From Sabellastarte sp. h YS-2021 (lineage: Eukaryota > Annelida > Polychaeta > Sabellida > Sabellidae), in assembly GCA_964017235.1 (NCBI GenBank), contig OZ024927.1:46195293-46259292 (forward strand): 64,000 nt of DNA. Reading direction: 5' to 3'. The notes beneath the pieces are model-generated. The model saw only the letters and a list, made by a program, of their open reading frames with translations, ran no database searches and was not told the DNA's origin. The position numbers and the translations under genes were made by a program. Shown one piece after another: positions 1-64,000 of this stretch (positions within the stretch are counted from its first letter, which is position 1; each line of letters starts with the position of its first letter).

Positions 1-2165
1 CACTTAGCTATTGAGATAGACACCCAAGTTACTCACCATGTTGTAGCTATGGAAAAAGTAGCTGAATAACATATTTAAAGAAAATGCTCTAAATGCAATA
101 CTTTTCAAGTTATAGATGATTTAGTGTTGAGTAAGAACCTCAAAGTAGCTATTACTCAGCTAAGCAATGAGCCATTGGTCTGGAATTTTACTATGGTATA
201 GCTTACCCCAAAATGGGTGAATAACATATGAAACTAAATTCTCTAAATACAATACTTTTCAAATTATAAGTGATTTACTCAACAGTGATAACCTAAAAGT
301 AGCTATTACTCAGCTATGCCATGAGCTACAGGTCTGAAATTTTACTATGTTATAGCTGACCCAAAAGTAGCTGAATAACATATACAAACAAATTACTGTG
401 AATGCAATAGTTTTCAAGTTATAAGTGATTTACTCAACAGTGATAACGTGAAAGTAGCTATTACTCAGCTATGCCATGAGCCACAGGTCTGAAATTTTAC
501 TATGTTATAGCTGACCCAAAAGTAGCTGAATAACATATACAAACAAATTACTGTAAATGCAATAGTTTTCAAGTTATAAGTGATTTACTCAACAGTGATA
601 ACCTGAAAGTAGCTATTACTCAGCTATGCCATGAGCTACAGGTCTGAAATTTTACTATGTTATAGCTGACCTAAAAGTAGCTGAATAAGATATACAAACA
701 AATTATTGTAAATGCAATAGTTTTCAAGTTATAAGTGATTTACTCAACAGTGATAACCTGAAAGTAGCTATTACTCAGCTATGCCATGAGCTACATGTCT
801 GAAATTTCACTATGTTATAGCTTACCCAAAAGTAGCTGAATAACATATACAAACAAATTACTGTAAATGCAATAGCTTTCAAGTTATAAGTGATTTACTC
901 AACAGTGATAACCTGAAAGTAACTATTACTCAGCTATGCCATGAGCTACAGGTCTGAAATTTTACTATGTTATAGCTGACCCAAAAGTAGCTGAATAACA
1001 TATTTACACAAAATTCTCTAAATGCAATAGTTTTCAAGTTACAAGTGATTTTACTCATGATGTAAGTTACTGAAAAGTCCAAAAGTAGCTATTACTCACT
1101 TAGCTATTGAGATAGACACCCAAGTTACTCACCATGTTGTAGCTATGGAAAAAGTAGCTGAATAACATATTTAAAGAAAATGCTCTAAATGCAATACTTT
1201 TCAAGTTATAGATGATTTAGTGTTGAGTAAGAACCTCAAAGTAGCTATTACTCAGCTAAGCAATGAGCCATTGGTCTGGAATTTTACTATGGTATAGCTT
1301 ACCCCAAAATAGGTGAATAATATATGAAACTAAATTCTCTAAATACAATACTTTTCAAATTATAAGTGATTTACTCAACAGTGATAACCTAAAAGTAGCT
1401 ATTACTCAGCTATGCCATGAGCTACAGGTCTGAAATTTTACTATGTTATAGCTGACCCAAAAGTAGCTGAATAACATATACAAACAAATTACTGTGAATG
1501 CAATAGTTTTCAAGTTATAAGTGATTTACTCAACAGTGATAACGTGAAAGTAGCTATTACTCAGCTATGCCATGAGCCACAGGTCTGAAATTTTACTATG
1601 TTATAGCTGACCCAAAAGTAGCTGAATAACATATACAAACAAATTACTGTAAATGCAATAGTTTTCAAGTTATAAGTGATTTACTCAACAGTGATAACCT
1701 GAAAGTAGCTATTACTCAGCTATGCCATGAGCCACTGGTCAGTAATTTTACTATGTTATAGCTGACCCAAAAGTAGCTGAATAACATATGAAACTAAATA
1801 CTCTAAATACAATACTTTTCAAGTTATAAGTGATTTACGCAACAGTGATAACATAAAAGTAGCTATTACTCAGCTATGCCATGACCTACAGGTCTGAAAT
1901 TTTACTATGTTATAGCTGACCCAAAAGTAGCTGAATAACATATTTACACAAAATTCTCTAAATGCAATAGTTTTCAAGTTACAAGTGATTTTACTCATGA
2001 TGGAAGTTACTGAAAAGTCCAAAAGTAGCTATTACTCACTTAGCTATTGAGATAGACACCCAAGTTACTCACCATGTTGTAGCTATGGAAAAAGTAGCTG
2101 AATAACATATTTTAATAAAATGCTCTAAATGCAATACTTTTCAAGTTATAATTGATTTAGTGCAT
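1..2165. repeat. 155-bp satellite array with higher-order structure
   Basis: Tandem monomers of about 155 bp; the phrase agctattactcagctatgcc recurs at 301, 456, 611, 766 and (one change) 921. A distinct variant monomer, starting cacttagctattgagatag, occurs at 1, 1097 and 2037, so monomers are grouped into higher-order units of 1,096 and then 940 bp; the second is about one monomer shorter. The array runs off the left edge and ends in a unique tail at about 2165-2216 that is also found after the second 155-bp block (21.56 kb). No coding potential. Confidence 0.93.
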
Positions 2166-2216
2166 GATTTCATGAATTTTATTGCATTAAAAATTATTTT
2201 AAAAACTAGACAAAAG

Positions 2217-3725
2217 TTTTTGTACACAAAAACAAAGCGTCCCTACAGCTTTTAAGCTTTATATAAAATGCTAAAGGACTAATGTGAAGAGGTAAATGTT
2301 ATTGGTGAAGAGAAATGTTCGTGAAAAGGACCATGTTAGGATCACAAGAGTGACCTTAAAACGAAAAAAAACACTCAGTGCCTATGAACGGGTTCTGTAT
2401 CAGCTGACTGTGTGTTTTCAGCTGCAAAGAAGAAGAAGCACTTTAAAGTTTGGCTATGCTTGTTTGACCTTGAAGGAGAGGCCCAAGGTCAAATCTGACC
2501 ACATCAAAAGATTTCAAGCCCATCATTTTCTATATGTAGGTATACCATCCCAAACCTCTAGGACCAATAATAAATGAGTTATAAGCACTTTAAAGTTCCT
2601 ATCCTCGTTGGACCTTGAAGGAGAGGCCTAACATCAAATCTGACCACACCAGAAGATTCCCAGCACATGATTTCCTACATGTTGGTTTACCATCCTAAAC
2701 CTGTAGGACCAATAATAAGTGAGTTATAAGCACTTTTAAGTTTGGCTATGCTCATTTGACCTTGAAGGAGAGGGCCAAGGTCAAATTCGACCACAGCAAA
2801 AGATTACCAGCCCTTAATTTCTACATGTTGGTTTACCATCCCAAACCTCTAGGACCAATCATAAGCGAGTTAAAAGCACTTTAAAGTTTGGTTATGCTCA
2901 TTTGACCTTGAAGGAGAGGCCCAAAGGTCAAATCTGACCACACCAGAAGATTCCCAGCACATGATTTCCTACAGGTTGGTTTACCATCCCAAAGCTCTAG
3001 GACCAATAATAAGCCACTTATAAGCACTTTTATGTTTGGCTATCCTTGTTTCACCTTGAAGAAGAGGCCCAAGGTCAAATCTGACAACACCAAAAGATTC
3101 CCAGCCCATGATTTTCTATATGTTAGTATACCATCACAAACCTCTAGGACCAATAATAAGCGAGTTATAAGCACTTTTATGTTTGCCTATACTCGTTTGA
3201 CCTTGAAGAGGAAGCCCAAGGTCAAATCTGACCACACCAAGAGATTCCCTGTCCATGGTTTCCTATATGTTGGTTTACCATCCCAAAGCTCTAGGACCAA
3301 TAATAAGCGAGTTATAAGCACATTTATGTTTGGCTATCTTCGTTTGACCTTAAACGAGGGGCCCAAGGTCAAATCTGACCACACCAGATGATTCCCAGCA
3401 CATGATTTTCTATATGCTGGTATACCATTCTAAACCTCTAGGACCAATAATAAGCGAGTTATAAGCACTTAAAACTTTGCCTATCCTCTTTTGATCTTTA
3501 ACGAGGGGCCCCAGGTCAAATCTGACCACACCAGAAGATTTCCAGCACATGATTTCCTATATGTTGGTACACCATCCCAAACCTCTAGGACCAATAATAA
3601 GCGAGTTCAAGGCTTAATCGTAGTAAATTTTTTATGAACTTATAATCAATCGCCTGTCAATCGCTCAATTATGGCCCGATTGATCCCAATATCGACTGGC
3701 GCCTAGATTCCTCTGTCAGTAATGT
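2217..3725 (+). mobile_element. Helentron-like non-coding element, 5' part
   Basis: The left end is a small palindrome (TTTTTGT and ACAAAAA around 2217-2232) followed directly by caaagcgtccc; the same arrangement opens the element at 4266. It then carries a 147-bp array (about 2440-3610) and the first about 125 bp of a 3' flank that is seen complete at 11,576-11,980. That flank is cut at about 3725 where a LINE remnant begins. Non-autonomous elements with hairpin ends, subterminal inverted repeats and tandem-repeat cores are known in bivalves as pearl-type or Helentron-related elements; the family assignment here is inference. Confidence 0.5.
2440..3612. repeat. 147-bp tandem array, first block
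   Basis: About eight monomers of roughly 147 bp, each containing 'accttgaaggagaggccc' and 'ctctaggaccaataataag'. Because 147 is 49 codons, one frame stays open across monomers and gives 93- and 119-residue reading frames with a periodic sequence; these are products of the repeat, not genes. More diverged than the second block at 9.17 kb. Confidence 0.9.
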
Positions 3726-4258
3726 GCCTGATTGGCTCCTTAAGATACAGAGATTCAACAAGCAACACATACAATGCATTCAAATGTTTAAAGTTACGGG
3801 ATATAATAAAATTCAAAACATGTACTCATATTTTCAAAGCTGATAGGAATTTGATACCACCTAAACTAATGGAACGATATAGATATGTCAAGCATGTTCA
3901 TAACTATAATACAAGGAACTGTGGAAACATTTATCAAAATATCCCCAAAACTTTCCAGAAAAGTAGATGTCCTAGTATTATAGGGGTTAAACTGTACAAT
4001 CAAATTCCATCACATGTAAGATTGTTGCCATCTATAATAAGCTTCAAAAAGAGATTAAAAGAAGAATTCCTCACTAAATATAAAAAACCATTGCCTATCC
4101 AACAAATTATGGTATGACAAATGGAAGTTACGGATCTGTGTACTAAATCTGTGTGTATCTTAATCTATATTTTTACCATTAAGTACTTTGTCAAGTATGT
4201 TAAAATTTAATTAACAGACAAACAGTTCAAACTAGAGGATCGCTCGCAAAAAAAAAAA
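3722..4258 (+). pseudogene. LINE ORF2 C-terminal remnant (5'-truncated)
   Basis: A 131-residue frame (3722-4117) resembles the C-terminal tail of Jockey/CR1-type non-LTR reverse transcriptases: a stretch HNYNTRN, then GVKLYNQIPSHVR, then SFKKRLKEEFL near the end. This tail follows the RT domain in those families and is recognised by pattern, not by a search. About 130 bp of 3' UTR and an A-run at 4249-4258 follow, as expected for the 3' end of a 5'-truncated insertion. The EN and RT domains are absent. The apparent start codon has no significance. Confidence 0.7.
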
Positions 4259-4526
4259 GATAATGTTTTTGCATAGCAAAAACAAAGCGTCCCGAAAAGG
4301 ATATAAAGGTGAGTGCTAAAGTATTAAGAAAATGCTTCGTTTCTAGCCTTATACTATTGTGGCAACCAAAGTCAGCGCAGTCTGCTCTATCTAGCACGGT
4401 TTTCAAGATATAAGCATTTTTGTGTTTTGCAAAAAATAAAAAAATTAAAAATGTCCGCTATATTTGGCGAGACAAAAATATTTTGAAAATTGGCATGGCT
4501 ACTCTGCAGAGATACCCAGCAGGTCC

Positions 4527-5925
4527 AAAATTTTGTCAGTAGGTGAGTAATTAGCTATGGGTCTGAAACTTCACCAAGTGAAAGCTCTTCCAAAAGTAGG
4601 TGAATGAGTTATTTGAGAAAAATTGGCTATCTGCAATACTATTAAGAGATAATTCACATTTACTCATTTTGAGTAGGTGAATAATTATCTATGGGTCTGA
4701 AACTTCACCAAGTGAAAGCTCTCCCAAAAGTAGGTGAATGAGTTATTTGAGAAAAATTGGCTATCTGCAATACTTTTAGAGATAATTCGCATTTACTCCT
4801 TTTGAGTAGGTGAGTAATTAGCTATGGGTCAGAAACTTCACCATGTGAAAGCTCTCCCACAAGTAGATGAATGAGTATTTGACAAAAATTGGGTATCCGC
4901 AATACTTTTACAGATAATTAGCATTTACTCATTTTGAGTAGGTGAATAAATAGCTATGGGTCTGAAACTTCACAGAGTGAAAGCTCTCCCAAAAGTAGGT
5001 GAATGAGTTATTTGAGAAAAATTGGCTATCTGCAATACTTTTAGAGATAATTCACATTTACTCATTTTGAGTAGGTGAATAATTAGCTATGGGTATGAAA
5101 CTTCACCAAGTGAAAGCTCTGCCAAAAGTAGGTGAATGAGTTATTTGAGAAAAATTGGCTATCTGCAATACTTTTAGAGATAATTCGCATTTACTCATTT
5201 TGAGTGGGTGAGTAATTAGCTATGGGTCTGAAACTTCACCAAGTGAAAGCTCTCCCAAAAGTAGGTGAATGAGTTATTTGAGAAAAATTGGCTATCTGCA
5301 ATACTTTTAGAGATAATTCGCATTTACTCATTTTGAGTAGACGAGTAATTAGCTATGGGTCTGAAACTTCACCAAGTGAAAGCTCTCCCAAAAGTAGGTG
5401 AATGAGTTATTTGAGAAAAATTGGCTATCTGCAATACTTTTAGAGATAATTCGCATTTACTCATTTTGAGTAGGTGAATAATTAGCTATGGGTCTGAAAC
5501 TTCACCAAGTGAAAGCTCTCCCAAAAGTAGGTGAATGAGTTATTTGAGAAAAATTGGCTATCTGCAATACTTTTAGAGATAATTCGCATTTACTCATTTT
5601 GAGTAGGTGAGTAATCATCTACGGGTCTGAAACTTCACCATGTGAAAGCTCTCCCAAAAGTACATGAATGAGTTATTTGATAAAAACTGGGTATCCGCAA
5701 TAGTTTTTGAGATAATTAGCATTTACTCATTTTGAGTAGGTAAGTAATTAGCTACAGGTCTGAAACTTCACCAAGTGAAAGCTCTTCCAAAAGTAGGTGA
5801 ATGAGTTATTTGAGAAAAATTGGCCATCTGCAATACTTTTAGAGGTAATTTGCATTTACTCTTTTTGAGTAGGTGAGCAATTAGCTATGGGTCTGAAACT
5901 TCACCAAGTGAAAGCTCTTTGGGAT
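4527..5925. repeat. 133-bp tandem array
   Basis: About ten monomers; gagtaggtga or close variants recur at 4671, 4804, 4936, 5069 and 5202, a spacing of 132-133 bp. Each monomer includes 'ggtctgaaacttcacc' and 'ctcccaaaagtaggtgaatg'. Both borders fall inside monomers of the 168-bp-type array (4526 and 5926), so this array sits within the other one. Confidence 0.92.
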
Positions 5926-7022
5926 AGCTGCTCTGCAGAGATACCCTGAAGATAAAAAATTTCGTCGAAATCGCTCTATGTAGCACGGTTTTCGAAATAT
6001 TAGCATTTTTGTGCAAAAATTCGAAAATTCAAAATGGCCGCCATTTTTGGCAAGACAAAATTTTTTTGAAAATTGGCATGGCTACTCTGCAGACATACCC
6101 TGTGGGTCAAAAATTTCGTCGAAATCGCTCTATCTAGCACGGTTTTCGAGATATAAGCATTTTTGTGTTTTGCAATTTTGCGAAAAATTCGAAAATTCAA
6201 AATGGCCGCCATTTTTTGCGAGAAATTTTTTGTTTGAAAATTGGCATGGCTACTCTTCAGAGATACCCTGCGGGTCAAAAATTTCGTCGAAATCGCTCTA
6301 TCTAGCAGGGTTTTTGAGATATAAGCATTTTTATGTTTTGCAATTTTTGCGAAAAATTCGAAAATTCAAAATGGCCGCCATTTTTGGCGAGACAAAATTT
6401 TTTTGAAAATTGGCATGGCTACTCTGTAGTATACCCTGTGGCTCAAAAATTTCGTCGAAATCGCTCTATCTAGCACGGTTTTCGAGATATAAGCATTTTT
6501 GTGTTTTGCAATTTTTGCGAAAAATTCGAAAATTCAAAATGGCCGCCATTTTTGGCGAGATAAAAATTTTTTCAAAATTGGGATAACTACTGTGCAGAGA
6601 TACCCTGCGGGTCAAAAATTTCGTCGAAATCGCTCTATCTAGCACGGTTTTCGAGATATAAGCATTTTTGTGTTTTGCAATTTTTGCGAAAATTTCGAAA
6701 ATTCAAAATGGCCGCCATTTTTGGCGAGACAAAAATTTTTTGAAAATTGGGAAAAATACTCCACAGAGATATCCTGCGGGTCAAAAATTTTGTCGAAATT
6801 GCTCTATCTAGCACGGTTTTTGAGATATAAGCATTTTTGTGTTTTGCAATTTTTGCGAAAATTTCGAAAATTCAAAATGGCCGCCATTTTGGACGAGAAA
6901 TTTTTTTTTTGAAAATTGGGAAAACTACTCTGCAGAGATACCCTGCGGGTCAAAAATTTCGTCGAAATCGCTCTATCTAGCACGGTTTTCGAGATATAAG
7001 CATTTTTGTGTTTTCCTTATTT
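5926..7022. repeat. 168-bp-type array with YY1-like palindrome
   Basis: Seven monomers of about 168 bp (ataccctg-type phrase at 5941, 6096, 6263, 6431, 6600, about 6768 and 6938). Every monomer contains the near-perfect palindrome aaaatggccgccatttt (8-bp arms, 1-base centre), which includes GCCGCCATTTT, a match to the vertebrate YY1 consensus. The reading frames of 67-131 residues here are shadows of the repeat. A diverged version of the same monomer family forms the array at 18.8-19.85 kb. Confidence 0.9.
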
Positions 7023-7414
7023 GGAAAATTCGTAATGATTAATTAATCATTAATTACTCGGCCATTTCTTGACCAATCAATGCCAAAATCTAATGATTTC
7101 CAGATATTAATAGAATGAATGTATTTGCCAAGTTTCAGGTGAATTGATACAATTCCTTTCAAGTTATCATCCGGACAAGCTTCCCCATCGAAAAAAGACA
7201 TTTTTGGTCATGTGACCTCTCTGATTGGTTGAAATGTCACTGCAGCATATTCAAAAAAATTCCCCAAGGCTACTGCCTAAACCTGCCAAATTTGAAAAGA
7301 ATCCGCCTAACGGTTACAGAGTTATAAGGAAAACAAAATGCGGAGCCGGCGGAGCCGCCGGAGCCTGAAGCTCTCCCATACACAAACAAGCGTCCCTTGC
7401 GGGACGCTTAATTA

Positions 7415-9164
7415 GCATATTCATTGCTAAATAGCTTCTTTGTGTCATAAATCGAAATCTATTTTATCTGCTGTATTTCTTTCTTGACTTTCTGTTGTCA
7501 GTTATGTCCAAGTTAAGTAATATTTACTAATAAGTTCATTTGAACTTCAGGCATTTCTGTTTAGTATTTATTGTATGTTCTTAACTTTATGTTGTCAGTT
7601 CTCTCCAAATTTAGGGATGTCTAGTTATAAGTTCATTTGAACTTCTGACATTTACTTTCAGCATTTATTTTAAATTGTTGTATTATTACATTGTAATGTA
7701 ATGCTGAATAAAGATCTATCTATCTATGTATTCCTCCATAATAGTAAAACACCCGAGACCATGTTTATACATAGTTCTGCACAATGTGTGTGGTTTTATT
7801 GCTGTTTACCTTTATAAAAGGATCTTAGAGTTCAAGAGGAGATCATTCCCATAAACTGATACATTTGTTGTGTTTTTAACGTCTGTATTTTACAACTATC
7901 TTAGTCTTTCCCAAAGTCTCTATTTATAACTATATACCTCGAAACAGGACCCAAGTCCAGCTTATGGTTTCCCTTAGGTTGGTTTCATATTGCAAACCTT
8001 AGGACCAATAATACGTGAGTTATAACCACTTTAAAATTTGTCATTACAGGTTAGGATGTTTGGTCAAGGTTACTGTAAATATAAACCACCAGCAATTAAC
8101 CTTACTTATTTCAAAAACAGTTCTACAGCTTTAAAAATGAAACAATTATAATATTGTAGGTCATTGTTTCCTTAACAAAAATATGTGTCCGGTGTATAAA
8201 AAAATAAATTATCTGAAAGCTATGTTATATGCAGATAATGTCAGTAGCACACGATATTATTTCTACAATGTTCTGTGACATACTACAGGAAATAAAATGA
8301 GTATGATGCAATGGATATTATTATAGGGACTTGTTAAATATGATGCCCATCTTGGGCACATCGATCACCAATATTCCATCAGACAATGCCACAAAGTGAT
8401 GTGATATTAAAAAGGTGATAAAAATGGTGATTTCAACAGAAACAATCTGTGCACCTGAACAAGGCTACATGATTGTTTTCATCCTTGAAGTATACAACAG
8501 TGTCTTTTCTCCAAATTCTCATTGAGTGAGTTAGCCTTGCTTAAGGCTCAAATTTGTACCATATATTTTCATACTTGTACACAGATATTTGGTATTCATA
8601 AAGCACTCATGCATGTTTTGAGATATAAACTGAGCAGACATATCATGTGTAAAATCCAGTACATGTTAATTGTAAGAGTACATTATGCAAAATGACCATG
8701 TTTTCTGTATCTTTTCTCTTAATTACGAGGGTACTTGAGCCTTAAGGAAGGCTCTGAGTGAGTGTAAAGAAAAGGTTGAATCTACTATTAAGGTGGCATG
8801 GATCTGTATACTTTTTGAATATATGCAGTACATCAGACATTTACAACTGTAACAACTTACTATCCTAATATATATCATTAGAACATAATTCAGTGGTAAT
8901 TCACTTCAAAATATGGTAAACTGAGTGAAGTTTCTGTTTGTTGGATTAATGAAGGGGAAAGATTATAAATTCCTTTTTACAAATATAAAAGAAAGAGAAC
9001 AAAGTAATATATAGAGTTGTTGTACTCTACAGGAAAAAATATATGTAACTTTAGTCAAAAGCAAGAGGTTGCAAAGTAAATACACTTGTCACAGATATGA
9101 AGGCCAACTGCAAAACATTTCAAAATCACAAATGAAAAAAAAATTGCAAACCATGAACTCCTAT
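7415..9164. other. gene-free AT-rich stretch with relic repeats
   Basis: No convincing gene. About 7945-8045 is one decayed monomer of the 147-bp family (the aggaccaataat phrase is recognisable). 8519-8552 and 8728-8762 form an imperfect inverted repeat sharing agccttgcttaaggctcaa-like arms, possibly the ends of a MITE of about 245 bp. A short tandem of atct occurs near 7720. Confidence 0.55.
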
Positions 9165-11575
9165 AGGTTGGTTTAATATCCAAAACTTGTAGGACCAATA
9201 ATAAGCAACTCATAAGCAAGTTATAAGCACTTTTAAGTTTGCCTATCCTCATTTGACCTTGAAGGAGGGTCCCAAGGTCAAATCCGATCCCAAGAAAAGA
9301 TTCCAAGTCCATGATTTCCTACATCTTGGTTTACCATCCCAAACCTCTAGGACCAATAATAAGTGAGTTATAAGCACTTCTAAGTTTGCCTATCCTCATT
9401 TGACCTTGAAGGAGAGGCCCAAGGTTAAATCCGACCACACCAAAAGATTCCCAGGCCATGATTTCCTACATGTTAGTATACCATCCCAAACCACTAGGAC
9501 TAATAATAAGCAAGTTATAAGCACTTTTCAGTTTGGCTATCCTTGTTTGACCTTGAAGGAGAGGCCCAAGGTCAAATCTAACCACACCAAAAGATTACCA
9601 GGCCATGATTTCCTATATGTTGGTATGCCATCCAAAACCTCTAGGGCCAATAATAAGCGAGTTATAAGCACTTTAAACTTTGCCTATCCTCGTTTGACCT
9701 TGAAGGAGAGGCCCAAGGTCAAATCTGACCACACCAGAAGATTCCCTGCACATGATTTCCTATATGTTGTATACCATCCCAAACCTCTAGGACCAATAAT
9801 AAGCGAGCTATAAGCACTTTTAAGTTTGCCTATCCTCATTTGACCTTGAAGGAGGGGCCCAAGGTCAAATTCGACCACACCAGATGGTTCCCAGCCCATG
9901 ATTTTCTATATGTTGGTATACCATCCCAAACCTCTAGGACCAATAATAAGGGAGTTATAAGCACTTTTAAGTTTGGCTATGCTCGTTGTACCTTGAAGGA
10001 GGGGCCAAAGGTCAAATCTGACCACACCAGAAGATTCCTAGCCCATGATTTCCTACATGTCAGTTTACCATCCCAAAGCTCTAGGACCAATAAAAGGCGA
10101 GTTATAAGCATTTTTATGTTTGGCTATCCTCGTTTGACCTTGAAGGAGAGGCCCAAGGTTAAATCCGACCACACCAAAAGATTCCCAGGCCATGATTTCC
10201 TATATGTTGGTATACCGTCCCAAACCTCTAGGACTAATAATAAGCAAGTTATAAGCACTTTTCAGTTTGGCTATCCTCGTTTGACCTTGAAGGAGAGGCC
10301 CAAGGTCAAATCTAACCATACCAAAAGATTCCCAGGCCATGATTTCCTATATGTTGGTATACCATCCAAAACCTCTAGGACCAATAATAAGCGAGTTATA
10401 AACATTTTTATGTTTGGCTATCCTCGTTTGACCTTGAAGGAGAGGCCCAAGGTCAAATCTGACCACACCAGAAGATTCCCTGCACATGATTTCCTATATG
10501 TTGGTATACCATCCCAAACCTCTAGGACTAATAATAAGCGAGTTATAAGCACTTTTCAGTTTGGCTATCCTCGTTTGACCTTGAAGGAGAGGCCCAAGGT
10601 CAAATCTAACCACACCAAAAGATTCCCAGCCCATGATTTCCTATATGTTGGTTTACCATCCAAAACCTCTAGGACCAATAATAAGCGAGTTATAAACATT
10701 TTTGTTTGGCTATCCTCGTTTGACCTTGAAGGAGAGGCCCAAGGTCAAATCTGACCACACCAGAAGATTCTCAGCACATGATTTCCTATATGTTGGTATA
10801 CCATCCCAAACCTCTAGGACTAATAATAAGCGAGTTATAAGCACTTTCCAGTTTGGCTATCCTCGTTTGACCTTGAAGGGGGGGCCCAAGGTCAAATGCG
10901 ACCACACCAGAAGATTCCCAGCACATGATTTCCTATATGTTGGTATACCATCACAAACCTCTAGGACCAATAATAAGCGAGTTATAAGCACTTTTAAGTT
11001 TGGCTATGCTCTTTTGACCTTGAACGAGGGGCCCAAGGTCAAATCCGACCACACCAGAAGATTCCCAGCCCATGATTTCCTATATGTTGGTATACCATCC
11101 CAAACCTCTAGGACCAATAATAAGCGAGTTATAAGCACTTTTAAGTTTGGCTATGCTCGTTTGACCTTGAAGGGGGGGCCCAAGGTCAAATGCGACCACA
11201 CCAGAAGATTCCCAGCCCATGGTTTCCTATATGTTGGTATACCATCCCAAACCTCTAGGACCAATAATAAGCGAGTTATAAGCACTTTAAACTTTGCCTA
11301 TCCTTGCTTGACCTTGAAGGAGACGTCCAAGGTCAAATCTGACCACACCAGAAGATTCCCAGCCCATGGTTTCCTATATGTTGGTATACCATCCCAAACC
11401 TCTAGGACCAATAATAAGCGAGTTATAAGCACTTTAAACTTTGCCTATCCTTGCTTGACCTTGAACGAGGGGCCCAAGGTCAAATCTGACCACACCAGAA
11501 GATTCCCAGCACATGATTTCCTATATGTTGGTATACCATCCCAAACCTCTACGATCAATAATAAGCGAGTTCAAG
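9165..11575. repeat. 147-bp tandem array, second block
   Basis: About sixteen monomers. The ctctagga phrase ends at 10380, 10527 and 10674 (147-bp steps); a 2-bp shortening near 10,700 shifts frame. The unit is 49 codons, and frames of 137, 304 and 299 residues stay open because the consensus lacks stops in that frame. Amino-acid repeats simply mirror the DNA repeat, and there is no start context or unique domain. Monomers here are much more alike than in the 2.4-3.6 kb block, pointing to recent homogenisation. Confidence 0.93.
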
Positions 11576-11980
11576 GCTTAATCTTAGCAAAATTTTTATG
11601 AACTTATAATCAATCACCCGTCAATCGGTCAATTATGGCCCGATTGATCCCAATATCGACTGGCGCCTAGATTCTTCCCTCAGGAATGTGCATACCAAAT
11701 TTGGTTGACCCACACCCAGTACTTTCTGAGGAAATCTAGTGAAAAGGAAGTAAATTTTTTTTTGAATTTTTGATAATGTGACCTTGATAAAGGTCAAAGG
11801 TTAAATTTATGCCTGTCAAAAAAATTTCCCCACGCCTATAGAAGAACACTGCCACATACCATTTGGATAGGCCTAATAACAAGGGAGATATTCAAGGGAG
11901 ACGATAATGCGGCGGCGGCGGCTGACTGAAAACCAGGGGTGAAACCAATAAGCGTCCCCTTTGCAAGGGACGCTTAATTA
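11576..11980 (+). mobile_element. 3' flank and hairpin terminus of the 147-bp element
   Basis: A unique sequence starting gcgagttcaaggcttaatc, shared with 3596-3725, continues through a GCG trinucleotide run near 11,910 to a terminal hairpin (gcgtccc at 11952, gggacgc at 11967-11973) and TTAATTA ending at 11980. The phrase 'gggagatattcaagggaga' near 11,885 is repeated near 13,645, so this flank and that of the 158-bp element are related. Probably a Helentron-type 3' end (inference). Confidence 0.6.
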
Positions 11981-12358
11981 ATAAAAAAAAAATTAAGACA
12001 GATCCAGGTCTTATATTCACACAAGGTACTCTACTAGTGGCCTATTACATCTATGCAAGATATGAGAAAAATCCCCGCAATAGTGAATGAGAAAATTGTG
12101 ATCAAGTGTTGAAATTTTCAAACTTTGGGTGGGGGTGCCTCACTTGTAATGGCTCTGGCAAACAGACGAACAGACAGATCTGCATGAATTTTACGATTTA
12201 TCATCCTCGATAGTTAAGGTATCTTTTTAAAAAAACAGCATGTCTCTGGGTCTTGTAGTTTTGGAGAAGAAGTTTGTCACGCGGACGCGTACACAGACGC
12301 GGACGCCGCAGAGTGATGCCATAATGTCAGCTGACTGACAAGTCAGCTGACATAATAA
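11981..12358 (+). mobile_element. 3' tail of the 155-bp satellite element, displaced by an insertion
   Basis: Closely similar in order and content to 21,590-21,935, which follows the second 155-bp block directly. At 2165-2216 the first 155-bp block shows only the start of this tail; the rest resumes here, immediately after the hairpin end at 11,980. So about 9.76 kb was inserted into an element whose two halves are now at about 2216 and 11,981. The tail ends with two copies of GTCAGCTGAC (12326-12335 and 12342-12351), itself a palindrome, followed by ATAATAA. Confidence 0.65.
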
Positions 12359-13285
12359 AGGAGATATAAGGCAAAACTCCAAAGCAACTATTTTATGACC
12401 CCAGTTTGACCCATAAAGGGGGGTCGGGGGATAAAACTGACCGGCTATTTAGATTCTCCACATATGCTTTCCCAATACCTCTTAATACATCCTGAAGCTA
12501 TAAAAGCAACAATAAAGGAGATATAAGGCAAAAACTCAAAATCGGCTATTTTATGACCCCAGTTTGACCCATAAGGGGGGGTTGGGGGGTAAAACTGACC
12601 GGCTATTTAGACTCTCCATATATGCTTTCCCAATACCTCTTAATACATTCTGAAGCTATGAAAGCAACAATAAAGGAGATATAAGGCAAAAACTCAAAAT
12701 CAGCTATTTTATGACCCCAGTTTGACCCATAAGGGGGGGCCGGGGGGTAAAACTGACCGGCTATTTAGATTCTCCACATATGCTTTCCCAATACCTCTTA
12801 ATACATTCTGAAGCTATAAATGCAACAATGAAGGAGATATAAGGCAAAAACTCCAAAGCAGCTATTTATGACCCCAGTTTGGCTCATAAGGGGGGGTCGG
12901 GGGGTAAAACTGACTGGCTATTTAGACTCTCCACATATGCTTTCCCAATACCTCTTAATATATTCTGAAGCTATAAAAGTAACAATAAAGGAGATATAAG
13001 GCAAAAACTCAAAATCGGCTATTTTATGACCCCAGTTTGACCCATAAGGGGGGGGGGGGGGTAAAACTGACCGGCTATTTAGACTCTCCATATGTGCTTT
13101 CCCAATACCTCTTAATACATTCTGAAGCTATAAAAGCAACAATAAAGGAGATATAAGGCAAAAACTCAGAATCAGCTATTTTATGACCCCAGTTAAACTG
13201 TTAAACTTTGACCCATAAGGGGGGGCCGTGGGGTAAAACTGACCAGCTATTTAGACTCTCCACATATGGTTTCCTATTACCTCCC
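12353..13285. repeat. 158-bp tandem array with G-runs
   Basis: Six monomers; aataaaggagatata-type phrases start at about 12353, 12511, 12669, 12827, 12984 and 13141 (157-158 bp). Each contains 'cccagtttgacccataa' followed by two G-runs of 6 or more, reaching a continuous run of about 12 Gs near 13,050. The G-runs vary in length between monomers as expected for slippage. Confidence 0.92.
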
Positions 13286-13736
13286 AGTACATTTTATAGC
13301 TCTAAATGCAAAACTTAAGAAGATAATAGGGGGGTTGGCCTAAATTTAAGGCTTTCAGATTGGAAGGTGGCAGAAAATCACTCATAAATGAGACATTTTT
13401 CAAGGGATTGCTCCCAAAATCTAATCAGCTCGCGTTTTCGATAGTATGAACAGGTGTGTCAAATTATAAGGCTGTGTAGCAAGTAGTTTTTCCTGAACTG
13501 CGATGACGGGGGGTGTACTTCAAAAAATTGTTTTTAATCATGTGACCTTCATAAAGGTCAAAGGTCAAATTTAAGCATGCAGAAAAATTTTCCCACGCCT
13601 AAGGTATATTACTGCCAAATATGGTTTGAAACCTTCTAATAATAAGGGAGATATTCAAGGGAGACCATAATGCGGCGGCGGCAGTGAGGAAACTGAGGCA
13701 AAAACAAGTAAGCGCCCTTTCAGGGACGTTTAATTA
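13286..13736 (+). mobile_element. 3' flank and hairpin terminus of the 158-bp element
   Basis: Unique sequence after the array; its last 200 bp resemble 11,780-11,980 (aaaggtcaaaggt, gggagatattcaagggaga, GCG run) and end in an imperfect hairpin (gcgccc at 13712, gggacgt at 13723) plus TTAATTA at about 13,730-13,736. Same terminal design as at 7414 and 11,980. No coding potential. Confidence 0.55.
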
Positions 13737-13957
13737 GTCAAAATTTTTGACGTTTTTGACTCCCCAGAGCATAATTCTGACTCCTGGGTTACCAAAATAA
13801 TAGGTGGCCAGATCTCTGCCATAGCAAGCTACTTGCAAAGTTTAACAGAAATCCCAAAAGAAATGTGGCTTGTAGGTTGAACACAAGAAAATCTCTGCGG
13901 ACGCGGACAGAGACGTTGACCATGCGTGATCCATAGTGTCCCCGCTTTTCGGGGATA
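13737..13957. other. non-coding stretch ending in a CCCCG hairpin
   Basis: No gene seen. It ends with cccCG-CTTTT-CGgggg-type arms (13940-13954) followed by ATATAATAA, another copy of the hairpin-plus-AT-tail design. The LINE remnant begins right after it. Confidence 0.45.
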
Positions 13958-14060
13958 TAATAATATTGTGTTAAATATAGAGCAAATTAGCCATAACAAC
14001 CCAAAACAATTCTGGAAAAAGATTAAAGATATGGGTCTGAAAAAAATCAAATCTCCCCAC
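13958..14060 (+). pseudogene. LINE ORF2 linker fragment, 5' piece
   Basis: A short open stretch reads IEQISHNNPKQFWKKIKDMG in frame, the characteristic segment between endonuclease and RT domains of CR1/L1-type ORF2 proteins (asparagine-proline, then FWK.I...G). It stops at a TAG after about 30 residues. A matching downstream piece is at 14,623-14,830; the gap is an insertion. Confidence 0.6.
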
Positions 14061-14622
14061 TGTCAAAAATAGAAAAAAATAGCATCAGAGATGCCCGTAA
14101 CCCACAGCCTGGGGAAATAGTTTTAAACACCAAGAGATATAGAAGTAGTGAAACAGTACAAAGATCGGGATACTTTCAGAGCAGTGTCAGTTATATTATG
14201 GTCTAATTGATGTTTAAGTAGAGAAAATAACATCTAAGAGAAACAAAATGTATTCAAAGATAAAGTATTAAAACAAGACAATTCAATAGCAAGATGACAG
14301 CATTAATCAGTAAACTTGATGCATACCTACAACCCCTAAGCAATGTCCCTACCAACTATCACCTTCCTACACTTCACAGTTTCAGAGATATTGCCTGGAC
14401 AAAATTTTAAAGATCAAGGTCACTACGGCAAGGTCAAATGTCAAATCAAGGTCACTCCATGACTTTGCACACCTACAACCCCCAATCAATGTCCCTACTA
14501 AGTATCAACTTCCTACACCTTACAGTTTCTGAGATACAGGCCGGACAAACTTTTCCCACCGCCTGCCCATCCGGACAACATGGATGAAAACAATACCCCG
14601 ACAGCTCTTAAGGGCTGTAGGG
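14061..14622. mobile_element. hairpin-ended insert splitting a LINE remnant
   Basis: This non-coding stretch separates two pieces of one LINE linker region. It contains the phrase 'aaggtcaaatgtcaaatcaagg' (partial tandem duplication at about 14,425-14,450) and 'cagtttc(a/t)gagata' twice (about 14,380 and 14,520). It ends with ACAGC...GCTGT arms (14601-14618), and the coding frame of the LINE resumes at about 14,623-14,628. Its left boundary is uncertain to within about 60 bp. Related text recurs at 15,240-15,325. Confidence 0.45.
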
Positions 14623-14830
14623 TAAAAATGGAAACATTAATACTGACCAAAAAGAAGTTTTGAATATTCGGAAAAGAGACTTTGAAGACATATACAATCC
14701 TAAATTCAGTACCACAAATGAAGCTTTTATGGAAGAAATAAAATCTGAAATTTCTGACATGGAAAATAGTATAAACTTAAATACTAGTGCTGTAAGTCGT
14801 CAAGAAATACTAGAGTCGACGCGTCGGAAC
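14623..14830 (+). pseudogene. LINE ORF2 linker fragment, 3' piece
   Basis: One frame from about 14,628 is open for some 64 residues and includes DFEDIYNPKFSTTNEAFMEE, matching the DF..LYN....D..F pattern that precedes the RT domain in CR1/L1-type ORF2. It ends in frame disruption near an artificial-looking gtcgacgcgtcgg palindrome at about 14,815. The RT domain itself is missing. Confidence 0.6.
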
Positions 14831-15600
14831 TAATAGATGACGGTGAACAGACGAAAGTCACACCAGTGTTGATCAAGGACTTCAGAAGAAATATGTTTTA
14901 TTAATTAGCCGGTTTTAAATAAAAAAAGAATTTTTGTAGTTTGATCTCTGACCCTAGCCAATAAAGTACTGAATCTCGCGAGAATTTATATTTGCGGTTA
15001 AAATATTGAGGGAAGCAGCCATTGTTGTTTCCACTTGAAAGCCGTGACAACTTAAAAATGTGATTGCTTTCTTTTAAAATGCTAATTATCATAAGATTTT
15101 ATTAGGTAGGTAATATTTTGGTGTACTATAAAGGTTTTGATGAAAAATCGATCTTTATAATGTATGAACCGACGTGTCGTAATGTCAACACTCACGACCG
15201 ACTATGACCAAGTCGAGCCGTGTCGTTACTGCACTATTAAATACGCTTTCTGAGATATAGCCTCGACAAGATTTTATAGGTCAAGGTCACTACGGCAAGC
15301 TCAAAGGTCAAATCAAAGTCACACCATCAGTGTTGAATCTAGAAATTTTGAAATGTGGGGGCAGTTCCACCCCATGTCCGAAAAACGTGGGGGCTTGGTC
15401 AATAAAAATGGGAACTTGTACCTCCGCCAAAGAGCGATAAATTTCAGAAGCATTTGTCTGTCCGTATGTTTGTTAGCAGGATTACACATATGCTACTGTA
15501 TGGATCTTCGTGAAAAAAATAGAAGATGGAACCTGATCCAACTTGGATCCCATTTAATTTTCTTACTTATCTGGATCACTGCTTGGATAAAAAAAATATC
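14831..15600. other. no gene recognised
   Basis: Reading frames of 63 and 90 residues occur but show no recognisable domain or codon pattern. 15,240-15,325 repeats the 'gagatat.gcc..gacaa.attttaaaggtcaaggtcactacggcaa' text of the insert at 14.4 kb, so at least part is element-derived. Confidence 0.5.
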
Positions 15601-15604
15601 AAAG

Positions 15605-15880
15605 ACCTGGGGCCGTATTCTATAACAATACTTTTCTAGCAATATTTTTCAAATAGAAGTGCCTCGATGAAAGATCAAATACTTTAAACTTAGGAACTCA
15701 TGGCCATAGCACCAAAGGCATTAATATTCATGAGAAGATATGAGGTCATAGATTTCCATTGGGGTTTTCTAGCAATATTTTATAACATGGAAGCCTCAAC
15801 AAAGATCTAACACTTTAAACCTGAGAACTCACGGCCACAGCACCCAACTCATTAATATTCATGAGAAGATATGAGGTAAA
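15605..15880 (-). repeat. two monomers of a ~133-bp repeat
   Basis: Two direct copies (gaactcatgg near 15,693 and gaactcacgg near 15,826, 133 bp apart), each ending 'ttaatattcatgagaagata'. Reverse-complement copies of the same unit lie at 43,950-44,341 and 48,069-48,180, so this is a dispersed tandem repeat family. Confidence 0.8.
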
Positions 15881-16300
15881 AGACATGATGTATAAACTGG
15901 TTCAAAAGTACTGTATTGTTGTTATTATCTGATGTTTGCATCATCCACTTTAAAGGATTCTCGCGAAACGGTCGGTGCCCCTCCATTTTGTAAACATGCG
16001 GGATCACATCTTCTATCGAATGCGCCGAATATACCGAATTGCGGGTTAGTACTAAAACTCGCAAGATATCGTGTATCCCGCGCTCTAGAAGCATCACTGT
16101 ATTTTATCTTATAAATGTTTTAATAAAGCCCTTGTAACATGTGACAAAATGCTAAACAAGCAATGTGTCAGCTGTGTGTTTTGAGTTTCAGAGTAGAAGT
16201 GAAAAGAAGAAAAGGACACAAAAGTTATGCCCTGCAAATGGTATTCAGAAGTAAAGTACCAAGTTAACTGGTAAGGTGTACAATTTAGGTGGAAAACATA
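15881..16300. other. no gene recognised
   Basis: Three frames of 60-81 residues overlap on both strands without domain-like content. Nothing else is supported before the 155-bp array resumes at about 16,300. Confidence 0.5.
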
Positions 16301-16793
16301 TTTAAACAAAATACTGTAAGTGCAATAGTTTTCGAGTTACAACTGACTTACTCAACAGTGAGAATCTCAAATTAGCTTTTGCTCAGCTATGCAATCAGTT
16401 AAGGAGCTGTAATTTTACTGTGGTATAGCTGACCCAAAAGTAGGTGAATAATATATTTAAAGAAATACTGTAAATGCAATAGTTTTCAAGATACAACTGA
16501 TTCGCTCAACAGTGAGAACCTGAAAGTACCTATTACTCAGCTATGCAATGAGCAACAGGTCTGCAATTTTAATATTTTATAGCTGGCTCAAAAGTAGTAG
16601 GTTAATAATATATTTAAACAAAATATTGTATATGCAATAGTTTTCAAGTTACAACTTATTTACTCAAAACTGAAAACCTGAAAGTACCTATTGTTCAGCT
16701 ATGCAATGAGCAATAGGTCTACAAATTCACTATGTTATAGCTGACCCATAAATAGGTGAAAAACATATTTAAACAGAAAACTCTAAATGCAAT

Positions 16794-17083
16794 TGGGGGT
16801 GTGATGGTACCAGATTTTCTAGTTCGGGATTCCGCCAATGTAAAACCGCCCCGATTCTGGGATACCGAAAATGTTTTAGTTTCAGCATTTCCCCTATCGA
16901 ATAGACTTACAAACAGGAAGTGATTTTCCATAATCCACAACATGGCAGTTTTTCTCAAAGAAATCACTATAAATGCATTGAAATCTAGTGAAAAAACAGG
17001 GAATACTTTACAATTTCTTCAGATTCAGGTATTTCAGTATTTTTGTCTCGATACTGGTATACCACCACTACCGACTTGCCCCA
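16794..17083. mobile_element. 290-bp TIR element in the satellite
   Basis: Inserted into a 155-bp monomer, with aaatgcaat on both sides (16785-16793 and 17084-17092), a likely 9-bp (at least 7-bp) target duplication. Ends are TGGGG...CCCCA with imperfect inverted arms (gtgatggtaccag on the left, ctggtataccaccac on the right). No coding sequence. A 9-bp duplication would suit a Mutator-type transposase; the superfamily is not settled. Confidence 0.65.
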
Positions 17084-17194
17084 AAATGCAATAGTTTTCA
17101 AATTACAACTGATTTACTCAACAGTGAGAACCAGAAAGTAACTATTGCTTAGCTATGCCATGACCTACATGTCTGCAACTTTACTACCTTATAG

Positions 17195-17711
17195 TAGGGC
17201 TGCAAGCGAGCCCGAAAATGTGCCTCGATTCCTCGTTTTGAAAGAACCGACTCGGCCTCAATTAATCGCTTGGTTATTGCCCACAAAATAAACTGCACCA
17301 TATTTTGACATATTACACCTTATAAACTTATTAAAATGCACACAACAGGAAATAATGTTGATAATTCATTGAAATTTAGAATAAATACGCATCTATAATG
17401 AAAAAAAAACAGGAACGTTTAACCATTTTAATATTGCGAGATTTGAGCGTCTTCGAAATGTTATCTTATAAAAACATTGTTACGCGAAAATTTAAAGTTT
17501 GTAAATGCTTAAAATATAAAAACTGAAAACGGAAACACCTTACATTAGTAAAATATACAAATATGTTCATATCTTTAAAGAAAAATCTAATTTTGTAGTC
17601 GATTTAATGTCTATTTTTAGTTGTTTTTGAAGACCCGGTTCACTTTTCTTGACTCGAGTATTAGACTGAATCGTTTCGTTTCCGAGTAACCGAAGAATCG
17701 TTGCAGCCTTA
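17195..17711. mobile_element. non-autonomous hAT element
   Basis: Ends TAGGGCTGCAA and, inverted, TAAGGCTGCAA (10 of 11 matching), a typical hAT terminus. It is flanked by an 8-bp duplication CCTTATAG (17187-17194 and 17712-17719), the hAT target-site length. The insertion interrupts the satellite phrase ...ttatagctgaccc. The 517-bp interior is AT-rich and non-coding. Confidence 0.85.
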
Positions 17712-18241
17712 CCTTATAGCTGACCCAAAAGTAGATGAATAACATATTTAAACAAAATACTGTAAACGCAATAGTTTTCAAGTTACAACTGATTTACTCA
17801 ACAGTTAGAACATGAAAGTAGCTATTGCTCTGCTATGCCATGAGCTACATCTCTGCAATTTCACTATGTTATAGCTGACTAAAAAGTAGGTAAATAACAT
17901 ATTTAAAGAAAATACTCCAAATACAATAGTTGTCAACTGATTTACTCAACAGAGAACCTGAAAGTAGCTATTGCTCAGCTTTTCAATGAGCTACATGTCT
18001 GCAATTTTACTATGACCCATAAGTAGGTGAATAACATATTTAAACAAAATTCTCTAAATGGAGCAGTTTTCAAGTTACAACTGACTTCTTCAACAGTGTG
18101 AACCTGAAACTAGCTATTGCTCAGCTTTGCAATGAGGTACAGGTCTGCAATTTCACTATCTTATAGCTGACCCAAAAGTGGATGAACCACATATTTAAAC
18201 AAAATACTCTAAATGCAATAGTTTAGAAGTTCCAACTGATT

Positions 18242-18537
18242 TGCCACTGTGGCCTAGCAGGTAACACACTCACCTAGGAGCACAGAGGCACATTTATAGT
18301 GGCTTGGACTTAAAATGGCGGTCCTCTGTCATTAGGTCCTATCCCCAGTGGCAGGCTAAAGAACCTCAAAGACATTGATAAATGGTCATCCTTGAGCCTC
18401 TGTCTTTCAGTTAGGGGAATACAAGTCACTTGAGAGATTGGACTGTACTTTGTTCAGTCGGATGGGTCAAATGGCGCTTTGATTCCTGTAGTATATGGAG
18501 ATATTGCGCAGAGTATAAAAACCTAATACAATACAAT
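18242..18537 (+). mobile_element. tRNA-derived SINE
   Basis: Starts gccactgtggcctagcagg, an A-box-like tRNA head (TGGCCTAGCAGG), and ends with a tandem (aatac) tail ...ctaatacaatacaat before satellite sequence resumes with ttgctcaactctg. About 296 bp. Orientation is plus. The B-box is degenerate. Family not identified. Confidence 0.65.
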
Positions 18538-18648
18538 TTGCTCAACTCTGAAAACCTGAAAGTAGCAAAAGGACCTACAACTAGAAATAGGACGCCCTGT
18601 TGATAGTAGATGCGACATATGAATAGAAACAGAATAGCATAGAAGAAC

Positions 18649-20240
18649 ACACATTATCATGTGTAATGTCCACCCCATGAACCTTTTGCCAAAATTGTAC
18701 AGTAGTCTTACAAGACCCTGTTTCATTTGTAAAATATATCAATGATGCTTAAATATTTATTAGTGTACATGTAAATTATTTCAGCTTCATGCCTTTTTGC
18801 ATTGGTTGGGTCGAAAATTTTGACGAAGTCACTCTATCTTGCACAGTTAAGAAGATAGAAGCAAATTTGTTTTTCTATTTTCAGGAAAAATTCGAAAATT
18901 CAAAATGGCCGCCATTTTTGGGAAGAGGAAAATTTTTTGAAAATTGCCAAGAGTACATTTCTTAGATACCCTATGAGTCGAAAATTTCAACGAAATAACT
19001 CTATTTTGCATAGTTAAAGAGATAGAAGCAAATTTGTGTTTTTCCATTTTGGGTAAAAATCCAAAAATTCAAAATGGCCGCCATATATGGGGAGGGGAAA
19101 TTTTTTTGTACATTTCTTAGATACCCTGAGTCGAAAATTTCGACGAAATCGCTCTATCTCACACGGTTAAGGAGATAGGAGCAAATTTGTGTTTTGCCAT
19201 TTTTGGGGAAAATTCAAAAATTCAAAATGGCCGCCATTTTTGGGGAGGGGAAATTTTTTTGAAAATTACTAAGGGTACATTTCTTAGATACCCTGTGGGT
19301 CGAAAATTTCGACGAAATCGCTCTATCTCGCACGGTTAAGGAGATAGAATCAATTTTGTGTTTTGCCATTTCGGGCAAAAATTTGAAAATTCAAAATGGC
19401 CGCCATATGTGGGGAGGGGAAAATTTTTTGAAAATTGCCAAGAGTACATTTCTTAGATACCCCGAGGGTTGAAAATTTCGACGAAATCGCTCTATCTTGC
19501 ACGCTTAAGGAGATAGAAGCAAATTCGTGTTTTGCCATTTTTGGCAAAAATTCAAAATGGCCGCCATTTTTGAGAAGGGGAAAATTTTTTGAAAATTGCA
19601 AGGAGTACATTCCTTAGATACCATGTGGGTCGAAAATTTCGACGAAATCGCTATATCTCGCACGGTTAAGGAGATAGAATCAAATTCGTGTTTTGCCATT
19701 TTTGGCAAACATTCGAAAATTCAAAATGGCCGCCATTTTTGGGAGGGGAAATTTTTTTGAAAATTGCAAAGCGTACATTCCTTAGATACCCTGTGGGCCG
19801 AAAATTTCGCTCTATCTCGCACGGTTTAGGAGATATGAGCACATTTGCCTTTTTCAGTATTCAAAATAGCCAATTACTCATTTATTTAATTACTCACTCA
19901 TCTATGAAGCAATTACCCCCAAAAGCAATCCCATACAAGCTATTAACCCAATGAACCTCCATACCAAATTTCAGAAAGATAGGCTTAATAGCATTCCTTA
20001 AAATGTCTGGAAACCAAAGAGATACTCAAAAGTAGCAAAGTAGCTATTACTCAGTTAGCTATAGAGCTATCATCACCAAAAGCAATCCCATACAAGCTAT
20101 TAACCCAATAAACCTGCATGCCAAATTTGGTAAAGATAGGATAAGAACTGTTGCCTAAAATGTCTGGAAACCAAGTGGGACGCCGGACGGCGGAAAAAGC
20201 AAAAATAATATGTCCACCCCCCAGTGGGTGGACATAATTA
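18649..20240 (+). mobile_element. Helentron-like element with 168-bp-type array
   Basis: 5' palindrome ACACAT-tatc-ATGTGT (18649-18664) followed by aatgtccacccc; 3' hairpin gtccaccc (20212) / gggtggac (20226-20233) followed by ATAATTA ending at 20,240. The 5' gtccaccc is inverted at the 3' end. The plan is the same as in 4266-7414 with an unrelated terminal sequence. Interior: an array of about seven monomers, then a flank with 'accaaaagcaatcccatacaagc'-type text present twice (about 19,918 and 20,076). Satellite resumes at about 20,241. The stretch 18,560-18,648 before the palindrome is not explained. Confidence 0.6.
18790..19860. repeat. 168-bp-type array, diverged copy with YY1-like palindrome
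   Basis: Monomers of about 165-175 bp with 'cgaaaatttcgacgaaatcgctctatct' split by small changes and, in each, attcaaaatggccgccat. Homologous to the 5.9-7.0 kb array, but gcaatttttgcg is replaced by gccatttttggg/c and the last part differs. Short frames of 60-88 residues on both strands come from the repeat. Confidence 0.88.
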
Positions 20241-20744
20241 CGCTAGGTTATAGCTAACACAAAAATTGGTGAAAGATAAATTTAAACAAAATTCTTTAAA
20301 TGCAATAGTTTTCGAGTTACAACTGATTTACTCAACAGTGAGGACCTGAAAGTAGCTATTGCTCAGCTATGCAACAGCTACAGGTCTGCAATTTCACTAT
20401 GTTATAGCTGACTGAAAAGTAAGTGAATAACCTATTTAAAGAAAATACTCTAAATGCAATAGTTGTCCAGTTACAAGTCATTTACTCAACAGTGAGAACC
20501 TTAAAGTAGCTATTGCTGAGTTATGCAATGAGCGACAGGTCTGCAATTTCACTACATTATAGCTAACTGAAAAGTAGGTGAATAACATATGTAAAGAAAA
20601 TACTGTAAATGCAACAGTTTTCAAGCTACAATGGATTTACTCAACAGTAAGAAACCAAAAAAAGCTATTGCTCAGCTTTGCAATGAGCTACCGGACTGCA
20701 ATTTCACTATGTTATAGCTGACCCAAAAGTAGGTGAATAACATA

Positions 20745-21182
20745 CCGTCATTTCTGTAATAATAGCCCCGGGGCTATGTATTTTCTAAAGAGGGGGCCCT
20801 TATTAGAACAACATGTAGAAGTATAAAAATTTTCCATTCAATGAAATATCCACCTTTAAATAATTGAATTATGTTGTGTTTTCAGTATTTTCAAAGTTTA
20901 CTTTTTTCTGTAGGTGTAGTGGTTAACAAACATGGCTGAAAAAGTCAAAAGTGTAAGGTATTTTACTGCACATTCTTGGCTGGACACAGCTACTGTAAAA
21001 CCATAAGAGATAATATTTATGTATGTTTTATTATGATTTCACTACATTGGTATAATATATAAAATCCAGACAGAAAAACGGTCAAATTTATTGGGCATTT
21101 TAAATTTCAGTAACATATGCTTCAATTTCTGACCCTCAGTCTCTGACATTTGGGGGGGGGGCTTTTATTACAGAAATTACAG
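20745..21182. mobile_element. Tc1/mariner-type MITE with TA duplication
   Basis: Inserted at the TA of the satellite phrase aacatatttaaac, which is found split: aacaTA at 20743-20744 and TAtttaaac at 21183-21184. Inverted termini ccgtcatttctgtaataa / ttattacagaaattacag extend about 25 bp with few mismatches. A run of about 9 Gs and a ccccgggg palindrome lie near the ends. Non-coding, 438 bp. Confidence 0.82.
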
Positions 21183-21560
21183 TATTTAAACAAAATACTC
21201 TAAATGAAATAGTTTTCAAGTTACAACTGATTTACTCAACAGTGATAACCTCAAATTAGCTATTACTCAGCTATGCAATGAGCTACAGGTCTAAAAGTTT
21301 ACTATGCTGTAGCTAACCCAAAAGTAGCTGAATGATATAATTTTACAAAATTCACTAAATGCAATAGTTTTCAAGTTACAAGTGATTAAGTAAGGTACTG
21401 AAGAGTTAGAAAGTAGCTATTACTCACTTAGCTATGGGAATAGATGCCCAAGTTACTCACCATGTTTCAGCTATGGAAAAAGTAGCTGAATAATATATTT
21501 TAACAAAATCCTCTAAATGCAATACTTATCCACTTATAAGTGATTTAGTGCATCATTTCA

Positions 21561-21945
21561 TGAGTTTTAATGCATTAAAAATTATTTAAAAAGTTCATAA
21601 AAAAATAATTAAGAAAGATCGAAGTCTTAAACTCATACAAGGGTATGTACCCGTGGCCTAGTACATTTGTACAAGATTAGAGAGAAATCCCTTCAATAGT
21701 CAATGAGAAAATTGTGATTAAGTGTTGAAATATTCACAGTTTGGTTGGTAGTACCTCGCTTCTAACAGCTCTTGGGAACAGACGAACACACAGATCTGCA
21801 TGGATTTTACAATTTATCATCCTTGATAGATAAGGTATCTTTTAAAAGTAACAGCATGTCTCTAGGTCTTGTACCTTTGGAGATGTTCACGCAGACACAT
21901 ATGCAGACTCTGCAGAGTGATGTCATAATGTCAGCTGACATAAAA
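21561..21945 (+). mobile_element. 3' tail of the 155-bp element, uninterrupted copy
   Basis: Follows the array directly; closely similar to 2165-2216 joined to 11,981-12,335. Ends with a single GTCAGCTGAC followed by ATAAAAA, where the first copy has two. A 73-residue frame across it (21772-21993) is not supported as a gene. Confidence 0.65.
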
Positions 21946-22318
21946 ATGAGGTTAAAGAACAAACACTTCATAATCACGAGCCGAACATATTAATATTCAA
22001 ATATGCATAGAAAATACATTAGGTCATGGAATCTTGTGGCGTTTCCCCAATATTTTATATGAATTTTATGTGTGAGTTGTTGGGTGTGAGCTGTTTTGGT
22101 CGCGATTAGACCGATTAATCTGTCTCTCAGCCAATATTTAACAGATGGATGTAATGACGAGAGACTGATGGCATAAGTATGCAAAAAACATAAACGTCCT
22201 GAAGGGCAACAAATGGCACACATCCCGACAGGATTCCTGACATTAAACATGTACTAGGCTACCACCTTGAGTATCAAGGATGTGCCCCTCATTAAAAGAA
22301 ATAAACTTTTTGCATAGT
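21946..22318. other. no gene recognised
   Basis: AT-rich; an 86-residue minus-strand frame (21990-22250) has no domain-like features. Nothing else seen. Confidence 0.5.
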
Positions 22319-22539
22319 TAGTGATCGTGGACCAATTCACGCCCATGTACAAGTTCACGCCCACCCCTGAATTTATCCAAAACAATCACAGTTAAACAAT
22401 ATATTACAAATGTATATGATCAATTTGATTATTATCTATGATGTGGTAAACATCTTCTCTATGAAAAATTAGAAATCTTCAAGAAAATTGGGGGTGGGCC
22501 TGAATTGGTACCCAGGTGTGAATTGGTCCACCACCACTA
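22319..22539. mobile_element. 221-bp palindromic MITE, copy type 1
   Basis: Inverted arms of about 55 bp (22319-22373 and 22485-22539) with TA at both outer ends (TAGTG...CACTA). Each arm contains two short direct repeats: on the left caattcacgccca and aagttcacgccca. The arms match at most positions. Another right arm of this type (gaattggttcaccaccactag) stands alone at 23,091-23,112. Confidence 0.75.
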
Positions 22540-22657
22540 ATGGATATATTTACCAAAATTTATTTCACTTGCAAAATTTCATCATTGTTTATACAAACAG
22601 GAAGTGCAGAAAAAGTGTCTATATTACTGCAAACACAGAAAATTGTGTTCCTGCATC

Positions 22658-22878
22658 TACTGCTCAGCCAGTGAATTTCGTCACCCCAGTGAAGTTCGTC
22701 ACCTGCCGTAAAAATGCTCAAGGATAGGCAATATTCATATTTAAATAAATGGAATAGCTGCTTTCAGCAACAAGGTATACATGTGTGCTGATAGTTCACA
22801 GCAAAAACTCTTTAATACTGCCATAAAATGCAGGTGACGAACTTCACTGGGGTGACGAAATTCACTGGCCGACCAGTA
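22658..22878. mobile_element. 221-bp palindromic MITE, copy type 2
   Basis: A perfect 40-bp inverted repeat (22667-22706 and 22830-22869) extends with two mismatches to TACTG...CAGTA at 22658 and 22878. Each arm holds a tandem pair, cagtgaatttcgtcacc and cagtgaagttcgtcacc. Same length and design as the element 119 bp upstream but a different sequence. The 79-residue frame 22488-22727 crossing both is an artefact. Confidence 0.82.
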
Positions 22879-24224
22879 AATGTTTTATACTGTTAATACA
22901 TTTAAGTGGATATTTTAAAGTTTAAAGTGACAGTAACTTTCAGATATTGAAGTTTTTTGTGTGGTGAGGAACTCTGTTCCAAAATGCCATCCATCAGTTT
23001 TAAAAAGGCATATTTTGGGACAGAAAACTCGGTCTAGTCGCGATTTGCACACCCACCCACCAACCCGTGTACTGATGTACCTACATTGGCTTGAATTGGT
23101 TCACCACCACTAGTTTATGGGAAGGGCATTTTTAAAAGGCATGAAACTGCAAAGTATTGACCAATATTTTAACCAACCGACTGAGAGTACACAAGAAGAT
23201 TTCCCAACTTTGTCCAAAAACCTCTTATTATCGCTCAATGGATATTGGAATTTCACCAAGTTGCCACTTTCGAAGTCATTAGTTTGCAGATTACACTAAT
23301 AGTGAAGTCATAGACCTGAGGGAAATACCTGTGAATGAAGGACAGTTTGGGTCCACGAAGTACCACCCACATTTGTTGCCATTATATTTTTATATTTACA
23401 CTAACGAAACCTAATCGATGAATCGGTATTAATTGTACTTGTTGTTACAACTATTAGAAATCCCGGAAAACACCCATAAGATTGAACTGAAGAGATGCTC
23501 CAAAATTGTTACAATATGGTTGTTTTGTGTGCTTTCATATGACATTACATATATAAAGGTACCATAGAAATACAAAAATAACTTAACCCTCAGATATTAT
23601 TGCAGACTTGAAGTCCATATATGTTACAACAAATTTAAGTGTATAATAATAAAGTACAAACAACACATATATCAATGAAAAGCAAATAACTACATATAAA
23701 AATCACTTGAAGTTTCCAAATAGCACCTAGCACTTATAACAAAATAACACACAATTCATTCAAAAGAAAGTAACTAAACTTAGTAATGACGCTTGTAGTA
23801 ATATATAGTAATAAAGTTATGTAATAACTCAACTACTAGTTGAGATAAATATGAGGTGTTTGACTTTAGAAAAGTTATACAGAGCCTATGTACCTTTTTA
23901 TGAGATTAATATTCTGAGTAACACCAATGTGCCCAGTGGATAATATTTATAATATGATCACTGAAAGAGTGTTTAGGTACATTTATAGGCACATGATATT
24001 CTTATTGTAAAATATATTACAATTCAGATGGTTTTAAAATTAAGCAGGTTTTATTACATTTTACTAGAAGGTGGTCATGAAATAATTACATTTTATCTAA
24101 ATATGTGGAGTGAATTCTTTCAATTAATTAATTTTAACATTTTTCTCTAAAAATATACATACAATGATATAAAAAAACACTTTTAATTCTGTCAATTTAT
24201 TGCTGTTATTGCCAACAGTCCAAT
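22879..24224. other. no gene recognised; solo MITE arm
   Basis: Strongly AT-rich from 23,400. 23,091-23,112 is a solitary right arm of the type-1 palindromic MITE. A 60-residue frame (23117-23299) has no recognisable content. Confidence 0.5.
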
Positions 24225-24372
24225 CACCCCAAAATCAAAGTCAAAGTTGGGGTTCAGCAGCCAAGGTTATTTTAGGACGGACCCTCAGTATTGTCAGTTG
24301 TGGGAATCGAATCCACACAGAGGTGACAGCCTATGATTAGATGGGAAACCTAATAACTACCAGGCCACAAAT
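24225..24372 (-). mobile_element. tRNA-derived SINE head
   Basis: Read on the minus strand it begins gtggcctggtagttattagg (A-box-like) and has ggattcgattccc (B-box GGTTCGANTCC-like) about 55 bases on, the spacing of a tRNA promoter. The body after gagggtccg is short, so it is a truncated copy. Not a functional tRNA gene: no acceptor-stem pairing is visible. Confidence 0.6.
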
Positions 24373-24522
24373 AAAAGGACCTCGTCTCAGAATTTAGAAC
24401 TTCGAGTGAATCAAAGTTGTAATTTTCCCAAGCTGCACTTAACTGTAACAATTTGAAGATCATAAAGTGTAACTTTAAAGCCAATACTCCTTAAAACTTA
24501 AATTATTGTTTCTGAACCAATT

Positions 24523-24528
24523 TTTATG
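24523..24528. repeat. target-site duplication TTTATG, left
   Basis: TTTATG immediately precedes the left end of the Polinton-like element and is repeated exactly after its right end at 31453-31458. Confidence 0.9.
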
Positions 24529-24707
24529 AGTAGTATAGGGGATACTATAGTCACACAATCTATATGGTCCCCGAAGGGGGCCATAAAGATTTTGTGACCA
24601 AAGAGCCAACAGAGTTCAAATCACGGACCATCTGTGTGAGGGGGGATATGGGGAGGGGAGGTGGGGGGTTTACTTAATGCAGGGGGTTGTTAATTATCTG
24701 TGAAAAT
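24529..24707 (+). repeat. left terminal inverted repeat, 179 bp
   Basis: I compared it base by base with the reverse complement of 31274-31452 and found no difference. It contains a GC-rich hairpin (ggtccccgaagggggcc, about 24565-24582) and a G-rich stretch (about 24639-24668). Polinton ends are thought to act as replication origins through a protein-primed polymerase; that role is inferred. Confidence 0.95.
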
Positions 24708-24739
24708 GAGGTTGAAATGGAATACATTTATTGGAATGA

Positions 24740-25240
24740 AGTACATAAAATATTCATAGCATCACCAACAAATAAACAACATTTAAAGCTACATTAAATA
24801 AAATCATGCAAACAGCTAAAGGTAAAATAAAACTAGCAAACAAGGACCTTTAAAAAACTAGTGAACAACTGGAATATTTAAGCATCTACATATTTATAGC
24901 AACAAATAAGGGACATTTTACAGCTATATACAGATCTATGATAACACTAAAGAAATGAAACACAAAGGACATACAAATTTGTAAGGTATAAGGACAAAAC
25001 ATGCAAACAACAAGGATTATTTAATCATCTACACATTCATAGCAACAAATAAGGGACATTTAAAACTACAAATTCATCATAAATATGAAACATCCAAAAT
25101 AGTTAAGACATTTAAACCCCTAAAAATTTGTAAGGACATTTAAAAACACGTAACTTGGAATTATTTAAGCATCTACAAATTCAAAGCAACAAGAAAATTA
25201 AAAATACACACACATGTAATAGTCAAGCTTTTTTCCCACA
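24740..25240. repeat. degenerate ~140-bp repeats inside the element
   Basis: The phrase 'atagcaacaaataagggacat' or decayed forms recurs at about 24,755, 24,895, 25,035 and 25,180, steps of about 140 bp. No coding potential; this fills the left end of the element. Confidence 0.65.
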
Positions 25241-25499
25241 ATTTTTTTCCTTTAAAAAGCCAGTTAAAGGGACCCAGTTTCACATTGGCACAGTAGCCTT
25301 TCATTAGACGTCACGTATAATTCAGACCCATCCCCTTTAATTTAAACCAACCCCCTGTACATTATTACCTTTATTTTAAAGTAATTACCTTATTTTAAAG
25401 TTTTTTTCAATGACTGTTATTTAATTATACTGGAATAAGTAAGAATCCCTCAAATATACCAAAGTCCCAAAAATTTAAATATCATATACTAGAGTCCAA

Positions 25500-26115
25500 T
25501 GGAAAGGCTATTATCCCCCACTGACAAAGCCATTCACACAGGTGGTGTCATTCATAATTAAAAAGGTCTTGTTAAGGAATTATAATGCATAATTTTCAAA
25601 TGCTCATAACTTTTTGAGGGATAGTCCGATTTTAAAAATTCAAAAAGGACCTCAATCCATATCTCCAGACAAAAATTTTGATACCTAATACTATAACCCC
25701 GAATAATAAATGCACAATATTTCGAAATCCAGCACATTAAAAAAAGTCCCATTATAAAAGGCTATTATCCCCCATTGTCAAAGCCATTCGCACAGCTGGT
25801 GTCATTCATCTTTAAAAAGGGGCTTGTTAAGGAATTATAATGTAGAATTTTCAAATACTCATAACTTTTTGAGGAATAGTCCGATTTTAAAAATTAAAAA
25901 AGCGTCTTAATCAGTGAGTCCAGACGAACGTGTTGATATGAAACACGCTCCTGTTAAACCATTGATAAAAATTTGAAAAAATATTCATTAATTATGTTAA
26001 GAGACACATAATTTGCATTTTTCAAATGGCCCCAACTCCGCGAGGGATAGTCGGATTTTAAAAATTCGAAAAGCATCTTAATCAGTGAGTCCCGGCGAAT
26101 GTTTTGATATCAAAC
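25500..26115. repeat. ~255-bp direct repeats inside the element
   Basis: ggctattatccccca starts at 25506 and 25760; the unit includes tttttgagg.atagtccgattttaaaaatt. A third, partial copy (26,010-26,110) keeps agggatagtcgg and ttttaaaaattc. Reading frames across it are short. I see no gene between 24,708 and 26,557. Confidence 0.75.
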
Positions 26116-26159
26116 TTAACCTTATATGAGAAATAACGGGAAATTTTAACTATACCAAA

Positions 26160-26535
26160 GCCTTCATTATGATATAACACAATGTGCGCACATTTAACGC
26201 ATGTGACCCTCACAATCCGCATATGTAACACATGTAACACAATGTGCACTGCACATGTAACACAATGTGCGCACATGTGACCCTCACAAACCGCACATGT
26301 AACACAATGTGCGCTGCACATGTAACACAATGTGCGCACAAGTAACACAGTGTGCACCGCACATGTAACAGAATGTGCACCGCACAAACCGCACATGTGA
26401 CACAATGTGCGCACATGTAACACATGTAACACAATGTGCACCGCACAAACCGCACGTGTAACACAATGTGCGCACATGTAACACATGTGACCCACACAAA
26501 CCGCACACGTAACACAATGTGCACTGCACATGAGG
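26160..26535. repeat. minisatellite of tgtaacacaatgtgcgcaca-type units
   Basis: About 370 bp of interlaced short units (cacaatgtgcgcac, gtaacacatgtaac, ccgcacatgt). All three minus-strand frames stay open (81, 104 and 153 residues, rich in Cys, His and Val), which is what a short stop-free repeat produces. I do not call a gene. It abuts the outer edge of the inner inverted repeat. Confidence 0.85.
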
Positions 26536-26557
26536 CTCATCAAACGTAATCCATCTC

Positions 26558-26942
26558 AGGGTTTCCTGGTCCCCCCTTCTTTTTGATAATCGGAAGGTAT
26601 TATTCGCTCAAAGACGAGGGTATCGCCTCGGGACCCCAACCGAGGCTCATTGTTGCCAGGATTCTACGACTTTACCGTCTTTTAAGACTCTCATGTTTAT
26701 TAGGTCGTTACCGAATCTGGGTTCCCCGTATTGTAAAGCCGCCATGGGGTACTCTGGTATTTGCGTAGTTCTTCTTGCTCGGCAGTTTTTTCCAAGTATT
26801 CGATCCTATAAGTATACTTTGCGATACTGGGGTTATTTCTTACATGCTCCATTATTTTGTTTTTATTTATTTAATTTTTAAAATATTTTATATTTTTTAT
26901 TCATTAAAAATTCGGATGTTCGATAAAATCGACGCAGGAACT
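26558..26942 (+). repeat. inner inverted repeat, left arm
   Basis: Matches the reverse complement of 29284-29663 over about 380 bp, at roughly 80-85% by eye, from cagggtttcctgg at the outer edge to ttatcgaaca/gtcgattt at the inner edge. The arms flank the ATPase and basic-protein genes, so this 3.1-kb inner block has the form of an element with its own terminal repeats nested in the outer one, or of an invertible segment. Confidence 0.88.
26650..26868 (-). pseudogene. broken copy of the 68-residue gene in the left arm
   Basis: On the minus strand it starts MEHVRNNPSIAKYTY, the same as the intact copy at 29376, then loses frame through small indels after about residue 22 and regains it at ATGGCGGCTTTACAATACGG. 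From there it shows the same end, with conservative changes (N to D, Q to K, I to V) and several silent ones, ending ESWQQ and a stop. The change pattern suggests selection on the protein before the copy broke. Confidence 0.75.
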
Positions 26943-26944
26943 GT

Positions 26945-27829
26945 CTAATTGTAAGGGGTCTTGTAACTTTCTACAGAGCTTTCATCCTGTGCATGCGGAT
27001 CGGATTCCCCATCCGTTTCATAGCTGTCATCCTGTGCATGCTGATCGGATTCCCCATCCGTTTCAGAGCTTTCTTCCTCTGTATGCGAATTGGATTCATC
27101 ATCTGTACTATCATCATCGTTTTCTTCTTCGCTGTCAATAAGTTCATCGAACAAAGATGAGTTTCGACGAAGAACTATTTTCAAAGCCTGGACGAATCTG
27201 TAATGTTTTTCATTCATTAAGGTCTGGATCTCTTCCATCACTTCCTGGTGTATCGTACTCCTTTTCAAATGATGCACAGTTGTCAAAATATCGGCATAAC
27301 TTTTCATAATACCCTTTCTATACTTCCAAAATAAGTCTTCTGTGGCCTTTTGTCTCGATTCTATTTCGGAATAACCCTCTTTCTCGTAGGATTCAACCTT
27401 TTCTGAGTATTGGTCATCGTACTTTCTATACACTCTTTGCACTATGTTATCCCATCCAGATTCATCGGGTTCATCTGTATTTTCATCGCACAGTCTTTTC
27501 ATAGGGGGCTCATCATTTTCGGGACACCCTCTTTTAACGTGTTTCTGTAGGTCCATTGTAGATGCAAAAATAATACCGCAATCGATGCAAGACCATTGGC
27601 TTTTATCCATTTTATATATATCTTCAACTCTCTTTTTCACACTGTTTCCCTGCTGACTGTCAGATGTTAAGTGATGCATCTTACGCTTTCCAACCCCTTT
27701 TATAATATTAGTCCTAAGCCTGTCTTCATCGGCTGTATCTTGTTTGAGGTTGACTAATAAATAGCCGTAGGGCTCCTTGGTAGCATAATGAAATGCATCT
27801 AAAAACGACTTAGAATTATTCGGGTACAT
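26945..27829 (-). CDS. ATPase C-terminal end fused to a C2HC zinc-finger, acidic-tail protein
   Basis: A 294-residue frame. Residues 1-42 (MYPNNSKSFLDAF...GYLLVNLK...RLRTNI) continue the packaging ATPase encoded just upstream in another frame, so the true gene start is at 28,620 and the Met here is internal. Residues 81-102 form a C-x2-C-x12-H-x4-C finger (CIDC...H..C). Residues 125-232 are a charged helical region, and residues 233-290 are very acidic with a tandem 15-residue repeat (ETDGESDQHAQDDSY-like, twice). The acidic tail could bind DNA-packaging proteins or histones; that is a guess. An AATAAA on the minus strand lies at 26896-26901. Whether the finger part was originally a separate gene is unclear. 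Confidence 0.72.
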   Translation of the reverse strand: MYPNNSKSFLDAFHYATKEPYGYLLVNLKQDTADEDRLRTNIIKGVGKRKMHHLTSDSQQGNSVKKRVEDIYKMDKSQWSCIDCGIIFASTMDLQKHVKRGCPENDEPPMKRLCDENTDEPDESGWDNIVQRVYRKYDDQYSEKVESYEKEGYSEIESRQKATEDLFWKYRKGIMKSYADILTTVHHLKRSTIHQEVMEEIQTLMNEKHYRFVQALKIVLRRNSSLFDELIDSEEENDDDSTDDESNSHTEEESSETDGESDQHAQDDSYETDGESDPHAQDESSVESYKTPYN

Positions 27830-28620
27830 CTGATTTCCAAATGCGCCACCTGTTGCTGGTCGCGCGGATTTTTAAAAAGTACAATATATTGCGTATTTAA
27901 GTTTATGGTTCTGTTTTCTTTGCCATGGTGGTACAAATTTTGTAGCAAGCAAATGACGCTCAAGTTACAATGGTGAGAGCCTTCGGTATACATTTCGCAT
28001 ACGTCTACATTTTTTGTGGTATCTTTCATAAGGTCATCGTAAATGTACAAGGTAGGCTGACCATCGGGAGTCCGCTGTTCGATACCCTGCACGAATTCTA
28101 TATGAGGAACAGTGTCTTGTAAATCAGTGTAAGCAGGCTGCCATCTTTTGTAAAACCATAAGATCTTTTCAGGAGGAGGTGTTATCATTGATTCAGCCTG
28201 TTGCAGTAAATGTTTCATCCAGGTTGTTTTTCCGCAAGAGGTCGGTCCTGCCAATAACATTGTAAATGGGTGCCTAAACACAAAGGCATTCTCCTGTTTT
28301 GACGATACTTTCAAACGCGGAAGATAAATTTGTCTCAATCCGTGTAATGCTTCGGATGATAAAAACTTTTCTTGCGGTGTCTCGGGTGTTACAATGGGCA
28401 CGTGTGTGACATCGGGTGCTATGTGTGCCACATTAGGGTTTATATTTGAGACGCGTGTAACATTTGGCATTGCGTGAGCAAGATCAGCCGACGATGGATT
28501 TACAATTCTTTTCTCATTCCAACCCGACATTGCACCCCTTTTGTGCTGTGTAAACATATGTCTCCTGAATGAATAAGGTGTAGCAAAACCCTTTGAGCAC
28601 TTTTCGCATGTTTTATTCAT
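27799..28620 (-). CDS. A32/FtsK-type genome-packaging ATPase, N-terminal part (frameshifted)
   Basis: 273 residues. Residues 5-26 are a classical C2H2 finger (C-x2-C-x12-H-x4-H). Residues about 95-262 are a P-loop ATPase: Walker A GPTSCGKTT (125-133), Walker B LYIYDDLM (191-198), then SHHCNLSVICLLQNLY (215-230) and FKNPRD (249-254), conserved in Polinton and virophage packaging ATPases. Such ATPases pump DNA into capsids. The frame is lost after residue about 261; one base appears missing near 27,833 and the domain continues in the 26945-27829 frame. The natural stop here follows about ten unrelated residues. TATA-like tataaa on the minus strand at 28677-28682, about 57 bp upstream of the start. 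A sequencing error is possible. Confidence 0.85.
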   Translation of the reverse strand: MNKTCEKCSKGFATPYSFRRHMFTQHKRGAMSGWNEKRIVNPSSADLAHAMPNVTRVSNINPNVAHIAPDVTHVPIVTPETPQEKFLSSEALHGLRQIYLPRLKVSSKQENAFVFRHPFTMLLAGPTSCGKTTWMKHLLQQAESMITPPPEKILWFYKRWQPAYTDLQDTVPHIEFVQGIEQRTPDGQPTLYIYDDLMKDTTKNVDVCEMYTEGSHHCNLSVICLLQNLYHHGKENRTINLNTQYIVLFKNPRDQQQVAHLEIRCTRIILSRF

Positions 28621-28974
28621 GGTGACTCTTCAGTGTCTAGGAATAAAACGTCTTCATCTAAATGTAACTGCCATCTTTTATAAATTTGCCCACTCGATGC
28701 ATAGGATTTTTAGTTAAATTTATTACCCAACAAACAATGTATTTGACCTAAATACCCGGATTTGTAAAAGGCCTAAGCCAAACCATAGCCTTAACTTTTG
28801 TACCTTAATGAAAGCAAGTGGCTAGGTGGCTCAAAAATATTTGAAAAGTTTATAAAAGACCGTAGAAACAAACAAATCCAAGGTGCGTAGTATAAGATTG
28901 AATATTCTCAATCAAAAACTTTAAACCTTACTAACTGAGCCATATAGAGTGTATCTTGTATCTAAGGAAAAAAT
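28621..28974. promoter_or_regulatory. divergent promoter region between ATPase and basic-protein genes
   Basis: 354 bp between two divergent genes. A minus-strand TATAAAAG-like box (28674-28683) points to the ATPase gene. A plus-strand TATAAAAG at 28851-28858 points to the 97-residue gene 117 bp downstream. No other motif is clear. Function inferred from position. Confidence 0.5.
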
Positions 28975-29268
28975 ATGTGGATACCAAAAGGATACCATCC
29001 GTTTAAATTAATCAGTCCCGTACAACAGCAAACTGAAATGGCTGAAATGTTGGTCAAAAGGAAGAGAGCCATAGATAAACAGGCTCAGAAAAAAGGAATA
29101 GGAAAACCGACGGAAAAAAAGAAGAAAAGTATAAGAAAAATGGTGAAGAAAAAGAAGACCGGTAATAACTATGTAACTAAAAAGTCCGGGAGTAAAAATA
29201 CATCAGTCAGGAGAGTTAAAAAGTCTACAAGAGGTCGAAGGATGGTGCGAACGGATATATTTTCGTGA
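28975..29268 (+). CDS. small lysine-rich nucleoprotein-like protein
   Basis: 97 residues. The first about 30 residues are hydrophobic to mixed (MWIPKGYHPFKLISP...), then a strongly basic body with runs such as KKKKS and KKKKT and a C-terminal RRVKKSTRGRRMVRTD. Small basic DNA-condensing proteins of this kind occur next to capsid and packaging genes in adenovirus-like and adintovirus genomes; similarity in composition is visible, homology is not proven. It is transcribed divergently from the ATPase and is 107 bp ahead of the 68-residue gene. If made in the cell it probably binds DNA in the nucleus. Confidence 0.6.
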   Translation: MWIPKGYHPFKLISPVQQQTEMAEMLVKRKRAIDKQAQKKGIGKPTEKKKKSIRKMVKKKKTGNNYVTKKSGSKNTSVRRVKKSTRGRRMVRTDIFS

Positions 29269-29283
29269 TGGAGTACAATAAGG

Positions 29284-29663
29284 CAGTTACTGCGTCGATT
29301 TTATCGAACATCCGAATTTTTAATGAATAAAAAATATTAAAAAAAATTAAAAATTAAATAAATAAAAACAAAATAATGGAGCATGTAAGAAATAACCCCA
29401 GTATCGCAAAGTATACGTATACAATAGAATACTTGGAAAAATTACCCAGCAAGAAGAAATATGCGGATGCCAAAGAGTGTGCGATGGCTGGATTACAGTA
29501 CGGTCAAGCCAGATTCGGTAACAACCTAATAAATGTGAGAGTGCTAAAAGATGGTCAAGTGATAGAATCCTGGCAACAATGAGTCTCGGTTGGGGTCCCG
29601 AGACGATACCCTTGTCTGCGAACAAATAATACCTTCCAAGGAAGGGGGGACCAGGAAACCCTG
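29284..29663 (-). repeat. inner inverted repeat, right arm
   Basis: Inverse of 26558-26942. It contains the intact 68-residue gene and the AT-rich leader before it. The 124-residue frame on the minus strand here (29347-29721) is the antisense of that gene and is not coding. The outer edge, ccaggaaaccctg, lies 74 bp from the stop of the next gene. Confidence 0.88.
29376..29582 (+). CDS. 68-residue protein of unknown function
   Basis: MEHVRNNPSIAKYTYTIEYL...NNLINVRVLKDGQVIESWQQ. Charged N-terminal half, then a beta-rich-looking end; no signal peptide, membrane segment or known motif. A diverged, broken copy in the left inner arm shows mainly silent and conservative changes, which supports this strand and frame as the coding one. 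It follows the lysine-rich gene in the same direction and converges with the gene at 29737. I do not recognise the family. Confidence 0.65.
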   Translation: MEHVRNNPSIAKYTYTIEYLEKLPSKKKYADAKECAMAGLQYGQARFGNNLINVRVLKDGQVIESWQQ

Positions 29664-29695
29664 GAAAAAAATTAATATTTACAGAGTACACATAT

Positions 29696-29701
29696 TTTAT
29701 T
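29696..29701 (-). terminator. poly(A) signal AATAAA
   Basis: TTTATT on the plus strand, so AATAAA on the minus strand, 36 bp past the stop codon of the CxxC-motif gene (29737). Confidence 0.6.
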
Positions 29702-29736
29702 GAACATTTCACATAAAACATAGAGAAATTGAAAGT

Positions 29737-30513
29737 TTATAGGGTCTCTCGGAACAGCAGTTTGTAGTCTTCGGGAATAGTCTCTAACACTGGTAGGGTA
29801 GTTTCCTCCAATGGCGCATATTCGACTTCTTGTAGTCCTAAAATCTTGAAAACTTTCTCGACGTTTTCTGCCACGTTACTTAAAGAGATCAAATGCAAGT
29901 AATTTTGTTCTACGTCTTCTTCTAAACAGCTATGGTCCCTCTGTCCCGGCATGTCGTATTGACAACCATAACAGTGCTCTCTGACTAGATCCGACGCTGC
30001 CTTTTGGGTCATATAGGCTCTAACGAGTCTGACGAGTTTCTGTTTGTCCGGGGCAGGAGCCTTTTTCTCGGTTATAGTGTAGGGCCACCCTTCCTGTTCG
30101 GCGTACTGCTTCAGAGACATCTTGGAGAAGAACGATTTAGGAGATCCGTGCTCAGCGCTGTAAAGGTACTTGGTTACGGTAGGTTCAGGAGGAATGTTTT
30201 CTTTATTCGCCGGTGAGAAAATCTCGAGGGCTTTCTCTTGAAACTCTTTCCATTGGATTTCATCCAAATTGTACAGATTATTCCTCTTAAAGCAGACGTA
30301 CATCTTGCCGTAAAAGGGAAGCGTCTCCAGGTTAGATTCTTTGGTAAGTTCGAACTTGAAATTTTGTTCATTCTTCAGAGCCTCGGTTATGCTATGGAAT
30401 TGATTTGAAAGCTTCTTCCAGACGTTACTGGAAAAGCAAATGTAACGGTTGTTTTTGCTGAGACGCACGAAAGTAGTCTCGTTGAACTTGCTCTTTTCTG
30501 CTGTCAATTCCAT
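29737..30513 (-). CDS. 258-residue protein with PC4-like N-terminus and CxxC motif
   Basis: I start at the ATG at 30513 (MELTAEKSKF) and not at an in-frame upstream Met (30693), because a minus-strand TATAAATA box at 30543-30550 lies about 30 bp before it and the upstream 60 residues look untranslated. Residues 10-95 show two short beta-rich stretches with aromatic-basic pattern (NNRYICFSS; GKMYVCFKRNN; LDEIQWKEF) faintly like PC4-type ssDNA-binding domains. Residues 181-196 carry CYGC...QRDHSC, a possible zinc site that I have the impression of seeing in uncharacterised invertebrate element proteins. Role unknown; ssDNA binding or replication support is a guess. Confidence 0.68.
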   Translation of the reverse strand: MELTAEKSKFNETTFVRLSKNNRYICFSSNVWKKLSNQFHSITEALKNEQNFKFELTKESNLETLPFYGKMYVCFKRNNLYNLDEIQWKEFQEKALEIFSPANKENIPPEPTVTKYLYSAEHGSPKSFFSKMSLKQYAEQEGWPYTITEKKAPAPDKQKLVRLVRAYMTQKAASDLVREHCYGCQYDMPGQRDHSCLEEDVEQNYLHLISLSNVAENVEKVFKILGLQEVEYAPLEETTLPVLETIPEDYKLLFRETL

Positions 30514-30542
30514 GTTTGCTGCCTGAATGCTACGTTGCGATA

Positions 30543-30550
30543 TATTTATA
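30543..30550 (-). promoter_or_regulatory. TATA box of the CxxC-motif gene
   Basis: Minus-strand TATAAATA about 30 bp upstream of the chosen start, implying a very short 5' UTR. It supports the shorter protein. Confidence 0.5.
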
Positions 30551-30749
30551 GAGATGCTCATCAATTTTATAATCGAATGCCTGCTTCTGATTGGTGTGAC
30601 GCTAAATCCAGCATTTTGACCATAATTCATGCAATTTGATTGGCGTGACAATAAGACAGGGTGCTTCGCTTGGTGGGACCATAATTGCTGCAATTTGATT
30701 GGTTGGAAGAAAAAATGTGCGTGTATGTGTTTCTATATTCTAGAATTTT

Positions 30750-31229
30750 TTAAAATAGTCCGTGTCCCTTTGTAGGACATAATCCATTGATGTCGGTGAA
30801 CTTGTTGGGAACTGTCATCAGAAGGTAATGGCATCCTTTACTGTGCTTCAGGTGCTCTTCGTAAGCGCTGTCTCTAGTTTCGAAAGAGTACAAAGTAATG
30901 CTATACCAGGGACAATGTACCTTGTCAGCATAGCCAGTATAAATAAATCCTGCATGCGCTAATTCTTTGGCAGTGATAGGCATGGCTTTTGGCCATGTAT
31001 TAAAGGTTGCCATTCTAGACGAATAAAGCAAATATTTAGTATGCTTCAACACAGAGAAACCTTCGAATACACCTTTCTCAACAGTGTCCTGATTCGTTGA
31101 CAATGCAAAGCCTCCTATTCTAGCGTTGCCAGTATGCTCCTTCGACATAGTCGGTCCATTTGTAGAACTGGTCCCGAATGAAAAGCCTCCGATTCTACCG
31201 TCTACTGCGTGATCTTGCTCCTTTGACAT
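30750..31229 (-). CDS. BIR (IAP-like) domain protein with an altered zinc site
   Basis: 159 residues. The N-terminal about 60 residues hold two related segments (MSKEQ...GRIGGFSFGT and MSKEHTGNARIGGFALST). Residues 72-136 are a BIR domain: R72, TFNTWP (75-80), ELAHAGFIYTG (89-99), D102, then C106, H126 and C133 in the exact C-x2-[C]-x16-H-x6-C spacing. The second zinc ligand, expected at 109, is Tyr. BIR proteins of the IAP family block caspases or bind other apoptosis factors. No RING or CARD follows, as in short viral and single-BIR proteins. A minus-strand ATATATAT lies about 40 bp upstream, at the edge of the terminal repeat. The changed ligand suggests loss of, or change in, zinc binding. 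Confidence 0.8.
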   Translation of the reverse strand: MSKEQDHAVDGRIGGFSFGTSSTNGPTMSKEHTGNARIGGFALSTNQDTVEKGVFEGFSVLKHTKYLLYSSRMATFNTWPKAMPITAKELAHAGFIYTGYADKVHCPWYSITLYSFETRDSAYEEHLKHSKGCHYLLMTVPNKFTDINGLCPTKGHGLF

Positions 31230-31273
31230 CTCGATGGTTTATGAAAGCGAAATCGGTTTACTACCCAATATAT

Positions 31274-31452
31274 ATTTTCACAGATAATTAACAACCCCCT
31301 GCATTAAGTAAACCCCCCACCTCCCCTCCCCATATCCCCCCTCACACAGATGGTCCGTGATTTGAACTCTGTTGGCTCTTTGGTCACAAAATCTTTATGG
31401 CCCCCTTCGGGGACCATATAGATTGTGTGACTATAGTATCCCCTATACTACT
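31274..31452 (-). repeat. right terminal inverted repeat, 179 bp
   Basis: Exact inverse of 24529-24707 as read. Homology stops sharply at attttca (31274). The promoter-like AT stretch of the BIR gene straddles its inner edge. Followed by the TTTATG duplication at 31453-31458. Confidence 0.95.
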
Positions 31453-31838
31453 TTTATGTATGCAATAAAAATAAGTATTGTGTTTGTGATGGTATTCAAA
31501 CATGCAAATAAAGGCCTGGTTTCATAATCAAGAAATGTTGGGACAGAGATCCTGAATTTAAGAACAGGATGAATAATTCACTATTGATTACTTAGTTGTA
31601 GAAAAGTGCTAAATGGTGAGAAAATTCAAATGCATCCCTACCCTTGACATTACAGTAGGAACTACACCCGTGTCTGGAAACCAATTTTTTAAACATATTA
31701 TTTTTAATTATTAATCTTTCTGATATATATGCATATAAATATGCAGTAACTTATACAATACATTGGCAACAGGAGCAAAAAAATAATGTTAACATAAAAC
31801 AAAACAGATTTTCTGTATACATAAGAACCTTGACCAAC

Positions 31839-31950
31839 TGTATGTACTGATTTCCTCTGCCCTTCCAACTACCCGTCGTGATATGACCTGTACAGTGTTG
31901 AAAGCGACGTAAAACCCCAAATAAATAAAAAAATAAAAACAAAGTATACA
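31839..31950 (+). mobile_element. SINE 3' part
   Basis: Matches the 3' half of the SINEs at 32,822 and 42,872 (ttgaccaactgtatgtactg; atatgacctgtacagtgttg; aaagcgacgt), ending in an ataaa-rich tail. The tRNA head is missing, so it is 5'-truncated. The 77- and 84-residue minus-strand frames here are spurious. Confidence 0.75.
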
Positions 31951-32059
31951 TAAGACGTTTGAAACAAAAACTATGGTCATGCAAAAATATGTTATGTCTA
32001 TTTTGTTTAAAACTTTTCTATGTTTACTCAATCTACAGCACATAGTTCAGAAGTACCAA

Positions 32060-32820
32060 TATAAAAATGTTATTTGATAATATAGAGAATTGTGAAAAAG
32101 AGTAAAATTTACACAAATACTTGAGGGCGAATTGAAGGTTTATAAAGTTACTTTACCTAACTGCCCAGTTTTTTTTTGAAAAAAAAAACATTTTTAATAT
32201 CTAACACTATATCGTAGGGTACACATAGGAGCAAATGTGATGCAGATTTATATTCACACAGGGCATGAAATAGGGGTGAATCTATAGATTGTAGTTTAAT
32301 GGGGAGGGTATTGGGAGGAGTGAGGGTGTACCTGTATTGGTTTATGGACATGACTGAGGGTTTGAAATTTGGGGTCACAGATCCTCTGATATGTATTGGT
32401 TTTATCAATGTTGTTACGGGTTTAAAAGTTATACATTGCAGAAATTGGGGGAGAGTATTTTTGAGAATTGCTTTTCCTCAGACAATGATTTGGAGCACCA
32501 TTGGGGGTTTATTTAACATTTTATTTTCCTTTTCTGTTTGTGTGTTACAAATGTATATTTATAATTATTCTTGTATAGTTTGTCCTAATTAAAAGCTCAA
32601 TCTATAGCACAGGCAGAGTGAGTTTCTCTGCATGTTTTCATTGAATTACCTGTCAGTTTTTTTTCCTTTTATTTCTTTAACCAAGTAATATCATAATTAT
32701 TGGTAAAAGAAAAGTTATGCATATAAAATTCTCATTATGCTTCAACAAAATAAACCAAATAAGTTTTTATTGAGAAAAAAAGCAAAACACATCCTTACTC
32801 ATTGAATTCCTGGTACAAAC
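32060..32820. other. no gene recognised
   Basis: AT-rich. Two opposing frames of 83 and 97 residues (32157-32408 minus, 32299-32592 plus) overlap; neither has splice-site support or domain-like content. Confidence 0.45.
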
Positions 32821-32821
32821 T

Positions 32822-33062
32822 GGCCATAGTGGCAGAGTGATAACTAACACTCTCGCCTCTCACCTCTGAGATTGGAATTTAAATCCCGTCCCGACCTCAA
32901 CTGGGAAAGTTGGTAGCTGCTTGCTGTTGGTCGGCAGTTAACAGTACTGAACCTTGACCAACTGTATGTACTAGTTTCCTCTGGCCATAAAACTACCGAT
33001 CATGATATGACCTATACAATGTGTTGAAAGCGACGTTAAAACCCAAATAAAGAATAAATAAA
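32822..33062 (+). mobile_element. tRNA-derived SINE, near full length
   Basis: Head: gtggcagagtgataactaac (A-box-like), then aatttaaatcccgtcc in B-box position. Body: ggtcggcagttaacagtactg and the conserved ttgaccaactgtatgtacta, ending 'gaaagcgacgttaaaaccc' with an aataaa-rich tail. The same family is inserted at 42,872-43,071 with a clear target duplication. Widespread in molluscs by my recollection; family name not assigned. Confidence 0.75.
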
Positions 33063-33954
33063 CAAATAAGAAACATGACAGACTGTCTTATTGCCAGAAA
33101 ATTATGTCCTTTGTCAGCCCACACAATTTTACAGCAAACACTTTGACCAAAATTAATGACATCTGTCAGACTGGATATAACAATCTGATTAACTAAGAAT
33201 GTCACTGTTTTTGGACATAAACTCGACATTGTCTTCTGATCTGCAAAAACCAACTGATCTAACCCAACCAACTGAAAGTTAGCTGAATCTTGTAATAGCT
33301 ATTTCAACCACATGCGCTCTTCTCTCCATAACTGTGATTTTGTGTGCCATACATTTCTGCTGTGAATGGAGGTACACGTGAAACTATGTGACACCTAGGA
33401 TGCACTTCCCAAGGAACCAGGATGTAGAAACTTTGTTGAATGACTCCATAGAACTCTTTAGTGTTCATGAAAAAATGCCAGTGACAATTTTTAATCTTCA
33501 ACACTCAAGACTAGTTAGTTAATGCTTCAGTCATAATGTACATAATGTTAATACTTCTTTAAAACTAGGGCTTCTTCCATGTAGATGATGTAGGTTAGCT
33601 GCATAATCAAGTTTAGTACTAGTATCTTAGAAGGTTTCATCTTACCAAAAATATTATAGTTTTTGTGGGCATAAAATATATATTATATACTTTTTTGTCA
33701 GTATCTTAGAATATTTTGTTTCACCAAAAGTATTATAATTGTCTCCTTTTATGTATGTTTGTTCATTGTAAAATTTTATAAAATATAATTAAATAAACAG
33801 ATATTTTCTTTTGGAATATTTATTTTCTACAGATTTAATTTATTTATATATGTTTTAATTTAGACATTACGGATAACTTTATAATCCATGAACTTACTGT
33901 AGATTAACTACCTATTAACCACTCAAGGTGGGTATCATGAAGGGAGTGCAACTT
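33063..33954. other. no gene recognised
   Basis: Frames of 66 and 92 residues on the minus strand lack support. From about 33,640 the sequence is extremely AT-rich and probably the 3' UTR or downstream region of the host gene whose stop codon is at 33,955. Confidence 0.4.
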
Positions 33955-34079
33955 TCACTCATTGTCACCAGGCAGCCAAAAAAATGTAAAAAAGTCGAAA
34001 TCTGGCATTTGAATTGAAATCCACTCCAACTGATTAGCCAGATCTTCATAGTTGACTGTTTCACTTCCATCCAACCAAA
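33955..34079 (-). CDS. host gene, terminal exon
   Basis: On the minus strand a cttcag acceptor precedes the exon, which completes a phase-1 codon and then runs 40 codons to TGA (33955-33957). It encodes WLDGSETVNYEDLANQLEWI and then an aromatic-rich end. It fits in phase with the exon at 34,715 if that exon uses the donor CTTG|gtgagg. The 157-residue frame across this place (33915-34388) is another frame. Family not recognised. Confidence 0.6.
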
Positions 34080-34714
34080 CTGAAGCACCCGCCTCACAAC
34101 TCCCCTCAACTGAACATCCTTGTGGGTTTCACTGGGTTTGAGACAATAGGCTCTACTTTTGATGACGGCATATGATCGTATGAAACAATTTAACAATATA
34201 TCACTTGATGTATTATTTAAGGATATTAGCAGTGTGACATCTATGTTCAAAATATATTGAGCAGGAGCCAAAATAATCTTCAATATTACGCATTTTAACC
34301 TGTGACCAAAGAATTCAATATTACACATAAGGATAGAACAAAAAATCAAAACATCTGGAATTAAACATTGGGTTAGAACCCAGGACAATTATCTTTAATA
34401 TTACACATTACATTTGAACCTGGGACCAAAATATTCAGTAATTGTACATATGCATAGAAAGGAATCAGTGTCTCTGGAATTTGACATTATGTTAGAACCC
34501 AGTACCATTATCTTTAATATTACAAGTTAGGTTTGAACCTGGCTAAAAAAATTTCAATACTGATTATTAGGACGGAACAAGGAAACATAATTTCTGGCAT
34601 TAAATTAAATGTGGTATTACTGAGTTAGAACCTAGTACCATAATTTTTTAAAGTATGCATTAGAAACCAAGATCAGAGACACTAATCGTGATATTTATTG
34701 TATGCTCACCTCAC

Positions 34715-34825
34715 CAAGTTCCAGGAAGCTCAGTCGTCTTCTCACACCACTCATGTCCACATCCAGACGTAACATGGCCCTTTTCCTTTGGGGTGGTGTA
34801 GGTGGGCTTGGTGACACATCATGAA
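34715..34825 (-). CDS. host gene, penultimate exon
   Basis: 111 bp, phase 1 at both ends: acceptor acaatag|TT and donor CTTG|gtgagg (an alternative donor GAG|gtgagc lies 5 bp on). It encodes HDVSPSPPTPPQRKR followed by AMLRLDVDMSGVRRRLSFLEL. The proline-rich then basic segment looks like real protein, with an SP/TP-rich stretch that could be phosphorylated. It joins the exons on both sides in frame. Confidence 0.65.
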
Positions 34826-35047
34826 CTATTGTTTTGTGAGCTACCTATTCTATTGAAAATGTAATATTTAACTTAAAATTCCAATTTGCACAACTGCTTT
34901 TTTAAATTTGTGCAACCATTAACTACAGAGCTTTTAAAAATTTAACCAGGCTTGCTGGTATACAATTTAACTGACACATTGTGTCTTGTCTCAACTTTTC
35001 TAAACCAAACAATACTTTGATGATGCAATACAGACTACTTACAGTAC

Positions 35048-35152
35048 CTTTCTGGGTTGTGGGACTCTGATGTGACACAAAAGTTTTTGGAGCCATTTTA
35101 TTTTTCTGGTATATTTCTTCTTTAGTTGTTTTATAGGTACTACCTCTTCCAA
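35048..35152 (-). CDS. host gene, third-last exon
   Basis: 105 bp, phase 1 at both ends: acceptor ttttcccacag|TTGG and donor CAGAAAG|gtactg (a better-looking gtaagt lies 4 bp further but would break the frame of the next exon). It encodes 34 residues, GRGSTYKTTKEEIYQ... with TFVSHQSPTTQK at the end. Upstream exons were not found in the window with confidence. Confidence 0.6.
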
Positions 35153-35159
35153 CTGTGGG

Positions 35160-35832
35160 AAAAATGTAGTGACTGGGAACTCAAATCCCTCACCCTATAT
35201 AATGCTGCATATTTGCTATGTCACAAATGAACTATATATATAAAATGTTTAATTATCCAGGCTACTTTTTATAGCATCCTCTCTTAACATTTGTGTAGCT
35301 GTACCTATTTTGCAATTTTACTGAAACAACATGGGAAGGGTTTTTACCTACCACTCTCATATGATTGGTTTTACTCAATGTGTCACATATGCAATAAGAT
35401 CATTTTCATCACTTATCTTCTGCCCCTCTAGTTTAAGAAGCAAAGATGTTTCATGCAAATTTATAAAAGATTCTAGTGTCCACGGGTGCTTTGCATTTAA
35501 TGATCTTGTGTTCTTTGACCTGAACAATTTTAGCAGGAATTTGCAACATCCCATATGATATTCTTTTAAACTACCCTGTTTCCTTGGACCCAAGTATACA
35601 AGTCAGATATTTATTATTTTTTCACAGTTACAATTTCAGAACAAATCCTTTCAGATCTCAGTCGTTTATAATTTTACATTAATGTCAGAAGATATATCTG
35701 CAGTACATCTTCAATTTTAAAAATATTTTGAATCATAATTTAGATGTTTTAGATGTCGATATTTAGATGGATAATTTGTACTTTTTGTTGTACACTAAAT
35801 GTTGCAAGGTATAACAAATTATTGCAGGAAAT
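35160..35832. other. intron or intergenic; one unplaced minus-strand frame
   Basis: A 72-residue minus-strand frame (35375-35593) reads like protein in part (HPWTLESFINLHETSLLLKL) and ends at a TGA, but I could not join it in phase to the exons at 35,048. It may be a relic or chance. Confidence 0.3.
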
Positions 35833-36163
35833 TTGCATATTTAATAAGTAAATTAAATTTTATTAGTTAATACCTTACCCAATGGACAATTGCTATGCCG
35901 ATCGGCGTTGGTGGTCCTGCCAAATGACAGAAAAAGCTGTCCTATATTGCCACTGGCAGGACCAGTCCAGTAGTGTGCATTAACTAGGTGGCACATCGTA
36001 CTTCCTTCCTCTCAAAACAACCTGATGTCACATGTTTTTCATTGTCTAAACCTATTTAGACCGCCAGTAAGCTGATAGTGGGGTCGGTTGGGAGGGCCTT
36101 GTCTGTCCATTGGGTATAGGGTGTAAACTTATAAAAATTTAATTTACTTATTAAATTTTCAAT
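35833..36163. mobile_element. ~330-bp TIR MITE
   Basis: Inverted arms of about 55 bp (35833-35887 and 36109-36163): atttaataagtaaattaaa at the outer side and cccaatggaca at the inner side, with a few mismatches. The interior holds a second hairpin (ggtcctgcca...tggcaggacc, about 35,912-35,966). Target duplication not clear. Confidence 0.7.
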
Positions 36164-36990
36164 TTTGTTGCATTAACACATTTCTGAAGGACAATTCTGA
36201 ATAACTACCGCTTGGTAGGTGAGTCAGTTATTAGGGACTTCAAGTGAACTCAAAAATTAAGGTAAAAAATTACCCCAACCAGGACTCTAGTGGGTCCAAA
36301 ATATTGGTCACCTGTGACTGGGTCGCCAGCAGTATACCAACATTACCCCCTTTTTTAAAAGACCTACTCTGAGGTAGGGGAAGAGATGTATGAGAGGGAG
36401 AATAAACCTCCTGAAGGAAGCATGGCACAGGCTTTTTTCTGCAAAAGTGTACACAATGGACCTTTCCACGGTGTCAATCAAAATACCACAAATCGGCATA
36501 TATCCTGTTTACTACAATAGCAACAACCAATCATTTTGTCCGATTTTCATCGGCGCCATTTTGAATCACAAAAACGTGGCCATTTTTAGGGACATATTTG
36601 TAAATATTATTGCTTTCTGACAATGGAACAAAAAGAAACCACAGTGTAATTTCATAAAAATATTATATCATCAATCCCACCTACTTTAAAATGTCCGCAA
36701 TGCACAAGGATTTGTTTTGATCAATAAATTGTTTATTTATTTATTTTCTAATTTTTGTCATAATGAAACAAATATACTTTATTATATTATTTCTTATTTT
36801 ATGTTCCATCCAATCATTTAAAATACGTGTTATTTCTCGTATATCTTGAAATACTAAATGTTTGTTTCATTTCCATTTTCGCCATTTGTTTGTCAGACAA
36901 AGCCTGACATGGAGACAACTAAAATACAGAAAACCAGGAAGTGGGCGTGGCCTATGGAACGGTCCATGTACAAATCTCAGTTAGTTATGG
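36164..36990. other. no gene recognised
   Basis: Frames of 63-76 residues on both strands without domain content. 36,540-36,590 has gcgccattttgaatc and gtggccattttt. AT-rich from 36,650 to 36,860. 36,860-36,990 is probably the 3' non-coding end of the DIRS-like element. Confidence 0.4.
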
Positions 36991-38880
36991 CTACTGGTGG
37001 ATCTGCTGAGCAAACACTATCGGGCCCAAATTTAAAAGCTTTGAATCAGCCCAAGCCTTCAGATAAAACTGTGTGAAGGTGGTATGTGATTTCCAATGCA
37101 GACTGATAACTGTTCTAAGGAAGCAGCAAAGATCCTAACATCATGGGTTTTAACCTGATTTGAGGTGAGGGCCTCTTGGTCAGGGAGCTCTGAACAGCTG
37201 GCCAGCTGGTTCTTGGAAACAAAGCTGGGTGAGGGGTAAAGAGACACATTGACAAGACTGACTGGTGTCTGTTGTTCTTACTTAGCCAAGCATGGATCTC
37301 ACTCCTGTGTTTGCCTGAACCCAAAGATAAGAGGAATACAATCTTGAAGGTACAATGCTTCAAAGAGTCATCTTTAAGGGGTACAGAAGGTGCCTTTGAG
37401 CTGGTTCAGCACCAGGGAAAAGGCTCCAGGAGGGATGCCCTATGACCCTTGGATCTGTATCTCTGGAAGTTATCCAAGAGTCAAGTGAAATTCTCATCTT
37501 TGCTGACATTAATGGGCAAATTTCTTAGTTTATCCATCAGTGGTACTTGGCTGCAGTTTCCTGTCTTGGAAAAGGTACACCAGGAAGTCAGCTATGGACC
37601 TTATAGGGTTTGCCCTAAAGTCCACCTGATTGCTGTGGCACCACTTTGTAAAAATGGTCCACTTTACCTCATAGACTGATCTGGTTGGGACTCCCTGAGG
37701 AGCTTCAAATTTGTGCAACTATTGCCTCAGAGAAGCCCTGCTCCTTGATAGCTGAGCCTCTATGAGCCAAGAATGAAGATTCAGGCTGACACATTCCTGT
37801 GAAGGATCTGGTTGAATGGCTGAGTCAACAGGTTGGGCAGTTTGGGCAGGCACAAAGGGATCTTGCTTGACATGGCCACTAGGTCCCAAAACCAAAGCAT
37901 GTTGGGCCACCATGGAGCAATCAGAATAATTCTCTTGCATGGGTAATCCTGCAATTTCTCTATCACTTGGACAAGATGGCTACCAGTGGGAAGGCATAAG
38001 GGCCCAGATCCTCCCAAGACAGGCTGAGTGCATCCAAGGCCCATGCCAGGAGATCTGGGACCGTTGATACCAATTGAGGAAGCTTGTTGTTGAACCAAAC
38101 AGGTCCATTGAGGCTGGTGCCACCTTTAGTATATTGCCTGGAAAATCTCTGGAATGGCGGACCATTCTGTCTGTATGGTCTGTCCTAGCCTGGATAGCTT
38201 GCATGCTATGATGTTCAATTGGCCTGGAATGTGTCGGCCTTTAGAGTTACCTGTTTCCTGGATCACCAGGTCAGGATGCTCCTTCGTAGGGGCACACTTT
38301 ATCCCACCCTTCCTTATTTAGAGGCAACAACTGTGGTGTAGACAGTAGCTTTAAGCACTATTTGGTTTAAGCAGAGGTTTTGGAACTTCATTAGAGCCAA
38401 AAAGACCGCCTTTAGTTCCAGATAATTTATGTGCAATTTGCACCAGGTGCCCCTTGCAGTGTGCTCCCTTAAATTACCATCCCACCCTTCTTTTGACATG
38501 TCTTTAAAAATTTGCAGTGCATGTTTTAGTGGGTGTAATGGTTGACCTTGAAGCACATTATGGCACATTACAGCACAAACAATATATACGGTGGGTCTGA
38601 CCTTGCCCTCTTTTAGGTCAAACTGATAATCTATGAAGTCGAAGACTTGTTTGGGGTCCAGTTCTGATTTGCCACATTTACTAACTCTTAAATCCTGACA
38701 CAGAGCTACAAGAGATGTCCATGCTGTAGACAGGTTTGGTGAGATCTGACTCTGACCAACCAGTCATACTGGTGGATTCCTAAACTTTTTGAAATGCCAT
38801 AATTTGACCTCCTTCACCACCACTGTGAACAAACCAAAGGAAGTGCTTGAACTGGTAGGAATGGCCCTGGACATGAAAAA
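36991..38880 (-). pseudogene. DIRS-like retroelement: RT, RNase H and tyrosine recombinase remains
   Basis: Read on the minus strand from 38,880. A decayed RT stretch with DWLVRVRSHQT in place of the usual catalytic box (about 38,600-38,780); an RNase H segment KLHINYLELKAVFLAL (about 38,400-38,460); a linker with FWDLVAMSSKIPL and LNLHSWLIEAQLSRSRASLR; then a tyrosine-recombinase domain: STRSVYEVKWTIFTKWC, SIADFLVYLFQDRKLQPST, FLLSLGSGKHRSEIHAW (box with catalytic Arg), THDVR (His-x-x-Arg) and HWKSHTTFTQFYL with the Tyr, ending at a TAG at 36,991. The order RT-RNaseH-YR defines DIRS/Ngaro elements. Many frameshifts and a deletion between the SGKHRSE and HDVR boxes make it inactive. Confidence 0.82.
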
Positions 38881-41280
38881 CATAGGTACTTCCTTGCTTG
38901 CTCCTGGCTGAAGGGAGGTTATTACAGATCCTGGTGTTTCCATTTAAATTTCCTTGTCTTAGAAATTATTCAGGGAATGAAGCCACTTCTCCTGCCTGGA
39001 GACCTGGTCAAAATTGGTCATTTATGGAAGGGGAGGGTGTAGCCTTCTTGGAAGATTCTTGTGAACTTGGAACTGGCCTCTAGGGTGGCTAGTTTTCAAC
39101 AGGCAGGTTTGAGGAAACAGTGTCAACACTGGTGCCAGACTATACAGAAATCCATGTCACAGAGGAAAACGCTGTCATCTCTGTCCTTTAGGTCATCTCT
39201 ACACAACCCCACTGTGGAAACAGTAATTGCCATTTAAAGAACTGTGACCCTTGGTCTGTTTACCAGATATTTTACCTGTTGCTTGAGTTCTGAGACCGGC
39301 CAATGGGTTATCATCTTAGGGAGAATGCTGAGCTTCCAAAATAAGGCCCCTGGTGTCAGCTGATACTGGTCACAGACAAGGTAAGCAAGCTGGGTAATCA
39401 GTCTAGGAGGCTGGATGATTGGCATCTCACTGGAGCCAGTTACAAAATTAACCTCAATGAACATCCACAGTAAGCAGATTTCTGGTTGACATTAGACTGA
39501 TCCAGTTGTGTCACAGGGATCTCACTGGGACTGCTAACTGGCTGGTTCTAGGTCTGATAAAGGAAAGGGCTGACCCATAGTTGCTGGAAGAGTTTGTGCT
39601 GAGTCAGCCTTCCTCTTATCTGTTGCCACTTTCTGATCAGCTGGTAGGTCCTGAAAGTAGACTGGCTAACTGGGTGAGGCAGTGACATCTCACTGGAAAA
39701 GTGACTGACCTAGGCTCCAATTTTGAAAACTTCATCTGGCAGAACTGGGCAACTCTGATTTCTTCTTAGCAGGGTAGACTTATCTGAAGCTGTCTTCTTC
39801 TTACCAGCAGTAGTGGGTTCAGTAGATATCTGTACAGCAGTTCTCTTTTACTGGCAAACCTCTGTAATTGGTAACCCTACTCTCATCATTGTACCTGACA
39901 GTACCAGTAACTGATTTTTACTTTGCAGAGTTAGATTTATCTGAAGCTGCCTTCTTCTTGTTGGTAGTGGTAGGATAAAGTAGATTTCTCTGTAACGGGT
40001 AGAACCCTTAAACCGGTGGCCCTGCTGTACATTACTGGACCTAGACGGGGAACCAGCCAACCTTTAACAATAAACGGACTAGTATCGCCCACGATGACCT
40101 TGCTGCATTCTTTTTTACGTTGTGAGACAGTGTTATTATCCAGCGAAACAGTTGTTTGCATTTTCCACGGCATTTTTGCGGGATATGAACTAGTAAATAC
40201 CATTGCTGACTAATCAAAAGAATGCATCATTGCTAGCACTCATGTATCGGGAAATCTCGATCGTTATTTCAATTATTTATATGCATTTTGTATGTATTTA
40301 AAATATTTTTAACGTTTATTATTGGGCTTATAACATCAAATATTGCGAATTAAGCTTAAAAATATTTTGAGATGACAATAATCTTTAGAAGCAAATACTT
40401 GTTTTGGGCGATAATTGAAGATCGACAAGACTTTTGTTTATCAAAAATGTTGTTAAATTATTATGCCATATCATTACCCAGTAAAACGGGGATATTGTGT
40501 CAAAATGTGCAACAAATATGTGAATTATAAATATTTTTATTTAATTTTTCCTTGATCATTGCTAGGCAGTAACTACGGAAGCGTAGTACCCAAGATGGTG
40601 GGCGATACCTGACCCTATATTGCAGAGTAGGGTCGACGGGAACCAGACTATACTGGACCTTACAGTACTGGTAACTCCTAGACCACTTCTGTATGACAAC
40701 CTGTTGACGAAAGATCAGCACCCAACCAGTATGGGTGAAAACAATCCTCTGTAACTGGTAATCCTGTTTTACTGGTTTGGGTAGCCCTTATTGGATTTCA
40801 GTAGCATCATCAGTAGGCTGGTGAACTGGTCCAGTACCCTGTATTTAGTTGGTAAAGGGATGACTGCTGGCTTTTTGTGTGACCACAACTGGCACTTTGA
40901 GCAGAACTGTTGCCAGTAACACTCATCACCAGCTGGCTAGAGACCCCAATGGTAGTCTGAACAGAACTGATACTGGTAAACAATTTAGCACTTGGGAGAT
41001 AAAGGGTCTCAGTTGTCACAATTTTAGGCCTGTTATCATCACTGGAACTGCCAGGCCTGGAGGGCTGAAGCAAATTCTATAACAGGTTTTGGTCAATTCT
41101 CTACAACCGGTTCCCGGTAGCCCTATGTTGTCTGCAATCTTCTCACTCTCAACCTGTCCCAGCACCTCTCTGTGTGACCACTTGTCATCCAATTTTTCAG
41201 GTCAACAGAAGAGGTTTGCTGGATTTCTCCTTGCTAGCTTTAGTGGGTGTTGTAAAATAATGGTCGTCTTTTTCTAGGTT
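38881..41280. other. no gene recognised; possibly 5' part of the DIRS-like element
   Basis: Many overlapping short frames on both strands. The text is unusually rich in ctggtaa/ttactgg-type words (for example around 39,840-39,910 and 40,650-40,960), giving a loosely repetitive feel. It could be a decayed gag-like region of the neighbouring element; I cannot show it. 40,220-40,560 is plain AT-rich. Confidence 0.35.
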
Positions 41281-42249
41281 TAATTCCTCCATTGTTGAAT
41301 GCTTGTCACGTGGCTAGTTCAAGGTCCAGCTTAAGATGGAAATGATGACGTCAGACGATGCATTCTTCTAATTTCTTCTACCCTAGGACCTACACAAGGT
41401 GTCACTCAACTAAGGAGGGGCTAGTTGTGAGTTGTAATATTTATTATTGCTTCTAATGAGAAGAACGCTGCATAGATGATGTATGGAAACTCACCCATGA
41501 TTTGTCTAGACATAGAGTACAATAACTTCATTAAAAACTGACCATAATATATCCATAAATGGTTTGTTTATATATCCTGGAGAGGCCATGATATGTAGTA
41601 ACACAATATATAATTTCAGTTGAAAAAACATCCTAATTCGTAAGTATTGTCATTTTTTTTTTCAAACTTCAACAGCTCTGTAAAAACATATCTACACACT
41701 ACATGTGCTAAGCGAAAACGATGCCGTGATGTCATGTTGTCTGGACAGGAAGAAAGTATGATACGCCACTTCATGAATGCATCCATACCAGACCATTCCT
41801 CCTGGTGGAAACACAGGACGACTTTTTCTATCATTTGGTGGGACTGGTCACTCTGACCAGTATAGTAATTTCCAGTATTAACACAATGAATATGCAACTT
41901 ATAATATAATAGCATAATAACATTTTATGTTTTTTCCATTCTGTAAGTAAGTACATGTACAGTTTATACAGAAACAGCTACAAAGATCAAGGCACTTTAC
42001 ATATGTATACTGACAGAACTTACAAACGGAAATAGCAGAAGCTTAGCTTATCTAAGCTATTCCCTCATCACTACTGATCAATCATACAGTAAATAATATA
42101 AACAAAAATTGTAATGCAGTAACTAATATAAACATAAATTGTATTTCAGTTGAGAGAATTATAACCCAATTTCCGTGCAAAAGGTGAGTTAATAATAATT
42201 ACAACCATAAGAGCAAAAATTCATCTTAATATTTTTTCAGGTAAAAAAA
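41281..42249. other. no gene recognised
   Basis: Two opposing frames (41616-41915 minus, 99 residues; 41647-41856 plus, 69 residues) overlap the same bases; neither has recognisable content. 42,085-42,150 contains a short direct repeat (actaatataaacataaattgta-like). Confidence 0.4.
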
Positions 42250-42253
42250 AAGT

Positions 42254-43820
42254 TGAGTTTAAATTTTTTTTAAACTTAACAATGAACCACAGGTTTTCAT
42301 ATTATCCCCTAGTTTGTTCCACAATTTGACACCATTAATTGACAAACAATTAGATTTAATTTTTGATTTAGAGAATTTAACTTTAAAGTTACAAAGCTGC
42401 CTAGTACAATGCTTATTTTCGCTATTACTTTTAAAAACACATTGCAAGTTTTCTGGTAGGTTAGTAAACAATGCTTTGTACATCAATACATTTATTTTGT
42501 ATTCCACTAAATCTGGAAACTTAAGTATTCTTAATTCTTTGAAAAATATACTTGTATGTTCTCTGTTTTTCAGATTAAAGATTAGTCTAATAGCCATTTT
42601 TTGTGCTTTAGTAATTGGTAATAGATACACTTGCAGTTCCCCCATAGTTCAGCACAGTAACTCAAATGTGAGTGAAAAATACTAGAATATAATCTAGACA
42701 AGGCTTCACTGTGTAACAATGGCTTAACTTTTTTGAGCACTGCAAAATTCATGTATAACTTATTTTTTACATTCTCAGTTTGTTCTTTCCAAGATAATCC
42801 CTAGGAATTTAGCCACATATACTCTTTCAATTTTACACTCATTGATGTAAACATTGCAGTTAGTGTTTAAGTTTAATTTTTAACTTATTTGGGGTTTTAC
42901 GTCGCTTTCAATACTGTACAGGTCATATCACGACGGGTAGTTGGAAGGGCTGAGGAAACCAGTACAAACGATCAAGGTTCTGTACTGTAAACTGCCGACC
43001 AACGGCAAGCAACTACTAGCTTTCCCACTTGAGGCCGTGCCGGGAACCGAACATCGGCCTCAGAGGTGGGATAGTGTTTAAGTGCTTCTCGCCAAAAACC
43101 ATAAAATTAGTTTTACTGATATTCAATGAAAGTTTGTTCATGGAGAACCAATTGTGGAACTTTAGTAGCTCCAACGACACCTGTTTACATAAATCTACTA
43201 TATTGTCAGCCGTACAGAATATGTTAGTATATATCATCTGCAAATATGATCAAGTCTATTACATTGGAAATATTACATATATCATTAATATACAGAATAA
43301 ATAGTTTAGGGCCCAAGATTGAGCCTTGCGGTACTCCGCAAACAACCTCTTGTAGTTCTGAATTTACACCATTAAAATGAACAAACTGCTTACAATTAGC
43401 TAAATATGACCTTATACAATTACTGGCTATACCTCTCACTCCATAATGAGTTAGTTTCTTTATTAACAGTAAATGATCTATGGTATCAAAGGCTTTTTTT
43501 AAGTCAATAAAAACACCTAAAGTAATAGGTTTATTGTCTATTGCACGCCCTTGTTTTTCCATAAAGTCTAAAAGAGCCAGGGATGTTGATCTTGTAGTTC
43601 TAAAACCATACTGAGAATTATTCATAATGTTATTTTTTTCTACAAACTCTGTTAATCTTTTATCAAAGAACTTTTCAAGTACTTTAGAGAATTGAGCTAA
43701 AAGAGAAACTGGTCTATAATTGGAGAATATTGAATCCTCACCAGATTTAAATAGAGGAACAATCATAGCTATTTTCATTTTGTCAAGGAAGATTCCACTA
43801 CTAAAGGATAAGTTACAAAA
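42254..43820 (-). pseudogene. 5'-truncated Jockey/CR1-type LINE, interrupted by a SINE
   Basis: Minus strand from about 43,820: NLSFSSGIFLDKMKIAMIVP, YRPVSLLAQFSKVLEKF, SQYGFRTTRSTSLALLDF, GVFIDLKKAFDTIDH, VPQGSILGPKLFILYINDI and FADDIY, the ordered RT motifs; then LNISKTNFMVFGEKH. A SINE interrupts at 43,071-42,872, after which NVYINECKIERVYVAKFLGI follows, and finally a C-terminal frame (42259-42645) with QKMAIRLIFNLKNREHT and NGVKLWNKLG. The endonuclease is absent and frameshifts split the rest. The order is typical of Jockey/CR1 superfamily ORF2. Confidence 0.88.
42872..43071 (-). mobile_element. SINE inserted in the LINE, with 11-bp duplication
   Basis: Flanked by tagtgtttaag at 42861-42871 and 43072-43082; removing one copy and the insert restores the LINE frame. 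On the minus strand it has cctctgaggccgatgttcggttccc (the GTTCGGTTCCC B-box) and the shared tail of the SINEs at 31.8 and 32.8 kb. The A-box half is missing. Confidence 0.88.
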
Positions 43821-43824
43821 GCAG

Positions 43825-43952
43825 AGGCAGATCTAGGGGTGAGAGATGGAGGGGGCGTGGGCAGGGATAAAAATCCCCTGACAAAGGTTTCAAACTCTGA
43901 AAAGCGGGACATTCGCCCTCCATGCCCCCCACCAGATCTGCCTGGGTGCCAT
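43825..43952. repeat. small imperfect palindromic element
   Basis: Arms gcagatctaggggtgagagatggagggggcg-like (left) and the inverse of cgccctccatgccccccaccagatctgc (right), about 28 bp with several mismatches, enclosing about 70 bp. Possibly a tiny MITE at the LINE's truncated 5' edge. Confidence 0.5.
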
Positions 43953-44334
43953 GGCCGTGAGTTCTGTAGTTTAAAGTATTTAATCTTCGTCTATGCTTCT
44001 ATTTTATAAAATATTGCAAGGAAATCTGAGGGGAAATCTGTGTCCGCATATTTTCTCATGAATATTAATGACTTGCATGGGTACTATAGCCATGAGTTCT
44101 GTATGTAGTTTAAAGTATTCGTTCTTCGTCTATGCTTCTGTTTTATAAAGTATTGAAAGGAAATCCCAGGGGTAATCTGTGTCCTGATATCTCCTCATGA
44201 ATATTAATGACTTGGGTGCTATGGCCGTGAGTTCTGTAGATTAAAGTATTAGATCTTCGTCGAGATGTCCATTTTATAAAATATTGCCTGGAAACTGTAT
44301 ATGGCAAATCTGTATCCTCTTATCTTCTCATGAA

Positions 44335-44341
<7 letters not shown>
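43953..44341 (+). repeat. ~133-bp repeat, three monomers
   Basis: gagttctgta phrases at 43959, 44094 and 44229 (135-bp steps); each unit ends ctcatgaatattaatgactt. Continues at 48,069-48,180 after the LINE insertion and appears inverted at 15.6-15.9 kb. Confidence 0.85.
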
Positions 44342-44368
<27 letters not shown>

Positions 44369-44517
44369 GGTCACAATATAAATAATGTCACAATATAAAT
44401 AATGTTACATAACACAAAAAACTTTTAACAAAATTTTACTATTTGCACTAAATATGTTAACATTATAAGGCTACATATCTGATGAATGGAATCTGACCTT
44501 ATACTTGGTATGAATTA

Positions 44518-46095
44518 TTAGGCTAATTCAAACAGATTGTTAAAAATACCCCAACTAGTATAGAGTTTTTCTCCAAAATCACATTCTGAATTAATATAAA
44601 ATTGTTCCTCATATTTTTTCTTTAATTTATTTTTAAGCCCTGATATATTTGGAACACTTTTATTTAAAGCACTTTTGAAAATATAGTATTTAGTAGTAGC
44701 AATTAATATGTTGATTGGAATATACTGATTGTCCCTGTGTAAATATCCTAAGATTATATCCAGGGGTGAAAAATTTATTAATTTCCCCAAAGTGGAATGT
44801 ATCCAGATTTCTAGATCTTTCCATAAGTCTACTACATAGCGACATTTCACAAAGAGATGGATAAATGTTTCAGAATCAGATTGACAAACTCTACATTTGT
44901 CTGATTTCTCAATGGACATTTTATACATTTGACTGTTTGTACCAAGTATTCTATGTATCAACTTATACTGAAACCAGATCAAGTTATTATCCTGTTCTAC
45001 ATTAAATATAAGATAAAAGACTCTTCTCCATGTTGTATTGTCTATCTGTATACCAAGATCTTTATTCCATTTGGCTCTATATCCGCATTCTACTTCTTTT
45101 GTCTTTACCTTATTGTAGATATTTCTACATCCTTGTTTACATTGGAAAAAAAGGGATATATGTTGTGGGACGAATGGTCTCTCTAGTTGATAAACTTGAA
45201 TGAATAAATGTTTATTATCATTAATGTATCTTTGTACCATTGAACTGACTTGAAAGTATTCCAAGAAATTTCTTATGTGAAAGCCAAACTTTACCTCAAT
45301 TTCTTTACTACTCATCATTTTAAGATTTTGATGAACAATATCCCCGATCACAGATATCCCTTTGTCAGACCATGTTTTCCAAAATATATTAGGATTTCCT
45401 ATTTTACTATTATACCACAGACAGGTTGAAAGCACACTTTGTTCAGTTCTTGTTTGAACTGATTGATCTATTATGTTCCACGATACAAAGATCTCTTTCC
45501 AGAAGTCATTGGGTACTCTTTTGTTACTTTTTATCCCCCCAAAAGGACCCACTTTGAACAATGATTCAATAGGTCCATATGATCTTTCAAATAATTTAGC
45601 CCATGGGCTGGTCGGAGAGGTTATAAGTCTCCTTATCCAAGTGCATTTTAAGGATTTGATAAATTTCTCTACGTCTGGCATTTTTAGACCACCATCTATT
45701 TTGTTTTGGCAGATAGTTGTACGCTTTATTTTTTCTGGTTTCCCATCCCACAAAAATTTATAAAGTTTTTTATTCAAATCTGCACAAAAATTATTATTTG
45801 GAAGTGGAATAGCCATGAACAAATGATTCAGTTGGGATAATATTAATGATTTAATAACAGTAATTTTGCCTAGAGGTGTCAAGGCTCTTTTTTTCCAAGC
45901 AGAAATTATTTCCTCGACTCTGGTAAGTGCTTTGGAGTAGTTGTGAGCTGGTATATTTTGTAAATTAACATCAAAATCTATCCCCAGCAAGGTGAAAAAA
46001 TTTGTACCCCAGTTTAAGGCGCTAGCACAGCAAAGTTTTTCCTTGGAGTATTTCCTTTGTCCAATCCATACCATTTTTGTTTTAGACATGTTCAT
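44518..46095 (-). pseudogene. LINE ORF2, C-terminal part
   Basis: 525 residues, following the RT catalytic motif after a one-base frameshift. Starts with MNMSKTKMVWIGQ (the K-T/S-K-..W thumb-side motif), then LGIDF, TPLGKITVIKSLILSQLNHLF and LYKFLWDGKPEKIKRTTIC, all typical of L1/Tx1 ORF2, and ends with a zf-RVT-type CRVCQSDSETFIHLFVKC finger (C-x2-C-x8-H-x4-C). The stop is at 44518; otherwise intact. Confidence 0.9.
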
Positions 46096-48068
46096 TTTCA
46101 GACCTGATAGAGATCCAAAGACTTCTAAGAATATTTAATATTTGTTGCAAGGAGCTCTCTGAACCATCCATAAAAATTGTAGTGTCATCAGCAAATTGTG
46201 AAATTTTGATTTCTTCTTGACCAATTTTTATACCTTTGACCATAGTGTTACCTTGGATCATTTCATACAGTACCTGGGCACATAACAGAAAGAGATATGG
46301 AGATATGGGGTCCCCTTGTTTACATCCTCTTTCAATTGGGAAAAATTCCGATAAAACACCAACTTGGAGTACTGAGGCTGTTATTTTATTATTAAAGAGA
46401 GTTATCCAATTGACAAATTCCTCACTAAAGTTGAAGTGACGTAGTACCTTGTACATAAATTTCCATGATACCGAATCAAAAGCTTTTTCAAAATCAATAA
46501 ACATCAACAATCCTTTGATTTTTTTAACTTCAGTATAATTCATAACATCGTAGACAAGTCTGGTACTCTCCCCAATAAATCTCCCTTTAATGAAACCTGT
46601 TTGAGATTGCGAAATTAAGTCTGGGAGGACTTTCTTAAGTCTAGAAGCAATCACATTTGTTGCCATTTTATACAGTACACTTGTTAGAGAAATTGGCCGC
46701 CAGTTTTTCATATTATCCCTCGGTTTGTTACCTTTAGGCAGACAGCATATAACAGTCTGTCTTAGACTAGGTGGTAAGATTCCACTTACATAACTTTCAT
46801 TTAGTGCTCTCAGTATATATGTTTTAAAATCTTTCCAAAAAACTTTGAAAAAATCAGCAGGGAAACCATCTATGCCTGGTGTTTTATTATTTTTCATGCT
46901 TTTAACTATGCTGCCTAACTCTGTTATAGTAATTGGTCCATTTAGAGCTTCAGATTCAAGCATTGTAAGTTTTCTTTTGGTAGTAAACAAATTCTCCAAA
47001 TTTTCTTCATCAATGCATTTTTCATCTTTACAGGAAAAAAGATTAGCATAGTACTGTCTGATTTGGGCCAATATTTCCTTTTGTGACTGAACTAATTTTC
47101 CATTAGGAAGTATAATCTTCTTTATTGTTTTATCAACATATTTAACTTTTTCTAAGTTACAAAAGAACTTAGTAGGTTTTTCATTCATTTGGATGTCTTG
47201 CACTCTAGACCTTATCATAAATCCCCTTGACTTAACCTCTCTTAGTTTTTGTAACTCATCCTTCTTAGAGCAGATTAGGTTTGCATCACTGTTATTTGAT
47301 AGACTTTCAAGATATTCAATTTCTTTAATTAGTATGTTTTCCTTTTGATTTGATTGTTTTTTAAGTTTACTGGAATATTTTATTGTATTGCCCCTTATAT
47401 TTAGTAATAGCATCTCTAAAAACATAGCATCTGGAATTGTAAAGTGAATATCAGTGTCTTCCACTTTATGTATGCTATCTGGTTGGTAAATTGGTACGGC
47501 ATATTGTACTTTAACTTCTTTGATCCACTCTTGAACATGTTGTAAGTATTCAAGATTTTTCAGCAGGCTACAATTGAAACGCCATATGCCTTTCCCTTTT
47601 TTAAAAGAGTCTAGCAATAATCCTATTTCTATTCGAGAATGATCACTTCTATAGCCAGGTAGTATATTACAAGAATGCACTATATCTAGCAAACTGTTAG
47701 TTCCAATTGCATAGTCAAGACGAGCTTGTTTCACTGGATTTTTCCTGCGCCAAGTGTAGCGCCTCACACCCGGATTTACCTGTCTAAAAATATCAGAAAG
47801 ATTTAGTGCTTGCATCGATTCTATTAGTATAGATCGTGATTTAGGATTATTGAGGTGTAAATAATTCTGAGAATCCATCTTGGGGTCAAGCACCAGATTC
47901 AAATCACCACATAATAGGGTGTACATTTCTGTCGAATCTTCCATATATTCTCTAATTTTTATGAAGAAAGCAGGGTTATCGATGTTGGGAGCGTACACAT
48001 TTAATAGCCTCAGAGATATTTCCCCCAACTGCAAATCTACTAAAATCAGGTTACCTTTTTGATCAATG
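46082..48068 (-). pseudogene. LINE ORF2, endonuclease and RT part
   Basis: About 660 residues. Apurinic endonuclease motifs: LNVYAPN (about residue 24), CGDLNLVLD (about 55), YTWRR (about 105), RLDYAIG (about 117) and SDHSRIEI (about 143). The RT region from about residue 370 has NWRPISL, GFIKGRFI, FIDFEKAFDSVSW, GCKQGDPISPYLFLL and the catalytic FADDTTIF near the end. The apparent start Met at 48073 comes from the target-site duplication, not from the element. The frame ends at a TAA through what looks like one extra A near 46,120; the rest of the protein continues at 44518-46095. Confidence 0.9.
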
Positions 48069-48180
48069 CTCATGAATATTAATGACTTGGGTGCTATGGT
48101 CGTGAGTTCTCGAGTTTACAATATTTGATCTCCAACCAGGCTTCTATTTATAAAATATTGTTAGAAAACTTCAAGGAAAG
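48069..48180 (+). repeat. ~133-bp repeat, continuation after the LINE
   Basis: Resumes with ctcatgaatattaatgactt and continues with the gagttct unit; this is the other half of the monomer split at 44,341. Confidence 0.8.
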
Positions 48181-48532
48181 CCGTGACCTCACATAGAGGT
48201 GTGATAAAGAGGTGCGACAAGAGATGCGATCCAGGGAATAGTCCGGTTACGAACTCAGATCAACAGATTGGCTTGTGTTGTGACTTGAATCTGATTCTGG
48301 ATTGCGAGTCTGTTGATCTACCTCGAGAGGTAGATCAATGGATTCAGATTCATTGGATTACCCAAAATTCTTTGTAAAATAATGGTGGCAACATGTGGCT
48401 GGAAATTTTAATGTTTGGGAAATTTTTATTACACTGTAATATGATAATATTATATCACTGCATATTAATTTATATTAATATATGATATTTATGTTGGTTT
48501 ATGTTATGTTTTCATTTTGGATTCTGGGCCGG
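48181..48532. other. non-coding, with a perfect palindrome
   Basis: ttgatctacct / aggtagatcaa arms around CGAG (about 48,313-48,338) form a perfect 11-bp-arm hairpin. Nearby words (gattctggattgcgag, ggattcagattcattggatta) resemble, inverted, the sequence at 49,245-49,300, so an older TIR element may enclose the MITE below. No gene. Confidence 0.5.
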
Positions 48533-49219
48533 GATTCACAAAAGGTCTTAAGCAAAAAATTGTCATAACTTTAAGAGAAAAGTCTTAACTGTGCAAGAAT
48601 TTTGTCATACAGTTAAAACTTTTTTTGCTTAGACAAAATGGGATTCACAAAAGGTCTTAGACAAAAATTTGTCTTAGATTTTGTCATAACTTTAAGACCA
48701 CTGCAGGGCAGACTTACGTCATATTTAAAATATTCCATCGCACGTATTTACATTTTACCCTTTGTTATGAAAACAACATATATACTATGGGGATCTATAC
48801 TTCCTGTAGAAGTAATTTCTGTGGATTGTAGTAGAAATTTACAGCATTTAATTACCTATAAATTTCCACATTTTACCTTCTTGTGGTAAAAATGTTGTCA
48901 TAAAAATGGCTGACTCACAATAAAACATAAATATTACTATTTTTACAAAAAAAAGTAACAAATCTGTTTTATAATTTTAAAGAGAATGTTTGGTGTATTT
49001 ATCGATGAAAAATGTTTTGGTTTTACTAAAATTTGTTAATTTGAATTCAAAGTAGTTAAGACTTTTTGCACAAATTTTGTCTCAGCTAAGATTTTGCTAA
49101 GCACTTTTTGTGAATCCCAATTTAAGAGAAATCTTAGCTAAGACAAAGTCATAACTTTAAGATTTGTCTAAGTAAAAAAATTGCCTAAACTTAAGACCTT
49201 TTGTGAATCCCGGCCCAGA
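48533..49219. mobile_element. 687-bp TIR element (MITE)
   Basis: Ends tctgggccgggattcaca...tgtgaatcccggcccaga, perfect for about 30 bp; homology between arms continues patchily for about 100 bp. Each arm also contains a second, internal 'gggattcacaaaa' (48,650 and, inverted, about 49,098-49,112). No transposase. Target duplication not clear. Confidence 0.82.
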
Positions 49220-49586
49220 TCTGCAGAAAATTGTATTTCACAAATCTAGCTAATCCAAAGAATCCAAATCTGAATCTAGATTCGACGGATTACGGTTGTG
49301 AAATACGCCTAATGCAGCATGAACGCCTTTCATGGTACATTCTAAAACTCGGACTTCTGTCCAACTTGGAATTCTACTTGGACTAAGCGGCGATAGCGGC
49401 GATGGGATGGGGGGGCAGCGGCGACGGGTTTGGGAGGGTGCGGGAGGGGCTGTGTTATGCATTAATTTAGCCAATCAAATGTAAGAGGGTTATATAGGGG
49501 CTCGCCATTTCCAAACTGGACAGAAATAAATCGCTGCTTGTGGCTCTTAATTATATATTTGTAAAATATAGTTAGAAACCCCATCG
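49220..49586. repeat. GC-rich repeats with gcggcgat words, first patch
   Basis: 49,380-49,440 has agcggcgatagcggcgatgg and cagcggcgacgg. Similar words, partly inverted, occur at 49,930-49,945 and 50,080-50,240. Arms such as ccaacttggaattctacttgg hint at an inverted repeat with 50,130-50,230. No gene. Confidence 0.5.
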
Positions 49587-49817
49587 TACTGCTTCCCTGC
49601 ATAAGTTGGCCGCGGGTCGTAAGTTGGCCGCCATCATCATATTTTGAAATTTCTATAATTCTAAAGGCCTGTATCATTCTTGAATGGTCTATTATAATAA
49701 GATTTATTATAACTGCCACTTTTAAAACCTGTGCAACCACACATTTGTCTGTTTGATACATTTAAATGAGTGGCGGCCAACTTACGACCCGCGGCCAACT
49801 TATGCAGGGAAGCAGTA
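49587..49817. mobile_element. 231-bp palindromic MITE, copy type 3
   Basis: A 46-bp perfect inverted repeat (about 49589-49634 and 49770-49815) with TA at each outer edge (TACTGC...GCAGTA). Each arm has two direct copies of aagttggccgc. Design and length match the two MITEs at 22.3-22.9 kb. Confidence 0.85.
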
Positions 49818-50648
49818 GCCTCACGTTTTCATCACTCTGTGGGTGTACAACTACCAGCATTTGATATTTTATTTGTTTTAAATATTGACGTCCCCTAACA
49901 CCCCCTCCCCATTTCCAAGTTGGACAGGAAAGCCATCGCCGCAAATATGAGGCTCCAGATGGGGGTCCAGATAAAACTTGTTTTTCTAGAAATATATAAT
50001 AAACTGACAGATATCACTGATTTTCTGCAATATTGGTAGTATTTTACAAATAATTATTAAAAAGACATCACAACCATCGCCGCTTGCCTTGGACTGCTGG
50101 CCAACAACCCTTACATCCCCTCCCCATCGCCGCTGTCGCCGCTTTACTTGGACTGTCGCCGCTATCGCCGCTGGCCATCTACCCCTCCTCACTTCTTAAC
50201 TTCGCCGATATTAGTCCAAGCGGCGATGGAATCGCCGCTTTTGTCCGACTTTTAGGAAGAACCGCCTTTCATATATCCCTTTAGTGCGCACCAAAATGGA
50301 GGACAAAACTGTGAATATTGGAGTGTAGCTGAAAAATGTAGTTAATTTTATAATTTTAAACTGCGTATCATGTCTAAAAGTTGAATAATATTAATAATTT
50401 TACCGGAATAAAGATTGTTGTCCCTGTTATCATATGTTCTTTTATTACAGGATACAGTTCTACTGTACAGTTGTGGGCACCCAATTATTAATCCTTCTTC
50501 TTCGTGTAGCTGTGTTAGTTTGCAGGCTACAGGGTTCTGGTGTGTGCTAAACCAGAACTCACATTTCGGACAATGGAGAAAATTTCGGAAGATCAGAAAA
50601 AAACTTTTCTGTCTTGTTTTTAAATTTTATCTTCTGGATATTATAAAT
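49818..50648. other. GC-rich repeat patch then unique sequence
   Basis: 50,080-50,240 is rich in atcgccgct words (for example tcgccgctatcgccgctgg), matching the first patch. 50,290-50,648 is plain sequence up to the first satellite monomer; an 85-residue frame (50415-50672) runs into the satellite and is not supported as a gene. Confidence 0.5.
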
Positions 50649-53600
50649 TTCACCCAAAGTGACCACTTATGAGATTCCAAGTGCATAGGACTGACGAGTC
50701 AGTCACAATTGAGTCACCTTGCTATGGATTAATGAAATGTGCAGGCTGAGACACTGACCCACTAATATTTGAAAGACGTTAATTTTTCCCATTCTATGGC
50801 GCTGTATCTCCTCAAACTCACCCAAATTGACCACTTATGAGATTCCAAGTGCATAGGACTGACGAGTCAGTCACAATTGAGTCACCTTGCTATGGATTAA
50901 TGAAATGTGCAAGCTGAGACACTGGCCCACTAATATTTGAAAGACGTTAATTTTTCGCATTCTATGGCTCTGTATCTCCTCAAACTCACCCAAAGTGACC
51001 ACTTATGAGATTCCAAGTGCATAGGACTGACGAGTCAGTCACAATTGAGTCACCTTGCTATGGATTAATGAAATGTGCAGGCTGAGACACTGACCCACTA
51101 ATATTTGAAAGACGTTAATTTTTCACATTCTATGGCTCTGTATCTCCTCAAACTCACCCAAATTGACCACTTATGAGATTCCAAGTGCATAGGACTGACG
51201 AGTCAGTCACAATTGAGTCACCTTGCTATGGATTAATGAAATGTGCAGGCTGAGACACTGACCCACTAATATTTGAAAGACGTTAATTTTTCACATTCTA
51301 TGGCTCTGTATCTCCTCAAACTCACCCAAATTGACCACTTATGAGATTCCAAGTGCATAGGACTGACGAGTCAGTCACAATTGAGTCACCTTGCTATGGA
51401 TTAATGAAATGTGCAGGCTGAGACACTGACCCACTAATATTTGAAAGACGTTAATTTTTCACATTCTATGGCTCTGTATCTCCTCAAACTCACCCAAATT
51501 GACCACTTATGAGATTCCAAGTGCATAGGACTGACGAGTCAGTCACAATTGAGTCACCTTGCTATGGATTAATGAAATGTGCAAGCTGAGACACTGGCCC
51601 CGTAATATTTGAAAGACGTTAATTTTTCGCATTCTATGGCTCTGTATCTCCTCAAACTCACCCAAATTGACCACTTATGAGATTCCAAGTGCATAGGACT
51701 GACGAGTCAGTCACAATTGAGTCACCTTGCTATGGATTAATGAAATGTGCAGGCTGAGACACTGACCCACTAATATTTGAAAGACGTTAATTTTTCCCAT
51801 TCTATGGCGCTGTATCTCCTCAAACTCACCCAAATTGACCACTTATGAGATTCCAAGTGCATAGGACTGACGAGTCAGTCACAATTGAGTCACCTTGCTA
51901 TGGATTAATGAAATGTGCAAGCTGAGACACTGGCCCACTAATATTTGAAAGACGTTAATTTTTCGCATTCTATGGCTCTGTATCTCCTCAAACTCACCCA
52001 AAGTGACCACTTATGAGATTCCAAGTGCATAGGACTGACGAGTCAGTCACAATTGAGTCACCTTGCTATGGATTAATGAAATGTGCAGGCTGAGACACTG
52101 ACCCACTAATATTTGAAAGACGTTAATTTTTCACATTCTATGGCTCTGTATCTCCTCAAACTCACCCAAATTGACCACTTATGAGATTCCAAGTGCATAG
52201 GACTGACGAGTCAGTCACAATTGAGTCACCTTGCTATGGATTAATGAAATGTGCAGGCTGAGACACTGACCCACTAATATTTGAAAGACGTTAATTTTTC
52301 ACATTCTATGGCTCTGTATCTCCTCAAACTCACCCAAATTGACCACTTATGAGATTCCAAGTGCATAGGACTGACGAGTCAGTCACAATTGAGTCACCTT
52401 GCTATGGATTAATGAAATGTGCAGGCTGAGACACTGACCCACTAATATTTGAAAGACGTTAATTTTTCACATTCTATGGCTCTGTATCTCCTCAAACTCA
52501 CCCAAATTGACCACTTATGAGATTCCAAGTGCATAGGACTGACAAGTCAGTCACAATTGAGTCACCTTGCTATGGATTAATGAAATGTGCAAGCTGAGAC
52601 ACTGGCCCCGTAATATTTGAATGACGTTAATTTTTCCCATTCTATGGCTCTGTATCTCCTCAAACTCACCCAAATTGACCACTTATGAGATTCCAAGTGC
52701 ATAGGACTGACGAGTCAGTCACAATTGAGTCACCTTGCTATGGATTAATGAAATGTGCAGGCTGAGACACTGACCCACTAATATTTGAAAGACGTTAATT
52801 TTTCCCATTCTATGGCGCTGTATCTCCTCAAACTCACCCAAATTGACCACTTATGAGATTCCAAGTGCATAGGACTGACGAGTCAGTCACAATTGAGTCA
52901 CCTTGCTATGGATTAATGAAATGTGCAGGCTGAGACACTGACCCACTAATATTTGAAAGACGTTAATTTTTCCCATTCTATGGCGCTGTATCTCCTCAAA
53001 CTCACCCAAATTGACCACTTATGAGATTCCAAGTGCATAGGACTGACGAGTCAGTCACAATTGAGTCACCTTGCTATGGATTAATGAAATGTGCAAGCTG
53101 AGACACTGGCCCACTAATATTTGAAAGACGTTAATTTTTCGCATTCTATGGCTCTGTATCTCCTCAAACTCACCCAAAGTGACCACTTATGAGATTCCAA
53201 GTGCATAGGACTGACGAGTCAGTCACAATTGAGTCACCTTGCTATGGATTAATGAAATGTGCAGGCTGAGACACTGACCCACTAATATTTGAAAGACGTT
53301 AATTTTTCCCATTCTATGGCGCTGTATCTCCTCAAACTCACCCAAATTGACCACTTATGAGATTCCAAGTGCATAGGACTGACGAGTCAGTCACAATTGA
53401 GTCACCTTGCTATGGATTAATGAAATGTGCAGGCTGAGACACTGACCCACTAATATTTGAAAGACGTTAATTTTTCCCATTCTATGGCGCTGTATCTCCT
53501 CAAACTCACCCAAATTGACCACTTATGAGATTCCAAGTGCATAGGACTGACGAGTCAGTCACAATTGAGTCACCTTGCTATGGATTAATGAAATGTGCAA

Positions 53601-56600
53601 GCTGAGACACTGGCCCACTAATATTTGAAAGACGTTAATTTTTCGCATTCTATGGCTCTGTATCTCCTCAAACTCACCCAAAGTGACCACTTATGAGATT
53701 CCAAGTGCATAGGACTGACGAGTCAGTCACAATTGAGTCACCTTGCTATGGATTAATGAAATGTGCAGGCTGAGACACTGACCCACTAATATTTGAAAGA
53801 CGTTAATTTTTCACATTCTATGGCTCTGTATCTCCTCAAACTCACCCAAATTGACCACTTATGAGATTCCAAGTGCATAGGACTGACGAGTCAGTCACAA
53901 TTGAGTCACCTTGCTATGGATTAATGAAATGTGCAGGCTGAGACACTGACCCACTAATATTTGAAAGACGTTAATTTTTCACATTCTATGGCTCTGTATC
54001 TCCTCAAACTCACCCAAATTGACCACTTATGAGATTCCAAGTGCATAGGACTGACGAGTCAGTCACAATTGAGTCACCTTGCTATGGATTAATGAAATGT
54101 GCAAGCTGAGACACTGGCCCCGTAATATTTGAAAGACGTTAATTTTTCGCATTCTATGGCTCTGTATCTCCTCAAACTCACCCAAATTGACCACTTATGA
54201 GATTCCAAGTGCATAGGACTGACGAGTCAGTCACAATTGAGTCACCTTGCTATGGATTAATGAAATGTGCAGGCTGAGACACTGACCCACTAATATTTGA
54301 AAGACGTTAATTTTTCCCATTCTATGGCGCTGTATCTCCTCAAACTCACCCAAATTGACCACTTATGAGATTCCAAGTGCATAGGACTGACGAGTCAGTC
54401 ACAATTGAGTCACCTTGCTATGGATTAATGAAATGTGCAAGCTGAGACACTGGCCCACTAATATTTGAAAGACGTTAATTTTTCGCATTCTATGGCTCTG
54501 TATCTCCTCAAACTCACCCAAAGTGACCACTTATGAGATTCCAAGTGCATAGGACTGACGAGTCAGTCACAATTGAGTCACCTTGCTATGGATTAATGAA
54601 ATGTGCAGGCTGAGACACTGACCCACTAATATTTGAAAGACGTTAATTTTTCACATTCTATGGCTCTGTATCTCCTCAAACTCACCCAAATTGACCACTT
54701 ATGAGATTCCAAGTGCATAGGACTGACGAGTCAGTCACAATTGAGTCACCTTGCTATGGATTAATGAAATGTGCAGGCTGAGACACTGACCCACTAATAT
54801 TTGAAAGACGTTAATTTTTCACATTCTATGGCTCTGTATCTCCTCAAACTCACCCAAATTGACCACTTATGAGATTCCAAGTGCATAGGACTGACGAGTC
54901 AGTCACAATTGAGTCACCTTGCTATGGATTAATGAAATGTGCAGGCTGAGACACTGACCCACTAATATTTGAAAGACGTTAATTTTTCACATTCTATGGC
55001 TCTGTATCTCCTCAAACTCACCCAAATTGACCACTTATGAGATTCCAAGTGCATAGGACTGACAAGTCAGTCACAATTGAGTCACCTTGCTATGGATTAA
55101 TGAAATGTGCAAGCTGAGACACTGGCCCCGTAATATTTGAAAGACGTTAATTTTTCCCATTCTATGGCTCTGTATCTCCTCAAACTCACCCAAATTGACC
55201 ACTTATGAGATTCCAAGTGCATAGGACTGACGAGTCAGTCACAATTGAGTCACCTTGCTATGGATTAATGAAATGTGCAGGCTGAGACACTGACCCACTA
55301 ATATTTGAAAGACGTTAATTTTTCCCATTCTATGGCGCTGTATCTCCTCAAACTCACCCAAATTGACCACTTATGAGATTCCAAGTGCATAGGACTGACG
55401 AGTCAGTCACAATTGAGTCACCTTGCTATGGATTAATGAAATGTGCAGGCTGAGACACTGACCCACTAATATTTGAAAGACGTTAATTTTTCCCATTCTA
55501 TGGCGCTGTATCTCCTCAAACTCACCCAAATTGACCACTTATGAGATTCCAAGTGCATAGGACTGACGAGTCAGTCACAATTGAGTCACCTTGCTATGGA
55601 TTAATGAAATGTGCAAGCTGAGACACTGGCCCACTAATATTTGAAAGACGTTAATTTTTCGCATTCTATGGCTCTGTATCTCCTCAAACTCACCCAAAGT
55701 GACCACTTATGAGATTCCAAGTGCATAGGACTGACGAGTCAGTCACAATTGAGTCACCTTGCTATGGATTAATGAAATGTGCAGGCTGAGACACTGACCC
55801 ACTAATATTTGAAAGACGTTAATTTTTCACATTCTATGGCTCTGTATCTCCTCAAACTCACCCAAATTGACCACTTATGAGATTCCAAGTGCATAGGACT
55901 GACGAGTCAGTCACAATTGAGTCACCTTGCTATGGATTAATGAAATGTGCAGGCTGAGACACTGACCCACTAATATTTGAAAGACGTTAATTTTTCACAT
56001 TCTATGGCTCTGTATCTCCTCAAACTCACCCAAATTGACCACTTATGAGATTCCAAGTGCATAGGACTGACGAGTCAGTCACAATTGAGTCACCTTGCTA
56101 TGGATTAATGAAATGTGCAAGCTGAGACACTGGCCCCGTAATATTTGAAAGACGTTAATTTTTCGCATTCTATGGCTCTGTATCTCCTCAAACTCACCCA
56201 AAGTGACCACTTATGAGATTCCAAGTGCATAGGACTGACGAGTCAGTCACAATTGAGTCACCTTGCTATGGATTAATGAAATGTGCAAGCTGAGACACAT
56301 GGCCCCGTAATATTTGAAAGACGTTAATTTTTCGCATTCTATGGCTCTGTATCTCCTCAAACTCACCCAAAGTGACCACTTATGAGATTCCAAGTGCATA
56401 GGACTGACGAGTCAGTCACAATTGAGTCACCTTGCTATGGATTAATGAAATGTGCAGGCTGAGACACTGACCCACTAATATTTGAAAGACGTTAATTTTT
56501 CCCATTCTATGGCGCTGTATCTCCTCAAACTCACCCAAATTGACCACTTATGAGATTCCAAGTGCATAGGACTGACGAGTCAGTCACAATTGAGTCACCT

Positions 56601-59600
56601 TGCTATGGATTAATGAAATGTGCAAGCTGAGACACTGGCCCACTAATATTTGAAAGACGTTAATTTTTCGCATTCTATGGCTCTGTATCTCCTCAAACTC
56701 ACCCAAAGTGACCACTTATGAGATTCCAAGTGCATAGGACTGACGAGTCAGTCACAATTGAGTCACCTTGCTATGGATTAATGAAATGTGCAGGCTGAGA
56801 CACTGACCCACTAATATTTGAAAGACGTTAATTTTTCCCATTCTATGGCGCTGTATCTCCTCAAACTCACCCAAATTGACCACTTATGAGATTCCAAGTG
56901 CATAGGACTGACGAGTCAGTCACAATTGAGTCACCTTGCTATGGATTAATGAAATGTGCAAGCTGAGACACTGGCCCACTAATATTTGAAAGACGTTAAT
57001 TTTTCGCATTCTATGGCTCTGTATCTCCTCAAACTCACCCAAAGTGACCACTTATGAGATTCCAAGTGCATAGGACTGACGAGTCAGTCACAATTGAGTC
57101 ACCTTGCTATGGATTAATGAAATGTGCAGGCTGAGACACTGACCCACTAATATTTGAAAGACGTTAATTTTTCACATTCTATGGCTCTGTATCTCCTCAA
57201 ACTCACCCAAATTGACCACTTATGAGATTCCAAGTGCATAGGACTGACAAGTCAGTCACAATTGAGTCACCTTGCTATGGATTAATGAAATGTGCAAGCT
57301 GAGACACTGGCCCCGTAATATTTGAAAGACGTTAATTTTTCGCATTCTATGGCTCTGTATCTCCTCAAACTCACCCAAATTGACCACTTATGAGATTCCA
57401 AGTGCATAGGACTGACGAGTCAGTCACAATTGAGTCACCTTGCTATGGATTAATGAAATGTGCAGGCTGAGACACTGACCCACTAATATTTGAAAGACGT
57501 TAATTTTTCCCATTCTATGGCGCTGTATCTCCTCAAACTCACCCAAATTGACCACTTATGAGATTCCAAGTGCATAGGACTGACGAGTCAGTCACAATTG
57601 AGTCACCTTGCTATGGATTAATGAAATGTGCAAGCTGAGACACTGGCCCACTAATATTTGAAAGACGTTAATTTTTCGCATTCTATGGCTCTGTATCTCC
57701 TCAAACTCACCCAAAGTGACCACTTATGAGATTCCAAGTGCATAGGACTGACGAGTCAGTCACAATTGAGTCACCTTGCTATGGATTAATGAAATGTGCA
57801 GGCTGAGACACTGACCCACTAATATTTGAAAGACGTTAATTTTTCACATTCTATGGCTCTGTATCTCCTCAAACTCACCCAAATTGACCACTTATGAGAT
57901 TCCAAGTGCATAGGACTGACGAGTCAGTCACAATTGAGTCACCTTGCTATGGATTAATGAAATGTGCAGGCTGAGACACTGACCCACTAATATTTGAAAG
58001 ACGTTAATTTTTCACATTCTATGGCTCTGTATCTCCTCAAACTCACCCAAATTGACCACTTATGAGATTCCAAGTGCATAGGACTGACGAGTCAGTCACA
58101 ATTGAGTCACCTTGCTATGGATTAATGAAATGTGCAGGCTGAGACACTGACCCACTAATATTTGAAAGACGTTAATTTTTCACATTCTATGGCTCTGTAT
58201 CTCCTCAAACTCACCCAAATTGACCACTTATGAGATTCCAAGTGCATAGGACTGACGAGTCAGTCACAATTGAGTCACCTTGCTATGGATTAATGAAATG
58301 TGCAAGCTGAGACACTGGCCCCGTAATATTTGAAAGACGTTAATTTTTCGCATTCTATGGCTCTGTATCTCCTCAAACTCACCCAAATTGACCACTTATG
58401 AGATTCCAAGTGCATAGGACTGACGAGTCAGTCACAATTGAGTCACCTTGCTATGGATTAATGAAATGTGCAGGCTGAGACACTGACCCACTAATATTTG
58501 AAAGACGTTAATTTTTCCCATTCTATGGCGCTGTATCTCCTCAAACTCACCCAAATTGACCACTTATGAGATTCCAAGTGCATAGGACTGACGAGTCAGT
58601 CACAATTGAGTCACCTTGCTATGGATTAATGAAATGTGCAAGCTGAGACACTGGCCCACTAATATTTGAAAGACGTTAATTTTTCGCATTCTATGGCTCT
58701 GTATCTCCTCAAACTCACCCAAAGTGACCACTTATGAGATTCCAAGTGCATAGGACTGACGAGTCAGTCACAATTGAGTCACCTTGCTATGGATTAATGA
58801 AATGTGCAGGCTGAGACACTGACCCACTAATATTTGAAAGACGTTAATTTTTCACATTCTATGGCTCTGTATCTCCTCAAACTCACCCAAATTGACCACT
58901 TATGAGATTCCAAGTGCATAGGACTGACGAGTCAGTCACAATTGAGTCACCTTGCTATGGATTAATGAAATGTGCAGGCTGAGACACTGACCCACTAATA
59001 TTTGAAAGACGTTAATTTTTCACATTCTATGGCTCTGTATCTCCTCAAACTCACCCAAATTGACCACTTATGAGATTCCAAGTGCATAGGACTGACGAGT
59101 CAGTCACAATTGAGTCACCTTGCTATGGATTAATGAAATGTGCAGGCTGAGACACTGACCCACTAATATTTGAAAGACGTTAATTTTTCACATTCTATGG
59201 CTCTGTATCTCCTCAAACTCACCCAAATTGACCACTTATGAGATTCCAAGTGCATAGGACTGACAAGTCAGTCACAATTGAGTCACCTTGCTATGGATTA
59301 ATGAAATGTGCAAGCTGAGACACTGGCCCCGTAATATTTGAATGACGTTAATTTTTCCCATTCTATGGCTCTGTATCTCCTCAAACTCACCCAAATTGAC
59401 CACTTATGAGATTCCAAGTGCATAGGACTGACGAGTCAGTCACAATTGAGTCACCTTGCTATGGATTAATGAAATGTGCAGGCTGAGACACTGACCCACT
59501 AATATTTGAAAGACGTTAATTTTTCCCATTCTATGGCGCTGTATCTCCTCAAACTCACCCAAATTGACCACTTATGAGATTCCAAGTGCATAGGACTGAC

Positions 59601-62600
59601 GAGTCAGTCACAATTGAGTCACCTTGCTATGGATTAATGAAATGTGCAGGCTGAGACACTGACCCACTAATATTTGAAAGACGTTAATTTTTCCCATTCT
59701 ATGGCGCTGTATCTCCTCAAACTCACCCAAATTGACCACTTATGAGATTCCAAGTGCATAGGACTGACGAGTCAGTCACAATTGAGTCACCTTGCTATGG
59801 ATTAATGAAATGTGCAAGCTGAGACACTGGCCCACTAATATTTGAAAGACGTTAATTTTTCGCATTCTATGGCTCTGTATCTCCTCAAACTCACCCAAAG
59901 TGACCACTTATGAGATTCCAAGTGCATAGGACTGACGAGTCAGTCACAATTGAGTCACCTTGCTATGGATTAATGAAATGTGCAGGCTGAGACACTGACC
60001 CACTAATATTTGAAAGACGTTAATTTTTCCCATTCTATGGCGCTGTATCTCCTCAAACTCACCCAAATTGACCACTTATGAGATTCCAAGTGCATAGGAC
60101 TGACGAGTCAGTCACAATTGAGTCACCTTGCTATGGATTAATGAAATGTGCAGGCTGAGACACTGACCCACTAATATTTGAAAGACGTTAATTTTTCCCA
60201 TTCTATGGCGCTGTATCTCCTCAAACTCACCCAAATTGACCACTTATGAGATTCCAAGTGCATAGGACTGACGAGTCAGTCACAATTGAGTCACCTTGCT
60301 ATGGATTAATGAAATGTGCAAGCTGAGACACTGGCCCACTAATATTTGAAAGACGTTAATTTTTCGCATTCTATGGCTCTGTATCTCCTCAAACTCACCC
60401 AAAGTGACCACTTATGAGATTCCAAGTGCATAGGACTGACGAGTCAGTCACAATTGAGTCACCTTGCTATGGATTAATGAAATGTGCAGGCTGAGACACT
60501 GACCCACTAATATTTGAAAGACGTTAATTTTTCACATTCTATGGCTCTGTATCTCCTCAAACTCACCCAAATTGACCACTTATGAGATTCCAAGTGCATA
60601 GGACTGACGAGTCAGTCACAATTGAGTCACCTTGCTATGGATTAATGAAATGTGCAGGCTGAGACACTGACCCACTAATATTTGAAAGACGTTAATTTTT
60701 CACATTCTATGGCTCTGTATCTCCTCAAACTCACCCAAATTGACCACTTATGAGATTCCAAGTGCATAGGACTGACGAGTCAGTCACAATTGAGTCACCT
60801 TGCTATGGATTAATGAAATGTGCAAGCTGAGACACTGGCCCCGTAATATTTGAAAGACGTTAATTTTTCGCATTCTATGGCTCTGTATCTCCTCAAACTC
60901 ACCCAAATTGACCACTTATGAGATTCCAAGTGCATAGGACTGACGAGTCAGTCACAATTGAGTCACCTTGCTATGGATTAATGAAATGTGCAGGCTGAGA
61001 CACTGACCCACTAATATTTGAAAGACGTTAATTTTTCCCATTCTATGGCGCTGTATCTCCTCAAACTCACCCAAATTGACCACTTATGAGATTCCAAGTG
61101 CATAGGACTGACGAGTCAGTCACAATTGAGTCACCTTGCTATGGATTAATGAAATGTGCAAGCTGAGACACTGGCCCACTAATATTTGAAAGACGTTAAT
61201 TTTTCGCATTCTATGGCTCTGTATCTCCTCAAACTCACCCAAAGTGACCACTTATGAGATTCCAAGTGCATAGGACTGACGAGTCAGTCACAATTGAGTC
61301 ACCTTGCTATGGATTAATGAAATGTGCAGGCTGAGACACTGACCCACTAATATTTGAAAGACGTTAATTTTTCACATTCTATGGCTCTGTATCTCCTCAA
61401 ACTCACCCAAATTGACCACTTATGAGATTCCAAGTGCATAGGACTGACGAGTCAGTCACAATTGAGTCACCTTGCTATGGATTAATGAAATGTGCAGGCT
61501 GAGACACTGACCCACTAATATTTGAAAGACGTTAATTTTTCACATTCTATGGCTCTGTATCTCCTCAAACTCACCCAAATTGACCACTTATGAGATTCCA
61601 AGTGCATAGGACTGACGAGTCAGTCACAATTGAGTCACCTTGCTATGGATTAATGAAATGTGCAGGCTGAGACACTGACCCACTAATATTTGAAAGACGT
61701 TAATTTTTCACATTCTATGGCTCTGTATCTCCTCAAACTCACCCAAATTGACCACTTATGAGATTCCAAGTGCATAGGACTGACAAGTCAGTCACAATTG
61801 AGTCACCTTGCTATGGATTAATGAAATGTGCAGGCTGAGACACTGGCCCCGTAATATTTGAAAGACGTTAATTTTTCCCATTCTATGGCTCTGTATCTCC
61901 TCAAACTCACCCAAATTGACCACTTATGAGATTCCAAGTGCATAGGACTGACGAGTCAGTCACAATTGAGTCACCTTGCTATGGATTAATGAAATGTGCA
62001 GGCTGAGACACTGACCCACTAATATTTGAAAGACGTTAATTTTTCCCATTCTATGGCGCTGTATCTCCTCAAACTCACCCAAATTGACCACTTATGAGAT
62101 TCCAAGTGCATAGGACTGACGAGTCAGTCACAATTGAGTCACCTTGCTATGGATTAATGAAATGTGCAGGCTGAGACACTGACCCACTAATATTTGAAAG
62201 ACGTTAATTTTTCCCATTCTATGGCGCTGTATCTCCTCAAACTCACCCAAATTGACCACTTATGAGATTCCAAGTGCATAGGACTGACGAGTCAGTCACA
62301 ATTGAGTCACCTTGCTATGGATTAATGAAATGTGCAAGCTGAGACACTGGCCCACTAATATTTGAAAGACGTTAATTTTTCGCATTCTATGGCTCTGTAT
62401 CTCCTCAAACTCACCCAAAGTGACCACTTATGAGATTCCAAGTGCATAGGACTGACGAGTCAGTCACAATTGAGTCACCTTGCTATGGATTAATGAAATG
62501 TGCAGGCTGAGACACTGACCCACTAATATTTGAAAGACGTTAATTTTTCACATTCTATGGCTCTGTATCTCCTCAAACTCACCCAAATTGACCACTTATG

Positions 62601-64000
62601 AGATTCCAAGTGCATAGGACTGACGAGTCAGTCACAATTGAGTCACCTTGCTATGGATTAATGAAATGTGCAGGCTGAGACACTGACCCACTAATATTTG
62701 AAAGACGTTAATTTTTCACATTCTATGGCTCTGTATCTCCTCAAACTCACCCAAATTGACCACTTATGAGATTCCAAGTGCATAGGACTGACGAGTCAGT
62801 CACAATTGAGTCACCTTGCTATGGATTAATGAAATGTGCAAGCTGAGACACTGGCCCCGTAATATTTGAAAGACGTTAATTTTTCGCATTCTATGGCTCT
62901 GTATCTCCTCAAACTCACCCAAAGTGACCACTTATGAGATTCCAAGTGCATAGGACTGACGAGTCAGTCACAATTGAGTCACCTTGCTATGGATTAATGA
63001 AATGTGCAAGCTGAGACACATGGCCCCGTAATATTTGAAAGACGTTAATTTTTCGCATTCTATGGCTCTGTATCTCCTCAAACTCACCCAAAGTGACCAC
63101 TTATGAGATTCCAAGTGCATAGGACTGACGAGTCAGTCACAATTGAGTCACCTTGCTATGGATTAATGAAATGTGCAGGCTGAGACACTGACCCACTAAT
63201 ATTTGAAAGACGTTAATTTTTCCCATTCTATGGCGCTGTATCTCCTCAAACTCACCCAAATTGACCACTTATGAGATTCCAAGTGCATAGGACTGACGAG
63301 TCAGTCACAATTGAGTCACCTTGCTATGGATTAATGAAATGTGCAAGCTGAGACACTGGCCCACTAATATTTGAAAGACGTTAATTTTTCGCATTCTATG
63401 GCTCTGTATCTCCTCAAACTCACCCAAAGTGACCACTTATGAGATTCCAAGTGCATAGGACTGACGAGTCAGTCACAATTGAGTCACCTTGCTATGGATT
63501 AATGAAATGTGCAGGCTGAGACACTGACCCACTAATATTTGAAAGACGTTAATTTTTCCCATTCTATGGCGCTGTATCTCCTCAAACTCACCCAAATTGA
63601 CCACTTATGAGATTCCAAGTGCATAGGACTGACGAGTCAGTCACAATTGAGTCACCTTGCTATGGATTAATGAAATGTGCAAGCTGAGACACTGGCCCAC
63701 TAATATTTGAAAGACGTTAATTTTTCGCATTCTATGGCTCTGTATCTCCTCAAACTCACCCAAAGTGACCACTTATGAGATTCCAAGTGCATAGGACTGA
63801 CGAGTCAGTCACAATTGAGTCACCTTGCTATGGATTAATGAAATGTGCAGGCTGAGACACTGACCCACTAATATTTGAAAGACGTTAATTTTTCACATTC
63901 TATGGCTCTGTATCTCCTCAAACTCACCCAAATTGACCACTTATGAGATTCCAAGTGCATAGGACTGACAAGTCAGTCACAATTGAGTCACCTTGCTATG
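50649..64000. repeat. 168-bp satellite array with 6,721-bp higher-order repeat
   Basis: About 79 head-to-tail monomers; gaccacttatgag starts at 50661, 50829, 50997 and so on in 168-bp steps. Monomers differ at a few fixed sites (aaagt/aaatt; gacgag/gacaag; caggctg/caagctg; gacccac/ggcccac/ggccccgt; ttccc/ttcgc/ttcac; ggcgct/ggctct). Two rare markers, atgacgtt in place of agacgtt and acacatgg with one extra base, recur exactly 6,721 bp apart (52621 and 59342; 56295 and 63016), so the higher-order unit is 40 monomers. Every monomer carries the palindrome gactgac-ga-gtcagtc (or the aa variant) and TGAGTCA. It runs off the right edge. Likely constitutive heterochromatin, possibly centromeric; that is inference. 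Confidence 0.97.

Follow-up and report, generated by a model that had tools for sequence, protein, structure and literature searches.

A damaged, recombinant copy of a small Polinton-related element that is probably a satellite mobilised in trans by a 22.7-kb Polinton

Analysis of the window, the 64,000-nucleotide stretch of annelid DNA under study, confirmed a real element of 6924 bp at 24529-31452, and an earlier note on this DNA had given these coordinates exactly. The termini read AGTAGTATAGG...CCTATACTACT, and the 179-bp identical inverted repeats, the AG...CT ends and the 6-bp duplication TTTATG described in that note were all verified; 6-bp target-site duplications are typical of Polintons. 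The note had missed the tandem repeats of the arm, as well as an inverted repeat of ~395 bp (85% alike), with arms at 26557-26953 and 29274-29663, that encloses the genes for the ATPase and the lysine-rich protein. In the following feature list, "helper" denotes the 22.7-kb Polinton family described further below.

24523-24528, strand not applicable: left copy of the 6-bp target-site duplication, TTTATG, in flank sequence
24529-24707, plus: left terminal inverted repeat, AG terminus, 179 nt, 100% complementary to the right arm
24547-25146, plus: non-coding arm that matches L048:501-1102, at the left end of the 22.7-kb Polinton, with 96% identity
26175-26545, plus: tandem repeats of the arm, CACATGTAACA-type
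26557-26953, minus: degenerate inverted left copy of the p68 region, partner of 29274-29663
26945-28620, minus: extended gene for a putative packaging ATPase, with a C2H2 finger, an A32-type ATPase, a second C2H2 finger and an acidic tail
28621-28974, strand not applicable: divergent promoter region with one TATA box for the ATPase at 28677-28682 (minus) and one for the lysine-rich gene at 28851-28856 (plus)
28975-29268, plus: lysine-rich protein, 97 aa, homologous to the 122-aa lysine-rich protein of the 22.7-kb element
29322-31360, strand not applicable: segment acquired by recombination from the helper right end, 96.7% identical over 2049 aligned bases to L050:4033-6070
29376-29582, plus: p68, a 68-aa uncharacterised protein whose 5' part contains the satellite/helper crossover (29399-29417)
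29583-29606, plus: conserved hairpin 3' of p68, in which helper and satellite differ by a compensatory T-A / C-G change
29737-30630, minus: p297, a 297-aa uncharacterised protein, helper gene
30750-31229, minus: BIR protein, 159 aa, helper gene (PF00653, E 3e-17)
31274-31452, minus: right terminal inverted repeat, CT terminus, 179 nt, 100% complementary to the left arm
31453-31458, strand not applicable: right copy of the 6-bp target-site duplication, TTTATG, in flank sequence

The window copy is damaged, as its ATPase frame is shifted near 27830 and split into two ORFs (27799-28620 and 26945-27829). A 294-aa ORF was rejected as a separate protein, because intact copies have a single frame, mostly of 561 aa, which identifies it as the C-terminal half of the ATPase split off by the frameshift. 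The window ATPase matched PF04665 at 30.8 bits (cut-off 22.8), and its putative role in packaging is taken from the ATPase family. Comparison of the ATPase profile with solved structures returned mainly zinc fingers among the best 60 of 85 matches, together with weak P-loop matches such as ABC transporters (E of 0.006 or higher).

The packaging ATPase, lysine-rich and BIR genes named earlier were found again, and polymerase, integrase and capsid genes were again not found. Tblastn of the window (E up to 0.001) gave no match to any of its queries, which were the capsid homologue, integrase, TBP-like protein and pieces of the polymerase from large elements, together with the integrase of a second Polinton lineage (lineage 2). 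Pfam searches of the six main ORFs of the element detected no major capsid protein, primase-helicase or cysteine protease, and no cysteine protease was recognised in the scanned ORFs of the large element either. The BIR protein of the window is missing one zinc-site cysteine that is present in the large element; zinc binding by this protein is presumed from the BIR family. The TATA boxes reported earlier were located upstream of both genes and lie at near-equal distances in 13 of 13 small copies examined, and the part of the promoter region from ~28862 onward has its match in the 22.7-kb element, at the 3' end of one gene. It is doubtful that p68 is a necessary protein, as its frame is broken in the young palindromic copies examined (L041, L057 and L059), although the hairpin behind it is retained.

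A search of the host genome for other copies found many that share the two-gene core and conserve its frames. At least 40 ATPase matches in the genome are at least 96% identical (hereafter young), so the suggestion that the window copy might be a one-off deletion was not borne out. An open frame of at least 540 aa is present in 32 of these 40, and the divergent lysine-rich gene adjoins 39. In the other eight, including the window copy, no open ATPase frame reaches 540 aa, so mobilisation in trans without a working ATPase also happens or has happened, which counts against the reading adopted below. Small copies measured 5.5-7.7 kb, and the commonest form among those examined is near-palindromic, with only the ATPase and lysine-rich genes at its centre and long, inverted arms. 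Every small copy for which both ends were fetched carries the 6-bp duplication (12 of 12; 11 perfect, and L043 with 5 of 6 bases). In none of 13 small loci (the window and 12 others) did tblastn find a match to the capsid, polymerase, integrase or TBP queries, and the matches listed include no helper integrase, helper ATPase, pPolB or lineage-2 integrase at 25 kb or less from any of the 40 young ATPases. The architecture is common to subfamilies whose synonymous divergence reaches ~0.25 among the printed pairs; near ATPase subfamilies at ~85% and ~75%, neither the lysine-rich gene nor an integrase was listed.

The matches were filtered before counting. For the satellite ATPase, 133 of 164 matches were used in one count and 101 in another, after second pieces and short or weak matches were dropped, and the lysine-rich gene was counted at 76 places from 208 matches after helper-type matches were dropped. 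The counts for p297, helper integrase and helper ATPase used 96 of 134, 62 of 151 and 46 of 145 matches, respectively. The polymerase count used part of 125 matches, and the 25-kb tests were repeated with all 125 polymerase and 143 of 145 helper-ATPase matches, which added one helper ATPase match of 98%.

The earlier note had also proposed a search for full-length Polintons with the same ends, and such elements coexist with the small ones in the genome. Two 22.7-kb Polintons are bounded by the same ends as the window element, both with a 6-bp duplication, and many copies of this young family have open integrase, ATPase and p297 frames. The family has genes for an RVE integrase and a capsid homologue, and some of its copies also encode pPolB. 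The gene for the 122-aa lysine-rich protein immediately precedes the capsid-gene homologue. The probable capsid assignment is based on gene order and on homology to F54H12.2-like proteins, which we take to be Polinton capsid proteins; identities to Mercenaria and Ruditapes are 34-39%, and the named relatives are mostly bivalves. A Pfam search of the capsid homologue gave no match, and comparison of its profile with solved structures found nothing.

The shared ends raised the possibility that the small element is an ordinary internal-deletion derivative in decay, the alternative already named in the earlier note. The arms are also common to the 22.7-kb element, 12 of 13 small copies retain a helper-gene remnant ahead of the lysine-rich gene, and the ATPase of the window copy is broken, all of which are consistent with deletion. 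However, we rejected a simple internal deletion of the large element, because that element contains no DNA counterpart of the ATPase module. The ATPase is foreign to it, being of the extended type and 40% identical to the ATPase of the 22.7-kb Polinton. The frames kept in most young copies and the architecture kept across subfamilies also argue against decay, and we regard this explanation as scarcely credible.

The small-element ATPase falls inside the extended clade, apart from the helper ATPase. Its integrase-linked relatives belong to lineage 2, which is older and mostly broken in this genome; this source lineage was examined in L060, and the ATPase was seen at 14 of 15 places with a lineage-2 integrase. 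The satellite ATPase had no match in viral contigs. The ATPase thus derives from lineage 2, where it adjoins the integrase, and the ends and lysine-rich gene derive from the 22.7-kb lineage.

Sequence comparison shows that the window copy is itself a satellite/helper recombinant, in which p297, BIR and one end came from the large element. Recombination with the helper is recurrent, with two breakpoints on one arm, and one copy has p297 on the opposite side of the ATPase, as judged by coordinates only. BIR and p297 were rejected as core satellite genes, since p297 adjoins just 9 of the 40 young ATPase copies (BIR is present too in those examined) and was acquired from the large element through recombination. 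The earlier proposal of a satellite is therefore retained in part: the many two-gene copies with conserved frames, the Polintons with the same ends and the foreign ATPase favour it, but the kept set that it described, for packaging, condensation and host control, did not hold up, given the rarity of p297 and BIR and the frameshifted ATPase of the window copy.

The two genes of the core both evolve under purifying selection, with median dN/dS of 0.29 for the ATPase (all compared copies being small elements) and 0.36 for the lysine-rich gene. Between satellite subfamilies, dN/dS was 0.25 for the ATPase core and 0.15 for the second finger and helical part, and the motor core compared with lineage 2 gave 0.06. 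Selection on the ATPase shows that it has some function, not packaging specifically. The small element could instead be a non-autonomous transposon that is moved by the helper polymerase and integrase and never packaged, its ATPase being kept for another use, such as regulation by its zinc fingers or inhibition of the helper. The helper family has the polymerase and integrase genes for this, the ATPase carries two C2H2 fingers and an acidic tail beyond the motor, and young copies with a broken ATPase exist. Yet the motor core itself is selected, both among satellites and against lineage 2, the Walker residues are invariant in an alignment of 46, and the second kept gene encodes a basic protein whose helper counterpart precedes the capsid-gene homologue. 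We consider an unpackaged transposon unlikely, but it is the alternative to which we give most weight.

Another arrangement would be a virus with a divided genome, in which polymerase-less large, complete large and 7-kb elements complement each other and the last is the small segment. In favour of this, 29 of 47 young large-element ATPase matches (at least 98% identity; 46 before a recount) have no pPolB match within 8 kb, the integrase is present at 45 of 46 tested, and one element at C7:102.0 Mb, examined end to end in pieces, has no pPolB match. But the large elements have their own ATPase, so that the small element supplies nothing they visibly lack, and there are copies in which the pPolB, ATPase, integrase and p297 frames are all open, such as that at C5:84.90-84.91 Mb. 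We therefore find a divided genome very improbable.

Taken together, the window probably holds a recombinant, damaged copy of a Polinton satellite that is mobilised in trans by the 22.7-kb Polinton. Mobilisation in trans by the large Polinton is well supported; that the satellite enters helper capsids by means of its own motor is inferred. In the proposed course, the protein-primed polymerase of an active helper would copy the satellite from the shared ends, the ATPase and basic protein of the satellite would compact its DNA and feed this into the capsids of the helper, and insertion would be carried out by the helper integrase. Exchange with helper DNA within the p68 stretch sometimes replaces one arm by the p297-BIR end, as in the window copy. 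A broader reading, which we offer as possible rather than probable, is that the packaging motor of a mostly broken Polinton lineage has been set between the ends of a young lineage and loads the 7-kb element into the capsids of that young lineage; integrated DNA viruses of animals would thus have satellites, and together with the polymerase-less large copies there would be three levels of dependence in one genome.

Polintons are thought to be viral because of their kept capsid and packaging genes, and their particles have been hard to show. If the small element is a satellite, its kept packaging motor and basic protein would be independent evidence for the packaging of Polinton DNA, as there are few other reasons to retain a motor. 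The satellite-helper arms race of phages and giant viruses would also extend to integrated animal viruses, and the family offers a testable case of motor swapping between Polinton lineages. PICIs, which are phage satellites, redirect packaging and bring their own packaging factor.

No comparable element was found in the papers searched, and the closest known systems each share part of its organisation. Like Polintons/Mavericks (polintoviruses, adintoviruses), the window element has inverted ends, AG termini, a 6-bp duplication and an A32-type ATPase, but Polintons are 15-20 kb long, whereas the small element measures 5.5-7.7 kb, no polymerase, integrase or capsid gene was found in it, and its ATPase is of a different lineage from the one carried by the Polinton that shares its ends. 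In Krupovic et al. 2014 (PMC4028283), nine of the Polintons without the MCP also lack the protease and ATPase; these are likewise partial-gene derivatives, but the ATPase lost in those nine is kept in the small element. Virophages such as mavirus are also Polinton-related dependants of a larger DNA virus, and of the set they share according to PMC3671162 (MCP, minor capsid protein, protease, ATPase and primase-helicase), the small element has just the ATPase. The satellites Mulch and Flayer, phages of Streptomyces described in PMC10690885, encode their own encapsidation machinery without key replication genes; they likewise keep encapsidation functions, whereas the small element keeps no capsid gene. 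PICIs and the minimal satellites PICMI, the latter described in PMC10803314, are likewise integrated, small, free of capsid genes and dependent on another virus, whereas the small element has a eukaryotic host, a Polinton helper and a motor ATPase in place of a small terminase.

The element in the window is bounded as follows.

24529-31452: putative satellite element of 6,924 bp, with 179-bp terminal inverted repeats, AG...CT termini and target duplication TTTATG

The ends described in the earlier note were borne out: the two 179-bp repeats are 100% complementary, without a mismatch, between AG...CT termini and the 6-bp duplication. The genes found were an A32-type ATPase, a lysine-rich protein, a 68-aa protein (p68), a 297-aa uncharacterised protein (p297) and a BIR protein. 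The ATPase, lysine-rich and BIR genes claimed previously were present, and an ORF of 294 aa turned out to be the C-terminal half of the ATPase, whose frame is shifted near 27830. A separate 294-aa protein was ruled out, as the ATPase is a single frame in intact copies, most commonly of 561 aa, running from a C2H2 finger through the ATPase and a second C2H2-like finger to an acidic tail. The window BIR copy lacks one cysteine of the zinc site. Being recombinant, frameshifted in the ATPase and short of that BIR cysteine, this copy is probably inactive; intact copies lie elsewhere in the genome. Short repeats outside the element (31824-33062, 42875-43039 and 22352-22539) recur in loci fetched around other copies and are probably unrelated host repeats.

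Used as a genome query, the 179-bp end returned 46 matches (40 of 371 candidates scored); since only scored candidates were counted, copy numbers are minimum values. The search for other copies that had been proposed thus found many, and pairing ends bound both small elements and two Polintons of 22.7 kb, the putative helper. Thirteen small loci were read (the window, L039-L047, L056, L057 and L059). The 6-bp duplication was perfect in 11 of the 12 small copies with both ends fetched and agreed at 5 of 6 bases in the remaining one, the duplications of L046, L057 and L059 being taken from flanking sequence by reading. Both 22.7-kb elements had perfect 6-bp duplications and the AGTAGTA terminus of the small copies.

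A genome search with the ATPase (164 matches; 1903 candidates, 141 scored) returned at least 40 rows with ≥96% identity to the ATPase of the window copy. A stop-free frame of at least 540 aa occurred in 32 of these 40 young rows (exactly 561 aa in 22), and the divergent lysine-rich gene lay within 2.5 kb of 39. Among the matches listed, no helper integrase, helper ATPase or protein-primed polymerase B lay within 25 kb of the 40. Integrase rows accompanied extended ATPases only below 85% identity (0/40, 0/23, 4/33, 5/26 and 3/11 by falling identity class). Comparing gene content across copies, as had been suggested, revealed a two-gene core of ATPase and lysine-rich protein with conserved frames. 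The divergent promoter, with two TATA boxes at near-constant distance, was present in all 13 copies, which are relatives of one another.

Median pairwise dN/dS, from pairs with dS >0.02 that are non-independent and include broken copies, which raises the ratio, was 0.29 for the ATPase (74 pairs, small copies only). With large-element copies included, it was 0.36 for the lysine-rich gene (85 pairs), 0.23 for p68 (329 pairs, both arms), 0.32 for p297 (14 pairs) and 0.31 for BIR (12 pairs). Between young and old satellites, ATPase values by region were 0.25 in the core, 0.15 in the second finger and helical part, 0.44 in the acidic tail, 0.56 in the linker and 0.54 in the first finger; the core gave 0.06 between satellite and lineage 2, a second, older Polinton lineage. 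Since the ATPase copies compared were from small elements only, these ratios indicate that selection acted on the satellite form.

The helper is young and abundant, with at least 47 ATPase rows at ≥98% identity. Of 46 such rows tested, 45 had an integrase within 3 kb and all 46 had p297 within 10 kb. Many helper integrase frames were of 367 aa, and 13 polymerase rows at ≥92% had frames of 1,097-1,123 aa, stop-free across the matched part. Among the matches listed, a polymerase row lay within 8 kb of 18 of the 47 young (≥98%) ATPases and was absent from 29; at ≥94% identity, again among matches listed, the count was 28 of 64. By tblastn, no polymerase was found in the C7:102.0 Mb element, whose sequence was assembled from three pieces for reading. 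Because a polymerase row lies near only 18 of 47 and none in the C7:102.0 Mb copy, helper copies with a polymerase evidently coexist with copies needing one from elsewhere. Tandem repeats fill part of the polymerase-lacking stretch of the C7:102.0 Mb element, which at 22.7 kb is as long as a copy whose polymerase is broken (L051-L053). A further gene of the large element specifies a TATA-binding-protein-like protein (L050:3519-4010, in a piece of the C7:102.0 Mb copy; PF00352, E 2e-20), which could, speculatively, tie satellite transcription to the helper. By eye, a frame resembling it lies at L053:3675-4022.

The small loci took two forms. Nine of 13 (L041-L044, L046, L047, L056, L057 and L059) were near-palindromic, with a longest inverted stretch of 0.8-2.7 kb. 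In L059 the arms were 95.7% identical over 2,398 bp around a unique centre of ~2.3 kb holding only the ATPase and lysine-rich gene; in L056 the lysine-rich gene was not seen. In the other four (the window, L039, L040 and L045), the right end of the 22.7-kb element, carrying p297 and BIR, stood in place of one arm. The window's replaced segment was 96.7% identical to L050 over 2,049 aligned bases, with a crossover between 29399 and 29417, satellite-type letters before and helper-type after. L039 shared this breakpoint, L040 was helper-type already from the p68 start, and at C5:143815228 p297 lay on the opposite side of the ATPase, judged from coordinates only. Given these differing breakpoints and the opposite-side p297, satellite and helper have recombined on two or more occasions, probably on no fewer than three, and this repetition suggests that their DNAs meet in one cell. 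Genome-wide, p297 lay within 4 kb of only 9 of the 40 young satellite ATPases; the earlier proposal that BIR, which accompanies p297 in the copies read, was kept for host control did not stand, as it was gained from the helper.

Just 3' of p68, a 7-bp hairpin (29583-29606) recurs at 24 sites in 15 loci, with a compensatory T-A/C-G change between helper and satellite. The hairpin persists in copies with a disrupted p68 frame, is lost at 1 of 24 sites (L042), and might serve as a signal for processing or packaging. Two inverted lysine-rich genes 0.9 kb apart (C6:89033964 and C6:89034837), with no ATPase among the matches listed, are perhaps a still smaller derivative.

The two core genes have different origins. 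The satellite and large-element ATPases are 40% identical, and no DNA match to the former was found in the large element. A tree of 114 cores placed the two large-element ATPases apart on a long branch and the satellite within the remainder, of which most are extended ATPases (second-finger motif in 80 rows, absent from 31); as its rows were collected by the satellite query, the tree is not very informative about relatives of the large-element ATPase. A search with the large-element ATPase gave 282 matches, of which the 120 listed were 157-295 aa, the search admitting only 0.55-1.75x query length, so that much longer relatives could not appear. Extended ATPases are present in Pinctada, Mytilus and Pecten, and one predicted Pinctada protein (P0039) fuses an integrase to one. 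Mostly bivalves, too, supplied the named relatives of the Polinton proteins of this genome. L060, a lineage-2 locus, has the same order, an integrase with one in-frame stop followed by an ATPase with disrupted frames that is 78% (protein) and 79.5% (DNA) identical to the satellite's over the main stretch. Its integrase matched 15 places at 66-100% identity, other rows listed being ≤50%. At 14 of the 15, an extended ATPase with 53-83% identity to the satellite's lay within 3 kb, and a stop codon interrupted the listed integrase or ATPase row at 10, L060 being likewise broken. No lineage-2 integrase lay within 25 kb of any of the 63 satellite ATPase rows (≥85%) among the matches listed. The integrase-linked extended ATPases lie in this older, mostly broken lineage, which was thus the source of the satellite ATPase. 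The lysine-rich gene can be traced to the helper lineage: in the helper it follows another gene, and what is left of that gene lies upstream of the satellite's lysine-rich gene in 12 of 13 small loci.

Within the satellite arms, the CACATGTAACA repeats (window 26175-26545) resemble L060:1152-1416, a repeat-coding sequence close to where the lineage-2 ATPase starts (~67-71% in longer BLAST matches). Two further ATPase subfamilies were seen (C8:104466283, C7:117624669, C6:13070164, C3:105444144 and others), an 85% family with several 603-aa frames and a 73-77% family, their longest open frames reaching 603 and 784 aa. Neither had a lysine-rich gene or integrase nearby among the matches listed; they may be further satellites or a missing autonomous source.

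On sequence grounds, satellite and helper have in common their ends and duplication length, and the satellite has retained a motor and a basic protein under selection; no replication, integration or capsid genes were found in it. The helper polymerase would copy satellite DNA from the common ends and the helper integrase would insert it. The lysine-rich protein would condense this DNA, and the satellite's own motor would load it into helper capsids.

No published satellite or non-autonomous derivative of a Polinton/Maverick was found by titles and abstract starts, with subscription literature mostly outside the scope. Krupovic et al. 2014 (PMC4028283) describe the Polinton gene set and nine elements without the capsid gene that also lack protease and ATPase; the satellite is the reverse, with the ATPase kept. 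Polinton-like viruses have been described as dependants of giant viruses (PMC12945077). Virophages keep their own capsid, protease and helicase genes (PMC3671162), whereas no capsid or replication gene was found in the satellite. Among the phage systems considered, its nearest analogues appear to be PICMIs and Mulch/Flayer.
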